NCBI RefSeq assembly: GCF_000332315.1
Contig: NZ_KB235937.1
Span: 389,025 to 437,038 of the forward strand
Direction: 5' to 3'
DNA: 48,014 bases
Source of the DNA: Prochlorothrix hollandica PCC 9006 = CALU 1027
GTDB lineage: Bacteria > Cyanobacteriota > Cyanobacteriia > Prochlorotrichales > Prochlorotrichaceae
Shown: one piece after another, positions 1 to 48,014 of the stretch
Layout of the letters: each line of letters opens with the position of its first letter
Position numbering within the stretch: the first letter of the stretch is position 1
Translations under genes and position numbers: made by a program
The notes under the pieces: generated by a model
Told to the model about the DNA's origin: nothing
The model's input: the letters and a program-made list of their open reading frames with translations, nothing else
The model's database searches: none

Positions 1-111
1 CTCTATCTCGTTCAAATACCTTAGCAAAAAGGTAATACGGTCACTCTCTATGTTGGTATTCCATACTTCCCAGCCAGGAATCTTAATGATTTGATTTAAA
101 GAAAGGAACAT
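1..111 (-). CDS. Transposase N-terminus, ISL3-like (partial, runs off left edge)
   Basis: An open frame starts with ATG at 111 and continues to the window edge, giving 37 residues beginning MFLSLNQIIKIPGWEVWN. The short helix, then Leu/Ile-Pro-Gly, then an acidic stretch with alternating hydrophobics resembles the N-terminus of ISL3-family transposases, which precedes their zinc-binding part. The zinc-binding part would lie outside the window. It reads on the same strand as the interrupted sensor gene and starts about 45 bases past that gene's premature stop, as expected for an insertion sequence that entered the sensor gene. Family assignment rests on a short N-terminus and is tentative; the presence of foreign DNA here is better supported than its family. 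Confidence 0.4.
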   Translation of the reverse strand, partial: MFLSLNQIIKIPGWEVWNTNIESDRITFLLRYLNEIE

Positions 112-172
112 AAGCTGACTTCACTCAAGACGTAACCTATTATACACTATACGGCCTCATTCCCAGAGAGCC
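1..172 (-). mobile_element. 5' end of an insertion sequence, probably ISL3-like (partial)
   Basis: Homology of the sensor protein to a PAS domain stops at about residue 739-740. The minus-strand sequence then begins GGCTCTCTGGGAATG at 172, which looks like the GGCTCT... terminal inverted repeat common in ISL3 elements, followed by about 45 bases of AT-rich leader and a transposase-like ATG at 111. The other end and the target duplication lie beyond the window, so the boundary is inferred from loss of the PAS frame and the terminal motif. Confidence 0.45.
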
Positions 173-2391
173 GTTTTAAGACCCGTGATTTGTTCATAGG
201 CTGGATTCAGACTGACATAGCGCAAATCCTGATCACCTAAAACATCAATGACAAAAATAAACTCTTCGATATTATCAAAAATGCTGACTAGGAACTGTTC
301 ATTCGCTTGGAGAGCAGCTTCCGTTTCTTTGCGATCGCTAATATCCACAAACTGGCTAATAACTTGCACTGGCTCCCCCTCCTCATCCCGTAACAGGGTT
401 ACCTGAAACAAGGTATAAATAACCTTGCCTTTTTGGTTCATAAACCGTTGTTCTAGGCGGGCCATATTTTCACCGCTACCCAGCATTAAGCTGTGGTGAA
501 CCTGTTGCCATAGGGTACGATCGCTAGGATGGGTAATGTCTTGGAGGGTGAGGGTTTGGAGGGTGTCGGCATCATAGCCCAAGATATCGCAGAGGGCTTG
601 GTTAACATGGATCAACGATCCCTGAATATCGGCGATCGCCATCCCCGTGGGGGCCATGTCAAAAATCAGTCGAAACTGTTCTTCTTTCTTGATCAGGGCT
701 TCTTCTGCGGTACGGCGATCGGTCACGTCCCGCAAGGACACCAAAAAAGCCGGTTGATCACGCCACACCACCTGGGCTGTGGTCATTTCTGTGATTAACC
801 AGCGCTGGGGATTGTGAATACAGACCTCCACCTGTTTATTGGCCACAAAGGGCAATCCAAAGACTTGGTTCAACAGATCGGGTGCCGATCGACCAAACAT
901 AAACTCCGCAGCAGGATTGACAAATAAAATCAACCCCGCCTCATCGACAATCAGTAAGCCATCGGAAATGGTGTTGACAATAATCCGTAAATGAAACTCA
1001 TTATTAAGTAATTCAGTTTCGGTACGCTTTTGCTCCGTAATATCATTTTGAATGCCAACGAAATGGGTTAACCGCTGTTGTTCGTCATAAATAGGGGCAA
1101 TGTGTAACTCATTCCAAAAGAAGGAACCATCACGGCGATAGTTGCGCAACACCACGTTACAACTTTGGCCAAACCGTATTGCTTGGCGCAGGGTTCCCAA
1201 GTCCTTTTGCTGGATATCATTGCCCTGAAATAACCGACAATTAGAACCCAGAATTTCCTCTGGGGAATAGCCGGTAATTTGCGTGACGGCGGGGTTGGCA
1301 TAGATGGCAGGATTATGGGGTTTGGTGGCATCGGTAATAATGATGCCGTTGCGGGCATGGCCCATGGCCCGCTCCATTAAGTGCAGCCGTTCCTCTTGCT
1401 GTTTGCGATCGGTGATATCCCTGGCCACGGCATACACTAGGGCATCTTCGACAAAGGGAGTCGCCACCCACGCAAGCCAACGATAGTGACCCTCTCGACA
1501 GCGATAACGGTTTTCAAAGGACAGGATAGATTGGCCCGTGGTCAGCTTTTTCAACTCTGTTAGGGTCTGGATCCGATCGTCCGGGTGGACAAACTCCACA
1601 AAGGGCGTAGTTCTGAGGGTGTGGCGATCGTGGCCCAACACCCGCTCCCAAGACGGGTTGAGGTGGACAAAATAGCCATTGAAATTAGCAGTGCAGAGCA
1701 GATCAAGGGATAGCTCAAAAAAGCGACCCCAGCCTTGGCTGTTGGGATGATAGGGGGACGGGTGCCCCTGATTGGGTTGGGGAGCCAGGGAATCGAAACC
1801 CTCAGCCCCAGGGGGGGAATCGCCAGACTCCCGATCATTGATGCGATGCTCCATCCGCTGCATATCCATCCGCTTATCCATCCGCTGCTGATCCATCCGC
1901 TGCTGATCCATCCCATCATCCAGATGAGGAGTGTAGGGGGAGAAATAGTGGTCTGGGGGGATGGTTCGGGGGGTTGTAGAGTCCGGGGGGAGGGCGACGG
2001 GGCAGGGGGTGGAAACGGCAGAGTCAACGGAACCACTGTTACTGCCAGGGCTGGTGATGGATGCCAGGACACCGGCCCAGGGGATCTGATGATCCCCCCC
2101 AAGACCCAGGGGCGTGGGGATCACCCATAGATCGGGGATCAAACACCACTGCCCGTTTGATCCCCAGGGCGATCGCCCGGATCCCGTACCCTGATCAAGC
2201 CAGTTTTGCCACTGCCACAGCCAACCGAAGACGAGATAGACGTTCAGGCCCAGCACGATCGTGATCCCCAAGCCCCAAGCCAACCCCCCACCCTGGTCTC
2301 GATCCTGAAAACTCAAACTGAGCAGGATCAGGACACTGAGGAAGAGGCAGAGGAGAAACCGTCCTAAATTAAGTCCCTGGGATTGTTTCAT
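157..2391 (-). CDS. Membrane PAS/LOV multi-domain sensor, 3'-truncated by an insertion
   Basis: This is a 744-residue sensor. Two N-terminal membrane segments (about 11-27 and 38-60) are followed by a low-complexity linker with a 5-residue repeat (MDQQR type, 161-183). Then come PAS1 (about 222-330, ending in a PAC-type DITDRK), a LOV-type PAS (about 343-455), PAS3 (465-560), PAS4 (571-688) and a fifth PAS beginning at about 698. The LOV-like domain has GSNCRLFQG with Cys385 in the flavin-adduct position, then NYRRDGSFFWN and FVGIQNDIT, all typical of blue-light LOV domains (the usual order is NCRFLQ). The last PAS breaks off after AYEQITGLKT, and ALWE-stop appears to be encoded by the incoming element. 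No kinase, GGDEF or EAL output domain remains, so the original output module was probably separated from the sensor. Whether the truncated protein is made or works is unknown. Confidence 0.8.
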   Translation of the reverse strand: MKQSQGLNLGRFLLCLFLSVLILLSLSFQDRDQGGGLAWGLGITIVLGLNVYLVFGWLWQWQNWLDQGTGSGRSPWGSNGQWCLIPDLWVIPTPLGLGGDHQIPWAGVLASITSPGSNSGSVDSAVSTPCPVALPPDSTTPRTIPPDHYFSPYTPHLDDGMDQQRMDQQRMDKRMDMQRMEHRINDRESGDSPPGAEGFDSLAPQPNQGHPSPYHPNSQGWGRFFELSLDLLCTANFNGYFVHLNPSWERVLGHDRHTLRTTPFVEFVHPDDRIQTLTELKKLTTGQSILSFENRYRCREGHYRWLAWVATPFVEDALVYAVARDITDRKQQEERLHLMERAMGHARNGIIITDATKPHNPAIYANPAVTQITGYSPEEILGSNCRLFQGNDIQQKDLGTLRQAIRFGQSCNVVLRNYRRDGSFFWNELHIAPIYDEQQRLTHFVGIQNDITEQKRTETELLNNEFHLRIIVNTISDGLLIVDEAGLILFVNPAAEFMFGRSAPDLLNQVFGLPFVANKQVEVCIHNPQRWLITEMTTAQVVWRDQPAFLVSLRDVTDRRTAEEALIKKEEQFRLIFDMAPTGMAIADIQGSLIHVNQALCDILGYDADTLQTLTLQDITHPSDRTLWQQVHHSLMLGSGENMARLEQRFMNQKGKVIYTLFQVTLLRDEEGEPVQVISQFVDISDRKETEAALQANEQFLVSIFDNIEEFIFVIDVLGDQDLRYVSLNPAYEQITGLKTALWE

Positions 2392-2507
2392 GGAAGTTGT
2401 TGGGGTCCGTGGGGGGTTATGGCTGCACTGGGTTGGGCTGATTCCAGCTCTAAATCAGGAATAATGGCTATTAAGGGGCATTTCGTCTTTTTCAAGCATT
2501 CTCACCG

Positions 2508-2592
2508 GTGATCCCATCAGACCAGTGATCCCGTCAGACCAGTGATCCCATCAGGCCGGTGATCCTATCAGACCGGTAATCCTATCAGAACA
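2508..2592. repeat. 17-bp tandem repeat, 5 units
   Basis: Five head-to-tail copies of a unit of the form GTGATCCCATCAGACCA, with substitutions mainly at the CCC/CCT, CCA/CCG and final positions. It is located upstream of the PAS/LOV sensor gene in its promoter-proximal DNA. No coding or hairpin role is evident. Confidence 0.85.
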
Positions 2593-2727
2593 AGCATCCA
2601 ACTACCTTGAGCCGATCGGGGCAATCTCCTGACGGGAAATACATTGTCAGGCCCATCCCCCCTTTCACGGGTGGTGCTACCTTCGCCCCAGGGAAGGAAC
2701 GGAGGCCCATCCCCTTCATAAAACCGG

Positions 2728-2806
2728 GTATCACCTTAAGCCGGAACAGCGGCACGCGGAGCGATCGACTGTCCCGTTAATTTGATCTCGCTTGAAGCGG
2801 TAAGCC
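2728..2806. repeat. 79-bp dispersed dyad repeat, copy A
   Basis: Aligned without gaps to 3211-3289, with about four in five positions the same. It starts GTATCA(C/A)CTTAAGCCG and ends GCGGTAAGCC. The ends form a dyad (CTTA-ag-CCG with CGGTAAG) and an inner dyad pairs ACAG with CTGT, so it can fold as a long imperfect hairpin. It looks like a REP/MITE-type intergenic repeat. Confidence 0.7.
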
Positions 2807-3210
2807 AAAACCGGATGGACTTGTCAGGATTATTGGGGAGGAGAATTGATGAGTGCAAACAGAGTTCAAGACAAGCTTGAGATCTTAATTTTCTGATGTG
2901 ATGGTAGAGATTGATCGCAAGTGTTATCTCAAGAATCTTTATCGTTTTAGTTTAGCCTAGACAGAAAAGGGCTAGGGATCAAGGGGGGATCGGGTTAGGG
3001 ATCAAGGGGGAACCAGAATCGAGCTATGTCCTTGACCTGCGAAACCTCGAGGATCTTCAACAGGATAAACCGTGCAATAACGGCAACCCGTTCCCGAAAC
3101 TGAAGATCATAGGTTTAAGCTGCGTTGCAATGGAGGCAACAGCGCCATAGGTTCCCCTTAACCGGGCTATGAATCAGACCAAAATGGTTACATTAATTTA
3201 CATTTTTGGG

Positions 3211-3289
3211 GTATCAACTTAAGCCGAGACAGTGGGACGCGGAGCGCTTGACTGTCCCGTTCATCTTGTCCCGCTTGCAGCGGTAAGCC
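3211..3289. repeat. 79-bp dispersed dyad repeat, copy B
   Basis: Same family as 2728-2806, about 400 bases further on and in the same orientation. It keeps the outer CTTAAGCCG/CGGTAAG and inner GACAG/CTGTC pairings. A partial third copy sits at 47993-48014. Confidence 0.7.
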
Positions 3290-3519
3290 CATTGTGTGGG
3301 CACCTTGCATAAGATCCAGGGTTCCCCCGGGACCAACGGGAAAATCAGGGTTCTAGCGGGCGGCTGCGCCACCTGCCCCCATGCATCCAGGGATCCTTGC
3401 CCTCTCTAGGGGCTTTCCATGGCCTCAAGGCTGGGGCTGAGTCCTCACGCTATGGCCATTTCGCAAATGGTCGTTGCGCTATACATTAGGAGTCGTACCG
3501 CTCACCGGTTGCCCCTCCC

Positions 3520-5508
3520 ATGGCCGATCGCTGCCTCTCCTTGCTCATCGTGAGTCCCGATGCCCTGGTGCGGTTGGGTTTACAGGCTGCCCTGGGTAAC
3601 CAAGCCTCCCTCCAGGTGCGGGGAGTTTCCGAGACCCTAGCCTTGGCCCTGGCCCAATGGCGAACCCTAGCCCCCCTGCTGGTGCAACGGGGAGAACTGA
3701 ACCCCACTGATGCTGTGGTCTTAGTGGTGCAGGGACAGGACTGGCGCTCCCTATTGGCTGATTTAAGTTTGCTGACACAACGGCCTTTGCTCGTGCCCCT
3801 GCGGCCCTTGGTCATTGGTCAGCCCCCGTCCCCTGGATCCCTGCGGCAGGCCCAAGCCCTGGGTGCCCAAGGCTATTGTTTGCCCAGTGTCACCCCAGAG
3901 GAACTGTTAGCCACGGTGCAACAGGTGGCGGAGGGACAGTTTTGGCAGCGGCTGGCTTCCGCCGCCCCCTGGCAGGCCCAAGGCCCAAGGCTGGGGCAGC
4001 CCCCCCCCAGTTCCCCGCCCTTATCCCCCGTTGCCCGTCGGCTCCAGGGAGTTCTACCCCTGGTTCAGCCCCTGTTGCGATCGGGTCTACGCCAAATTAA
4101 TACGGCCCTCGAAAGCGCCATAGAGGAGGGAGATCGGGGGCTGGACGATCGTGACCCCACCGGGTTCCTGGAACCCTTCACAGCGGCTTGGTTCGATCAC
4201 CAAATTAGCCAGGGGGAAGTGCGGGAACTGCGCCTCGCCCAGCAACTCCTGCAAACCCTGTTACAGGCCACGGGCGATCGAGAACTCCCCCAGCAGCCCC
4301 CCCCAGACACCGGATCAAGCACCCCGGCTCCCCCCCCTAACCCTGCATCCCCTAATACCGCCTCCCCAACCCCCCCATCCCTCAGGGATACCACCGATAC
4401 CACGGGCGATCGGACCCAACCCCAAGACTTCGCTGCCCTCACCCCCGTTGCCGTAGATACCCTGAACCCCTGGTTCCTGGGGGAAACCCTCCCTGATCCC
4501 CCGGCTTTGCAGCGCTTTATGGTGCAATATTTGACGGAACAGCTCCAGGGATCCTTAACCAACACCACCCCCATACCCCTGGAAATTGATATTTTACGGA
4601 TCGATAAAAAACGGGAACTGTTAGCGGGGGTATTGGCCTGCCTGGATGAGCAACTGACCAGCTTACGACAGGAAGACATCAGGGTCGAACGCCTGGTGAC
4701 CCAAATGCCCTCCCTCATCGAAGACCTGTGGCAAGGAACGCTCGTGCGCTTTCTCAGTGCCTATGGCACCTTCTCCCTCACCGATTTGCCCGGTGCCGTG
4801 ATCCCCGTGCAGTTAGCCGACAAAAGCATGAACCCAGTGCCCGTGTTGGGGACGATCGAGTTAATCTCCGATTTGTTGCAGGATTTAGCGGTGGTTGATC
4901 AAGCCATTTTGCAACGGATTCCCTATGGTCTTTATCTCTTTCAAACCCTACTGTGGGGGGTGCCCCTCACGGTTGATGGGATTCCCTATGGTGCCTATAC
5001 CCCAGAGGCACTCAACCGCCTCATTTTACTGCTGGATAATCTCCTAATTTCCATTGCCAATGGGGTCATGCAGCCCCTCTTAAATCGCTTTGGGGATGTG
5101 GAAATTATTAAACAAACCTTGTACCATCAGCAGCTTTTTTCGACGCGAGATGTGGAGCGTTTTCGCAATAATTTATCCTGGAAATATCGGGTAACCCTCC
5201 ATTGGGAAATTCCCCAAGATATCTATGCCAGCCGTTATTATTTATGGAGCCTCGATCGCCCTGGCATCACTCGGATTGCCGTGTATGCCCCCCGCCGTTT
5301 AGAGCTGTCCTCGTTGACCCTATCCCAACAGTTCATTACCCTAGCCTTGGAACTGCGGGATGCCCTCTCGCCGCGCCTGCAACTGTTGACGGCCTGGTTG
5401 GGGCGAGGGGTCGTCTATGTGTTAACCCAGGTGGTGGGTCGAGCCATTGGCTTGGTGGGCCGTGGGATAGTTCAGGGCATTGGTCGCACCTGGCTCGATC
5501 GCAAGTAA
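3520..5508 (+). CDS. DUF3685 (Ycf55-like) cyanobacterial protein
   Basis: A 662-residue protein of unknown function. Residues 1-140 look like a degenerate response-regulator fold (LSLLIVSPDALVRLGLQAAL at the start, later LGAQGYCLPSVTPEELLATV), but the usual acidic phosphorylation pocket is not evident. A Pro-rich, low-complexity linker follows (about 255-300), then a long alpha-helical C-terminal half with LRIDKKRELLAGVLACLDEQ and RFRNNLSWKYRVTLHWEIPQ, conserved in cyanobacterial DUF3685/Ycf55 proteins. The start is ATG at 3520. The C-terminus (LGRGVVYVLTQVVGRAIGLV) is amphipathic or weakly hydrophobic. It stands alone, with the next gene converging from the right. Plastid Ycf55 relatives suggest a regulatory or photosynthesis-related role, but none is shown here. 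Confidence 0.75.
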   Translation: MADRCLSLLIVSPDALVRLGLQAALGNQASLQVRGVSETLALALAQWRTLAPLLVQRGELNPTDAVVLVVQGQDWRSLLADLSLLTQRPLLVPLRPLVIGQPPSPGSLRQAQALGAQGYCLPSVTPEELLATVQQVAEGQFWQRLASAAPWQAQGPRLGQPPPSSPPLSPVARRLQGVLPLVQPLLRSGLRQINTALESAIEEGDRGLDDRDPTGFLEPFTAAWFDHQISQGEVRELRLAQQLLQTLLQATGDRELPQQPPPDTGSSTPAPPPNPASPNTASPTPPSLRDTTDTTGDRTQPQDFAALTPVAVDTLNPWFLGETLPDPPALQRFMVQYLTEQLQGSLTNTTPIPLEIDILRIDKKRELLAGVLACLDEQLTSLRQEDIRVERLVTQMPSLIEDLWQGTLVRFLSAYGTFSLTDLPGAVIPVQLADKSMNPVPVLGTIELISDLLQDLAVVDQAILQRIPYGLYLFQTLLWGVPLTVDGIPYGAYTPEALNRLILLLDNLLISIANGVMQPLLNRFGDVEIIKQTLYHQQLFSTRDVERFRNNLSWKYRVTLHWEIPQDIYASRYYLWSLDRPGITRIAVYAPRRLELSSLTLSQQFITLALELRDALSPRLQLLTAWLGRGVVYVLTQVVGRAIGLVGRGIVQGIGRTWLDRK

Positions 5509-5552
5509 TCCCCCCACCACAGCACCCTGAGTACTGACGTTATTAACCTTAC

Positions 5553-6260
5553 CTATACTGTCAAACTGGCACCATTCTTTCTAAGCCACTCTTTACGATC
5601 GCGGTAGTCTGGCATCACCTTGTCCACTTCATTCCAAAAAGCATTGCTATGGTTACGATAGTGAAAGTGGCATAGCTCATGGACAATAATGTAATCGATG
5701 ATGGTGGGAGGGGCCATCATGCACTTCCAATGGAAGTTGAGCCGACCCGTGATGCCGCAACTGGCCCAGCGGTAACCCAAGTCTTTAATTTTGATGCTCG
5801 TGGGTTGAACGCCCGTTTTAGGGGAAAAATAGTTGACCCGATCGCACAAGTATTTTTGACCCTTATCCGTGAGGTAAGCTGCAAATACTTGTTGTGCGGC
5901 TGAGGTACCGCCCTGATCAATCACGGTGCGATGTAAGCAGAAACGGCCCCCTTTTAACGTTAAGGGACTATCTTGATCCAAGACGAGGGCTAAGCGATAG
6001 TTACGGCCTAAGTATAGAAAGGTTTCGCCGTTGACCCACTCCCGGACTACGGCGCTGGTGTTGAGGTTTTTCCATTGGGCTAAGTTGCGGTAAATCCAGA
6101 GGCGTTTGCTTTCCACCACCGCATCGACCTGCTCTGGGGTGTAATCGACCGGTGGACGCACCGTTACTCTGCCGTCCCGCTCGATCACAATGTCGGTGGT
6201 TTTGCGCAAACTGCCCGGGAGTAACTGGTATTCAATATCTCGGACGCAGCGAACAATCAT
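5553..6260 (-). CDS. YgjP/SprT-like zinc metalloprotease (M48/DUF45 type)
   Basis: A 235-residue protein with the metalloprotease motif HELCH at 194-198 and a third likely zinc ligand at His204 (HSNAFW), as in the YgjP/DUF45 family. An upstream LGYRWASCGITGRLNFHWK segment (161-179) is also typical of the family. Its ATG overlaps the hsdR stop by 4 bases (ATGA), so it is translationally coupled to the restriction subunit and is the last gene of the type I R-M unit. Such proteases recur beside type I systems, where their job is not established. Turnover or control of the restriction subunit is an inference from position only. The length is normal for the family and all ligands are present. Confidence 0.88.
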   Translation of the reverse strand: MIVRCVRDIEYQLLPGSLRKTTDIVIERDGRVTVRPPVDYTPEQVDAVVESKRLWIYRNLAQWKNLNTSAVVREWVNGETFLYLGRNYRLALVLDQDSPLTLKGGRFCLHRTVIDQGGTSAAQQVFAAYLTDKGQKYLCDRVNYFSPKTGVQPTSIKIKDLGYRWASCGITGRLNFHWKCMMAPPTIIDYIIVHELCHFHYRNHSNAFWNEVDKVMPDYRDRKEWLRKNGASLTV

Positions 6261-9200
6261 GGGTGATCACCTGTGCCCTTCAGCAGTTCATGGTGGCGGT
6301 TTTTGGCGAGCTTCATAATTTCGACGGCAATACGTTCACGATTAGCCTTTAACTCGGCAATGGCAGTCAGGGTGAGGGCAGTCTTGATGTGGCTGCGGGT
6401 TATCTTTTGCTTGTCGCTATTATTCCAGAAATCGATGCTGCCAATACTATCTTGCAAGGTTTCGACAATTGCCTCCATTAGCGCCTGCATGGTGGGTTTG
6501 GCTTCCGGGGGCACCGCTCCGTGGGCGAAAACCTGATGGGCGATGTGCTCATAGAAAATCGTGGCTTCTTTACCCATGCCCTCTTGCCCCTGCTGACGAC
6601 CCGCGATCGCCTCTGCTCGAATTTTTTCTAGCTCTTTGGCTAGCTGATCCCAGTGGTCTTGATACTCACCAATCAAACGCTCGACTTTTTTGGATAGGCT
6701 TTGATAAAAAGCAGGGTCTTCGTCATGGTGGACGGTACAGTGCTTGCGGATGGCGTGTTCCATTTCGCTGGCTTTGGCCTCATGATTGCCACCTGCGTGC
6801 TGCTTGAGTTGCTCCATAAAGTCCGGCGACAGCAGTTCAACGGGGGGCACCTTGGGGTTGATCCCCAGGCTGATCAAATGTTCGTTGATCAGATCCCGCA
6901 CCTTTTGCCCAGCATCCCCCAGGTCAAGGCTGGTGTCTTTGTAGCGCTCTTGGGTCACCCGCAGGATGTAGCCCAGGCGTTTGGCGGGCACTCGATAGGG
7001 CTGGGCCAGGGGGTTAGGCAGAATAATATCCAGGCTAGCCAGAAATTTTCTCAGATATTCGTCGAAATCAGCCCGGATTTTCTCGTCTTTGAGCAACTTG
7101 ACCGCCTCATGGACAACGGCAGCATCGGCTTCGATCGTGGCTAGACTCCCTGTGGCATATTCGCGTACTTTGGCGATCTTGTGGTCTGCAAATAGGTGTA
7201 GCAGGCGATGGTAACGCTCCTCTAGCACGGGCACCTCCGAAGTAATGCTCTTCAAGCCCACCGCGAGTTCCTGTTGTTCATGGGTGGCGGCGTAGAGGGT
7301 CAGGGCTTCGGTCAGGTTTTCAGTCAGGCCGATGTAATCGACAATGTAGCCCCGCTGTTTGCCCTGCCTGACGCGGTTGGTGCGGGCGATCGCCTGTAAG
7401 AGGGTATGCTCTTTAATTTTTTTATCGATGTACATCACCTGCTCGATCGGAGCATCAAAGCCGGTGAGCAGCATATCGCACACCACCAAAAAGGCAATGC
7501 CGCTGTGGGGCTGATCGGGATCGTCAAAGGCAAAGGGGCGGCAAAAGTTATCCACGGCGTTCCAGGCGCGGGCTTGCTGGCGGGCTGCGGTGACATAGGC
7601 GGGTTCGTTGGTGTCGCCGCCGGAGATCACCACCGCTGTCTTAAGGAAGCGCACTTTGCGGATGAGTTCGCTGTCAGCGACAGGTTGGGCCTTCAAGCGG
7701 GCCACGGTGTCCGCCAGAGCTTGATCGATGGCGGTTTGATAGCGCACGGCGGCGAGTTTGGAATGGCACACCACTTGGGCTTTAAACCCATTGGGAAAGA
7801 TGTGCTCTAAATAATGCTTCACCAGGTCTTGGGCGATCGCGCCAATGCGTTGCTCGGCTTCCAGTAGATCGCCCGTAGCCCCATACTTTTTCTTGATGGC
7901 TAGCAATTCTTCTGCGCTGCGATCGCGAAATAGGTCTTCAAAGCGGGTATCAAAGTTTTGTTTATCGTTCAGGATATCGTTGGAGGTGCGGCCTTCATAC
8001 AAAATTTGCAGGGTGGTACCGTCGGCCACGGCATCCATCAGCCGATAGGTGTCGATGTAGGTGCCAAAGCGCTGGTAGGTTTTCTTTTGGCCATGGCGAT
8101 CGCTAATTAACGGGGTGCCCGTAAAGGCGATGCGGGCCGCATTGGGGAAGGCTTCAAAGACGTTATCTCCCAGGTCTGAGCCTTGGGTGCGGTGGGCCTC
8201 GTCAATCATCAGCACAATACGATCGGAGCGATTGACCACGCCAAAGGTCTGGCTGCTGGGAATGACTCGGTAGGTGCCCAGGGCTTCCGCCACTTGCAGG
8301 GGCATGGCCGGATGCCGCTGCTGAAACTTATGCACCATAGCCATATTGATATCGGAGGTGTCGGTGGATAGGCGATCCCGGAGGGCTTGGGCGCTGGTGA
8401 TGGTGTGGACGCGGCCCCCGATGAGGGTGGCGGTTTTCGTCAGTTGATCTTCGAGATCGACGCGATCGTTAATCAAGACAATCTTGTAGTCGCTGAGATC
8501 GGGGGATGCCCGCAGCATCCGCGCCACAAAAACCATGGTCAGGCTCTTACCGGATCCCTGGGTGTGCCAGATGACACCGCTTTTTTCTGCGGCGGTTTGG
8601 CCCTGGCGTAGGCGATCGATGATTTTGTTAGCTGCCCGAAACTGTTGGTAGCGGCAGACTACCTTAATGCGGGGACCGCTGTCGGTGTCCATGAAAATGC
8701 TGGAGGTGCGAAGTATGCTCAGCAGGTTAGCTTTAGGGAGCATCCCATTGATGAGTTGCTGTTGTGGAGTTAGCCCTGGGGTGGCGCTGTCTGCCTCCCG
8801 ATCGGGGTTTGGATCCTGGGTTTTCCAGGGATAAAAATGTTCGTGACCGGAGGTGATGGTGCCATAGTCGGCTTCCAGACCCGTGGTGCGCACCAGAAAC
8901 AGATTGGTGTGAAACAGGCGTGGCTCCCCTTCCCGTAACTGATGGCGGGCGGTTTCCTCTCGCTGGTTCATATAGCGCTGGAGTTGCTGAAACGCTTCGG
9001 CCATGGGGTTGGCACAGGTGCTGCTGCCTTTTTTGCACTCCACTACAATCAGGGGGATGCCGTTCACAAACAGCACAATGTCGGGAATGATGAATTGCTT
9101 GACGCAACCGGGGGTATCAATACGGAACTGGTTGATGGCGTGAAACTGGTTGTTTTCTGGGTTGGCGAAGTCGATCAGCTTGACGACGGGATCTTTCTCG

Positions 9201-9529
9201 CCGGTGCGATCGTTAACATCCACCTGGGCTTTAAACAGCAGTTTCTGAATGGCTTCGTTGGCTTCCAGTAGGGTGCGGTTGGGCTGGCGCAGGATTTGGT
9301 CTTGCAGGTCTTGCAGTTGGTGGGGGGTGAGCCAGGGAATGCCCCCTGCTGTGGTGTTGAGGGCGGCGACAGCTTGGTTAAAAACCTGGGGCAGGAGCCA
9401 CTGGCGAAAGGTGGCCCGCAGGCTGGGGGCGGGGTCGCTGGGGGGATGTGACCCTTGGTCGATGATGTGCCAACCCAGGGCTTGGAGCTGTTGCAAGAAG
9501 GGCTGTTCGATCTCAGTATATTCACTCAT
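6257..9529 (-). CDS. hsdR: Type I restriction enzyme, R (endonuclease/translocase) subunit
   Basis: A 1090-residue motor/nuclease subunit of a type I restriction-modification complex (HsdR2M2S). Residues 130-170 carry the PD-(D/E)xK nuclease core, with Asp150 in FIIPDIVLF and Glu164-Cys-Lys166 in IVVECKKG. The superfamily-2 translocase follows: Walker A QGSGKS (324-329), DEAH box IDEAHRTQ (442-449), TGTP (470-473), and a distal QAIARTNRVRQG motif VI. A helical C-terminal region binds the methylase core in relatives. The length fits the family. It translocates DNA with ATP and cuts unmodified DNA when recruited by HsdM/HsdS. It is separated from hsdS by about 330 bases, so it may have its own promoter, and it overlaps the downstream protease gene by 4 bases. 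Confidence 0.95.
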   Translation of the reverse strand: MSEYTEIEQPFLQQLQALGWHIIDQGSHPPSDPAPSLRATFRQWLLPQVFNQAVAALNTTAGGIPWLTPHQLQDLQDQILRQPNRTLLEANEAIQKLLFKAQVDVNDRTGEKDPVVKLIDFANPENNQFHAINQFRIDTPGCVKQFIIPDIVLFVNGIPLIVVECKKGSSTCANPMAEAFQQLQRYMNQREETARHQLREGEPRLFHTNLFLVRTTGLEADYGTITSGHEHFYPWKTQDPNPDREADSATPGLTPQQQLINGMLPKANLLSILRTSSIFMDTDSGPRIKVVCRYQQFRAANKIIDRLRQGQTAAEKSGVIWHTQGSGKSLTMVFVARMLRASPDLSDYKIVLINDRVDLEDQLTKTATLIGGRVHTITSAQALRDRLSTDTSDINMAMVHKFQQRHPAMPLQVAEALGTYRVIPSSQTFGVVNRSDRIVLMIDEAHRTQGSDLGDNVFEAFPNAARIAFTGTPLISDRHGQKKTYQRFGTYIDTYRLMDAVADGTTLQILYEGRTSNDILNDKQNFDTRFEDLFRDRSAEELLAIKKKYGATGDLLEAEQRIGAIAQDLVKHYLEHIFPNGFKAQVVCHSKLAAVRYQTAIDQALADTVARLKAQPVADSELIRKVRFLKTAVVISGGDTNEPAYVTAARQQARAWNAVDNFCRPFAFDDPDQPHSGIAFLVVCDMLLTGFDAPIEQVMYIDKKIKEHTLLQAIARTNRVRQGKQRGYIVDYIGLTENLTEALTLYAATHEQQELAVGLKSITSEVPVLEERYHRLLHLFADHKIAKVREYATGSLATIEADAAVVHEAVKLLKDEKIRADFDEYLRKFLASLDIILPNPLAQPYRVPAKRLGYILRVTQERYKDTSLDLGDAGQKVRDLINEHLISLGINPKVPPVELLSPDFMEQLKQHAGGNHEAKASEMEHAIRKHCTVHHDEDPAFYQSLSKKVERLIGEYQDHWDQLAKELEKIRAEAIAGRQQGQEGMGKEATIFYEHIAHQVFAHGAVPPEAKPTMQALMEAIVETLQDSIGSIDFWNNSDKQKITRSHIKTALTLTAIAELKANRERIAVEIMKLAKNRHHELLKGTGDHP

Positions 9530-9859
9530 ATAAGTCTGTTACGGAAGAAAATGTAGGACTATCGACGGCTGGGGGTGCGGTTGGGGTTGCTGATTAATCC
9601 CCAAAGCCAAGAGGTTAAGGTTGATCGTCCGGGGCAATAGGTGACGGTTTTAGAGTCGCCGCTGGCGATCGAGTGTGGTGTGGTGATGCCCGGTTTTGTG
9701 CTGGAGATGGGCCGTATTTGGTCATAATTGCTTGGCTCTCAGTTCAAGTTACATCCCTATCCCTGATTTTGACGGTTTATGCAGAACTTAACCTCGAACA
9801 ATCCCAAGGATGACCCTAATACCCACACCGCACTCAGGATTATAGCGGCTGGCTGCGAC
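9530..9859. other. hsdS-hsdR intergenic gap
   Basis: A 330-base non-coding stretch inside an otherwise tight operon. On the plus strand, 9640-9727 is open for about 28 codons (ending EMGRIWS-stop) with GC-rich, coding-like texture. This could be a gene remnant, but no family was recognised. A promoter for hsdR is plausible here, though no clear -10/-35 pair was identified. Confidence 0.4.
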
Positions 9860-11161
9860 CTACGCCCTGTTTTCGTCTGGTTCGACGGTGACAGGGACTT
9901 TACCAGTGAGGAGATCGTGCATTAAGCCAGACTTTTGTTTATTCAGTTTACTTCGAGTCTCTTTCTCTTGCTCAATTTTCTTATTTATAGATAGTAGACA
10001 ATTCGTAATTCTTACTTGTTCATCTTTACATCGAGGGAAAGAGATGTCCATGCTCTTCAAGAGGCTTGAACTCAAGTTTTTTTGGCTACCATCATTACTC
10101 ATATCTCTTAAGTCATGATATTTATATTCAAAAAGAAAATACATGAATTGGCTTTCAATCAAACCATTAAATTCAAAGCCTACGCAAGCCTGGTTTGAAG
10201 CGCAATCAATTCCAAGTATAGCCACACGTCCTCTCGTATTTCCTTCACCATATATAGCCATGACAACCGTGCCTTTACAAAAAAGCTTTGCCGATGATGA
10301 ATTTAGACCTTCCTTCGTTATGTGTTCTTCTGACTTTTCTATTTTCCCATATTTGATTTCGCCAGTTTTAATCCATGGAATGCTACCTCCCCAGAAATTA
10401 CTTTTACTTCTATTTGGTGTACCTCCTGACGTGATATTGCATAGTTTTCCTAATAACTTAACTTCCCACTCCCTTGGAATCCAGCCGATCGCACTCTCCT
10501 GATACAACTCTGGGGCTTGCTCACGGGGAGGGCGCAGTTTGCCGTCGGACCCAATGCCACGGGTAAACAGGTCGTGCATCAGCCCCGCCTTGATTTGCTG
10601 GTATTTTTCGATCAGGGCTTCGGTGTGGGCGATGGTGCGATCGATGGTCTGTAGAACAGTAGCAATAGTTTGCTGTTGCTGGACTGGAGGGAGTCGTAAA
10701 GGAATACTAGCTAGATACTCAGCAGAAATATGTATTACAGAGCTACCCTGACCTAATCTAGATTTATGTTTAGCAAAATGATTACTATTGACTGCATAAC
10801 CCGCAAAATAAGAATCAAGGTTTGATCTTGGACGAAAGATAATAGTGTCTCCTCCTGCATAAACCTTATCTTGACCACAATAGGCTGCCGCTTTTCCAAT
10901 TTCCTCAGATGTTTCTCCAGAACCAGCAAAGACAATATCACCAGATTTCAGAGGTGTATATGAAGATGCTTTATCAGGCTCAATAGCAGAACAAAAACTT
11001 TTGACTATGCAACCATGATGCGTGTAAAGATCACCATAACGGATACAAGGGAGTCCGTTATGACTTTCATCAGAGCGAGTGCCACCCTGTCCTCGGAAAA
11101 ATATACCTAAAGAGCCTAAAGGGATTTCCTGCCAACTTTCTGGCAAATTCACATCACTCAT
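9860..11161 (-). CDS. hsdS: Type I restriction enzyme, S (specificity) subunit
   Basis: A 433-residue DNA-recognition subunit with the usual two-fold architecture. The first target-recognition domain (about 1-150, starting LPESWQEIPLGSL) is followed by a conserved helical spacer (QQQTIATVLQTIDRTIAHTE, then KAGLMHDLFTRGIG). The second domain (about 225-375, starting IPREWEVKLLGKL) is followed by a second spacer that repeats GLMHDLLTGKVPV. Both recognition domains are encoded by clearly AT-rich DNA, while the spacer between them is GC-rich like the rest of the region, which fits domain swapping by recombination. The ATG at 11161 overlaps the stop of a 28-codon hsdM remnant (TATGAGTGA), preserving an ancestral hsdM/hsdS overlap. 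Confidence 0.95.
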   Translation of the reverse strand: MSDVNLPESWQEIPLGSLGIFFRGQGGTRSDESHNGLPCIRYGDLYTHHGCIVKSFCSAIEPDKASSYTPLKSGDIVFAGSGETSEEIGKAAAYCGQDKVYAGGDTIIFRPRSNLDSYFAGYAVNSNHFAKHKSRLGQGSSVIHISAEYLASIPLRLPPVQQQQTIATVLQTIDRTIAHTEALIEKYQQIKAGLMHDLFTRGIGSDGKLRPPREQAPELYQESAIGWIPREWEVKLLGKLCNITSGGTPNRSKSNFWGGSIPWIKTGEIKYGKIEKSEEHITKEGLNSSSAKLFCKGTVVMAIYGEGNTRGRVAILGIDCASNQACVGFEFNGLIESQFMYFLFEYKYHDLRDMSNDGSQKNLSSSLLKSMDISFPRCKDEQVRITNCLLSINKKIEQEKETRSKLNKQKSGLMHDLLTGKVPVTVEPDENRA

Positions 11162-11240
11162 ACCCCAAACCCACTAAAAACGCCTGTAACTCCCGCGTCG
11201 TCACCGCATACTTTTCCCATAGGTTTTTAGACTCAAACAT
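11154..11240 (-). pseudogene. Duplicate of the hsdM 3' end (28 codons), overlaps hsdS start
   Basis: The minus strand reads [18 protein letters not shown] then QAFLVGLGYE-stop, matching the last residues of the hsdM product ([13 protein letters not shown] ... [12 protein letters not shown]). The hsdM copy has 12 extra residues in the middle. At the DNA level, 11157-11197 and 11851-11891 are nearly identical. It overlaps the DUF5615 stop by 8 bases and its own stop overlaps the hsdS ATG. It may act as a short coupling peptide or simply be the scar of the toxin-antitoxin insertion. Confidence 0.8.
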
Positions 11241-11553
11241 GAATGATAATTGCTTGACCTTTTAGAGCCATATTCACTTGTACCATGACCAACGGAGCCA
11301 AAGGCTTCAGATCTGCCAATCGATTGGAGTAGGCTTGCAATACAATGACCGCGATCTCAAATTGGGGCAGATTTTGTTCAAATGATAAATTGCGATCGAC
11401 AGTGATAAAAACATCAAATTCTTGGGCCGCAAGTGCAAGAAGCTGACCATTCTTAATACCTGCCCACCCCATCTGGGGAACCGTGTTCACCTCATAGCCA
11501 ACCAACTCCCTTGCAAACCGGCGATCGATACATTCATCTAGCAGCAGCCTCAT
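11233..11553 (-). CDS. DUF5615 PIN-like protein (probable toxin of a TA pair)
   Basis: A 106-residue protein of the DUF5615/Mut7-C-like PIN fold. It starts MRLLLDECIDRRF with the first acidic residues, has VNTVPQMGWAGIKNGQLLALAAQ, then FDVFITVDRNLSFEQNL with the second acidic cluster expected of a PIN-type nuclease active site. Its ATG overlaps the DUF433 stop (4 bases), the standard antitoxin-first arrangement. In relatives the pair is annotated as a VapBC-like toxin-antitoxin. Ribonuclease activity is inferred from the fold and is not demonstrated for this member. The last codons overlap the duplicated hsdM end. Confidence 0.85.
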   Translation of the reverse strand: MRLLLDECIDRRFARELVGYEVNTVPQMGWAGIKNGQLLALAAQEFDVFITVDRNLSFEQNLPQFEIAVIVLQAYSNRLADLKPLAPLVMVQVNMALKGQAIIIHV

Positions 11554-11780
11554 CGTAACGCAGCCCCATCCATCATCTGTTGTCCCAGTCCCTCAATCAC
11601 AACAACAACCTGATCCTTGGTCACCGTCGGGAAACCAGCCAGAAAATCATTAATCGAGTCCCCCGCCTTTAGATAATCCAACAGCGTTGCTACCGGTACC
11701 CTTGTTCCCAGAAACACCGGAGTTCCCCCCATCACCTCCGGCGATCGACTAATCACAGATAAAACATTGATCTCAGCCAT
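11550..11780 (-). CDS. DUF433 protein (probable antitoxin)
   Basis: A 76-residue DUF433 protein with the typical pattern ISRSPEVMGGTPVFLGTRVPVATLLDYLKAG and a C-terminal helical part. DUF433 proteins have a winged/helix-turn-helix-like fold and are usually the antitoxin and autoregulator partner of DUF5615 proteins, as here. The gene lies 67 bases after the hsdM stop, on the same strand. Together with the next gene it splits hsdM from hsdS. Confidence 0.85.
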   Translation of the reverse strand: MAEINVLSVISRSPEVMGGTPVFLGTRVPVATLLDYLKAGDSINDFLAGFPTVTKDQVVVVIEGLGQQMMDGAALR

Positions 11781-11847
11781 AGTTTAAGCCCTCAGCAACC
11801 AGCAATCTATCCTCATTTTAAGAACCCTTGCCCACAGGGAACAGAGG

Positions 11848-14574
11848 CTACTCATACCCCAACTCCACCAAAAACGCCTGTAACTCCCGCGCCGCCTCAT
11901 CCCGCGCCGCCTCAATCTCCCGCGCCGTCACCGCATACTTCTCCCATAGGTTTTCGATCGCCCGCACACAAGCCCGCTGATCCGCCCGTAAATAGGTCTC
12001 ATAAATCTCCATCAGGGTTTTCCGTAGTCGCTCAAGAATCACCAAGCGGGCCTGATCCGGCGAAATTTTTTCACGGGCCTGCTGCACCAAATCATCCCGA
12101 TTTCGCTCAATTCCCTTGATATGCGCCCTCAGCGTCTGCACCTCCTTCGTCAGAGCCTGATGACGCTCCAAACTAGCCGTAATCATTGTCGCCTGTCCAT
12201 AGGCTAGTTGCCCCTGGGCGATCGCCTCCTGCAACGGGATCCCATACTCACTCAGCCTACCCACCCGCTCAGCCAGATCCAAAACTCGCTGACCATTAGC
12301 AAACTGCGGATCCTTTTGACTAAAGCCCTCCGTACAATAAAACCCCTTCCGTTCCCCCTGGGCCAACAGACCCGCCGCCTTGACCTCCGTAAAAATATGG
12401 TCCACCAGCGTCTTAACCCGCTTCAGCAGCGCCTTCCACTGCGCCGTTTGGGTCTTCAGCTCCTCCCTCATACTCCTCACTGCCTCACTGGGCAACACCC
12501 CCGTATCATCAGTATCCTCAAACTCCTCCTCATCCGCCGCCGCAAACAGGGCTTGCAACTCCGCCAGCCGGGTCTGGGCCTGCTCCAACTCCTCCAACAC
12601 CTCCGGAAACTGGTTTTGCAAAATCTCCTCATCGGGGATCAACTCCGGACCCCAACCACTGGCGGCAATAGACTGAAAATCCGCCTTCAGCACATCCATA
12701 TAATTGGCAAACGCCCCCCGCACCTGAAACGGCGTGAGTAACTGCTGATCCCCTAGGGCCACTCCAATACTGTCCAACAGATTGCGGCGCATCCCATAAA
12801 CATTACGGGTTCGGGCCTCAGGATGAGCAGCATCCGGGGCCAGAGCCTCCACAATGGGTAAATTGGCCAACCACCACGCCTCCAGGATTTCCATAAACTG
12901 GCGATGGCGAGTCGTCACACTCTGGTGATGGGCTACAAACTCCGCAATATCACGCTTGCAGGTCAGCACCGGGGCAAAATCCAGATAGATATCATCCCGG
13001 GGCACAAACGCATCCTGTCGCAACTGGCCATAATTTTGCCAAAACTGGGCCAGACTAGCCACCTCCCCCTGGGGCACCCCCCCCTGGAGATGGGCACGCA
13101 CATCATGGGGTTCCGAGGGGGGCGCATTGTCCACATAGCGCCGAATATTGCAGTTATAGTCCTCCGCAACAATCTCCGATCGGGGCACCCGCCGCCCATA
13201 GGCCGGAATATCCACCTGATCGCGGTAAACATAGACAATCTTATCGATATCTTCGGGGCGCAGGAAATTCTGGGCCTTGCCTTCTCGGTATTCGCGATCG
13301 GCATTGATAAACAGCACCGCGTCACGGGTGGCCGCCCCCGCCTTAGTCATCACCAACAGACATGCAGGAATGCCCGTGCCATAAAACAGATTGCTGGGCA
13401 AACCAATCACCGCCTCCAGATAGCCGCTATCGATAAAGTACTTGCGGGCTTCCCGCTCTTCCCCCCCCCGAAACAGCACCCCATGGGGCATCACCGTCAC
13501 CATTCGCCCATCGTGCGCCAACACGGCCAGCATATGCTGCACAAACATCAGATCCGCCTTCTTGCCCTTTTCCGGCATCATCACCGGAAACCGTCCGGGC
13601 AAGTCCAGCTCTCTTTTGATGTAGTTCTGGCTAAAGGGGGGATTGGCGACGACCCGATCGAAGCGCTTCAGTTGGTTATTTTCCTCCAAATGCAGAGGTT
13701 TTCGCAGGGTATCCTCCTGACGAATATCAGCATGGGCAATGCCATGGAGCAGCATATTCATCTTGCAGATAGACCAAGTGGTGCCCATTTTTTCCTGACC
13801 GAACAACGCCAATTCACTGGCCCTGCCACCCTTCTCCCGCAAATAGTCCCGCATCTGAATCAACATCCCACCCGAACCCACCGTGGGGTCATAGACCAAC
13901 ATCCCCTCCTTCGGATCGCAGATTTCCACACAGACCCGCACCACCTCCGCCGGGGTATAAAATTCTCCTGCCTTTTTGCCCGCCGAGTCCGCAAAGTACT
14001 TGATCAGATACTCGTAGGTAGCTCCCAACAAATCAGGGAACTCAAAATCGCTGTCTTTGAGGGGAATTTTCTCAAAGTTGAGCAAAAAGTCCGACAAAGT
14101 ATCATCATCCAGGGTGCGCTGCCCGATCTTGCGGTTAAAGTTGATTGTAGACAGTACATCTTGCAGCAGATTAAGGTTGGCCTGTTCGATCGCCTCCAGA
14201 GCTTTGTTCAACGCTGTGCCAACGTTGTTTTTAACGTGCTTCAAGGCCGGATGCTGGATGATTTTAGTCTGGCCAGCCTCGATAACCTCTTCCTGCCAGC
14301 TTTGACTCCAGCGGGCGCGAGGGGGCACATAGAAGTATTGACCGGAGTAATTATCGGCATCTTCTAGCTCCACCTCAATGTCTTCTGCCGCCATGCCGTG
14401 GGCCGCTAACTCAGTACGCAACTCAGCCTGCCGCTGCTCAAACAGGTCACTGGCCCGCTTCAGAAACAACATACCAAAGATGTATTCCTTGTACTCGCTG
14501 GCATCCATGCTGCCCCGCAGATCATCACAAGCGGTGAGCAGCAGATTGTATAGGCGAGAAAGGGTTAACTTCAT
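11848..14574 (-). CDS. hsdM: Type I restriction-modification, M (N6-adenine methylase) subunit
   Basis: The preferred start is the ATG at 14574 ([20 protein letters not shown]), giving 908 residues; an upstream in-frame ATG at 14610 adds 12 unlikely residues. Residues 20-110 form the N-terminal HsdM helical domain. GEFYTP (203-208), the SAM-binding motif I DPTVGSGG (229-236) and catalytic NPPF (311-314) are all intact, so it should methylate adenine. The protein is much longer than a usual HsdM of about 500 residues. The extra C-terminal part of about 400 residues is highly charged and helical (coiled coil), ending in [20 protein letters not shown]. It is first in the restriction unit. Confidence 0.95.
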
Positions 14575-14968
14575 GAGGGATCTACACCGGATTAGCAGAG
14601 ACTTCAGCAACCTATGGCACTATAGCAGCTAACGCCTGTCTGAACCCCAGAATCCAGGTCTATACAGCGGTTTTCACAACAGTGGCACACCATCAGGCAC
14701 TGCCCCACCTCCGACAGGGACACTACCGATCCTCAACCATCCTGAAAAGTGCTGTCAGAATTAACGAGAACTATGGCGATAAAAATTCTTACTTGTCTAG
14801 AACTACTCTAGAACTACCCAAATATAAAGCAGACTACAGCAGTCCTAAATGGGTTGTGCGAATTTTTTAAGATTCGAGCCTGTCTGTGTAAGGCTTGCAG
14901 CGATCGAAAACTTATAACGGATCTGGGACTAGTGTAGTGCAATCTGGAGGCGGGTAGGCTATTGGGGG
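14575..14968. other. Intergenic region upstream of hsdM
   Basis: About 390 bases between the CheA stop and the hsdM start. It is AT-richer than its surroundings and includes a T-rich run near 14863-14869 and a dispersed-repeat-like motif at 14836-14860. It presumably holds the promoter of the restriction unit. No gene was recognised. Confidence 0.45.
14836..14860. repeat. Short dispersed motif shared with 24044-24068
   Basis: ACAGCAGTCCTAAATGGGTT followed by GTG here, and ACAGCAGTCCGATATGGGTT followed by GTG at 24044. Two such copies in one window in intergenic or leader DNA suggest a dispersed repeat end. Confidence 0.5.
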
Positions 14969-15007
14969 TTCAAACGGTGCCTTCAAACGGTGCCTTCAAA
15001 CGGTGCC
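14969..15007. repeat. 13-bp tandem repeat, 3 units, spanning the CheA stop codon
   Basis: Three perfect copies of TTCAAACGGTGCC, followed by a broken fourth. The CheA stop (TGA at 14996-14998 on the minus strand) lies in the third unit, so the duplicated units fall just downstream of the gene and repeat the sequence encoding its last residues. Confidence 0.9.
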
Positions 15008-18000
15008 TTCAAAAAGTTTTTCGATCGATAATACCAACTCTTGAATCCCCAGGGGCTTCGTGAAATAGGCGGTAGCTCCCAGGGATTCGGCTTGGGCGAT
15101 GTGGCGATCGCTCTGGCGAGACGTGAGCATGGCCACCGGCAACTGGTGGAAGCGTTGATCCTCCCGCACCCGTTGCAACAGTTGGAACCCATCCAAGCGG
15201 GGCATCTCCACATCAGAAATCAGCAACTGACAATCCAGCCCTTCCTGGAGTCGCTCCCAGGCTTCCTGACCATCGCGGCACTGCACCACCTGATGACCAA
15301 CCTGGGTTAGGGCATGGCTCAGCCAGCGACGGGCCGCCACGGAATCATCCACCACCAACACCGTTTTGACCGCTGCCAGGGGGGGAGGAGCGGCGGGGGA
15401 GTCGGCGGGGGGCATGGCCGAAGGTTGACCCCCTGGGGATGCCAGGGCTTCAGGGGATAACACCGGCACCACTTGGCCTTGGGGCAAGAGGGTACAACCT
15501 GCCACATAGGGGGGAATGGGTAACCAGGATTCCAGGGCTTTCAGCACCATTTCCCGTTCTTCCAGCAGGGTGTCCACTTGCAGGGCAACGGGGTGGGGGG
15601 CTTGGAGGATGGCGGCGATCGCCCCCGAAAACTTGGCCACTTGGGTCGTCCAGCCCTGGGGCGCTAGATCTGGGGTCAGGGCTTGCAGTTGCCAGGGGTG
15701 CTGGGGGGCGGGCAGCAGTTGGCTCAGTTGAAGTAAGGGCAAGGGGCGATCGTGCCACATCAGGGTATCTGCCCCCAGGGTGCTGCTGTCCAGTTCGACA
15801 ATTTCCAACACCTGACTGGAGGGAATGGCCACCACAGCCGGGGGACCCCAGGGGCGGTTTTGTTGGCACAGCAACAGGGGCAGAATATTGAGGGTGGAGG
15901 GTACCCGCAGGCTGAAGCAGGTGCCCTGGCCCCGGCGGGTTTGGATGTCCACAGAACCGCGCAGATGTTCAATCTGGGTTTTGACCACATCCATGCCCAC
16001 CCCACGACCCGACAGTTCCCCCACCTGGGCAGCGGTGGAGAATCCAGGACTAAAGAGACACTGGAGAATTTGAGAGAGACTGTTACTGCCCGCCGGTAAT
16101 AAACCGAGGCGTTGGGCTTTGGCTTGAACCTGGTCTACATCAATGCCCTGGCCATCATCGGTGACGCTGATGATGATACTTGTCCCCGCCTGTTGGGCGG
16201 CTAGGGTAATGGTTCCTTGGGCTGGTTTGCCCTGGTTTTGGCGATCGGTGGGTAATTCCTGGCCATGGTCAAAGGCATTACGGATGAGATGGAGCAGGGG
16301 ATCATAGAGGGAGTCGAGGATCGCCCGATCGACTTCGGTATCCCCCCCGTTGATCTGGAATTGCACCTGTTTATGGTAGCGGTGGTTGAGATCCCAGAGG
16401 GGACGGCGAAAGCGATCGGCCAGGGTCTCAAAGCGCACCATGCGGGCCTCCGTTAATCCCTGGCGCACCTTGTCCAGTTCTTGACGGACGGAACTTTGGG
16501 ATTCCTGGGCAGACTGGTTAATTAAGCTAATATCATCGGCATATTCATCAATGCGGGACAGGAACTCCTGGAGATCCTGCAAGAGGCTATGGAGATCGGT
16601 AAACTGATCCAATTCCAGGGTATCAAAACCCCCTTGATTCGATGCAGCGTAGCCCTGGCGAGTCGGGAGCAGCATTCCGTCATAGCAATTTTGAATCCGC
16701 TCCCTCAAGCGGTAAAACTGTCTCGTTTGACGTTTCAGTTCTTGGCTAGTGCGCCGCAGGCGTTGGTGATCTAGGTTCACTTGCTCCGAGTGGATCAACA
16801 GATCCCCCACTCCATCGGCTAGGGCGTTGAGGCGGCTGATGGACAGGCGCATGGTGGCTTCCGGCAGGCTAGCAGGGACAGGGGTAGGGGGCTTAGGATC
16901 AGAGGTTTCCACCGTTGCGGTGGTTTTCAGGGCTGTTGGGCTGGAAATCTCTGGTTTAAGGGTGATTAGATCGGTAAATCCTGAATCTGCATTAGTTACC
17001 TCAGCAGTTTCAGGATTGGTGATATCACTCCCCACGAAGTCTGCCAGGGTTGCGTTGGTATTAGTGACATTGGTATTAGTGACATTGGTATTAGTGACAT
17101 TGGTATTAGTGACATTGGTATTGGTGACATGGGTATTAGTGACATCAGGACCGATTAAGTCTGCAAGGCTGACTTCAGCACCGGTTACGTTAGTCCCCGT
17201 TCTGTCGAAAGCGGTTGCCTCAGGATCGGCTATATCACTACCGATCAGGTCTGCAAGGCTGAAGTCACTAGCGGGTACATCACTAGCGGGTATATCACTA
17301 CCGATCAGATCTGCAAAGCTGAAGTCACGAGCGGGTATATCACTAGCGGGTAGGTCTATCAGGCTGAAGTTACTAGCGGGTATATCACTAGCGGGTATAT
17401 CACTACCGATCAGATCTGCAAGGCCGAAGTCACTAGCGGGTAGGTCACTAGCAGGTAAGTCACTACCGATCAGATCTGCAAGGCCGAAGTCACTAACGGG
17501 TAAGTCACTAACGGGTAAGTCACTAGCAGTTAAGTCACTACCGATCAGGTCTGCAAGGCTGAAGTCAGTAGCGGGTAGGTCACTAGCAGTTAAGTCACTA
17601 GCAGTTAAGTCACTAGCAGTTAAGTCACTACCGATCAGGTCTGCAAGGCTGAAGTCAGTAGCGGGTAGGTCACTAGCGGTTAAGTCTGTAATACCGAAGT
17701 CACTCACGGGTAGGTCACTAGCGGGTAGGTCACTAGCGGTTAAGTCTGTAATACCGAATTCAGTAGCGGTTAAGTCACGACTAGTTTCGTCAGGGCGGGG
17801 GGGCGGGGGGGGCGCGATCGCCCTGGGGAGAGGAGTCTCAGGTTGAGAGGGGGCGGGTTCTGGGTTTATGGATCCTAGGCTCGTGGGGACAGGATCCAGT
17901 TCTAGGCTGGAAAAGTCCGAGGGGAACAGATGAACCGCCCCCTGGCCTGGGTCTATCCCCTCAGCAGAATCGAGATCAGGATCGCCCTGGGGGGGGTGGG

Positions 18001-19072
18001 TCAACGGAGATCCAAAGCCAGCCTCAGGCATAGCAGCGGCAGCGATCGAAGACTGATCCAAGGGCAAGGGGTGGGGGGACAGACTAAAGCCTAACGGCGT
18101 GGCTGCATCGGTGATTTCAGGGGTAATTGAGCTAGGAACGCCAGGAATACCCAACCCCAGGGGGGGAGGGGGGAGGGGAGCCATCAACAGATCTTCCAGA
18201 CTATTGGCCACCCCTTCAGAAATGCCACCCCTAACCTCCGTAGGTTCATCAGGCAATCCATGAGACCCATTCGATCCACCCCGGTCTGATTTTTCCAGCG
18301 TGGTCTGTCGTTGTTGTTCCAGAGAGCGCACAGCGTCGATCGCCGCTGAGCGGTGAGCCTCAGCACTCAGTCCAGTGGATTTTTCCACAGCCCGCAGGAG
18401 GGGAACAGCTTGGGTAAGCCAGTCCAGTTTCAGGATTTCCCCCAGGGTTTGGCAGTCCTGGGCCAGGAGAGAAAGAACTTTGCCCACAGGGGCGGGCGGT
18501 TCCCGTTGCAGTTGCTCCAGGCTCCGCTGAACACAGGTTTTGAAATCCGTATCGAGAACAACTTGGATCAAATGGGCCAAGGAGGGATCAGCGCCATTGA
18601 AACCATCGGCGGCAACCATATCCGCCGCTTCAGCCCCCTGGGACAAGAAACTTTGGGCCAACAGCAGATCAATGTTTTCGAGGATCTCAGGGGGGGGACA
18701 GTCTTGGTCGGTGTGGGCCACCTGGGCCAATTGCTGCCGAATTTGATCCACCCCCAGCAGCAACAGTTCCACGGTCAGCCGGGGATCGGGCAAGTGGCGA
18801 TCGCCCAGGGCCAGCAGCACATCCTCCAACCGGTGGGCCAACTGGCTCAGGTTATGGAGTTGGGACAGGGCCGCGCTGCCCTTGAGGGTGTGGATCGATC
18901 GCAGCAGCGATCGCCAATGGGCCGTATTGGTGTCCGGATAGTCCCCAGTCCCCTCCAGATGAAGCAACTGTTGTTCCAGGATCTCCAAATGCTCTGGGGC
19001 ATCTTCGTAGATAAAACACTGGCGAACCTCCTGTTCGATCGCGCTCAGGGCCGCTGCATTCAACATAGACAT
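14996..19072 (-). CDS. CheA-type hybrid histidine kinase (PilL/HmpE-like) with receiver and pentapeptide-periodic linker
   Basis: 1358 residues. The N-terminal HPt domain has SIHTLKGSAAL with phospho-acceptor His61. A variable linker follows, in which residues 431-690 are an uninterrupted run of 52 five-residue units (ASDLP, GSDLT, ATDFS, LADLI, NTNVT). Next come the dimerisation/long helical region (about 740-880) and the HATPase with HLIRNAFDHG (928-937), DDGQGID (972-978) and SGRGVGMDVV (1021-1030). A CheW-like domain and a C-terminal receiver (VVDDS, ISDVEMP with the phospho-Asp, MLTS, FTKP) follow. It is the last gene of the PatA/CheY/CheW/MCP/CheA operon, as in cyanobacterial pilus-motility clusters (tax3/pil in Synechocystis, hmp in Nostoc). 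It phosphorylates the two response regulators in response to the MCP. Confidence 0.93.
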   Translation of the reverse strand: MSMLNAAALSAIEQEVRQCFIYEDAPEHLEILEQQLLHLEGTGDYPDTNTAHWRSLLRSIHTLKGSAALSQLHNLSQLAHRLEDVLLALGDRHLPDPRLTVELLLLGVDQIRQQLAQVAHTDQDCPPPEILENIDLLLAQSFLSQGAEAADMVAADGFNGADPSLAHLIQVVLDTDFKTCVQRSLEQLQREPPAPVGKVLSLLAQDCQTLGEILKLDWLTQAVPLLRAVEKSTGLSAEAHRSAAIDAVRSLEQQRQTTLEKSDRGGSNGSHGLPDEPTEVRGGISEGVANSLEDLLMAPLPPPPLGLGIPGVPSSITPEITDAATPLGFSLSPHPLPLDQSSIAAAAMPEAGFGSPLTHPPQGDPDLDSAEGIDPGQGAVHLFPSDFSSLELDPVPTSLGSINPEPAPSQPETPLPRAIAPPPPPRPDETSRDLTATEFGITDLTASDLPASDLPVSDFGITDLTASDLPATDFSLADLIGSDLTASDLTASDLTASDLPATDFSLADLIGSDLTASDLPVSDLPVSDFGLADLIGSDLPASDLPASDFGLADLIGSDIPASDIPASNFSLIDLPASDIPARDFSFADLIGSDIPASDVPASDFSLADLIGSDIADPEATAFDRTGTNVTGAEVSLADLIGPDVTNTHVTNTNVTNTNVTNTNVTNTNVTNTNATLADFVGSDITNPETAEVTNADSGFTDLITLKPEISSPTALKTTATVETSDPKPPTPVPASLPEATMRLSISRLNALADGVGDLLIHSEQVNLDHQRLRRTSQELKRQTRQFYRLRERIQNCYDGMLLPTRQGYAASNQGGFDTLELDQFTDLHSLLQDLQEFLSRIDEYADDISLINQSAQESQSSVRQELDKVRQGLTEARMVRFETLADRFRRPLWDLNHRYHKQVQFQINGGDTEVDRAILDSLYDPLLHLIRNAFDHGQELPTDRQNQGKPAQGTITLAAQQAGTSIIISVTDDGQGIDVDQVQAKAQRLGLLPAGSNSLSQILQCLFSPGFSTAAQVGELSGRGVGMDVVKTQIEHLRGSVDIQTRRGQGTCFSLRVPSTLNILPLLLCQQNRPWGPPAVVAIPSSQVLEIVELDSSTLGADTLMWHDRPLPLLQLSQLLPAPQHPWQLQALTPDLAPQGWTTQVAKFSGAIAAILQAPHPVALQVDTLLEEREMVLKALESWLPIPPYVAGCTLLPQGQVVPVLSPEALASPGGQPSAMPPADSPAAPPPLAAVKTVLVVDDSVAARRWLSHALTQVGHQVVQCRDGQEAWERLQEGLDCQLLISDVEMPRLDGFQLLQRVREDQRFHQLPVAMLTSRQSDRHIAQAESLGATAYFTKPLGIQELVLSIEKLFEGTV
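17003..17782 (-). repeat. 15-bp coding tandem repeat, 52 units (pentapeptide-periodic) inside CheA gene
   Basis: Units of the type GTCACTAGCGGTTAA (plus-strand sense) repeat in exact 15-base register. They encode x-(S/T/A)-(D/N)-(L/F/I/V)-x, i.e. the (STAV)(DN)(LF)xx rule of pentapeptide-repeat beta-helices. Higher-order blocks (LADLI-GSDLx-ASDLx-...-xDFx) also repeat. The block near 17058-17135 uses NTNVT instead. Confidence 0.9.
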
Positions 19073-19360
19073 GGGCTTCTTATCCTCGTACCGATCGGCC
19101 TAAATTCGGGACTAAACCGCAGCTATAGTCAACCCCAGGGGTTGTCGCCGTGCAGTTAGGGCAATTTTTCTGAGTTAAACCCCAGGGACCCCTCCCGGCC
19201 CTGATGGTCCCAGTTCGTCTACCCCAGTTCGTCTGCCCCAGGTCTCAGGAATGATTTAGTCCAAGGGTTTCCCAGATGCAGGATCCTGAACCCCAGCCAC
19301 CCCCCATCGTTGCCTGTAGTCCCGGCTTGGGGGTGGGGATCACCCAGGGCTGAACGGGGG
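19073..19360. other. Intergenic region between MCP and CheA genes
   Basis: 288 bases with no gene seen. A short direct repeat (CCCAGTTCGTCT, near 19208-19235) is visible. The gap may carry a secondary promoter for the kinase gene. Confidence 0.4.
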
Positions 19361-21910
19361 CTAGGTGGGGGTGTCCACCTTAAACTGGGACACAGACTCT
19401 TGCAGTTCTGCCGACACTTCCAACAACTGCTTCAGGCTCTGGGACACCTGTTGCGAACCCGTTGAAGTACTCAGGGCCACCTCCGCCACCTCCTTCATGG
19501 TTTGACTCACCTGCTGGGAGGCCACACTTTGGGAAGCCGTACTCTCGGAAATTTTCTGCACCAGTTGATCAATTTCTTGGTTCGTGTCCACCAAAGCCAA
19601 CAGGGTTTGGCGGGTGTCCGTCATCATGCGGGTACTGGTCACCACCTGGGTCGTGCCCTTCTCCATCATAGACAACACCTCCGCCGTTTCCACCTGAATA
19701 CTGGACACTAACTGCTCAATCTCCTTGGTGGACTCGCTGACCCGTTCCGCCAGTCGCCGCACCTCATCGGCCACAATCCGGAAGCCCTGGCCATTTTCCC
19801 CCGCTCGCACCGCCTCAATGGAAGCGTTAAAGGCCAAAAGGTTGGTTTTGGAGGAGATTTCCGAAATCAGTGCCACAATCTTAGAAATCTCTTGGGAGGA
19901 TTCCGTAAGGCGTTTCACCTTCTTCGTGGTTTCCGCCACACTGCCCCGCAGATCTTCAATACTATTCACCGTCTGTTCCATGGCCGTCCCCCCCGCACTG
20001 GCGGACAGGGAGGCTTGTTTGGCAATGGCCGCCGCTGCCAGGGCAGAATTGGCCACAGACTCAATGGATTGGGACATCTCCTCCACCGATCGCAGCACCG
20101 TCGCAATGGACTCCGCCTGTTGCAGGGCTTGACTCGACAGTTCTGTTACCGATCGATCGCTGTCCGTCGCACTGTAGTTCATCTGCTGGGACACCTGCTG
20201 CACCTGGGTCACCAACTGGCGCAGACTGCGCACCGTCGCATTGAAGGCATCCGCCACCGATCCCATTTCATCGTCCGTGACCTGGGCACGCACCGTTAAA
20301 TCTCCCGTTTGGGCACCTTCAATTTCCAACAAGAGACCAATCACCCGCTGTTGCAGTTTTTCCGTCTGCTTACGCTGATCCTCTGCTTCCTGTTGGCGCT
20401 GACGGGCTAGGGCTTCCACTTCATCGGTCCGGGCTTGGATGCTGTCCGCCATCAGGTTAAAGGTCTGCGCCAGGTTCCCCACTTCATCCGTGGTTAACAC
20501 GTCGGCACGGCTACTGTTATCCCCTGCGGCCAGTTTTTGGGCCGACTCTTGGAGGCGAACCATGGGTCCGGCAATGGATCGGGTCAGCAGGGTCGCAATC
20601 CAGAGATCGAGCAAAATCACCACCACCACACTGGTGGCCTGCCAGGTCAAACTAGTGCGTAGCAGGCTGTTCACGCCCGTTTCGGCGGTGCCCCGCACCA
20701 AGACTGCCGTCGGTTGGCCCTGGGAGTTGGCCACTGCCTGGGCCACCGCTGTGTAGGGCGTACCCCCAATGGTGAGGCGTTCCTCCACCCGATCGCCTGG
20801 GGTTTTCACCGCCAAATCCAAGAGAGTCAAGTCCGGCAGGGGGATATTGGGTTGCAGGGTGCCCTGCTGATCCTGAAGGGCTGTAGCTAGTTGCCACTCA
20901 TCGCTGGTGTTGCGGAAGTAAACTGCACTATAGCCGCCGCCAAAGGCCGCTAGGGTTCGTTCCACCATGGCCTGTTTGCCATTAACGATATCCCCCGACA
21001 CCAAGGCTCCCAGCACCGCCTGGTTAGCTGGATTGCGCACCGGCGTAATGGTATAGCGAATCAGGGCATCTTGATCCTGGACTCCCTCCGGCAGGGGGGC
21101 TTGTTCCTGGGCTAACTCTGCCCAAGAAATGACCTCCGTTGCCGTCAGTTGCTCCCCGCTGGCCAGGGCCGTGGTCACCAGATCATTGGGGTTAAAGAGT
21201 TGGCCACTGCGGTTGCTGTTGGCGCTGGCGATGATGCGGGCTTGGTTATTAACCAGGGTGGCATATTCAATATTGCGGGCTTGGATCTCATTTTTGAGAA
21301 TGGCCACCACCTGGGGCGTAGATTTGCCGCTGATGGCCGCCCCAATAATGGCGGTGTTGTCCGACTGACCCCGGAAGCCGAAACCCATCTGGTCAATTTT
21401 AATGTTGTAGTTGATTTCCGCAACGGCTACTTCCGACTTCGTCTGCTCCACCAACTGCGATCGCAGACCCGTCACAATCAGCACCGCCCCCACCCCCACC
21501 AAACCGAGGATCGACACCAGCTCGGAGGTAAAGAGTCCCAATAACTGTTTCTGACGAATGGGGAGATTCATCAACCGCATGGGATTGCTACGCCACCGCT
21601 GCACCCCCGACAAGGGTTGCTGGGGGCTGCTGGATAGGCTTGAACCGGGGATTTTGGGGGTTGTGCTAGGGTTGCGGGGGTTCTCTGCCTTAGCCTGGGA
21701 GGAGACACCCCCCAAACTGTCTAGGGATCGCCGTGCCAGGTCGCCATAGCGCCCCTGGGGATCGGCCTGAAGCAATTCTGCATAGACCACGATCGCCTGA
21801 TCCGTCAAACCGGACTGTTGCAGGGCACTGGCACGGGTAACCAGTCCCAGCAATTCATCTTCAGTGGGCGCAGCAGTGGGGGCTAGGGAAGAGGTGACTT
21901 GAGAGGTCAT
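19361..21910 (-). CDS. Methyl-accepting chemotaxis protein (PilJ/HmpD-like)
   Basis: An 849-residue receptor. Residues 15-70 look like a TPR-like helical hairpin ([20 protein letters not shown]), a cytoplasmic N-terminal extension seen in cyanobacterial PilJ proteins. TM1 is at about 125-150, a Cache-like extracytoplasmic domain spans about 155-420, and TM2 ([16 protein letters not shown]) is at about 428-445. HAMP segments follow, then a methyl-accepting signalling domain. Its hairpin tip is [20 protein letters not shown] then [20 protein letters not shown]. No GAF or phytochrome domain is present, which argues against a PixJ-type photoreceptor and for the pilus/hormogonium group. It sits between CheW (191 bases upstream) and CheA. 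Confidence 0.93.
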
Positions 21911-22101
21911 AGGGGGCTACCAGACGAGTAGTGCTAGAAACAAACTAGTCCGCCAAACCCAGGGAAGACTCCGGCAAAGGGTCTTTCCCATCACGGTGAG
22001 GACCAGCATCAGGACTGGGGTAGATGGGACTGAATCAGCAGCGGCATACCCAAGGCACCCTGGGGGCAACCCTGGGGAAGCCCAGGATCCCCAGAGGGGG
22101 G

Positions 22102-22590
22102 TTACCAGCGATCGGGCTGGAAGAGGTAATCCGTATTGAGCAACAGCAGGTTATGCTGGGGCACCGCCTGACGAAACCGTGGCCCTAGGGTGGGGGGGAC
22201 GATGGCGGGATCGGAGGGCAGGGGATCGGGGGGCTGCTGCGGATCGGGTTGGTTTGCCAAAGCCAATAGGGCTTCCAACCGCCAGACCACACAGGCCAAA
22301 CGTCGCCCCCCCCGTCCCTGATCCAACACCAAGGCGGTGCGGCTGCGATCGCCAGGATTTAAGGCGAGCTGCGGCTGGCCATCGCCACAGATCCATTGAT
22401 CCAAGGCCAAGGTCCACAGCAACTGACCCCGCCAACTGACTACCCCCAGGATGGCGGGATGGACGGGAGGCAGGGGGCAAATTTGTTCTGGCGCTAGGGT
22501 CAGCACCTCCGCACAGAGGGCAACGGGCAAACCAATGCGATAGGGTTGGCCTGCCTGGGCCACAAAATATTCCGTCGCTAAGGCAGACAT
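22102..22590 (-). CDS. CheW-like coupling protein (PilI/HmpC-like)
   Basis: A 162-residue single-domain CheW protein: GLPVALCAEVLTLAPEQICP, then VHPAILGVVSWRGQLLWTLALD, the characteristic CheW beta-barrel segments. It couples the MCP to CheA. Its ATG lies 13 bases inside the upstream CheY gene, so translation is coupled. A Pro/Asp-rich insertion (about 113-130) is unusual but lies in a loop. Confidence 0.88.
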   Translation of the reverse strand: MSALATEYFVAQAGQPYRIGLPVALCAEVLTLAPEQICPLPPVHPAILGVVSWRGQLLWTLALDQWICGDGQPQLALNPGDRSRTALVLDQGRGGRRLACVVWRLEALLALANQPDPQQPPDPLPSDPAIVPPTLGPRFRQAVPQHNLLLLNTDYLFQPDRW

Positions 22591-22940
22591 GTGTTTACAG
22601 TTTCGATTAACTCATGGGGCGCAAAGGGCTTGGTCAGGTAAGCATTGCCCCCTTGACGCAAGGCCCAAAAGCGATCGAACTCTTGATCCTTAGAGGAACA
22701 GAAAATAATCGGTAACTTTTCTGTGGTGGGTTTGGCCCGCAGTTGCCGACAGAGATCAAAGCCACTCATATCCGGCATCACCACATCCAAGACCAAGAGG
22801 TCAGGAATTTCTGTTTCTAGGAAGGATAGGGCAGCTTCTGCGTTGTCAACGGTCGCAACCCGAAAACCGATCTGGTGGAGAATGGCCTCCATAAGTTTGA
22901 GTTCAGTGCGAGAGTCGTCAACCACTAAAACGCTTTTCAT
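22578..22940 (-). CDS. CheY-like single-domain response regulator (PilH/HmpB-like)
   Basis: A 120-residue receiver: VLVVDDS acidic pocket, LLVLDVVMPDMSG with the phospho-accepting Asp, IIFCSSKDQEFDR, and NAYLTKPFAP with the conserved Lys. There is no output domain. It overlaps the PatA-like gene by 4 bases (ATGA) and the CheW gene by 13 bases. It would be the diffusible or sink response regulator phosphorylated by the CheA of this operon, acting on type IV pilus control. Confidence 0.92.
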   Translation of the reverse strand: MKSVLVVDDSRTELKLMEAILHQIGFRVATVDNAEAALSFLETEIPDLLVLDVVMPDMSGFDLCRQLRAKPTTEKLPIIFCSSKDQEFDRFWALRQGGNAYLTKPFAPHELIETVNTCLP

Positions 22941-24043
22941 GGGGTATTTTCTACAGTGATATATTTGGTAATTAACTGGGTCAAATCCGAGGGGGTAAAG
23001 GGTTTTGTAATATAGTCCGAAGCCCCCAATAATCGAGCCTTAACCTTATCAATTAAAGCATCTCGGCCTGTCAACATCACGATGGGCGTTTCCTTTAACG
23101 CCGTACATTGACGGAGCATCCGACAGAGGGTATAACCATCTAAGTCGGGCATATTAATGTCGAGCAAAATTAGATCAGGAGCATCCCGTCCTAGGGAGGA
23201 TAGGGCCGCTAGGGGTTGGGTCACACTAATGACCCGACAACCCGCAGACTCCAACACCAATTTGACATTCCGCTGCACCGTTGAACTGTCATCAATACAG
23301 GCCACCTTCGGGCGGCTCAGGTGCTCCTCCCAACCATAGGGGTATAGGGCCACAACCCCATCCACCACTAAGGGCCGCAACGCCCGGGCAAGGCTGAGGG
23401 TGTCGCACCTCAGGGTGGTGGCTATGTCATAAAGGCAGCGGTTTTGACCCAGCAGTTCCGGTAGATTGACATCGCCGGGAATGGGACAGAGGCTTTGGAC
23501 ATGTTGGAGGTGATCCAGGGTCAAGGCGTGATCCTGGCTGAGGTAGGTGCGCTGGAGCGCCGATGCAAAATGGGGTTGTAGTTGTTGCCAATGGCGAACC
23601 CGATCGGCGATCGGAACAATCACTTCCCGAAAGTCTTGGTAAATCAGAATGGAACTGAGACCAATTTGGCGATCGAACTGTAAACTAGCTTGGCGCAAAC
23701 TTAATAAATGGGCCATGGCTTCTTGGCTCAAGCCCTGCAAAATCGTGCGCAAACTCGCCAGGGGCAACTGACCCCGTTGCCAACGATCCTTGAGCCAGTC
23801 ATACTCATTGCCCTCCAGGTGATCCGGAATTTGGGATACGAGGGCTGGATAGTGGCGCTGCAAGCCATATCGCAACCGTTCTATGTTACCTTCGGTGCTG
23901 GTGGCATAATGTAATTGTCCCTTGCCGATGTGGAGTTGCCAAAAACTGCGATCGCCTTGGGTATTTCCGAGAATTAATCGGCCTGATATCCCCTTACGAA
24001 TGATATTCTGAAGAACCTTAACCGGCGCATTAATGGATCCCAT
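22937..24043 (-). CDS. PatA-like response regulator (DUF4388 + REC; PilG/HmpA-like)
   Basis: The start is set at the ATG of MGSINAPVKVLQNIIRKGIS (24043), giving 368 residues. An upstream in-frame ATG at 24112 would translate through a long hairpin and gives non-family residues. The N-terminal two-thirds is the PatA/DUF4388-type domain (SGRLILGNTQGDRSFWQLHI, QLHYATSTEGNIERLRYGLQ). The C-terminal receiver has ACIDDSS, LILLDINMPDLDG, IVMLTGRD and YITKPFTPSD, all key residues intact. It is first in the chemotaxis operon, as in cyanobacterial pil/hmp clusters. PatA-type proteins localise pilus machinery or act in cell patterning, so polar pilus control is the likely role here by analogy. Confidence 0.88.
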   Translation of the reverse strand: MGSINAPVKVLQNIIRKGISGRLILGNTQGDRSFWQLHIGKGQLHYATSTEGNIERLRYGLQRHYPALVSQIPDHLEGNEYDWLKDRWQRGQLPLASLRTILQGLSQEAMAHLLSLRQASLQFDRQIGLSSILIYQDFREVIVPIADRVRHWQQLQPHFASALQRTYLSQDHALTLDHLQHVQSLCPIPGDVNLPELLGQNRCLYDIATTLRCDTLSLARALRPLVVDGVVALYPYGWEEHLSRPKVACIDDSSTVQRNVKLVLESAGCRVISVTQPLAALSSLGRDAPDLILLDINMPDLDGYTLCRMLRQCTALKETPIVMLTGRDALIDKVKARLLGASDYITKPFTPSDLTQLITKYITVENTP

Positions 24044-24068
24044 ACAGCAGTCCGATATGGGTTGTGTG
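24044..24068. repeat. Short dispersed motif (second copy of 14836-14860)
   Basis: Lies immediately upstream of the chosen ATG of the PatA-like gene (minus strand), so the leader of the operon was probably shaped by a repeat insertion. Confidence 0.5.
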
Positions 24069-24098
24069 GTGTGCGCCCTCCGGGCGCACACCACACCA
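24062..24098 (-). promoter_or_regulatory. Strong hairpin in the leader of the chemotaxis operon
   Basis: Arms TTGTGTGGTGTGCGCCC and GGGCGCACACCACACCA around a 3-base loop form a stem of 17 pairs with one mismatch. It ends about 18 bases before the ATG of the PatA-like gene. There is no U-tract, so a terminator is unlikely. It could restrict translation or be the core of a palindromic repeat. Confidence 0.65.
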
Positions 24099-24406
24099 AG
24101 GGTTTCAGCCATCGAGATCCTTACAACTGATTTAGGATTGCTGTAATACCCGTCGGTGACAAGGAGTTGGGATTAGAATTAATCAAAAATGGAGGTTGGG
24201 GGCTAGAGCTGACCATAGCGACCATGGATTAGAACACCAGATGATGGGGGGGCATATCAAACTCCCTGGGAGGGGAGCGACAACTACAAGATTGCAGAGT
24301 CGTAAGGAGTGGTCTTCGCCACAACGATTTTAGAACTTGTATAAGCTTTTTTAAACTGACCGAAAAGTAGGTTTTTAAACCGGTATATCAAGGAGGGCCA
24401 TATTGC

Positions 24407-24469
24407 ATGACCTTCAAGCAAGGTTATGGTTTAAGATGGCTGAAATCTAAGTTCATCAAAGCAGGATAA
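24407..24469 (+). CDS. Possible 20-residue small protein
   Basis: ATG at 24407 is preceded at 9 bases by AAGGAGGG, the best ribosome-binding site in this intergenic region. The frame encodes MTFKQGYGLRWLKSKFIKAG then stop, a basic amphipathic peptide. No family was recognised. A leader peptide or antimicrobial-like small protein are both possible, and chance is not excluded. Confidence 0.25.
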   Translation: MTFKQGYGLRWLKSKFIKAG

Positions 24470-24763
24470 GTGTTCCTGTTTTTGTATTAGGCGCTACAGA
24501 CTCCCCAGAGCCGTACAGAGATTAGTGACCCTGGCAGCCAGAGGTTCCCTAGACACCACTCCAGATCGCCCCAGGATCACCCTGAACAGAGTTCAGATCA
24601 CTTGTTTCACTTGTTTTGAATTTTCAGGTTGACCTTGCCCCCTGACCCGCCCCAGGGCGAGTGCAGCACCGAGAAGCAAGGAAGATGCACCCCGAAAAAC
24701 ATCCCTATTTGCCTAAAAATACCCCTAGGAACGTGTTTAAAAAGGGTTGCTGACTAGGAAGGA

Positions 24764-24818
24764 ATCAGGGTTGCCGCACCGAAAGGCTAACGGAAGAACC
24801 AGGGTTTTAGCCCGTGAT
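24764..24818 (+). ncRNA. Candidate structured RNA (three-way junction) upstream of GGDEF-EAL gene
   Basis: An outer helix ATCA (24764-24767) pairs with TGAT (24815-24818). Inside, helix 1 pairs GGTT/AACC, then CCG/CGG, then CC/GG capped by a GAAA tetraloop at 24781-24784. Helix 2 is GGG-TTTTAG-CCC (24802-24813). Purine-rich internal loops (CTAA, AAG) lie between helices. This resembles riboswitch-type architecture, but it does not match the c-di-GMP-I consensus as I know it and no known class is claimed. Confidence 0.3.
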
Positions 24819-25037
24819 GCCAATGTTTCAAACAGCTTCTAAGTAGATCAAAATAAAGGCTCTCCTAAGTTTATAGTGGGGGGCACCTCGAAAAATCCAA
24901 ATTCTCGCCCCTGTGCCAACGCAAGAATAGGGGTTGTGGCAATTAATCGAGGTTCCCCCTCCATAACCTGGTAACCCGATCAAGGTCACAGTGGCCCTGG
25001 GGGCGACTTGGAATCTTTGGCCCCCCGTAGAATTTTT

Positions 25038-28000
25038 ATGATCATGGTGGAATCTTCTCCTTTCTCCGAGCCTGAGATGGCTGCTAGTGTCTCTCAGAAC
25101 ACAACGGCCTTGGCTAAGCTGAATCCTGCCGCCAACTTACCGCCCCTACTCCTGGCCAGTATTTTGGATGCGATCCAGGATGGGGTGGTGGTGGTGGATG
25201 GGCAGTGGCAGTATGTTTATGTTAATGGGAAAGCAGCGGCTGTGTTGGGGCGATCGGCCCAGGACTTACTGGGGCAACCCCTGGGGGATGACTTTACCCT
25301 GGTGGCCGGTCAATTGTTTCTAGAGATGTGCCAGCGAACCTTAGCTGAGGGGCAGCCGGTCTGTTTAGCAGAGTATCCCAGCACCGGTAATCGCTGGTTT
25401 GAAACCCGTCTTTATCCAGAGCCACCGGGATTGCTAATTTGTTTTACGGATGTTACCGATCGCAAGCTGGCTGAAATTGTGGCCCGTAACAATGAATATC
25501 GATCGGAATCCTTGGTGGAAGCAGCCCCCGTCGGTATTTTCCACACCAATGCTGAGGGTCATTGTCTGTATGTCAACGATCGCTGGAGCCAAATCACAGG
25601 ACTATCCGCAGCCGAAGCCCGAGGGTCGGGATGGCTCCAAACCTTACATCCTGAGGATCGCGATCGGGTGTTTCAAGCTTGGTATCAAGCAGCTCAAGCG
25701 AACCAACCCTTTCACCAGGAGTATCGCTTTCAACGGGCTGATCAAACAGTAGCGTGGGTTTTTGGTCAAGCGGCGGCGGAGTATGACCGGAATGGCCAGT
25801 TGCAGGGGTATATCGGCACGATTACGGACATTAGCGATATTAGCGATCGTAAACACCGAGAACTCAAGCTCAAGCGTAAGGCCCAGCAAGAAGCAGCCCT
25901 CCACCGTGTCTTTCAAGCCATTCGCAATTCCCTGGATCTGGCCACTATTTTCACCACCGCCACCGCTGAAACGGCCCAGCTTTTAGGGGGCTTGGACTGT
26001 GTTGTGGTGCAATATTTTCCCGATCGAGGGGTTTGGCAACACATTGCTGAATTTCGCCATCCCCGTCCCGGTATGGCTGGTTCCTCCCTTAATACTATCG
26101 GCCTAGAAATTCCCGACACCAATAACCCCTTTGCAGCACAACTCAAACGCCTGGAAAAGGTTCAGGTCAATGATACCCAGGGGATCAGCGATGCTGTTAA
26201 TCAAGACGTGGCCCAAAAGGTACCTGGTGCCTGGTTACTGGTGCCCATTATCCTCGACGATCGCGTTTGGGGCAGTTTTACAATTCATGTCTCCCAGAGT
26301 CCTTTTACCTGGCAGTCTAGTCAAGTGGCATTAGTTCAAGCTGTCGTGAATCAGTTAGAGGTGGCCATTCAACAGGCCAGCTTATATCAGCAAGCTCAAC
26401 TGGAATTAGCTGAACGTTGTCGCACCGAAGCGGCCTTAGTGGCCAGCGAAACCCGGTTCAAGAATTTAGCCGCTAATATTCCCGGTGCCATTTTTAATTA
26501 TCTTTTATATCCCGACGGTAGTACCCAGATTTTGTATATGAGTCCCAGTTGTCTCAATGTCTGGGAAGTGGATGTGCCGACCATTGAAGACAATAACCAA
26601 ACCTTAGCCGACATGGTTTATAGGGATGATCTCCAGCCCTTAATGGCATCGGTATTGGCATCGGCTCGAACCTTAACCCAGTGGCACCATGAGTGGCGAA
26701 TTATAACACCATCGGGGAAGCTAAAATGGTTGCAAGCCACCGGTCAGCCCCAAGCGTTGGAGGACAGTATTGTGGCCTGGGACTGCATTATTTTAGATGT
26801 GAGCCAGCAGAAGCAGGCGGAGCTTGAACTGCGCCATAGTGAAGAGCGTTATCGACTGCTGGCGGAAAATATCAATGACTTAGTGGCATTACACAAACTC
26901 GATGGTCACTATCTTTATGTTAGTCCTTCCGTAACGATGCTGCTGGGCTATCAACCGGAAGAACTCCTGGGTAGAGATCCCTATGATTTTTTCCATCCCG
27001 ATGATTGTGAAACCATTCTCCAGCGCAGTCACCGTAAAGTGCTCACCGGTAGCTCCGATTCTGTCACCTACCGTATGCGACACCGGGCTGGCCATTATAT
27101 TTGGTTTGAAACCTTAACGCGACCGATCATCAGTCCTGATGGAACCATTACCCAGTTACAAACTACGTCACGGGATGTCACCGATCGCATTCAAGCCCAA
27201 CAACAACTGCGCCATGAAGCCCACCATGATGCCTTGACAGGTCTCCCCAACCGTCACCGCTTACTTGAACGGCTCACCGCAGCACTCCAGCGCCAAGCTA
27301 GTCAGGATCATTATAATTTTGCGGTTCTATTTCTAGACCTCGATCGTTTCAAAGTCATCAATGATAGTTTGGGGCACTTAGCAGGGGATCAACTATTAGT
27401 CGTAGTGGCCTATAAGCTACAATCGGTGCTGCGATCGGTGGATCTTGTGGCCCGTTTAGGGGGAGATGAGTTTGTAATTTTGTTGGAGGATATCACTGAT
27501 CTACAGGCAGTAATTCAGGCAATTCAGCGTATTTTCACCCAACTGCAAGATCCCTTTATGGTTGCAGGTAGGAATGTTTATATCACTGCCAGCATTGGCC
27601 TGGTGTGGGGAAATTCTCGCTATAACCAAGCGGAGGAACTATTGCGGGATGCTGATCTTGCCATGTATCGGGCCAAGAGCTGCGGCAGAGCCAGATATGA
27701 AATCTTCGACCCGGAGATGCATCGCCAAGCCCTAGAACAGCTTCACCTGGAACATGATTTACGTCAATCTTTGGATAACCAAGACTTTGTGTTACATTAC
27801 CAGCCGATCGTTGCCCTAGATACCGGCTGTTTAGCAGGATTTGAAGCCTTGATCCGTTGGCAACACCCCCAGCGCGGGTTACTACAACCTGGGATTTTTA
27901 TGGAAACTGCCGAAGAAACAGGCTTAATTACAACCTTAGACTGTTGGGCACTACGCACGGCCTGCCAGCAGTTGAAGCAATGGCAACAGCAGTTTCCCCA

Positions 28001-28529
28001 CTGTCACCATCTCAAGGTGAGTGTCAACCTTTCAGCCCATGACTTACACCAACCTAACTTGTTGGATTATGTGGATTCTGTCCTGGCTGATGTCAATTGG
28101 TTACAGCCCTGTCTAACCTTAGAAATTACCGAAAGTATGCTGATTGAACGGGTTGAGGAGACTATCGAGTTATTGCAGGATTTTAAGAAGCGAGGCATCC
28201 ACATGAGTTTGGATGACTTTGGTACCGGCTATGCGTCTTTGAATTATTTACACCGCCTTCCCCTGGATAACTTGAAGATCGACCGATCGTTTATTAGTCA
28301 GATGCAAAAGGGCCAGAAAAATTATCAAATCATCGAAACAATTCTCAGCTTGAGTCAACAGTTGGGCCTACATTCCATTGCTGAGGGGATTGAAACGGAA
28401 GAACAATTACACCAATTACGGCAATTAGGCTATCAGTTTGGTCAAGGCTATCTATTTTCCCGGCCTTTAAGTGCCCCCAACCTGGAGATCTTGTTGGCCA
28501 ATCCCTCCCTCAAACTCGCTGGTTTTTAA
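25038..28529 (+). CDS. PAS/GAF-GGDEF-EAL cyclic-di-GMP turnover protein
   Basis: About 1160 residues from ATG 25038; a TTG at 25008 would add 10 residues and ATG 25044 is also possible. Domains in order: PAS (LASILDAIQDGVVVVDGQWQ), PAS-PAC (SLVEAAPVGIFHTNAEGHCL), GAF (AALHRVFQAIRNSLDLATIF), two more PAS domains, a GGDEF domain with intact RLGGDEFVILLED, and an EAL domain with GFEALIRWQHP and DDFGTGYASLNYL. Both the cyclase signature and the phosphodiesterase signature residues look intact, so synthesis, hydrolysis or both are possible. No membrane segment is seen, so it is a cytosolic sensor. It is transcribed away from the chemotaxis operon across a leader of about 0.9 kb. Cyclic-di-GMP control of motility versus attachment is a reasonable but unproved link to that operon. 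Confidence 0.93.
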   Translation: MIMVESSPFSEPEMAASVSQNTTALAKLNPAANLPPLLLASILDAIQDGVVVVDGQWQYVYVNGKAAAVLGRSAQDLLGQPLGDDFTLVAGQLFLEMCQRTLAEGQPVCLAEYPSTGNRWFETRLYPEPPGLLICFTDVTDRKLAEIVARNNEYRSESLVEAAPVGIFHTNAEGHCLYVNDRWSQITGLSAAEARGSGWLQTLHPEDRDRVFQAWYQAAQANQPFHQEYRFQRADQTVAWVFGQAAAEYDRNGQLQGYIGTITDISDISDRKHRELKLKRKAQQEAALHRVFQAIRNSLDLATIFTTATAETAQLLGGLDCVVVQYFPDRGVWQHIAEFRHPRPGMAGSSLNTIGLEIPDTNNPFAAQLKRLEKVQVNDTQGISDAVNQDVAQKVPGAWLLVPIILDDRVWGSFTIHVSQSPFTWQSSQVALVQAVVNQLEVAIQQASLYQQAQLELAERCRTEAALVASETRFKNLAANIPGAIFNYLLYPDGSTQILYMSPSCLNVWEVDVPTIEDNNQTLADMVYRDDLQPLMASVLASARTLTQWHHEWRIITPSGKLKWLQATGQPQALEDSIVAWDCIILDVSQQKQAELELRHSEERYRLLAENINDLVALHKLDGHYLYVSPSVTMLLGYQPEELLGRDPYDFFHPDDCETILQRSHRKVLTGSSDSVTYRMRHRAGHYIWFETLTRPIISPDGTITQLQTTSRDVTDRIQAQQQLRHEAHHDALTGLPNRHRLLERLTAALQRQASQDHYNFAVLFLDLDRFKVINDSLGHLAGDQLLVVVAYKLQSVLRSVDLVARLGGDEFVILLEDITDLQAVIQAIQRIFTQLQDPFMVAGRNVYITASIGLVWGNSRYNQAEELLRDADLAMYRAKSCGRARYEIFDPEMHRQALEQLHLEHDLRQSLDNQDFVLHYQPIVALDTGCLAGFEALIRWQHPQRGLLQPGIFMETAEETGLITTLDCWALRTACQQLKQWQQQFPHCHHLKVSVNLSAHDLHQPNLLDYVDSVLADVNWLQPCLTLEITESMLIERVEETIELLQDFKKRGIHMSLDDFGTGYASLNYLHRLPLDNLKIDRSFISQMQKGQKNYQIIETILSLSQQLGLHSIAEGIETEEQLHQLRQLGYQFGQGYLFSRPLSAPNLEILLANPSLKLAGF

Positions 28530-28667
28530 AGGTGCCCTGGTGAGCATTGGGGAAATCTCCAGGAGTTGGAACAATTATTAGCCGAAAGCAAAACCCAAGC
28601 CCCACCCCCAGCAGACCCTGAGCCAGCCCCCCTAATGCTGGAGAGCGGCATGGGGGCAAGGAAGTGA
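28530..28667 (+). other. In-frame open extension after the EAL stop codon
   Basis: Immediately after TAA at 28527-28529 the same frame stays open for 45 codons (GEHWGNLQELEQLLAESKTQ, then a Pro-rich tail) before TGA at 28665. It could be a former C-terminal tail cut by a recent stop or a coincidental open stretch. Confidence 0.3.
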
Positions 28668-28694
28668 GGGTTTTGTCCCAGGGGGTTGAAATCC

Positions 28695-31484
28695 CTAGTC
28701 CACCACCCGCTCCACCCGAATCACATTTTCCGTTAAATGCTCGAAGGTGTCATCGTGACTAATGATAAATAACTGGCGAAACGTTTTGAGATTGCCCAGG
28801 GCTTCCGCCAACTGTTCCCGACGATCGCGATCCATATTCGTCGTTGGTTCATCAAAAAACGCCACATCCAGTTCCGCCAACACCTTCAGCAGCGCCAAAC
28901 GCACCGCCAGGGCTGCGGCCATTTGCTCCCCCCCCGACAGGGTACGAAATCCCCGCCACCCCTTCTCCTCCTGCACCTGAATTTCATAGTCATCCGTCCA
29001 AGTGAGGGCCACCCCTTGGCGGTTCATCAGTTCCCGAAACAGACGATCGCCCTCCCGGCGAATTTCATCGAGATAAAAGCCCGTAATGCGGGAACCACTC
29101 TGGTTATAGACCCGGCGAGCCTCCGTGATAAACTGGGCGATCGCCGTTTTGCGGTGCAGGTCTTGGGTCAAGCGATCGCCCTCTGCCGCCCACTGTTGCC
29201 GTTGCTGCAACTCCCCCTGCAACCGTTCCCACTCCCGCCGTTTCTCCGGCAGCGCCCCCAGCCATTGCCCCCGCTGGGCCTGGAGCCGTTGGTAGGTTTC
29301 TTCCGCTCGGTGCAGTTGGGCCGGATCCCAATCCCCCTGGGCCGCGTCGTACTGGGCCTGGGTTTGGGCCAAGGTCTGGGCCAGTTGGGTCAGTTCCCCC
29401 TCGGTACGCTCCAAGACCTGACGGCAGTGGGGCAACTGGTGGGCCGAGGACTCCTGTTGGAGATGGGTGACATAATCAGCCTCATGGTGGCTGCGCTGGT
29501 GCTCCTGGGTAGCCAGGTGGTGATCCAGATCGGCAAAAGGCACCAGGGCTTGGGTCAACTGGGCCTGTTGGGCCGCGAGATCCGCGTCCTGGGCCTGGAG
29601 TTGGTGAAGCTGTTGCTCAATATTCGCCCCCTGGCTCAGTTGTTGACGGATACCCTGGGCTTGACGGCGAGGATCGCCTAAATTTGTGAGTTGTTGCTGG
29701 ATTTGACCATAGTGCCCCTGAAGATCAGCCATTGCCCCTAGCCCTTGCCTTAGTTCTGCCAGACGGCTTTGGAGTTGGGCGATCGCCCCCTCCACCTCCC
29801 CCAGGGTCGATCGCTGGGTCTCTAGTTCCACCACCCGCAACTGGGCGGCCTGGGCCTCCTGTCGCCGCTGTTCCAACTGCCGCAACTGGCTATGGCGATC
29901 CGTGCCTGGGCCACCCCCAGCCCCCTGGTGGGCTAAATCCACCAAAATAGTCTGGTCTAGGCTCTCCAACAGGTTGCCATGGAGTTGTGCCCCCGTGGCC
30001 AGGGTCTGATGCACCGCCGTTAACGGCCCACTCCACAGGGGCAACGCCACCGCCGCAGAGTCCAGAGTGGTCTGGGCCTCCTGCACCTCCCCCTGGTGGT
30101 GCTGCCACTGCTGCCGACCCTCGTTCACCATGTGGCGCAACTGCTGCTCAAATTCCTGGGCCGCAGCCCCATAACTCCGGCGGGCTTGGCTAGCCTGATA
30201 GTCCTGTTCTAACTGGGGTAAGGTGGCGGCAATGGCAGCTAATTCCGCCAAAGGAGCTAGATTCTGGTGAATTTGGGTCTGGCGTTGCTGGTATTGGGCC
30301 AACTGCTGCTCCAAACCTCGACACTCAGTCGCCAAGGCAGTGTGATGTTGCAATTGCTGTTGCAGGGTCTGGAACTGGGTTTCTAGGGTTTCCTGCTGGG
30401 GGATTTGGGCTTCCACCTGGGTCAAATGTTGTCGCAGTTGGCTGATCTGGGCCAATTGGGCTTGCAGTTGGGCAGTTTGCACCGCTAAACGCTGTTGCTT
30501 GCTCCCCAACTCTTGCCCCTGTTGCCGAAGACTGTCTCGCTGCGATCGCTGACCGGCCAAAACGTGCAAAGACTGGGTTAACTGCTGATAGGCTTCAAAA
30601 CCGGCACGACTGCCGTGCCAGCGATCGGCGGCGGTTTGGGCCTGATCTAGGGCTTGGGCTTGGTGCGATCGGGTCTGCTCCCATTGTTGTTGCTGCTGCT
30701 GCAATAAGGCCAGGGTTTGCTGGATCTGTTGGAGGGCATCCCCCTGGGCTTTCCAACCTTGCCACTGGCGCTGGGCAGTGTCCAGTTCTGCGGTCAGGGC
30801 CGTTACGGCTGCTTCTCCCTCGGCCACTGCCTGGGCTACCTGCTGTTCCTGGTGGCGGAGGCTGTCCCAGTCCTGCAACCGCTCCTCCACCAGCCCTAAG
30901 GCTTGGGCCGTGGTTTCCACCGCACGTTGGGCATATTTCTCCAACCCCAAACTGCTTTGGAAGGTTTGCTTATATTCCTCCACCTGGAGAATGGGATCAA
31001 AGACTTTACGGCGATCGCCGGGTTTTTTCAGGAAATCAGCGGTAAACGTGCCCTGGGGAATGCCAATAATATCGCCAAATAGTTTGCTGAGATCGGAGCC
31101 ATTGGCAATGCCCAAATGCTGCCGTAACCACTGCTCCGCATCCTCTAAGCGATGAATCCCTTCTACTTTGGTATTGAGTTGGGGATCATAAATGGTGTAG
31201 CTGTCGGCCTTGCTTTTGCCGCTCTGGCGCTGGACATCGTAGGTGCGACCATCGGCGGCGGACAGAAGGCGCACGGTCACTTGGGTGCTGCTGGACCCTT
31301 GGCGGCGCAGTTCCTCTTTGCGATAGTCGCCGCTGGAGTTAAACAAAACCCAGGCGATCGCCTCTAAAATACTGGTTTTTCCGGCTCCATTTTCCCCACA
31401 GATGGCATTGACTCCAGGGGCAAACTCAAAGTAGCGATCGTGGTGAATCTTAAAATCCCGCAGGCTGACGGAGAGAATTTCCAT
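28695..31484 (-). CDS. SbcC/Rad50-like SMC-type ATPase
   Basis: The start is the ATG of MEILSVSLRDFKIHHDRYF (31484), giving 929 residues; an ATG 33 bases upstream is less family-like. Walker A is GENGAGKTS (30-38). A very long Gln-rich coiled coil follows. The C-terminal ATPase half has signature LSGGEQMAAALAVRLALLK, Walker B VAFFDEPTTNMD and switch IISHDD. These are Rad50/SbcC hallmarks for DNA end and repeat processing. The mid-coil CxxC zinc hook of classical Rad50/SbcC is not found; only an isolated Cys in QLPHCRQVLERT sits where a hook might be. No Mre11/SbcD gene is next to it. It may therefore be a hook-less SbcC relative with a distant nuclease partner. Confidence 0.85.
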   Translation of the reverse strand: MEILSVSLRDFKIHHDRYFEFAPGVNAICGENGAGKTSILEAIAWVLFNSSGDYRKEELRRQGSSSTQVTVRLLSAADGRTYDVQRQSGKSKADSYTIYDPQLNTKVEGIHRLEDAEQWLRQHLGIANGSDLSKLFGDIIGIPQGTFTADFLKKPGDRRKVFDPILQVEEYKQTFQSSLGLEKYAQRAVETTAQALGLVEERLQDWDSLRHQEQQVAQAVAEGEAAVTALTAELDTAQRQWQGWKAQGDALQQIQQTLALLQQQQQQWEQTRSHQAQALDQAQTAADRWHGSRAGFEAYQQLTQSLHVLAGQRSQRDSLRQQGQELGSKQQRLAVQTAQLQAQLAQISQLRQHLTQVEAQIPQQETLETQFQTLQQQLQHHTALATECRGLEQQLAQYQQRQTQIHQNLAPLAELAAIAATLPQLEQDYQASQARRSYGAAAQEFEQQLRHMVNEGRQQWQHHQGEVQEAQTTLDSAAVALPLWSGPLTAVHQTLATGAQLHGNLLESLDQTILVDLAHQGAGGGPGTDRHSQLRQLEQRRQEAQAAQLRVVELETQRSTLGEVEGAIAQLQSRLAELRQGLGAMADLQGHYGQIQQQLTNLGDPRRQAQGIRQQLSQGANIEQQLHQLQAQDADLAAQQAQLTQALVPFADLDHHLATQEHQRSHHEADYVTHLQQESSAHQLPHCRQVLERTEGELTQLAQTLAQTQAQYDAAQGDWDPAQLHRAEETYQRLQAQRGQWLGALPEKRREWERLQGELQQRQQWAAEGDRLTQDLHRKTAIAQFITEARRVYNQSGSRITGFYLDEIRREGDRLFRELMNRQGVALTWTDDYEIQVQEEKGWRGFRTLSGGEQMAAALAVRLALLKVLAELDVAFFDEPTTNMDRDRREQLAEALGNLKTFRQLFIISHDDTFEHLTENVIRVERVVD

Positions 31485-31563
31485 AGGATGCAGTGAACCT
31501 GAGAAAACATGGTGCAATTGTACGGGTCAGCCCCAACAATGGCAATGGCCAGCCTTGATGTAT

Positions 31564-31603
31564 CAGGGTCAACCAGGGTCAACCAGGGTCAACCAGGGTC
31601 AAG
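31564..31603. repeat. 10-bp tandem repeat, 4 units, spanning the hemW stop codon
   Basis: Four copies of CAGGGTCAAC (last unit ending AAG). The hemW stop (31589-31591) lies within the third unit, so the repeat continues past the gene end. Confidence 0.85.
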
Positions 31604-32887
31604 ACTTGCACCAAACTTGCTCCAAACCTGCTCCAACTGGGCAAACAAATCCGCTAGGACTTGATTAGAAAACAAAAAGCCCTCCGGATCCGTTAACCGC
31701 AGCCATCGTTGTCCCGCCGCGTCCTGGGCGACTTGGGTCCAGCCCCGATCGCCAAACGGCACCACACACTCATTCACCACTGCCACCACCCTCGCCCCAA
31801 AGCGCATCTCCAGTTCTGCCAAATTCACCCCCTCCCGCAGCCGCAACCCCAACATGAGGGTGTCCAGTAAACCATCAAGATCGGTATCCCCAGGGGTTTC
31901 GCGATCGGGGTTTTGGGAAGAAGTCCACGGCACCGAAGTCCACGGCACCGAAGTCCACGGCACCGAAGTCCACGGCACCGGTGTCGATCCCGACCCCAGA
32001 TCCGTCACCCATTGACCATAGGCTTGGCTGTGGCGGGGGCGACTGTAGCGGTGCCCCTGGAGGTAGCTAGCAGCCCCCATGCCAAAGCCATAATAGCTGT
32101 GGTTCTGCCAATAAACCCGATTATGGCGACACTGGAAACCAGGTTTGGCATAATTGCAGACCTCATAATGGTCATAGCCCGCTGCCGTCAGCATCTGTTG
32201 GCCGAGGCGATACATCTGGGCCGTGATCTCATCGGAGGGCATCGGGGCAGCGCCCGGTTGGTAGCGCTTACCAAACACCGTCGGCTCTTCCAGGATCAGA
32301 TCATATAAAGACAAATGGGGCGGTGCCAGGGCCAGGGCTTGGGTGATGGAATCCTGCCACTGCCCTAGGGTTTGGTGGGGCAGGCCCGATATCAAATCCA
32401 GGCTCCAATTCTCCACCCCCGCCCCCTGGAGCATGGCAAACGCCGCTGCAATGTCTTCCCGACGGTGGCAGCGACCACAGGCCAGCAATAACTGATCCTG
32501 AAAGGCTTGCACCCCCAAACTAAAGCGGTTGACCCCGGCCTGCTGGTAGCCCCGGATCTGCTCCAGGCTAAAGGTCTTGGGATCCACCTCTAGGGAACAT
32601 TCCAGCCCTGCCCCTAGTCCGAACTGCGCCCCCAGGGTCTCCAGGATTTGGGCCACCTGATCCGCCGTTAACAGGGACGGAGTTCCCCCGCCAAAAAAGA
32701 TGGTCTGTAACGGGGAACCGAGGGCCGGGGTGAGGCGAATTTCCTGGCACAACAGCGCCACATAGGCAGCAATTGGCCCATGGTTGCCGCCGTGACGACG
32801 ATCGCCGGTAACCACAACGGGAAAATCGCAATAGAAACAACGACGGTGACAAAAGGGAATATGGACGTAGGCGGCGGTGGGGGACAC
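31589..32887 (-). CDS. hemW: Radical SAM heme chaperone HemW
   Basis: A 432-residue member of the coproporphyrinogen-III-oxidase-like radical SAM family. AYVHIPFCHRRCFYCDF carries the 4Fe-4S cluster cysteines Cys13, Cys17 and Cys20 (CxxxCxxC). FFGGGTPSLL is the SAM-binding glycine motif, followed by NRFSLGVQAFQDQLL and the C-terminal HemN-like domain. HemW is a heme chaperone, not an oxidase. It is longer than the usual roughly 380 residues partly because of a fourfold SVPWT repeat (DNA 31920-31979) in a loop. The gene is divergent from the PIN-TRAM gene. Confidence 0.9.
   Translation of the reverse strand: MSPTAAYVHIPFCHRRCFYCDFPVVVTGDRRHGGNHGPIAAYVALLCQEIRLTPALGSPLQTIFFGGGTPSLLTADQVAQILETLGAQFGLGAGLECSLEVDPKTFSLEQIRGYQQAGVNRFSLGVQAFQDQLLLACGRCHRREDIAAAFAMLQGAGVENWSLDLISGLPHQTLGQWQDSITQALALAPPHLSLYDLILEEPTVFGKRYQPGAAPMPSDEITAQMYRLGQQMLTAAGYDHYEVCNYAKPGFQCRHNRVYWQNHSYYGFGMGAASYLQGHRYSRPRHSQAYGQWVTDLGSGSTPVPWTSVPWTSVPWTSVPWTSSQNPDRETPGDTDLDGLLDTLMLGLRLREGVNLAELEMRFGARVVAVVNECVVPFGDRGWTQVAQDAAGQRWLRLTDPEGFLFSNQVLADLFAQLEQVWSKFGASLDPG
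31920..31979. repeat. 15-bp coding tandem repeat, 4 units, in hemW
   Basis: Four perfect copies of GAAGTCCACGGCACC, encoding (VPWTS)n on the minus strand. It lies between the catalytic core and the C-terminal domain, where a loop insertion would be tolerated. Confidence 0.95.
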
Positions 32888-33005
32888 GGGGAACTAGGGC
32901 AACGGTTAAACCAGGCACAGGTCAGGAATACCCCAGGACACCGTCCTCCGCAGTTGAAATCTAAACTTCCCACAACTTAAAAGCAGTCGAAACCAGGGTA
33001 GACCG

Positions 33006-33011
33006 TATAAT
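33006..33011 (+). promoter_or_regulatory. Candidate -10 element for the PIN-TRAM gene
   Basis: A perfect TATAAT lies 114 bases before the ATG at 33125. No good -35 hexamer at 17 bases was seen, so this is a weak call. Tandem 11-bp repeats (33038-33070) lie between it and the gene. Confidence 0.35.
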
Positions 33012-33037
33012 GGTAGCTCACGATCGCGCCTCTGAAA

Positions 33038-33070
33038 GATTGTCCTTGGATTGTCCTTGGATTGTCCTTG
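33038..33070. repeat. 11-bp tandem repeat, 3 units
   Basis: Three perfect copies of GATTGTCCTTG in the presumed leader of the PIN-TRAM gene. Spacing of one helical turn makes protein binding conceivable. Confidence 0.85.
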
Positions 33071-33124
33071 TCCTAGAAAACTGTCCCGGAAAATTGTCCT
33101 GACCGCTACCTGCCTACCTGATCC

Positions 33125-34204
33125 ATGCTTGACCTGTTCGTCATCCTTACTTTTATCCTCTTCGGGATTGGCCTTGGTTTTTACGGGGTTGATTTCTTGC
33201 CGATTTCCGCCCTGATGGAAGTGACCAACCTGGAAGGACTGCGATCGGTCACTGCCGGATTTGGGGCTTTGATGTTCGGCGTAATTGGCTATGCTGCCCT
33301 GACCCTCTATCGTCGGGTTCAACAGCAGGTGCGATCGCTGCCCCCCGATATCATCCTCAGCCGCGCCGTTGGTCTCGTCATTGGCTTGCTCATTGCGAAC
33401 CTGGTGCTGGCCCCCGTGTTGCTGCTGCCCATCTCCCCCGAATTTGGCTTTATCAAACCCCTCGCCGCCGTCCTCAGCAGTTTGATGTTTGGGGTCTCTG
33501 GGGTCAACCTGGCAGACACCCATGGCCGCAGCCTAGTGCGCCTGTTCAATCCCAATTCCCTGGAAACTGCCCTGGTGGCAGAGGGCACCCTCAAGCCAGC
33601 GGTGACCAAGGTTCTCGACACCAGTTGCATCATCGATGGCCGCTTCCAAGAACTGATCGAAACTGGCTTTTTGGAGGGCCAGATTCTAGTGCCCCAGTTT
33701 GTGCTGCAAGAGCTGCAACAGGTGGCCGATGCCTCCAATGATCAAAAACGAATGCGGGGCCGTCGGGGGCTGGATATTCTCAACCAAGTGCGGGAATCCT
33801 ACCCCAACCGCATCATCATTGATGCCGCCAACTATGAAGACATCGCCACCGTGGATGCCAAGTTGATCCGCCTCGCCCAAGACATTAACGGCATTCTCCT
33901 CACCAACGACTACAACCTCAGCAAGGTGGCCAACTTCCAAAGTGTCTCGGTGCTCAATGTCAATAGTTTGGCCCAAGCCCTCCGTCCCAACTATTTGCCG
34001 GGGGATGCTCTCCACCTCAAGATCCTCAAAGAAGGGAAAGAAAGTTCCCAGGGGGTGGGCTATCTGGATGATGGCACCATGGTGGTGGTGGAAGAGGGCC
34101 GACCCTACCTGGGTAAGGATTTGGAGGTGGTGGTGACGGGGGCGCTGCAAACTTCAGCAGGGCGGATGATTTTCGCACGGCCTGACAACTCCCAGGAGTC
34201 CTAG
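33125..34204 (+). CDS. PIN/TRAM domain membrane protein (YacL-like)
   Basis: A 359-residue protein with four N-terminal membrane helices (about 2-21, 44-62, 80-100 and 112-130). A PIN nuclease-like domain follows, with VLDTSCIIDGR (Asp165) and VDAKLIRLAQDINGILLTND supplying the remaining acidic residues. A C-terminal TRAM RNA-binding domain (about 290-350) has LKEGKESSQGVGYLDDGTMV. This four-helix PIN-TRAM layout is that of the widely conserved YacL family in Gram-positive bacteria and cyanobacteria. The activity is probably RNA-directed, but the substrate is unknown. Divergent from hemW. Confidence 0.9.
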   Translation: MLDLFVILTFILFGIGLGFYGVDFLPISALMEVTNLEGLRSVTAGFGALMFGVIGYAALTLYRRVQQQVRSLPPDIILSRAVGLVIGLLIANLVLAPVLLLPISPEFGFIKPLAAVLSSLMFGVSGVNLADTHGRSLVRLFNPNSLETALVAEGTLKPAVTKVLDTSCIIDGRFQELIETGFLEGQILVPQFVLQELQQVADASNDQKRMRGRRGLDILNQVRESYPNRIIIDAANYEDIATVDAKLIRLAQDINGILLTNDYNLSKVANFQSVSVLNVNSLAQALRPNYLPGDALHLKILKEGKESSQGVGYLDDGTMVVVEEGRPYLGKDLEVVVTGALQTSAGRMIFARPDNSQES

Positions 34205-34322
34205 ACCCAGGCTTGCCGCCGCCCATGGCCTGTATAGAATGGCCTGTATAGATATGGTATTGTTGAAGACTGTGGTTAGATCACGGTTGGCTCGATCGCC
34301 CTTGGATTTGGCTCAGCGTTAC

Positions 34323-34598
34323 CTAAAATCTGGGTCTAAAGCCCCGTCCTTCTAGGACGGCTTTTCTTCCTGCAACTGATCTATCCAGCCTTCTCCATCT
34401 ATGCTATTTTAGTTAGCATAAAAGCACGATAAAAGTCTGGGTTGGAGCTAATCCAAGACTCTAAATGGACAAAGAACGGGCGTAAGACCAGTATTTCTGG
34501 CAATCCGACTGCTTTGTCTAGCCAGCCGTACAGCGAACAGCTTGGACTATTCGCCTAGTCGGAGAATCCCCGCACCTTTAGGTCGGGGAGCATGTCAA
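34323..34598 (+). mobile_element. IS200/IS605-type mini-element without transposase genes, copy 1
   Basis: 276 bp, preceded by TTAC (34319-34322), the target tetranucleotide of IS608-like elements, and ending in TCAA (34595-34598), the IS608-like right cleavage site. The left end has an imperfect hairpin AAGCC-cc-GTCCT/AGGAC-GGCTT (34339-34363). The right end has CCCCG-c-ACC/GGT-CGGGG (34568-34588). No target duplication is expected or seen. A second, 302-bp copy at 47689-47990 shares both ends, flanking rules and the inner structured segment. tnpA and the bulk of tnpB are missing, so it would need factors in trans (a PATE/MITE-type derivative). Confidence 0.8.
34431..34598 (+). ncRNA. Possible omegaRNA (reRNA) segment of mini-element 1
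   Basis: The right half of the element keeps a hairpin GTCTGGGTT...AATCCAAGAC, a CCAG/CTGG hairpin, a 34-codon tail frame ending at 34558 and the right-end hairpin. In copy 2 the first hairpin changes GGGTT/AATCC to GGGTT/AACCC, turning a G-U pair into G-C, and the CCAG/CTGG loop changes while the stem is kept. In IS605-type TnpB systems this region is the guide-RNA scaffold and the bases just after TCAA are the guide. Expression is unknown. Confidence 0.4.
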
Positions 34599-34606
34599 TC
34601 ACGGTT

Positions 34607-34788
34607 GAGACCCAAGGCTGAGACCCAAGGTCGATGCCCAAAGTTGAGGTCAAACGTCGAGACCCAAGGCTGAGACCCAAGACTGAGACCCAAGACTGAG
34701 ACCCAAGGTTAAGACCCAAGGTTAAGACCCAAGGCTGAGACCCAAGGCTGAGACCCAAGGTTAAGACCCAAGGCTGAGATCCAGGGTT
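34607..34788. repeat. 13-bp tandem array, 14 units, upstream of rpsO
   Basis: Fourteen head-to-tail units of the type GAGACCCAAGGCT, alternating GGCT, GGTT and GACT endings. Starts 8 bases after the end of the mini-element. It is not a CRISPR array because it has no unique spacers. It lies between 78 and 260 bases upstream of the rpsO start. Confidence 0.95.
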
Positions 34789-34865
34789 AAAGCCAACGAT
34801 CGCTGTCCCTTGACCCCACACCATAGTTTGTTATACCCCGTTCTCTTAGGAAGCACTGAAGCCCA

Positions 34866-35135
34866 ATGAGTCTGACCCAGGAACAAAAACAGGAGCTAAT
34901 CAATACCTATCAGGTTCACGAAACTGATACCGGATCTGCGGATTTGCAGGTGGCCTTGCTCACCGAGCGGATTACCCGCCTCAGTGGCCACTTGAAAACC
35001 AACAAAAAGGACTTTGCCTCCCGCAAAGGTCTGTTGAAAATGATTGGTCGTCGTAAGCGTTTACTGGCTTACATCAATAAGCAAGACCAAAACCGTTACC
35101 GCGCCCTGATTACTCGTCTAGGCATTCGGGGTTAA
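34866..35135 (+). CDS. rpsO: 30S ribosomal protein S15
   Basis: An 89-residue protein of full family length: [60 protein letters not shown] and [17 protein letters not shown], all diagnostic S15 segments. S15 binds 16S rRNA early in assembly of the 30S platform, and in many bacteria it represses its own mRNA through the leader. The leader here is packed with 13-bp repeats and a mobile element. It is followed 9 bases later by the PAM68-like gene, an arrangement common in cyanobacteria. Confidence 0.97.
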
Positions 35136-35144
35136 AGGTAGACC

Positions 35145-35666
35145 ATGGCCCAAGATCAATCCCAGTCAAAAAGCGAGGCAGATTCCAGCGATCGCTTGCC
35201 TTTTGAACCCAAAACCAACCGCAAAAAAGACGGCAAGACTGCCCCCAGCAAGCCCAACCCAGAGCCTGCCAAGGGAGAGAATTCCCGGAAAAAAGAGAAA
35301 GGTAAATCCAAAAAGTCTGAGGAAAACAAGATTCCAGAAGTAGTGAGTAAGCGGATGCTGCGGCGCATTGCTGTATTTTCTGGATTACCCACGGCTTTGG
35401 GAATTATTACTTTTATTCTCAGCTATTTTGTTGTAACCCAAGATTTTCTGGAACTGCCTAATTCTGTAGTGGTGGTGGGCAGTCTTGGATTTTTCGGACT
35501 GGGAACCCTGGGCATTAGCTATGGTGTACTTTCTGCCTCTTGGGAAGAGGAAACCGAAGGAAGTTTAATCGGTCTAACGGAATTTCAGTTAAATCTCAAG
35601 CGTTTCATTGATTCTTGGCGGACATTCCGGCAACAGTCCAGGGCCAAACGCAGCCCAGAGGATTAG
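35145..35666 (+). CDS. PAM68-like photosystem II assembly protein (DUF3464)
   Basis: 173 residues. The N-terminal half is highly charged and Lys/Ser/Glu-rich. KRMLRRIAVFSGLPTALGII then leads into two membrane helices (about 75-97 and 105-128), ending LGISYGVLSASWEEETEGSL. This is the PAM68/DUF3464 pattern; PAM68 aids early photosystem II reaction-centre assembly in plants and cyanobacteria. It is thylakoid-membrane located by analogy. Co-transcribed with rpsO (9-base gap) and ended by a rho-independent terminator. Confidence 0.88.
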   Translation: MAQDQSQSKSEADSSDRLPFEPKTNRKKDGKTAPSKPNPEPAKGENSRKKEKGKSKKSEENKIPEVVSKRMLRRIAVFSGLPTALGIITFILSYFVVTQDFLELPNSVVVVGSLGFFGLGTLGISYGVLSASWEEETEGSLIGLTEFQLNLKRFIDSWRTFRQQSRAKRSPED

Positions 35667-35691
35667 GCATGTCTGACATCTAAGAATCCAA

Positions 35692-35720
35692 GGGGTCGTG
35701 GTCACACCACGGCCCTTTTT
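35692..35720 (+). terminator. Rho-independent terminator of rpsO-PAM68
   Basis: Stem GGGtCGTGGT/ACCACGgCCC with a 3-base loop, followed by TTTTT at 35716-35720, starting about 25 bases after the PAM68 stop. Confidence 0.85.
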
Positions 35721-35763
35721 GCGTTTCTCCCTCCCATTCAAGGACTGAAGGCCGATCGCGAAT

Positions 35764-36702
35764 CTAAGGGGATGAATCTAGGGAAGGGCAGGTGGTTAGG
35801 AGGGGCTGAGAGGCGAGGGGTTCCAGATCGATGGTGCGGAGCAACTGCCGCCAACGACGGTCAAACGTGGGACGATCGCCCCCAGCCACAGCCCCACAGT
35901 AGTCCGCCGCCACCACCGCCACCGCATCCCACCACAGGGCCGAATCCAAATACACCTGCACCGCATCGGCTTCGCTGTCCTTGAGCTGATGCAGCAGATG
36001 GGGGGACGGGACCAGGCGCTGCACCACCCCTTGAATCACACGCTTGGGGGACGGAACACCAGCAGATCTCCCATCATCGATCAGCAGTTGTCCAGGATCG
36101 CGGGTCCTGTCGTCGGAATCGCAATAGACCTTGAGCCGCCAGAGGTAGGGTTGATCCGGGTTCAAGGGTGCCGCCCCCGTCTCCGACGACAACTTCAGGC
36201 TAGCAATGCCCCCCTCTCCGGTCAAACGAAACCGGGTGCGGTACAGCAATTGGTCAGTCGCAAGGTTTGCATTGGCAGTATACAGGCTAAATTCAGCATA
36301 TCGAGCCGTGGTGGGGGGTAGATACCAAAACAGACGGGGATAGGGTTCCAGGGTTTGCCCTAGATTGCTGCTGGGCATCAAGGCCACCAGATCCGCCAAG
36401 GCCAGATCTTCAGGGTCAGCCCCTGAATGGCTAGCTGGAGGAAAGCACGCCCGATCGGGCACAGTCCCACCCCGTCGGGATCCCGGCCATTGCTCTCCCG
36501 TGAGGTTGGGGCGAGGACGATCGACAGATGGAGTGAGGGAGGGGGGGCGATCGGGGGAGTCCGTTTGGGCCACAGCAGGAGCCGAGGGATTCCAGAGATC
36601 CGGCAGCAGTCCCAGGGCCACCACAGCGGGGATTAAGGAACGGCGACCCCAGGAACGGGATCCCGATCGGGATCCCAACGATCGACAACAAAACAACGAC
36701 AT
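35764..36702 (-). CDS. DUF928 family secreted protein
   Basis: The start is taken at the ATG of MSLFCCRSLGSRSGSRSWGR (36702), which gives a signal peptide with basic N-region, hydrophobic LIPAVVALGLLPDL and an AVAQ-T cleavage-like site, 312 residues in all. An upstream ATG at 36780 would place 26 odd residues before it. The mature part has LFWYLPPTTARYAEFSLYTA, YRTRFRLTGEGGIASLKLSS and QPYLWRLKVYCDSDDRTRDP, the conserved DUF928 segments of cyanobacterial envelope proteins often found near CHASE2 or adhesion proteins. The function is unknown. It is encoded downstream of and co-directional with a repeat-rich membrane protein (94 bases apart). Confidence 0.82.
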   Translation of the reverse strand: MSLFCCRSLGSRSGSRSWGRRSLIPAVVALGLLPDLWNPSAPAVAQTDSPDRPPSLTPSVDRPRPNLTGEQWPGSRRGGTVPDRACFPPASHSGADPEDLALADLVALMPSSNLGQTLEPYPRLFWYLPPTTARYAEFSLYTANANLATDQLLYRTRFRLTGEGGIASLKLSSETGAAPLNPDQPYLWRLKVYCDSDDRTRDPGQLLIDDGRSAGVPSPKRVIQGVVQRLVPSPHLLHQLKDSEADAVQVYLDSALWWDAVAVVAADYCGAVAGGDRPTFDRRWRQLLRTIDLEPLASQPLLTTCPSLDSSP

Positions 36703-36796
36703 AGGGAAACGAATGAGGATCAGCCAGCAGCAGATGATGGGAGAAATGGGGGGCTTTGGGGGGATTCGGGAATCTTGCAACCCTTTTAAACCTTAA

Positions 36797-38140
36797 TTAA
36801 GAATTATAGCGCCGAAAAACTAACATTTCTGTCCCCACCACCGCCGATCGCCCCAGCAAATGCCCTTGGCCATCCCACACTTCTAAGCGCTGAAAATCCA
36901 GTTGCCGCGATCGTTCCTGCAATTGGGCCAACCACTGATCCTGTTGTTCCGGGGTCAGGCCATACCAATCATCACTGATCTGCACCCGCAGCCGCTGGCG
37001 ATCGAAATCGGGGTTCACTGCCTCTAACCATTGGGCTAGGGGGCGATCGGCCTGACTATCGGAATCTAGCCCTAGATCCTCCCCCCAACCCGCCACCAGA
37101 CTCTGCCGCAGATTCACCAACAGTTGCTGGGCCGGGGTCAAGCTGGGGGTCCACTGGGGACCAATGGGTTCAGCATATAAGGCATCGAAAAAGGAAGCGG
37201 CACCATCGGACCCAGGGTCTGGCTCTGCGTGCAGCCCCAGTTCGGGTTCCCGTACCCGATCGGCTTCAGGGTCAGCATCAGCCTTTGAATCCAGGGATTC
37301 CCCCGGTTCCAGCAGGTCTATGGTCAATAACCCTGGGATGAGTCCAGGGTCTTGGGTCAGCTTGCCAGGGGTTTCAGCCCGGAGATTATTAGCCCGGAGA
37401 TTATTAGCCCGGAGATTATTAGCCCGGAGATTATTAGCCCGGAGATTATTAGCCCGGAGATTATTAGCCCGGAGATCCATCACAATATCCAGGGATCCCC
37501 GATCGCTGCGATCGCGGTTGCTACCCCGGCCATCATCCGCCCAGGGTTCTCCCCCAAGGTTGGCAGGGTCTGCAATTTCCTCTGCTGGAAAATCCTCTGG
37601 TAGAAAATCCTCTGGTAGAAAATCCTCTGCTGGAAAATCCTCTGGCATAAGGGAGGCAGTCAGGTCTCCCCGTGGGTTTCCGACCTCAGCGACCTTCCCC
37701 CCAGAATCCTGACCCAGCCCTGACCCGGCCTCGATCGCGGTTCCTCCACCGCCACCGATCGCCCGGAAGCCATACCCCAGACCCAGGACCACCAGCACCA
37801 CCAACACCACCAACACCACCACCCCAGGCACTCGCCCCAGGGTTCGACTGACCCACACCAGGGCCAGCAAGCCAACGCGCCACAAACGGGCGACCCAATC
37901 CCGCCGTAGTTCCCCTGGCAGGGTGGTGGTCACCTGGGTAACCCGATCTTCTAGGCGATCGGCCCAGGCTTCCAGTTGCTGCCCCGAAGACCGCAAGAGG
38001 GCGGGCAAAAATTGCCGCCGCCACCAGCGCCGCCGCAGGGGACGAAAGGGATTAGGGCGATCCCTGTCCCGGTGCGGGGTAGGCGGTGGAGCGGACGGGA
38101 TGGGGGGCAAGGAATCGTCTGGGGTCCGGGGATCTGCCAT
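36797..38140 (-). CDS. Hypothetical single-pass membrane protein with pentameric tandem repeats
   Basis: 447 residues, family not recognised. The N-terminus is Pro-rich and then basic. One membrane segment (VPGVVVLVVLVVLVVLGLGY, about 104-123) is followed by an acidic, repeat-rich region with DFLPE-type repeats and six NNLRA repeats (DNA 37376-37476). A folded-looking C-terminal domain (about 320-447) follows: LTPAQQLLVNLRQSLVAGWG, LAQWLEAVNPDFDRQRLRVQ and VWDGQGHLLGRSAVVGTEML. The C-terminal domain looks conserved and probably faces one side of the membrane, with the repeats as a stalk. Only 6 bases separate it from the upstream PepSY-like gene, so the two are co-transcribed. Confidence 0.75.
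   Translation of the reverse strand: MADPRTPDDSLPPIPSAPPPTPHRDRDRPNPFRPLRRRWWRRQFLPALLRSSGQQLEAWADRLEDRVTQVTTTLPGELRRDWVARLWRVGLLALVWVSRTLGRVPGVVVLVVLVVLVVLGLGYGFRAIGGGGGTAIEAGSGLGQDSGGKVAEVGNPRGDLTASLMPEDFPAEDFLPEDFLPEDFPAEEIADPANLGGEPWADDGRGSNRDRSDRGSLDIVMDLRANNLRANNLRANNLRANNLRANNLRANNLRAETPGKLTQDPGLIPGLLTIDLLEPGESLDSKADADPEADRVREPELGLHAEPDPGSDGAASFFDALYAEPIGPQWTPSLTPAQQLLVNLRQSLVAGWGEDLGLDSDSQADRPLAQWLEAVNPDFDRQRLRVQISDDWYGLTPEQQDQWLAQLQERSRQLDFQRLEVWDGQGHLLGRSAVVGTEMLVFRRYNS
37376..37476. repeat. 15-bp coding tandem repeat, 6 full units plus part
   Basis: Identical copies of AGCCCGGAGATTATT, encoding NNLRA repeated six times on the minus strand in the 447-residue membrane protein. Perfect identity suggests recent expansion. 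Confidence 0.95.
37581..37640. repeat. 15-bp coding tandem repeat, 4 units
   Basis: Units TCTGCTGGAAAATCC and TCTGGTAGAAAATCC encode EDFPA/EDFLP repeats in the same protein. Confidence 0.9.
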
Positions 38141-38146
38141 GGGAGT

Positions 38147-38512
38147 CTAGGGACGGTCCTCAGCATCCGGGGCATCGGGGTTCGCCGGAGATGGCACCGC
38201 TGCGGTTACGCGGGAAGCCTGCCAAGCTCGAAACCAGGCCGATCGCTGTATGTTTCGCACCGCCATGGCAGCACCGGTCACCACCATCCACAGCAGCCCC
38301 AAACCATTGAACAGGACATAGAACGGCTCTAGGGTCTTGCCCCAATATTCCCCTTCATGGATCACCATCAACCAATGCACCTGATCCCGAGTCCAACCAA
38401 ACCAATCTTTGCCAATGCGATAGGTAACCCCGGTGGTCACGGTCACCACGAGGGGCAACAACACAAAGGGGGCAAGGGTGCCATGGAGTTTACGAAACGC
38501 TTTAAATGTCAT
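38147..38512 (-). CDS. PepSY-TM-like small membrane protein
   Basis: 121 residues: MTFKAFRKLHGTLAPFVLLP leads into a first membrane helix, then YRIGKDWFGWTRDQVHWLMV and IHEGEYWG, then a second membrane helix (YVLFNGLGLLWMVVTGAAMA). The RKLHGTLAP and VHWLMVIHEGEYWG patterns match truncated PepSY-associated TM proteins, where the histidines may bind heme or metal. The C-terminal tail is disordered. Co-transcribed with the 447-residue membrane protein. Confidence 0.8.
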   Translation of the reverse strand: MTFKAFRKLHGTLAPFVLLPLVVTVTTGVTYRIGKDWFGWTRDQVHWLMVIHEGEYWGKTLEPFYVLFNGLGLLWMVVTGAAMAVRNIQRSAWFRAWQASRVTAAVPSPANPDAPDAEDRP

Positions 38513-38587
38513 GGGAGCGCGATCGATCGCCGCAAGGTTAACCCTTGAATCATACCCAATGGCTTAGAAGCACGGCCAACCCATGGC

Positions 38588-38824
38588 CTAAAGCTGGGCG
38601 TGTTTGCCGTCGCAGAAGGGGGCATTTTCCGTGTACTTACATTGGCACAGGGCCACAGTCTTCTTTTCTTCTAGGGTGAACTTTTGGGGGGTGAAGTCCG
38701 TACCCTTATGACCCCCATCACAGAAGGGCTGGTTGGCGGACTGGCCACAGGTACACCACCAATAGTTGCCGGCTTCCAGTTCCAAGACTGCGGGCTTTTT
38801 GGCGGCGATCGTTGGTTCTGCCAT
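38588..38824 (-). CDS. CDGSH iron-sulfur domain protein (two motifs)
   Basis: 78 residues with two CDGSH-type 2Fe-2S motifs: Cys24/Cys26/Cys35/His39 in [16 protein letters not shown], and Cys60/Cys62/Cys71/His75 in [16 protein letters not shown]. All eight ligands are intact. Members of this family bind labile redox-active clusters and may serve in iron, redox or electron-transfer homeostasis. Next to a nitroreductase and a pirin, it fits a redox-stress cluster. Confidence 0.93.
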
Positions 38825-38888
38825 GGTTCAGAGTCTCCTCAAGCGTTAAAAACAAACAGTACTGGTCGGTTGGGTTGATTAGGTTTCG

Positions 38889-39491
38889 TTAATAGCGATC
38901 GATCACCATCACCTCGGATAACGCCAAGGAACCCGATCGCCCTTGGGCTGGTTTCAAAGCTTTCCCCACCGTCACCATCAGGCCAATGATATGGGTTGGG
39001 GGCAGGTTGACAATCTCCGCCACCTGGACCGGATCAAAGCCAATCATGGGACAGCTATCGTAGCCCATGGCCTTGGCCGCCAGCATCAAGGTCTGGGACG
39101 CAATGCCAGAGGAACGCAGGGCTTCATCCCGCTGTAATTGGTCATTACCGGCATAAAACTTGCCAATCATGGGCACCAGTTGCTCCTGGACGGACTCCGG
39201 GGCATTGCGCCAATAGCGCTCCGGTTCCTGATCCCAAGCCAGCAGATCGGCACACACCAACACCACGATCGAGGCATCGGTCACCTGGGCCTGTCCCCAA
39301 GCTGCCCCCCGCAGTTGCTGCTTCACCTCTGGATCCTGCACCACCACAAACCGCCAGTTCTGGATATTAAAGGAGGTGGGGGACAGGATGACATGGTTCA
39401 TCAGGGTTTGGATCTCCTCCGAGGACATCCGATGGTCGGGATCATAATGTTTGACCGATCGCCGCTGTTGAATGGCTTCTAGGGTATCCAT
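38889..39491 (-). CDS. Nitroreductase family FMN protein
   Basis: 200 residues with the nitroreductase fold signature: IQQRRSVKHYDP (FMN phosphate-binding Arg-Arg-Ser), ILSPTSFNIQNWRFVVVQD, DASIVVLVCADL, SGIASQTLMLAAKAMGYDSC and PMIGFDPVQVAEIVNLP. It would use NAD(P)H and FMN to reduce nitro-aromatics, quinones or other electrophiles; the physiological substrate is unknown. It lies 100 bases after the pirin gene on the same strand, so likely shares its promoter. Confidence 0.92.
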   Translation of the reverse strand: MDTLEAIQQRRSVKHYDPDHRMSSEEIQTLMNHVILSPTSFNIQNWRFVVVQDPEVKQQLRGAAWGQAQVTDASIVVLVCADLLAWDQEPERYWRNAPESVQEQLVPMIGKFYAGNDQLQRDEALRSSGIASQTLMLAAKAMGYDSCPMIGFDPVQVAEIVNLPPTHIIGLMVTVGKALKPAQGRSGSLALSEVMVIDRY

Positions 39492-39591
39492 AGGTCGTTA
39501 AACACACAAAAACAACAGTGAAACAATAACGCTGCAAAAACAGCCCGAGGGGTGATGGCAATCCCATGCTCTATGTACCCAGTAGGGACCG

Positions 39592-40344
39592 CTAGGGGGA
39601 CTGAGGGCCAGCAAGACCGGGTAAGTCAAACAGCAGGATCTCGGCGCTGACCGCTGGATCCAGGGCCGCGTCTCCGGTGAGGGTTAAGGCCGTTGCCGCC
39701 GCGATCGCCACCCCATCCCCCGCCCCCACAGCCTGGGAACCCGCCGCCGTGGTCAGGGTCAGCCCCCCCCGAGCCACCTGGAGCCACAGCGATCGCCCCG
39801 GCAGCAGATCATAGGTGACAGACTCCCCGCCATCCAGCACAGCCCCATAGAGGCTCATGGCTTGGTGAACGGTGACCGAGTTCGATCGGCCATCCTGGGA
39901 AGCCAACAACCGCAAGGTTCCCTGCTTTTCGGCGGCGGGAATGTGGATTTCTTCATAACTGGGTTCTAGGCCCAAGGTCTCTGGCAAAATCCAAATTTGC
40001 AATAAGTGTACCGGCTCTGTGTCCGAGGCATTGAACTCGCTGTGGCGAATCCCGGTGCCCGCTGTCATGCGCTGCACATCGCCGGGACGGATGATGGACC
40101 CATTGCCCAGGCTGTCCTTGTGCTGCAAGCTGCCCGACAACACATAGGTGACAATTTCCATGTCCTGGTGGCCATGGGTACCAAAGCCTTGACTGGGTTG
40201 GATGATGTCTTCGTTAATCACCCGCAGGCTGGAAAAGCCCATATTTTGGGGATCGTAATAGTGGCCAAAGGAAAAGCTATGGTGGCTGTCTAGCCAATCC
40301 ATATTGACGGCACCACGATCGCGGGCAGGGCGCAGGGTCATCAT
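39592..40344 (-). CDS. Pirin family protein (YhhW-type, cupin)
   Basis: 250 residues: [40 protein letters not shown] and [20 protein letters not shown], with the metal-binding residues expected in pirins (His and His in GTHGHQ, Glu in DMEIV, His in GIRHSE). YhhW-type pirins have quercetin-2,3-dioxygenase activity in vitro and are often part of LysR-controlled stress loci, as here (the LysR gene is divergent). C-terminal second cupin half is Ala/Gly-rich. Confidence 0.93.
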
Positions 40345-40732
40345 GGTTCAAACCTCCAGATCGAGCAATAACCAGGGGCCAGAATGACGGATTTAGGGGT
40401 AATTCCGCTGTTAGGGGGGGTCCACTTCTCCCGTCGCTAGGGTTATGGGCGACAACCCTCCAGGGCATTGAGGTTTATTATGATTTAGATCTGATAAAAA
40501 GACAATGATAAATTAAAGCGACACATCGTCTCTTTTCTGGATACAATGGGGAGTCAGATCCCCAGCGATCGGGTCGGGGGGGTCGGGGGTCTCACAGAGA
40601 TCCCCGGTTTCTGGCGCAAGATTTCAAGATTTCGGCTTTTAGCACAGAAAAAACCGGGGATCTGGGCTTCAAGGGACTAGTAGACGGCGGATTAACTATT
40701 ACTACTCAGCATAGCCTCGAAAATTAGACTTT
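40345..40732. promoter_or_regulatory. Divergent control region, pirin-LysR
   Basis: 388 bases between divergent genes. It should hold both promoters and LysR sites. An AT-rich stretch (about 40476-40520) with a central AGATCT is a candidate operator. A 13-bp inverted repeat (40598-40610 with 40651-40663) lies nearer the LysR gene. Confidence 0.45.
40598..40663. repeat. Inverted repeat, 13-bp perfect arms
   Basis: AGATCCCCGGTTT (40598-40610) and AAACCGGGGATCT (40651-40663) pair perfectly around a 40-base loop. Similar arms are a common palindromic repeat type in cyanobacteria. It is within the divergent control region. Confidence 0.75.
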
Positions 40733-41638
40733 ATGGATAAATTTGAATGTTTACGGGCCTTTACCCAAGTCGTAGAACAGGGGGGGTTTGCGGCGGCAGC
40801 TCGGCAGATGAACCTGTCACGATCGGCTGTGAATAAACTGGTGATCCACCTGGAACAGGACTTGGGGGTCAAACTGCTCCAGCGCACCACCCGCTGCGTC
40901 ACCCCCACCCCCACCGGCTTGGCCTTTTACGATCGCTGCCTCCAAATCCTCACCGACTTAGCCGAAGCCGAAACCGCCGTCTCCCAAACCCAGGCGGAAC
41001 CCAAGGGCTTATTAAAAATCAATGCCCCCATGTCCTTTGGCATTATGCACCTGGCTCCCCTGGTGGCGGACTTTGCGGTTCTGTATCCAGCAGTGCGGGT
41101 GCAGGTGACCTTGGACGATCGCCCCTTGGATCCCTTTGAGGCGGGCTATGACCTCCACATCCGCATTGGGGAACGACTCTACCCCAGCAATCTAGTCGTC
41201 CATCCCATCTACCCCACGCCCCTGGTGCTCTGTGCAGCCCCGGCCTATGCCGCCCGCCAGGGATTGCCCCAAACCCCAGCCGATCTGCGGGAGCATTCCT
41301 GTTTGCACTATGGCTATTTGTCTACGGGCAACCAATGGCGCTTTACCGGTGCCCAGGGGGAGGAGACGATCGCCGTAACAGGGGTGTTATGTTCCAATAA
41401 TGGAGAGGTGCTGCGATCGGCGGCCATTCGAGGCTTGGGGTTGGTGCTGTTGCCCCAGTTTTTGGTGACGGAGGCGTTGGCAGCGGGAACTCTGGTGCCC
41501 CTGTTGCCGGGGTATCAGCCCCCCCAAACCTGGGTGCAGGTGCTATACCCGGTCAATCGCCACTTATCCATCAAGGTCAAGCTCTTTACGGCGTTTCTCA
41601 GGGATCATCTAGCCCCTACCCCCACCGCTGAACCCTGA
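40733..41638 (+). CDS. LysR family transcriptional regulator
   Basis: 301 residues. An N-terminal winged helix-turn-helix (FECLRAFTQVVEQGGFAAAA, RQMNLSRSAVNKLVIHLEQD, LGVKLLQRTTR) is followed by a LysR effector domain (GLLKINAPMSFGIMHLAPLV, RIGERLYPSNLVVH, IRGLGLVLLPQFLVTEALAA). It belongs to the CrgA/AaeR-type subgroup by its HTH and SFG segment. It is divergent from the pirin-nitroreductase pair and most likely regulates it in response to an electrophile or aromatic compound; effector unknown. Confidence 0.92.
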   Translation: MDKFECLRAFTQVVEQGGFAAAARQMNLSRSAVNKLVIHLEQDLGVKLLQRTTRCVTPTPTGLAFYDRCLQILTDLAEAETAVSQTQAEPKGLLKINAPMSFGIMHLAPLVADFAVLYPAVRVQVTLDDRPLDPFEAGYDLHIRIGERLYPSNLVVHPIYPTPLVLCAAPAYAARQGLPQTPADLREHSCLHYGYLSTGNQWRFTGAQGEETIAVTGVLCSNNGEVLRSAAIRGLGLVLLPQFLVTEALAAGTLVPLLPGYQPPQTWVQVLYPVNRHLSIKVKLFTAFLRDHLAPTPTAEP

Positions 41639-41763
41639 CCCTGACCCCAGCGAAATGAGCAGCAGTGAGATCAGATTTCGCGTATTTCCCAAGGCTTAGT
41701 GTTCAGATTTCCCAGATACTCGTCAGAATATGGGGATCATGGGCGCATTCACAGCAAAGTTGG

Positions 41764-41844
41764 GGTAGTGATCCAAACGGAGTGAAGTCGTAACGGTACA
41801 ACAAGGCTTACAGCCTGTCTTTTCACAACCTAAACAGCACTACC
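41764..41844. mobile_element. Possible 81-bp MITE upstream of the aminopeptidase gene
   Basis: Termini GGTAGTG (41764) and CACTACC (41844) are inverted. They are flanked by AAAGTTGG on the left and AAAGTTTG on the right, which look like an 8-base target duplication with one change. The flanks also carry partial inverted similarity. Short and therefore uncertain. Confidence 0.35.
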
Positions 41845-41912
41845 AAAGTTTGTTGTAGCCCTCTTGATATAACTATCCCTATTAATCATTTCTTGCAGCG
41901 GATAAAGAACCC

Positions 41913-44564
41913 ATGTCCTTGATGATGATGAGCCTCGATCGTTTCCACGGCTTCCAAGCCCTAGATGACAGCAGCAACCGAGGCTTTGAACTGCCCGGTG
42001 CCCACCCCCACTACAGCCCCGATCGCCCCGGTCACGTCAAGCATATTCGCCTTGATCTAGATCTGGATCTCGATCGCCGCACCTGCCAGGGCACCTGCAC
42101 CCTACGCCTCCAACCCATCCTCAGCGGCACCACCCACCTCACCCTGGATGCCGTTAACCAGACCATTGACCGCGTTACCATCGACGGCGTTGATCAAGCC
42201 TTTGACCATGACGGGGAACACCTGGACATTGAACTGAGCCAACCCCTAGAACGATGCATCGCCATTGATCTGGTCATTACCTATCACCTCCACCAGCCCC
42301 AACGGGGTCTCTATTTCATCCAGCCCAGCGCCGATTATCCCGATAAACCCACCCAAGTCTGGACCCAGGGGGAAGATGAAGACTCCCGCTATTGGTTCCC
42401 CTGCTTTGACTACCCTGGCCAGTTGGCCACCTCGGAACTGCGGGTCTCTGTTCCCCAGGACTTTATGGCCATTTCCAATGGGGATCTGGTGGAAACCCTG
42501 ACGGAGGGCGATCGCAAAATCTACCATTGGCAGCAATATCAGGTTCACCCCACCTACCTAATGACCCTAGCCGTGGGGCGTTTTGTGGAACTGACGGACA
42601 GTTGGCAGGGCAAGCCCATCACCTACTACGTGGAAGCGGGCCAGGAAGCTGCCGCCCGCCGCACCCTGGGCAAAACCCCGGCCATGGTGGACTTTTTTAG
42701 CAAAACCTTTGGCTATCCCTACCCCTTCCCCAAATATGCCCAGGTCTGTGTCGATGACTTTATTTTTGGGGGCATGGAAAATACCTCCACCACCTTGCTC
42801 ACCGATCGCTGCCTCTTGGATGAACGGGCGGCGGTGGACAACCTGCGATCGGAAACCCTAGTGGCCCACGAACTGGCCCACCAATGGTTTGGGGATTTGG
42901 TGGTGATCCGCCACTGGTCCCATGCATGGCTCAAGGAAGGCATGGCCACCTATGCCGAAACCCTGTGGATCCATGAAACCTATGGAGCCGACGACGCGGC
43001 CTATTACCAACTGGGTACCACCCGCAGTTATCTAGAAGAAGACCGCTCCCGCTACCGTCGCCCCATGGTCACCCATGTCTATCGGGAGCCGATCGAACTG
43101 TACGATCGCCACCTTTACGAAAAGGGAGCCTGTGTTTACCACCTCCTGCGCCATAGCCTGGGGGATGAGGCGTTTTGGGCCGCCATCCACACCTTTGTCC
43201 GGGACAACGCCCACCAAACCGTGGAAACCATCGATCTGCTGCGGGCTATCGAAAAAGCCACCGGGCGCAACTTGCTCAACCTGTTCGATCAATATGTCTT
43301 CCGGGGGGGCCATCCCGACTACAAAGTTGCCTACCACTGGGATAAATCCAGCAACCTGGCCAAACTGACCGTCAGCCAAACCCAGGCCAAACCAGAAAAT
43401 CAGGGCAAAGATCTCTTTGATCTGACCCTGCCCATTGCCTTTGGCTTCCCTGGGGACGATGCCACCGCCGCCCCCCGCCTGCAAACCTTCACGGTGCGCA
43501 TCCATGAAGCCGAGCAAAGCTTCTATTTTCCCCTGGATCAAAAACCCAGTTTTATCAGCTTTGACGCGGGCAACGCCACCCTCAAAACCGTCAGTCTCCA
43601 CTATCCCCTGCCCCTGCTCAAGGCCCAACTCCAGCAGGATCCCGATCCCCTGTCCCGCATCCAGGCCGCCAGTGCCATCGCCCAGAAAGGGGGACTGGAA
43701 GCGGTCACCCTGCTGGGGGAAGCCCTCAGCCAACAACCCTTCTGGGGGGTGCGGCTGGAAGTGGCCCGCGCCTTGGGTCAGATCAAGCTCCACCAGGCCC
43801 AAACGGCCCTCCGTGCTGGTCTCCAGGATGTCCATCCTCGGGTGCGATCGGCGGTGGTCTCGGCCCTGGGTCAGTTCAAAACCCTGGACAGCTACCAAGC
43901 CCTCTATGCCCTGGCCCAAAAGGGGGATGCCAGCTACACCGTAGAGTCCAACGCCATTGCCAGCCTCGGCAGCTTTAGCAACACCAGCCTGGAGGGCGGC
44001 AGCAAAGATGGGGAAATTCTGGCCCTGTTGCAATCGGTGCTGGAAACCCGATCGGGCTGGAATGAAATCCTGCGCTGTGGGGCGATTCGGGCCTTAAGCC
44101 AGCTCAAAACCATCCCCGCCGCCCTGGATCTGGTGCTGCACTACACGGCTCCAGGGGTACCCCAAGCCCTGCGGCTAATGGCCATCCGTGCCCTGGGTGC
44201 CCTCTCTACGGGCCAGGAACCCCGCGATCTGGAGCGGATTCTCGATCGCCTGGAGGATCTCGCCGGAGAAGAGTTTTTCCTGACCCAAATGGCGGTGATT
44301 GGGGCATTGCGGCACATGGAAACCCCCGCCGCCATTGCCCTGTTGACGACCCTGATGGATCAAACGTTGGATGGCCGATCGAAGCGATCGGCGGAAGAAG
44401 CGATCGCCGCTGTGGAGTCCCGCCTCGGCAACCGGAAGGCTGTCCAGGGCTTGCAGGATGATCTCAAGCAACTGAAACAGCAAAACCAGGATCTCCTCAG
44501 CCGTCTGGAAGCCCTGGAAGCCCAGGCTAAACCACAGACCACCCCCGCCACCCCCCCATCCTAA
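41913..44564 (+). CDS. M1 family aminopeptidase with C-terminal HEAT repeats
   Basis: 883 residues. N-terminal beta domain (HVKHIRLDLDLDLDRRTCQG), then the M1 catalytic domain with exopeptidase motif GGMEN (286-290) and zinc motif HELAHQW (319-325) with third ligand Glu342 in KEGMATYAE. Tyr in the YEKGACVYH region follows. From about 560 to 850, HEAT-type helical repeats (RIQAASAIAQKGGLEAVTLL, VRSAVVSALGQFKTLDSYQA) replace the usual M1 C-terminal domain. A coiled-coil tail (850-875) ends the protein. It releases N-terminal residues from peptides; no signal peptide is seen, so probably cytosolic. Several Met codons at the start make the exact N-terminus uncertain. Confidence 0.92.
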   Translation: MSLMMMSLDRFHGFQALDDSSNRGFELPGAHPHYSPDRPGHVKHIRLDLDLDLDRRTCQGTCTLRLQPILSGTTHLTLDAVNQTIDRVTIDGVDQAFDHDGEHLDIELSQPLERCIAIDLVITYHLHQPQRGLYFIQPSADYPDKPTQVWTQGEDEDSRYWFPCFDYPGQLATSELRVSVPQDFMAISNGDLVETLTEGDRKIYHWQQYQVHPTYLMTLAVGRFVELTDSWQGKPITYYVEAGQEAAARRTLGKTPAMVDFFSKTFGYPYPFPKYAQVCVDDFIFGGMENTSTTLLTDRCLLDERAAVDNLRSETLVAHELAHQWFGDLVVIRHWSHAWLKEGMATYAETLWIHETYGADDAAYYQLGTTRSYLEEDRSRYRRPMVTHVYREPIELYDRHLYEKGACVYHLLRHSLGDEAFWAAIHTFVRDNAHQTVETIDLLRAIEKATGRNLLNLFDQYVFRGGHPDYKVAYHWDKSSNLAKLTVSQTQAKPENQGKDLFDLTLPIAFGFPGDDATAAPRLQTFTVRIHEAEQSFYFPLDQKPSFISFDAGNATLKTVSLHYPLPLLKAQLQQDPDPLSRIQAASAIAQKGGLEAVTLLGEALSQQPFWGVRLEVARALGQIKLHQAQTALRAGLQDVHPRVRSAVVSALGQFKTLDSYQALYALAQKGDASYTVESNAIASLGSFSNTSLEGGSKDGEILALLQSVLETRSGWNEILRCGAIRALSQLKTIPAALDLVLHYTAPGVPQALRLMAIRALGALSTGQEPRDLERILDRLEDLAGEEFFLTQMAVIGALRHMETPAAIALLTTLMDQTLDGRSKRSAEEAIAAVESRLGNRKAVQGLQDDLKQLKQQNQDLLSRLEALEAQAKPQTTPATPPS

Positions 44565-45149
44565 ACACCTAAACTAGTTTTGTTGAGGAAAAGTTAGGAA
44601 TCGGGCAGACAATACCTCAAAATCCTGATCTTAGCCCCCTTAGCCCCCCTAGTCCCCAGTTTTGAGGGAGAATACAATCTTGATGCCCCTCCAGGTCGGG
44701 GTTGGGAGTAGGTCTTCCCCTCCCTGGAAGGGTTAGGGGTAGATCTCTTATTCCCCATCTCGTCGGGGTTCGGAGTGGGTTAAACCTTGCGATCGCAGCC
44801 ATGGATTAGAAATACTTCCAGTTATAGGCACAACTGGGACGGTTCCAGATGTCTCAGAAACATCTAAATGTTGCGATAAACGCATGACCGTAGGCAAAAT
44901 CTAACCTGGGCTACAAAACGGGCGATCGTCCTCCCCTTCAATGGATGGATAGGGGTAGATGCAGAATTTGCCCCGGTTTTGCCCTGGTTTTGCCCTGGTT
45001 TTCCCCTCCATCGGCCCACCTCCGTCATCCATCGGCGGAACTCCAATCCCAGCACTCACCGCCGACCGGGGGCTGGAAGATCAAGGGTCAGATTTAGACC
45101 TCAGATCCGTCCCTAACCCTTCGATCGGCCCTGTTCATCCATCCTGCCA
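44565..45149. other. Intergenic region between two HEAT-protein genes
   Basis: 585 bases of low-complexity, C/T-rich sequence with short direct repeats such as GGTTTTGCCCT near 44975-45000. No gene or strong hairpin was recognised. Confidence 0.45.
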
Positions 45150-46478
45150 ATGCCTGGACCCATGACCCCTTCCCCCCCTGCCATCACCGCCGAAAGTCCC
45201 AGCCCTACCAGCCTTCAACCCTTAATCCAGCAACTTCAAGGGGGTGACTTCCACGAAAAATGGAACACCATGAAAGCCTTGGTGCAACTGGGGGACGTGG
45301 CGATCGATCCCCTCTTAGCCTGCTTAGCAGACTTAGACCTAGACCCGTTAGACCTAGACCCATTAGACCTAGGCCCATTAGACCTAGACCCAGAGAATGA
45401 CGAGGAAGACAGCGACGAAACCCTTTGGGAACTGCCCTGGTTCATTGCCCAAACCCTAGGCCAAATTCGCCACCCCCGCGCCCTCACCGCCTTAGTCCAC
45501 CTGGTACATCATCACCCCAGTCGGGAGGTTGCCCAGGTAGCCGCCACCGCCCTCGCCCACCTGGGGGAAGCCGCCCTGCCCGCCCTCCGCGCCCTGATCC
45601 AAGAACCGGCCACCCGGCTCCATGGAGTCCAAGCCCTGGCCCACATGCGGGATCCTGGGGTGGTGGATCTGCTCCTGGAAGCCGTCACCGCTGAAGAGTC
45701 CAGCGTTCGCGCCCTAGCCATCGAAGCCCTAGGGGGATTCCTCGATCCCCGCATTGCCCCCGCCTTTGCCCAAGCCCTCCAAGACCCCATGCCCCAGGTG
45801 CGCCAAGGGGCCATTGTGGGGGTGGGGCTGCGATCCAGCGCCCTAGACTCCACCTGGTTAATCCAACAACTCAGCCCCCTGCTCTGGGACTTGAATCTGG
45901 CGGTGGCCTGCCAAGCCGCCACGGCCCTGGGTCGCCTGGGCCTAGACGCTGGGGTTGCCCCCCTCCTCTCCCTGTTGGATCTGCCCGTAGCCCTGCCGCT
46001 CCAGCGGGCCGCCATCCAAGCCCTCAACACCCTGGCCACGACCTCCGCTCTCCAAGGCTTAGAGACCTATCTCTGGGTTTGCCTCGATCGCCCAGAAGCC
46101 ATGCCCCAAGCCCTAGCCCAGGAAATCCTCGGCAGTCTGGGAACCTGGGCCAAGTCCCCCCAACGGGGAGCCGCGATCGCCCTATTGCTGCGGTTTTTGC
46201 AAAACACCACCGGGAACCCAGACCACAGCACCCTCAAACAGCTTGCGGCCCACAGCCTCGGCCAATTGGGTCACGACAGCACCCTCCCCGCCCTGATCCT
46301 GCTCCTGGGGGATCCCCATGGGGGGGTTCGCCTCCACGCCATTGCGGCCCTGAAGCAGATCAACGGCGATCGCGCCCTGGCCCAACTCCACCACCACCAG
46401 CAACATCCCCAGGCTCCCTGGGACAGCCCCCCGATCCAAGCAGGCATTGCCCTAGCCCTGGCGGAGTGGCACCCCTAA
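45150..46478 (+). CDS. HEAT-repeat protein
   Basis: 442 residues made almost entirely of HEAT/PBS-lyase-type helical repeats (MKALVQLGDVAIDPLLACLA, LGQIRHPRALTALVHLVHHH, VRALAIEALGGFLDPRIAPA, LKQLAAHSLGQLGHDSTLPA). An acidic insert of four DLDPL-type pentamers (DNA 45336-45395) sits after the first repeat. Such proteins are scaffolds, and some cyanobacterial relatives are phycobilin lyases or lyase-like. The lyase function is not supported by any specific residue here. Another HEAT-containing gene lies just upstream. Confidence 0.85.
   Translation: MPGPMTPSPPAITAESPSPTSLQPLIQQLQGGDFHEKWNTMKALVQLGDVAIDPLLACLADLDLDPLDLDPLDLGPLDLDPENDEEDSDETLWELPWFIAQTLGQIRHPRALTALVHLVHHHPSREVAQVAATALAHLGEAALPALRALIQEPATRLHGVQALAHMRDPGVVDLLLEAVTAEESSVRALAIEALGGFLDPRIAPAFAQALQDPMPQVRQGAIVGVGLRSSALDSTWLIQQLSPLLWDLNLAVACQAATALGRLGLDAGVAPLLSLLDLPVALPLQRAAIQALNTLATTSALQGLETYLWVCLDRPEAMPQALAQEILGSLGTWAKSPQRGAAIALLLRFLQNTTGNPDHSTLKQLAAHSLGQLGHDSTLPALILLLGDPHGGVRLHAIAALKQINGDRALAQLHHHQQHPQAPWDSPPIQAGIALALAEWHP
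45336..45395. repeat. 15-bp coding tandem repeat, 4 units
   Basis: Copies of GACCTAGACCCGTTA encode DLDPL repeats in the HEAT protein. Confidence 0.9.
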
Positions 46479-46512
46479 CCCTCCCCCACTGCTTCTCTGC
46501 CACTGCTTCTGT

Positions 46513-46576
46513 CACCGCCTCTACCGCTACCTCTGCCACCGCCTCTACCGCCACCTCTGCCACCGCCTCTACCGCC
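46513..46576. repeat. 24-bp tandem repeat (2.7 units) after the HEAT gene
   Basis: Unit CACCGCCTCTACCGCCACCT plus CTGC, with degenerate half units just upstream (46490-46512). Lies in the 3' flank of the HEAT gene. Confidence 0.85.
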
Positions 46577-46791
46577 CCCGATCGCACCGTCTAGGCAGGG
46601 TAGATTCCCCCATTGGGTTCTAAAGTTCTGGTGAACTGCCACAACTGACCGACTTTTTGCAAGAATATGGAGAGCGCTCCTTGTGGAATGCCCTGATCCA
46701 GCCCTGGATTATGGGGTCTGTGTGGCCTAGGCTGACCACAAGAAGATCGCTGTCAAAACCTGTTTAAGATTTGCTAGGGAGAATAATTCAG

Positions 46792-46905
46792 ATGGATTTA
46801 CGTGTACTGATTGTGCTGTTACCCTTGGGTGTCGCGGCTGGCTGGGCCGTGTTTAACGTGTTTCAAGGAGCCAAAGAACAACTGGATCGGATGCTCAATA
46901 ACTAG
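46792..46905 (+). CDS. psbY: Photosystem II protein Y
   Basis: A 37-residue single-helix protein: MDLRVLIVLLPLGVAAGWAV, then FNVFQGAKEQLDRMLNN. The MDxRVLxVLxP start and AxxWAVFN centre are the PsbY hallmark. One thylakoid membrane helix, near the cytochrome b559 side of photosystem II. AGGGAG lies about 12 bases before the ATG. The length matches cyanobacterial PsbY (about 36-40). Confidence 0.88.
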   Translation: MDLRVLIVLLPLGVAAGWAVFNVFQGAKEQLDRMLNN

Positions 46906-47176
46906 ATGCTGGATCCAGATGCTGGATCCAGATACCGGATCAATCCGGATCGATCGCAATCTCAATAATCCGGTCTCCCCCACGTCCCAACCTCAGGATC
47001 CATCCGTGACCGGGCCAGGGGAACTGGACGGGAGGAGTGGTTGGGTCGCTCCGGCTGACCTTGCCCCTCACCGGCCACAACCCAGGTCAAGGATTCCACT
47101 AAAAAACGCACACCTCGATCGTCGGGGAGTGCGTTTTTAAACTTTAGGGCCACCCGCAGTGGTGGAAAATCTAGTG
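46906..47176. other. psbY-yggT convergent intergenic region
   Basis: Contains a 13-base direct repeat (GATGCTGGATCCA, twice at 46905-46931) just after the psbY stop, and a strong bidirectional terminator (47102-47138). Confidence 0.6.
47102..47138. terminator. Bidirectional rho-independent terminator
   Basis: AAAAACGCAC pairs with GTGCGTTTTT. A-rich on one side and T-rich on the other, it can stop both psbY and the converging YggT gene. Confidence 0.85.
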
Positions 47177-47461
47177 TTAGTACATCAAGCTCATGCTGGC
47201 CTTCTGGAGACCTTCCGACACAAATTGCAACAGGAAGATCCCTAAAATCGGCGAGAGATCCAACCCACCTAAGGGGGGAATCAGGGAGCGAAAAAGATTG
47301 AGGTAGGGATCCGTCAGTTGGCCCAAGGTGGCAAAGGGCTGATTATACCAATCCACGTTAGGAAACCAAGACAGCAAAATGCGAACAAAAATCAACAGAG
47401 TATAAAAACTAACGGTGGTTGAAAGGGTATTCACCAGAAGGTAAGTAGCGCTCATAGCCAA
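47177..47461 (-). CDS. YggT family membrane protein
   Basis: 94 residues with two membrane helices: first TVSFYTLLIFVRILLSWFPN, then the conserved YGGT-type segment PYLNLFRSLIPPLGGLDLSP followed by ILGIFLLQFV. Small YggT/YlmG proteins act in membrane or nucleoid organisation in cyanobacteria and plastids. Full length. Convergent with psbY. Confidence 0.93.
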   Translation of the reverse strand: MAMSATYLLVNTLSTTVSFYTLLIFVRILLSWFPNVDWYNQPFATLGQLTDPYLNLFRSLIPPLGGLDLSPILGIFLLQFVSEGLQKASMSLMY

Positions 47462-47578
47462 TTCACAGTCCTTTAGGTTAGGGAGTCTCGCAGTCAGATC
47501 TTGCCAGCAATTTTAGAGTAGAAACTTCCCCCTGGGAAATGGTGGATAGCCGGTAGCCCCCCCTTAGCCCTCGGCCCT

Positions 47579-47597
47579 GGCAACGGTGAGCGTTGCC
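47579..47597. other. Perfect 7-bp hairpin upstream of YggT gene
   Basis: GGCAACG-GTGAG-CGTTGCC. No U-tract follows. It lies about 120 bases upstream of the YggT start and is of unknown use. Confidence 0.4.
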
Positions 47598-47688
47598 CTA
47601 GATCCCTTAACCCGCCTTGGAAAGGAGATCTCAGGCTGAAGGTTGCACCGCTGGCCATGGAGCCAAGTTGACAGGTTTGATTATTTAC

Positions 47689-47990
47689 CGAAAATCTGGG
47701 TCTAAAGCCCCGTCCTTCTAGGACGGCTTTTCTTCCTGCAACCGATCTATCCAGTCTTCCACAAGCTGGGTCATAGTCTTCTCTCTCTGTTCCCCATCTT
47801 TGCTATCATGGTTAGCATATCGAAAAGTCTGGGTTGGGGCTAACCCAAGACTCTAAATGGACAAAGAACGGGCGTAAGACCAGGATGTCTGGCAATCCGA
47901 CTGCTTTGTCTAGCCAGCCGTACAGCGAACAGCTTGGACTATTCGCCTAGCCGGAGAATCCCCGCACCTTTAGGTCGGGGAGCATGTCAA
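47689..47990 (+). mobile_element. IS200/IS605-type mini-element without transposase genes, copy 2
   Basis: 302 bp, preceded by TTAC (47685-47688) and ending in TCAA (47987-47990), as for copy 1. Left hairpin at 47705-47729, right hairpin at 47960-47980. About 26 extra bases after the left end compared with copy 1. The 34-codon tail frame (47849-47950) is conserved, with only the RM/SI change among its residues. Confidence 0.8.
47822..47990 (+). ncRNA. Possible omegaRNA (reRNA) segment of mini-element 2
   Basis: Same structured right half as copy 1. The stem GTCTGGGTT/AACCCAAGAC is better paired here, and the CCAG/CTGG hairpin has a different loop. A guide would begin GGCTATCAACTTAATCC at 47991, in the dyad repeat. 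Confidence 0.4.
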
Positions 47991-47992
47991 GG

Positions 47993-48014
47993 CTATCAAC
48001 TTAATCCGGGACAG
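47993..48014. repeat. 79-bp dispersed dyad repeat, copy C (cut by window edge)
   Basis: CTATCAACTTAATCCGGGAC then AG matches the first 22 bases of copies A and B apart from a few changes. Only the left arm is in the window. Confidence 0.6.

Follow-up and report, generated by a model that had tools for sequence, protein, structure and literature searches.

Defence genes, those of toxin-antitoxin pairs included, are found clustered with restriction systems. In EcoprrI, the toxin gene prrC, which encodes an anticodon nuclease, lies within the hsd operon after hsdS, and to our knowledge this locus has no tail duplication. Gene-cassette arrays of integrons are made of serial genes with related short repeats (attC) between them. 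As for the junction of hsdM and hsdS itself, the overlap of these genes in EcoKI is reported as translationally coupled in the passages of PMC3510504 drawn on here, and passages of PMC4963859 list toxin-antitoxin genes and type I genes for pSYSG of Synechocystis sp. PCC 6803. In the literature examined, we found no stated rule for the survival of an insert inside a tightly overlapping operon; within the titles, abstracts and parts of the open-licence full-text literature covered, we noticed no description of duplicated hsdM ends before hsdS.

Here we analyzed a window of 48,014 nucleotides from Prochlorothrix hollandica PCC 9006 = CALU 1027 (NZ_KB235937.1, positions 389,025 to 437,038). Its sequence suggests that an hsdM-hsdS overlap was probably opened by a toxin-antitoxin pair, and that a copy of the hsdM tail before hsdS may relay translation.

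Organization of the split hsd operon

All parts of the split locus lie on the minus strand, in the order hsdM, DUF433 gene, DUF5615 gene, a 28-codon frame and hsdS. hsdM (11848..14574) has 908 codons from the ATG at 14574, the open frame reaching a TTG at 14610 and the alignment of relatives beginning at about residue 13; it ends in TAG (11848-11850) and was identified by the Pfam domains N6_Mtase and HsdM_N and by PADLOC as a Type I methyltransferase. Its TIGR00497 match stays under the cut-off (222.5 vs 242.75 bits) because HsdM here is long. hsdS (9860..11161) encodes 433 aa with two specificity domains (PF01420). It is followed by hsdR (6257..9529; 1090 aa; PF04313, PF18766, TIGR00348), so that hsdM, hsdS and hsdR, matched by Pfam, NCBIfam and PADLOC, together make up a type I restriction-modification gene set. 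A gene for a YgjP-like metallopeptidase (5553..6260; PF01863) overlaps hsdR by 4 nt; in pOSC7112.01, a SprT-family metalloprotease gene likewise comes after hsdR.

Between hsdM and hsdS, a 67-nt spacer (11781..11847), in which a simple scan revealed no promoter-like site, is followed by the DUF433 gene (11550..11780; 76 aa; PF04255, E 8e-17), a putative antitoxin gene, and by the DUF5615 gene (11233..11553; 106 aa; PF18480, E 6e-8), which encodes a putative PIN-like toxin and overlaps the former by 4 nt. Promoter and terminator scans and Rfam gave nothing useful for the stretch between hsdM and hsdS. With both domains present, the antitoxin gene first and the genes adjacent or overlapping, the pair has the layout of a putative type II toxin-antitoxin system; neither protein is matched in NCBIfam or PADLOC. 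A toxin truncated at the junction was ruled out, as DUF5615 homologues terminate at the same place. Homologous DUF433-DUF5615 pairs are present in most of the related loci listed in the comparison of toxin homologues. The rest of the cassette's own genome yielded nothing beyond weak DNA similarity to two diverged DUF5615 copies, which lie on contig C3.

The repeated hsdM end and the 28-codon frame

The first-pass annotation had described 11157-11197 and 11851-11891 as direct repeats, and these indeed differ at 3 of 41 bases. Its further statement that the next 30 bases also match holds only past a 33-nt gap, where 11198-11227 matches 11925-11954 with 2 differences; ungapped, 20 of the 30 bases differ. 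In all, a 72-nt copy of the hsdM 3' end (11156..11227), which carries the hsdS start region, is identical at 67 of 72 bases to the intact end (11850..11960, the reference copy of the repeat) and has a 33-nt in-frame deletion. Slippage in the copy is the likely source of this loss, because the 11 missing hsdM codons sit between short GCGCGGGAG repeats, and an expansion of hsdM was ruled out, as the hsdM ends of relatives keep the full length. It is extremely improbable that the repeat is a chance or low-complexity likeness of coiled-coil codons: the hsdM tail probably forms a helix and abounds in short repeats, but the cognate tail scores at P ~4e-10 against shuffled tails, and its score is reached by none of 62 non-cognate tails and none of 5 other insert windows.

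The copy adjoining hsdS had been called the right copy, which is true only in operon order, where it is downstream; in window coordinates it is the left one. Its TGA (11154-11156) does overlap the hsdS start (ATG, 11159-11161) by 8 nt, as claimed. It is contained in the 28-codon frame (11154..11240), whose own ATG, also recognized earlier, overlaps the toxin stop by 8 nt, so that the stop/start overlap of a translationally coupled pair is found at both ends of the frame, 8 nt each.

Split junctions among relatives and the source of the copy

For our hsdM family A, the best 80 were taken out of 389 confirmed places, together with further relatives (80 loci fetched from among the places listed). 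The census of junctions covers 84 hsdM ends, in which one contig is counted twice, as L008 and L038. In close relatives hsdS normally begins 8 nt inside hsdM, the tail of which carries the hsdS ribosome-binding site; judged by these junctions, the ancestral start region of hsdS lies within the hsdM 3' end. hsdS overlaps hsdM or starts close by in 73 of the 84 members fetched. Five (the window, L010, L067, L072 and L095) have an insert with a tail copy before hsdS, and one (L012), with an interrupted hsdS frame and a short hsdM frame, has an insert without a copy. The remaining five have an interrupted or early-ending hsdS (L047, L055, L064, L092) or run into the contig end (L114). The 73 intact or near-intact junctions bear out the proposal that an overlapping junction was split by a toxin-antitoxin pair with the hsdS start region kept. 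The annotation had asked for such a comparison with relatives; in a set of 116 hsdM loci that included the window, the DUF433-DUF5615 pair was present in the window alone.

The comparison thus shows that in the uninterrupted form the first 8 nt of hsdS lie inside hsdM, the last codons of which hold the hsdS ribosome-binding site. Because the hsdS start region lies in the hsdM end, an insertion at the overlap would cost either an undamaged HsdM or the link of hsdS to its start region, except where the shared end is doubled or the insert brings a start signal; insertions of these two kinds would be the survivors in working systems. Ribosomes that have finished the toxin gene could then begin again at the ATG that opens the 28-codon frame, traverse the copy of the hsdM tail and reinitiate on hsdS where stop and start overlap, the 28-residue peptide probably being a by-product. 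The best reading of the junctions is that overlapping genes would be split undamaged mainly where their shared end exists twice.

The start signals are consistent in part with such a relay. Predicted anti-Shine-Dalgarno pairing upstream of hsdS averages -5.87 at 67 intact junctions, vs -2.71 inside hsdM. It is kept in the copies of L067 (-6.1), L230 (-11.2) and L297 (-8.3) and missing at their resident hsdM ends (-0.9, -3.3 and +0.2, respectively). In two loci the copy has the weaker predicted pairing: the window, with -4.0 in the copy vs -5.9 at the resident end, and L233, with -3.3 vs -8.0. Furthermore, 8 of 16 copies examined have an in-frame ATG overlapping the stop of the preceding gene by no more than 15 nt, with about 0.08 expected for each; the other 8 have no ATG that overlaps the stop of the cargo gene. 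The earlier idea of coupling from toxin to hsdS is strengthened by the occurrence of such frames in other loci too; the link of an addiction module to restriction, also proposed there, may be of benefit.

We consider it very unlikely that the peptide itself is functional, acting as a detached tail helix of HsdM with HsdS as its binding partner. Passages of PMC3510504 argue that the HsdM C-terminus is close to the HsdS N-terminus and that HsdM-tail DNA may have been captured by hsdS during evolution, and the relay frames of L230 and L341 are homologous, open and most different at third codon positions (6, 8, 12). The same two frames differ, however, by 12 nonsynonymous and 9 synonymous codon changes, the window copy has lost 11 residues and carries the substitutions A to T and E to G, and copies in other loci span about 10 to 36 residues.

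As to the origin of the copy, a local duplication of the hsdM end is favoured, because the hsdS backbone appears native by G+C and, among 84 hsdM ends, the window copy resembles its resident one most (67/72 vs 62/72; in a second comparison, 63/70 vs 59/70). The alternative that a donor hsdS with an attached donor hsdM end replaced the resident hsdS, carrying the toxin-antitoxin pair along, draws on the G+C of whole hsdS (41.7%), 13 points poorer than that of hsdM (55.0%). The central conserved region of hsdS (56.3%) nevertheless resembles hsdM; the low G+C is located in the exchangeable recognition domains, as generally in the family, where the hsdS-hsdM difference averages -8.6 (window, -13.3; 6% of 68 as low or lower). 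The L067 copy agrees at 38/43 with other hsdM ends vs 30/43 with its own, a mismatch that may stem from retention of the ribosome-binding site in the copy, and for the L250 copy its own hsdM end ranks only third. Such a replacement is unlikely for the window, where the copy is nearest its own hsdM. The copy may have been made at insertion, as the annotation supposed, or the tail may have arrived with the insert, since both L067 and L250 have copies that resemble other hsdM ends more than their own and tandem hsdM genes exist (L309).

L309 has two full hsdM genes in tandem before hsdS, and in L346 a longer frame resembling hsdM, of about 110 aa, is retained ahead of an MNT-HepT pair, as would be expected if the remnant were the last piece of a second tandem hsdM, the rest of which was deleted. 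We regard this as quite improbable. Random deletion of a gene of 500-900 codons should give a broad range of remnant lengths, but every delimited copy in split hsd loci has at most about 40 codons (profiles of 35-50 aa, upstream frames judged by eye); six separate copies in L333 would require six deleted genes. A small-gene cassette is overlapped by the hsdM end in both L338 and L223. In L339 two genes stand between hsdM and this cassette, and a 13-codon relic of the same hsdM end still precedes it, just where the other two loci have their hsdM end. This comparison of loci with and without the insert shows, at the level of sequence, an old hsdM end left behind by insertion.

Possible reuse of the hsdM end and comparison with known systems

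A family-A tail profile matched in only 18 of 369 gammaproteobacterial genomes, and with so few matches the survey was moved to PF12161, for which 80 hand-chosen loci were fetched, one per genome, longer open frames being preferred. L248, an apparent L173 copy, was left out of the split-junction test, and L212 is absent, its hsdS lying beyond the fetched stretch (later found in L333). A cognate tail copy stands at the hsdS boundary in 12 of 68 split junctions at P<1e-3, with 0.07 expected. Leaving aside the five family cases and L309, dropped as a tail copy because it is a whole second hsdM, the count is 6 of 62, with about 0.06 expected, in two surveys not picked for copies. Boundary P values between 0.01 and 0.05 (L300, L239 and others) were left uncounted, and matches in L171 and L246 were not accepted as tail copies. 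Tail copies are not obligatory at split junctions, because 56 of 68 have none at P<1e-3. Judged by these sequences, the window exemplifies a pattern that recurs in other bacteria, where the inserted genes are different ones.

Targeted searches found further tail copies, outside the 6 of 62. L334-L341 were fetched for two tail matches on one contig and are not a sample, and L342-L353 were hand-chosen from short-frame matches. Tails lead toxin genes outside hsd loci, before MNT-HepT in L351 and L346, MNT in L353 and DUF1016 in L349, and such cassettes may therefore be mobile. We tentatively raise the possibility that hsdM 3' ends serve as cassette junctions that can be used again and again. Units of a tail leader with a toxin or defence gene would then move into and out of hsd operons, stack there, as in the six copies of L333, and live elsewhere. 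A circle of tail and cargo would give hsdM-cargo-tail-hsdS by one crossover at the tail, perhaps through homologous recombination; the window may then be a one-cassette example. Tail copies suggest a simple rule, that when an overlapping pair is split the overlap is best kept twice. They also provide sequence tags for locating inserted defence genes in hsd operons, and allow one to ask whether such genes travel as tail-led cassettes.

As in the type IA system EcoKI, hsdS of the family begins within the hsdM end in another frame; EcoKI has a 1-nt overlap and no insert, whereas here the overlap (8 nt in the family) occurs twice with two genes between. pSYSG likewise carries a pair of the DUF433-DUF5615 class just upstream of hsdS in a type I operon, but with another hsdM type (595-aa frame), and there the stop of the toxin gene and the start of hsdS share the 4 nt ATGA. 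It counts against a relay copy, since the same toxin-antitoxin class stands before hsdS with no recognisable hsdM-tail copy. EcoprrI shares a toxin gene nested in a type I operon and differs in its position, in the toxin type and in the tail duplication found here. The cyanobacterial locus L333, with serial genes parted by six related short repeats, its six tail copies, resembles an integron array, except that no integrase came to light and that the repeats are hsdM coding ends and not attC.

The duplicated hsdM end in the window

The window operon is encoded on the minus strand and comprises hsdM (11848-14574), a 67-nt spacer, a DUF433 gene for a putative antitoxin (11550-11780), a DUF5615 gene for a putative PIN-like toxin (11233-11553) that overlaps the DUF433 gene by 4 nt, a 28-codon frame (11154-11240), hsdS (9860-11161), a 330-nt gap, hsdR (6257-9529) and a YgjP-like gene (5553-6260). 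The first-pass annotation had described repeats of the hsdM end on either side of the toxin-antitoxin pair, and it was right: a 72-nt copy of the hsdM 3' end lies inside the 28-codon frame, identical at 67/72 bases apart from one 33-nt in-frame deletion. This match is far beyond chance (P ~4e-10 against shuffled tails), and 0/62 non-cognate tails matched equally well. Overlaps of 8 nt join the frame to both of its neighbours, one between its ATG and the toxin stop and the other between its TGA and the hsdS start.

The DUF433-DUF5615 pair is common in cyanobacteria: a DUF5615 match was found in 53/194 genomes, and DUF433 adjoins it in most of the relatives listed. A search for the pair in 116 hsdM loci, the window included, found it in none besides the window. 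Two more diverged DUF5615 copies, the second truncated, lie on contig C3 of the same genome (locus L118, ~1391-1702 and 2819-3049). Two further features of the window were observed. Between hsdS and hsdR, positions 9554-9727 of the plus strand carry the degenerate end of a Uma2-family gene with one internal stop (E 9e-4, under the Pfam cut-off), and at 14996-19072 (minus) a CheA-like histidine kinase has pentapeptide repeats between its Hpt and ATPase domains and a terminal response-regulator domain.

hsdM-hsdS junctions in relatives and beyond

A scan with one genome per species located relatives of the window's long HsdM in 389 places. We read the best 80 of these, from several phyla, and with further relatives examined 84 hsdM ends (loci L008 and L038 being one contig). 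In 73 of the 84, hsdS starts at or near the end of hsdM, most commonly 8 nt before its last base. Five of the 11 exceptions, the window among them, have both an insert and a copy immediately before hsdS. The other four are plasmid pSYN7502.01 (L010, annotated as L250), where the cargo is a RelB-like gene plus one with the annotation antitoxin TumA; L067, whose insert encodes a 339-aa protein and a Fic protein; L095, with a gene of the GIY-YIG type as well as repeats; and L072, with nothing but ~340 nt of repeat-like DNA. A sixth, L012 (= L247), has an insert without a copy; its hsdS frame is interrupted and its hsdM frame is only 619 aa long. The start is normal in L047, L055, L064 and L092, where hsdS is interrupted or ends early, and L114 reaches a contig end. 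In L064 and L047, transposase-like frames break hsdS soon after a normal overlap.

We also sampled 80 cyanobacterial hsdM downstream regions and 80 from a 369-genome gammaproteobacterial set; in the latter, hsdS abuts or overlaps hsdM in 46, is split from it by at least 60 nt in 25 and was not found in 9. A 180-nt stretch spanning the hsdS start was then compared with the cognate hsdM tail at 38 cyanobacterial, 25 gammaproteobacterial and 5 long-HsdM split junctions. Cognate matches at P<1e-3 occurred in 12/68 (0.07 expected), none with an equally good non-cognate tail in a control that omitted tails resembling the cognate one. L309 was dropped from the count, since what matched there was the tail of a complete second hsdM, and the five long-HsdM cases were left out because they had been found via their copies; copies then remain in 6/62 (L230, L233, L240, L243, L266 and L297). 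No cognate copy at P<1e-3 was found in 56/68 split junctions, so hsdS translation must also be maintained by other means.

Arrays and tails outside hsd loci

Some junctions hold more than one copy. There are two in L240, where a DUF1016 gene forms the second unit. The stretch from hsdM to hsdS in L333 contains six (+2501, +3273, +4981, +5157, +5614 and +6085), interspersed with PIN, nucleotidyltransferase and HepT-like genes, and hsdS starts at +6152. A tail profile matched in 67/388 cyanobacterial genomes; among 20 stretches picked by hand from these matches, 8 (L334-L341) have a second tail, mostly in a short frame, shortly upstream of hsdS. A small protein whose C-terminus is an hsdM-tail copy was seen immediately before hsdS in L337 (reverse strand, 1297-1650) and within the L333 array (+2963 to +3329 after hsdM).

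In 12 further tail-match stretches (L342-L353), hsdM and hsdS were not found nearby, except in L346, where another hsdM/hsdS lies ~3.7 kb from the tail. The tail precedes MNT and HepT genes (L351, L346), MNT (L353), DUF1016 with an 8-nt overlap (L349), a PIN gene with a 75-aa neighbour (L348), Uma2 (L352, L347) or HepT and Fic (L345); a toxin or nuclease gene after the tail was not confirmed in L342, L343, L344 and L350. L342, from the window's own genome, carries a lone 35-aa frame resembling the tail of another hsdM family (5988-6062, reverse strand; contig C1 near 1173939, minus), and no hsd genes were found within ~6 kb of it. These tail-led toxin genes may be what is left of hsd operons that decayed but retained their toxin genes; alternatively, they may be mobile cassettes led by a tail. 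The tail-MNT units of L351 and L353 are 92% identical over 412 nt, a similarity that could also result from inheritance within a single genus. Repeats of ~73 nt, possibly a small mobile repeat, lie near both units. A larger story on tail-led cassettes is possible.

Origin and retention of the hsdM end

A comparison of junctions with and without an insert, called for by the first-pass annotation, could be made in an hsdM family other than the window's. A small-gene cassette starts within the hsdM end in L338 and L223 (tail ...ENLRRLGL, then ATGAGTCC); its 148-aa gene in L338 is putatively PIN-like, judged by eye. In L339, hsdM is separated from the same cassette by two small genes that look HicA-HicB-like by eye, and the cassette is immediately preceded by a 13-codon relic of the L338/L223 hsdM end. 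L338 and L339 align on both flanks (83% over 323 nt in hsdM; 71% over 1070 nt starting at the tail end). The relic is closer in sequence to the L338 and L223 hsdM ends than to that of L339 itself, as though a new hsdM end had arrived with the insert and pushed the old one aside. For the window's copy, the closest of the 84 hsdM ends is its own, and the G+C of the hsdS backbone (56.3%) matches that of hsdM (55.0%); both findings speak for local duplication. For the copies in L067 and L250, the resident hsdM is not the closest. Either route may have produced the copy.

The hsdM end also carries a predicted anti-Shine-Dalgarno pairing signal upstream of the hsdS start (mean -5.87 kcal/mol at 67 intact junctions, -2.71 at same-phase sites inside hsdM). 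This signal is present in the copy and absent from the resident hsdM end in L067, L230 and L297. The window has it in both, weaker in the copy (-4.0) than in the resident end (-5.9), and the copy's signal is likewise the weaker in L233. Furthermore, 8 of 16 copies have an in-frame ATG overlapping the preceding gene's stop by at most 15 nt (~0.08 expected per case). Taken together, the comparison of junctions lends good support to the proposal of the first-pass annotation that the insertion respected hsdM-hsdS coupling, and ribosomes may use the 28-codon frame as a relay.

The overlapping hsdM and hsdS genes of EcoKI are translationally coupled according to PMC3510504. The nesting of defence genes within type I operons is already known, and the window arrangement is a variant of it. 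On the Synechocystis PCC 6803 plasmid pSYSG, the same toxin-antitoxin class as in the window lies upstream of hsdS, and there a 4-nt toxin-hsdS overlap provides another way of keeping hsdS translated.
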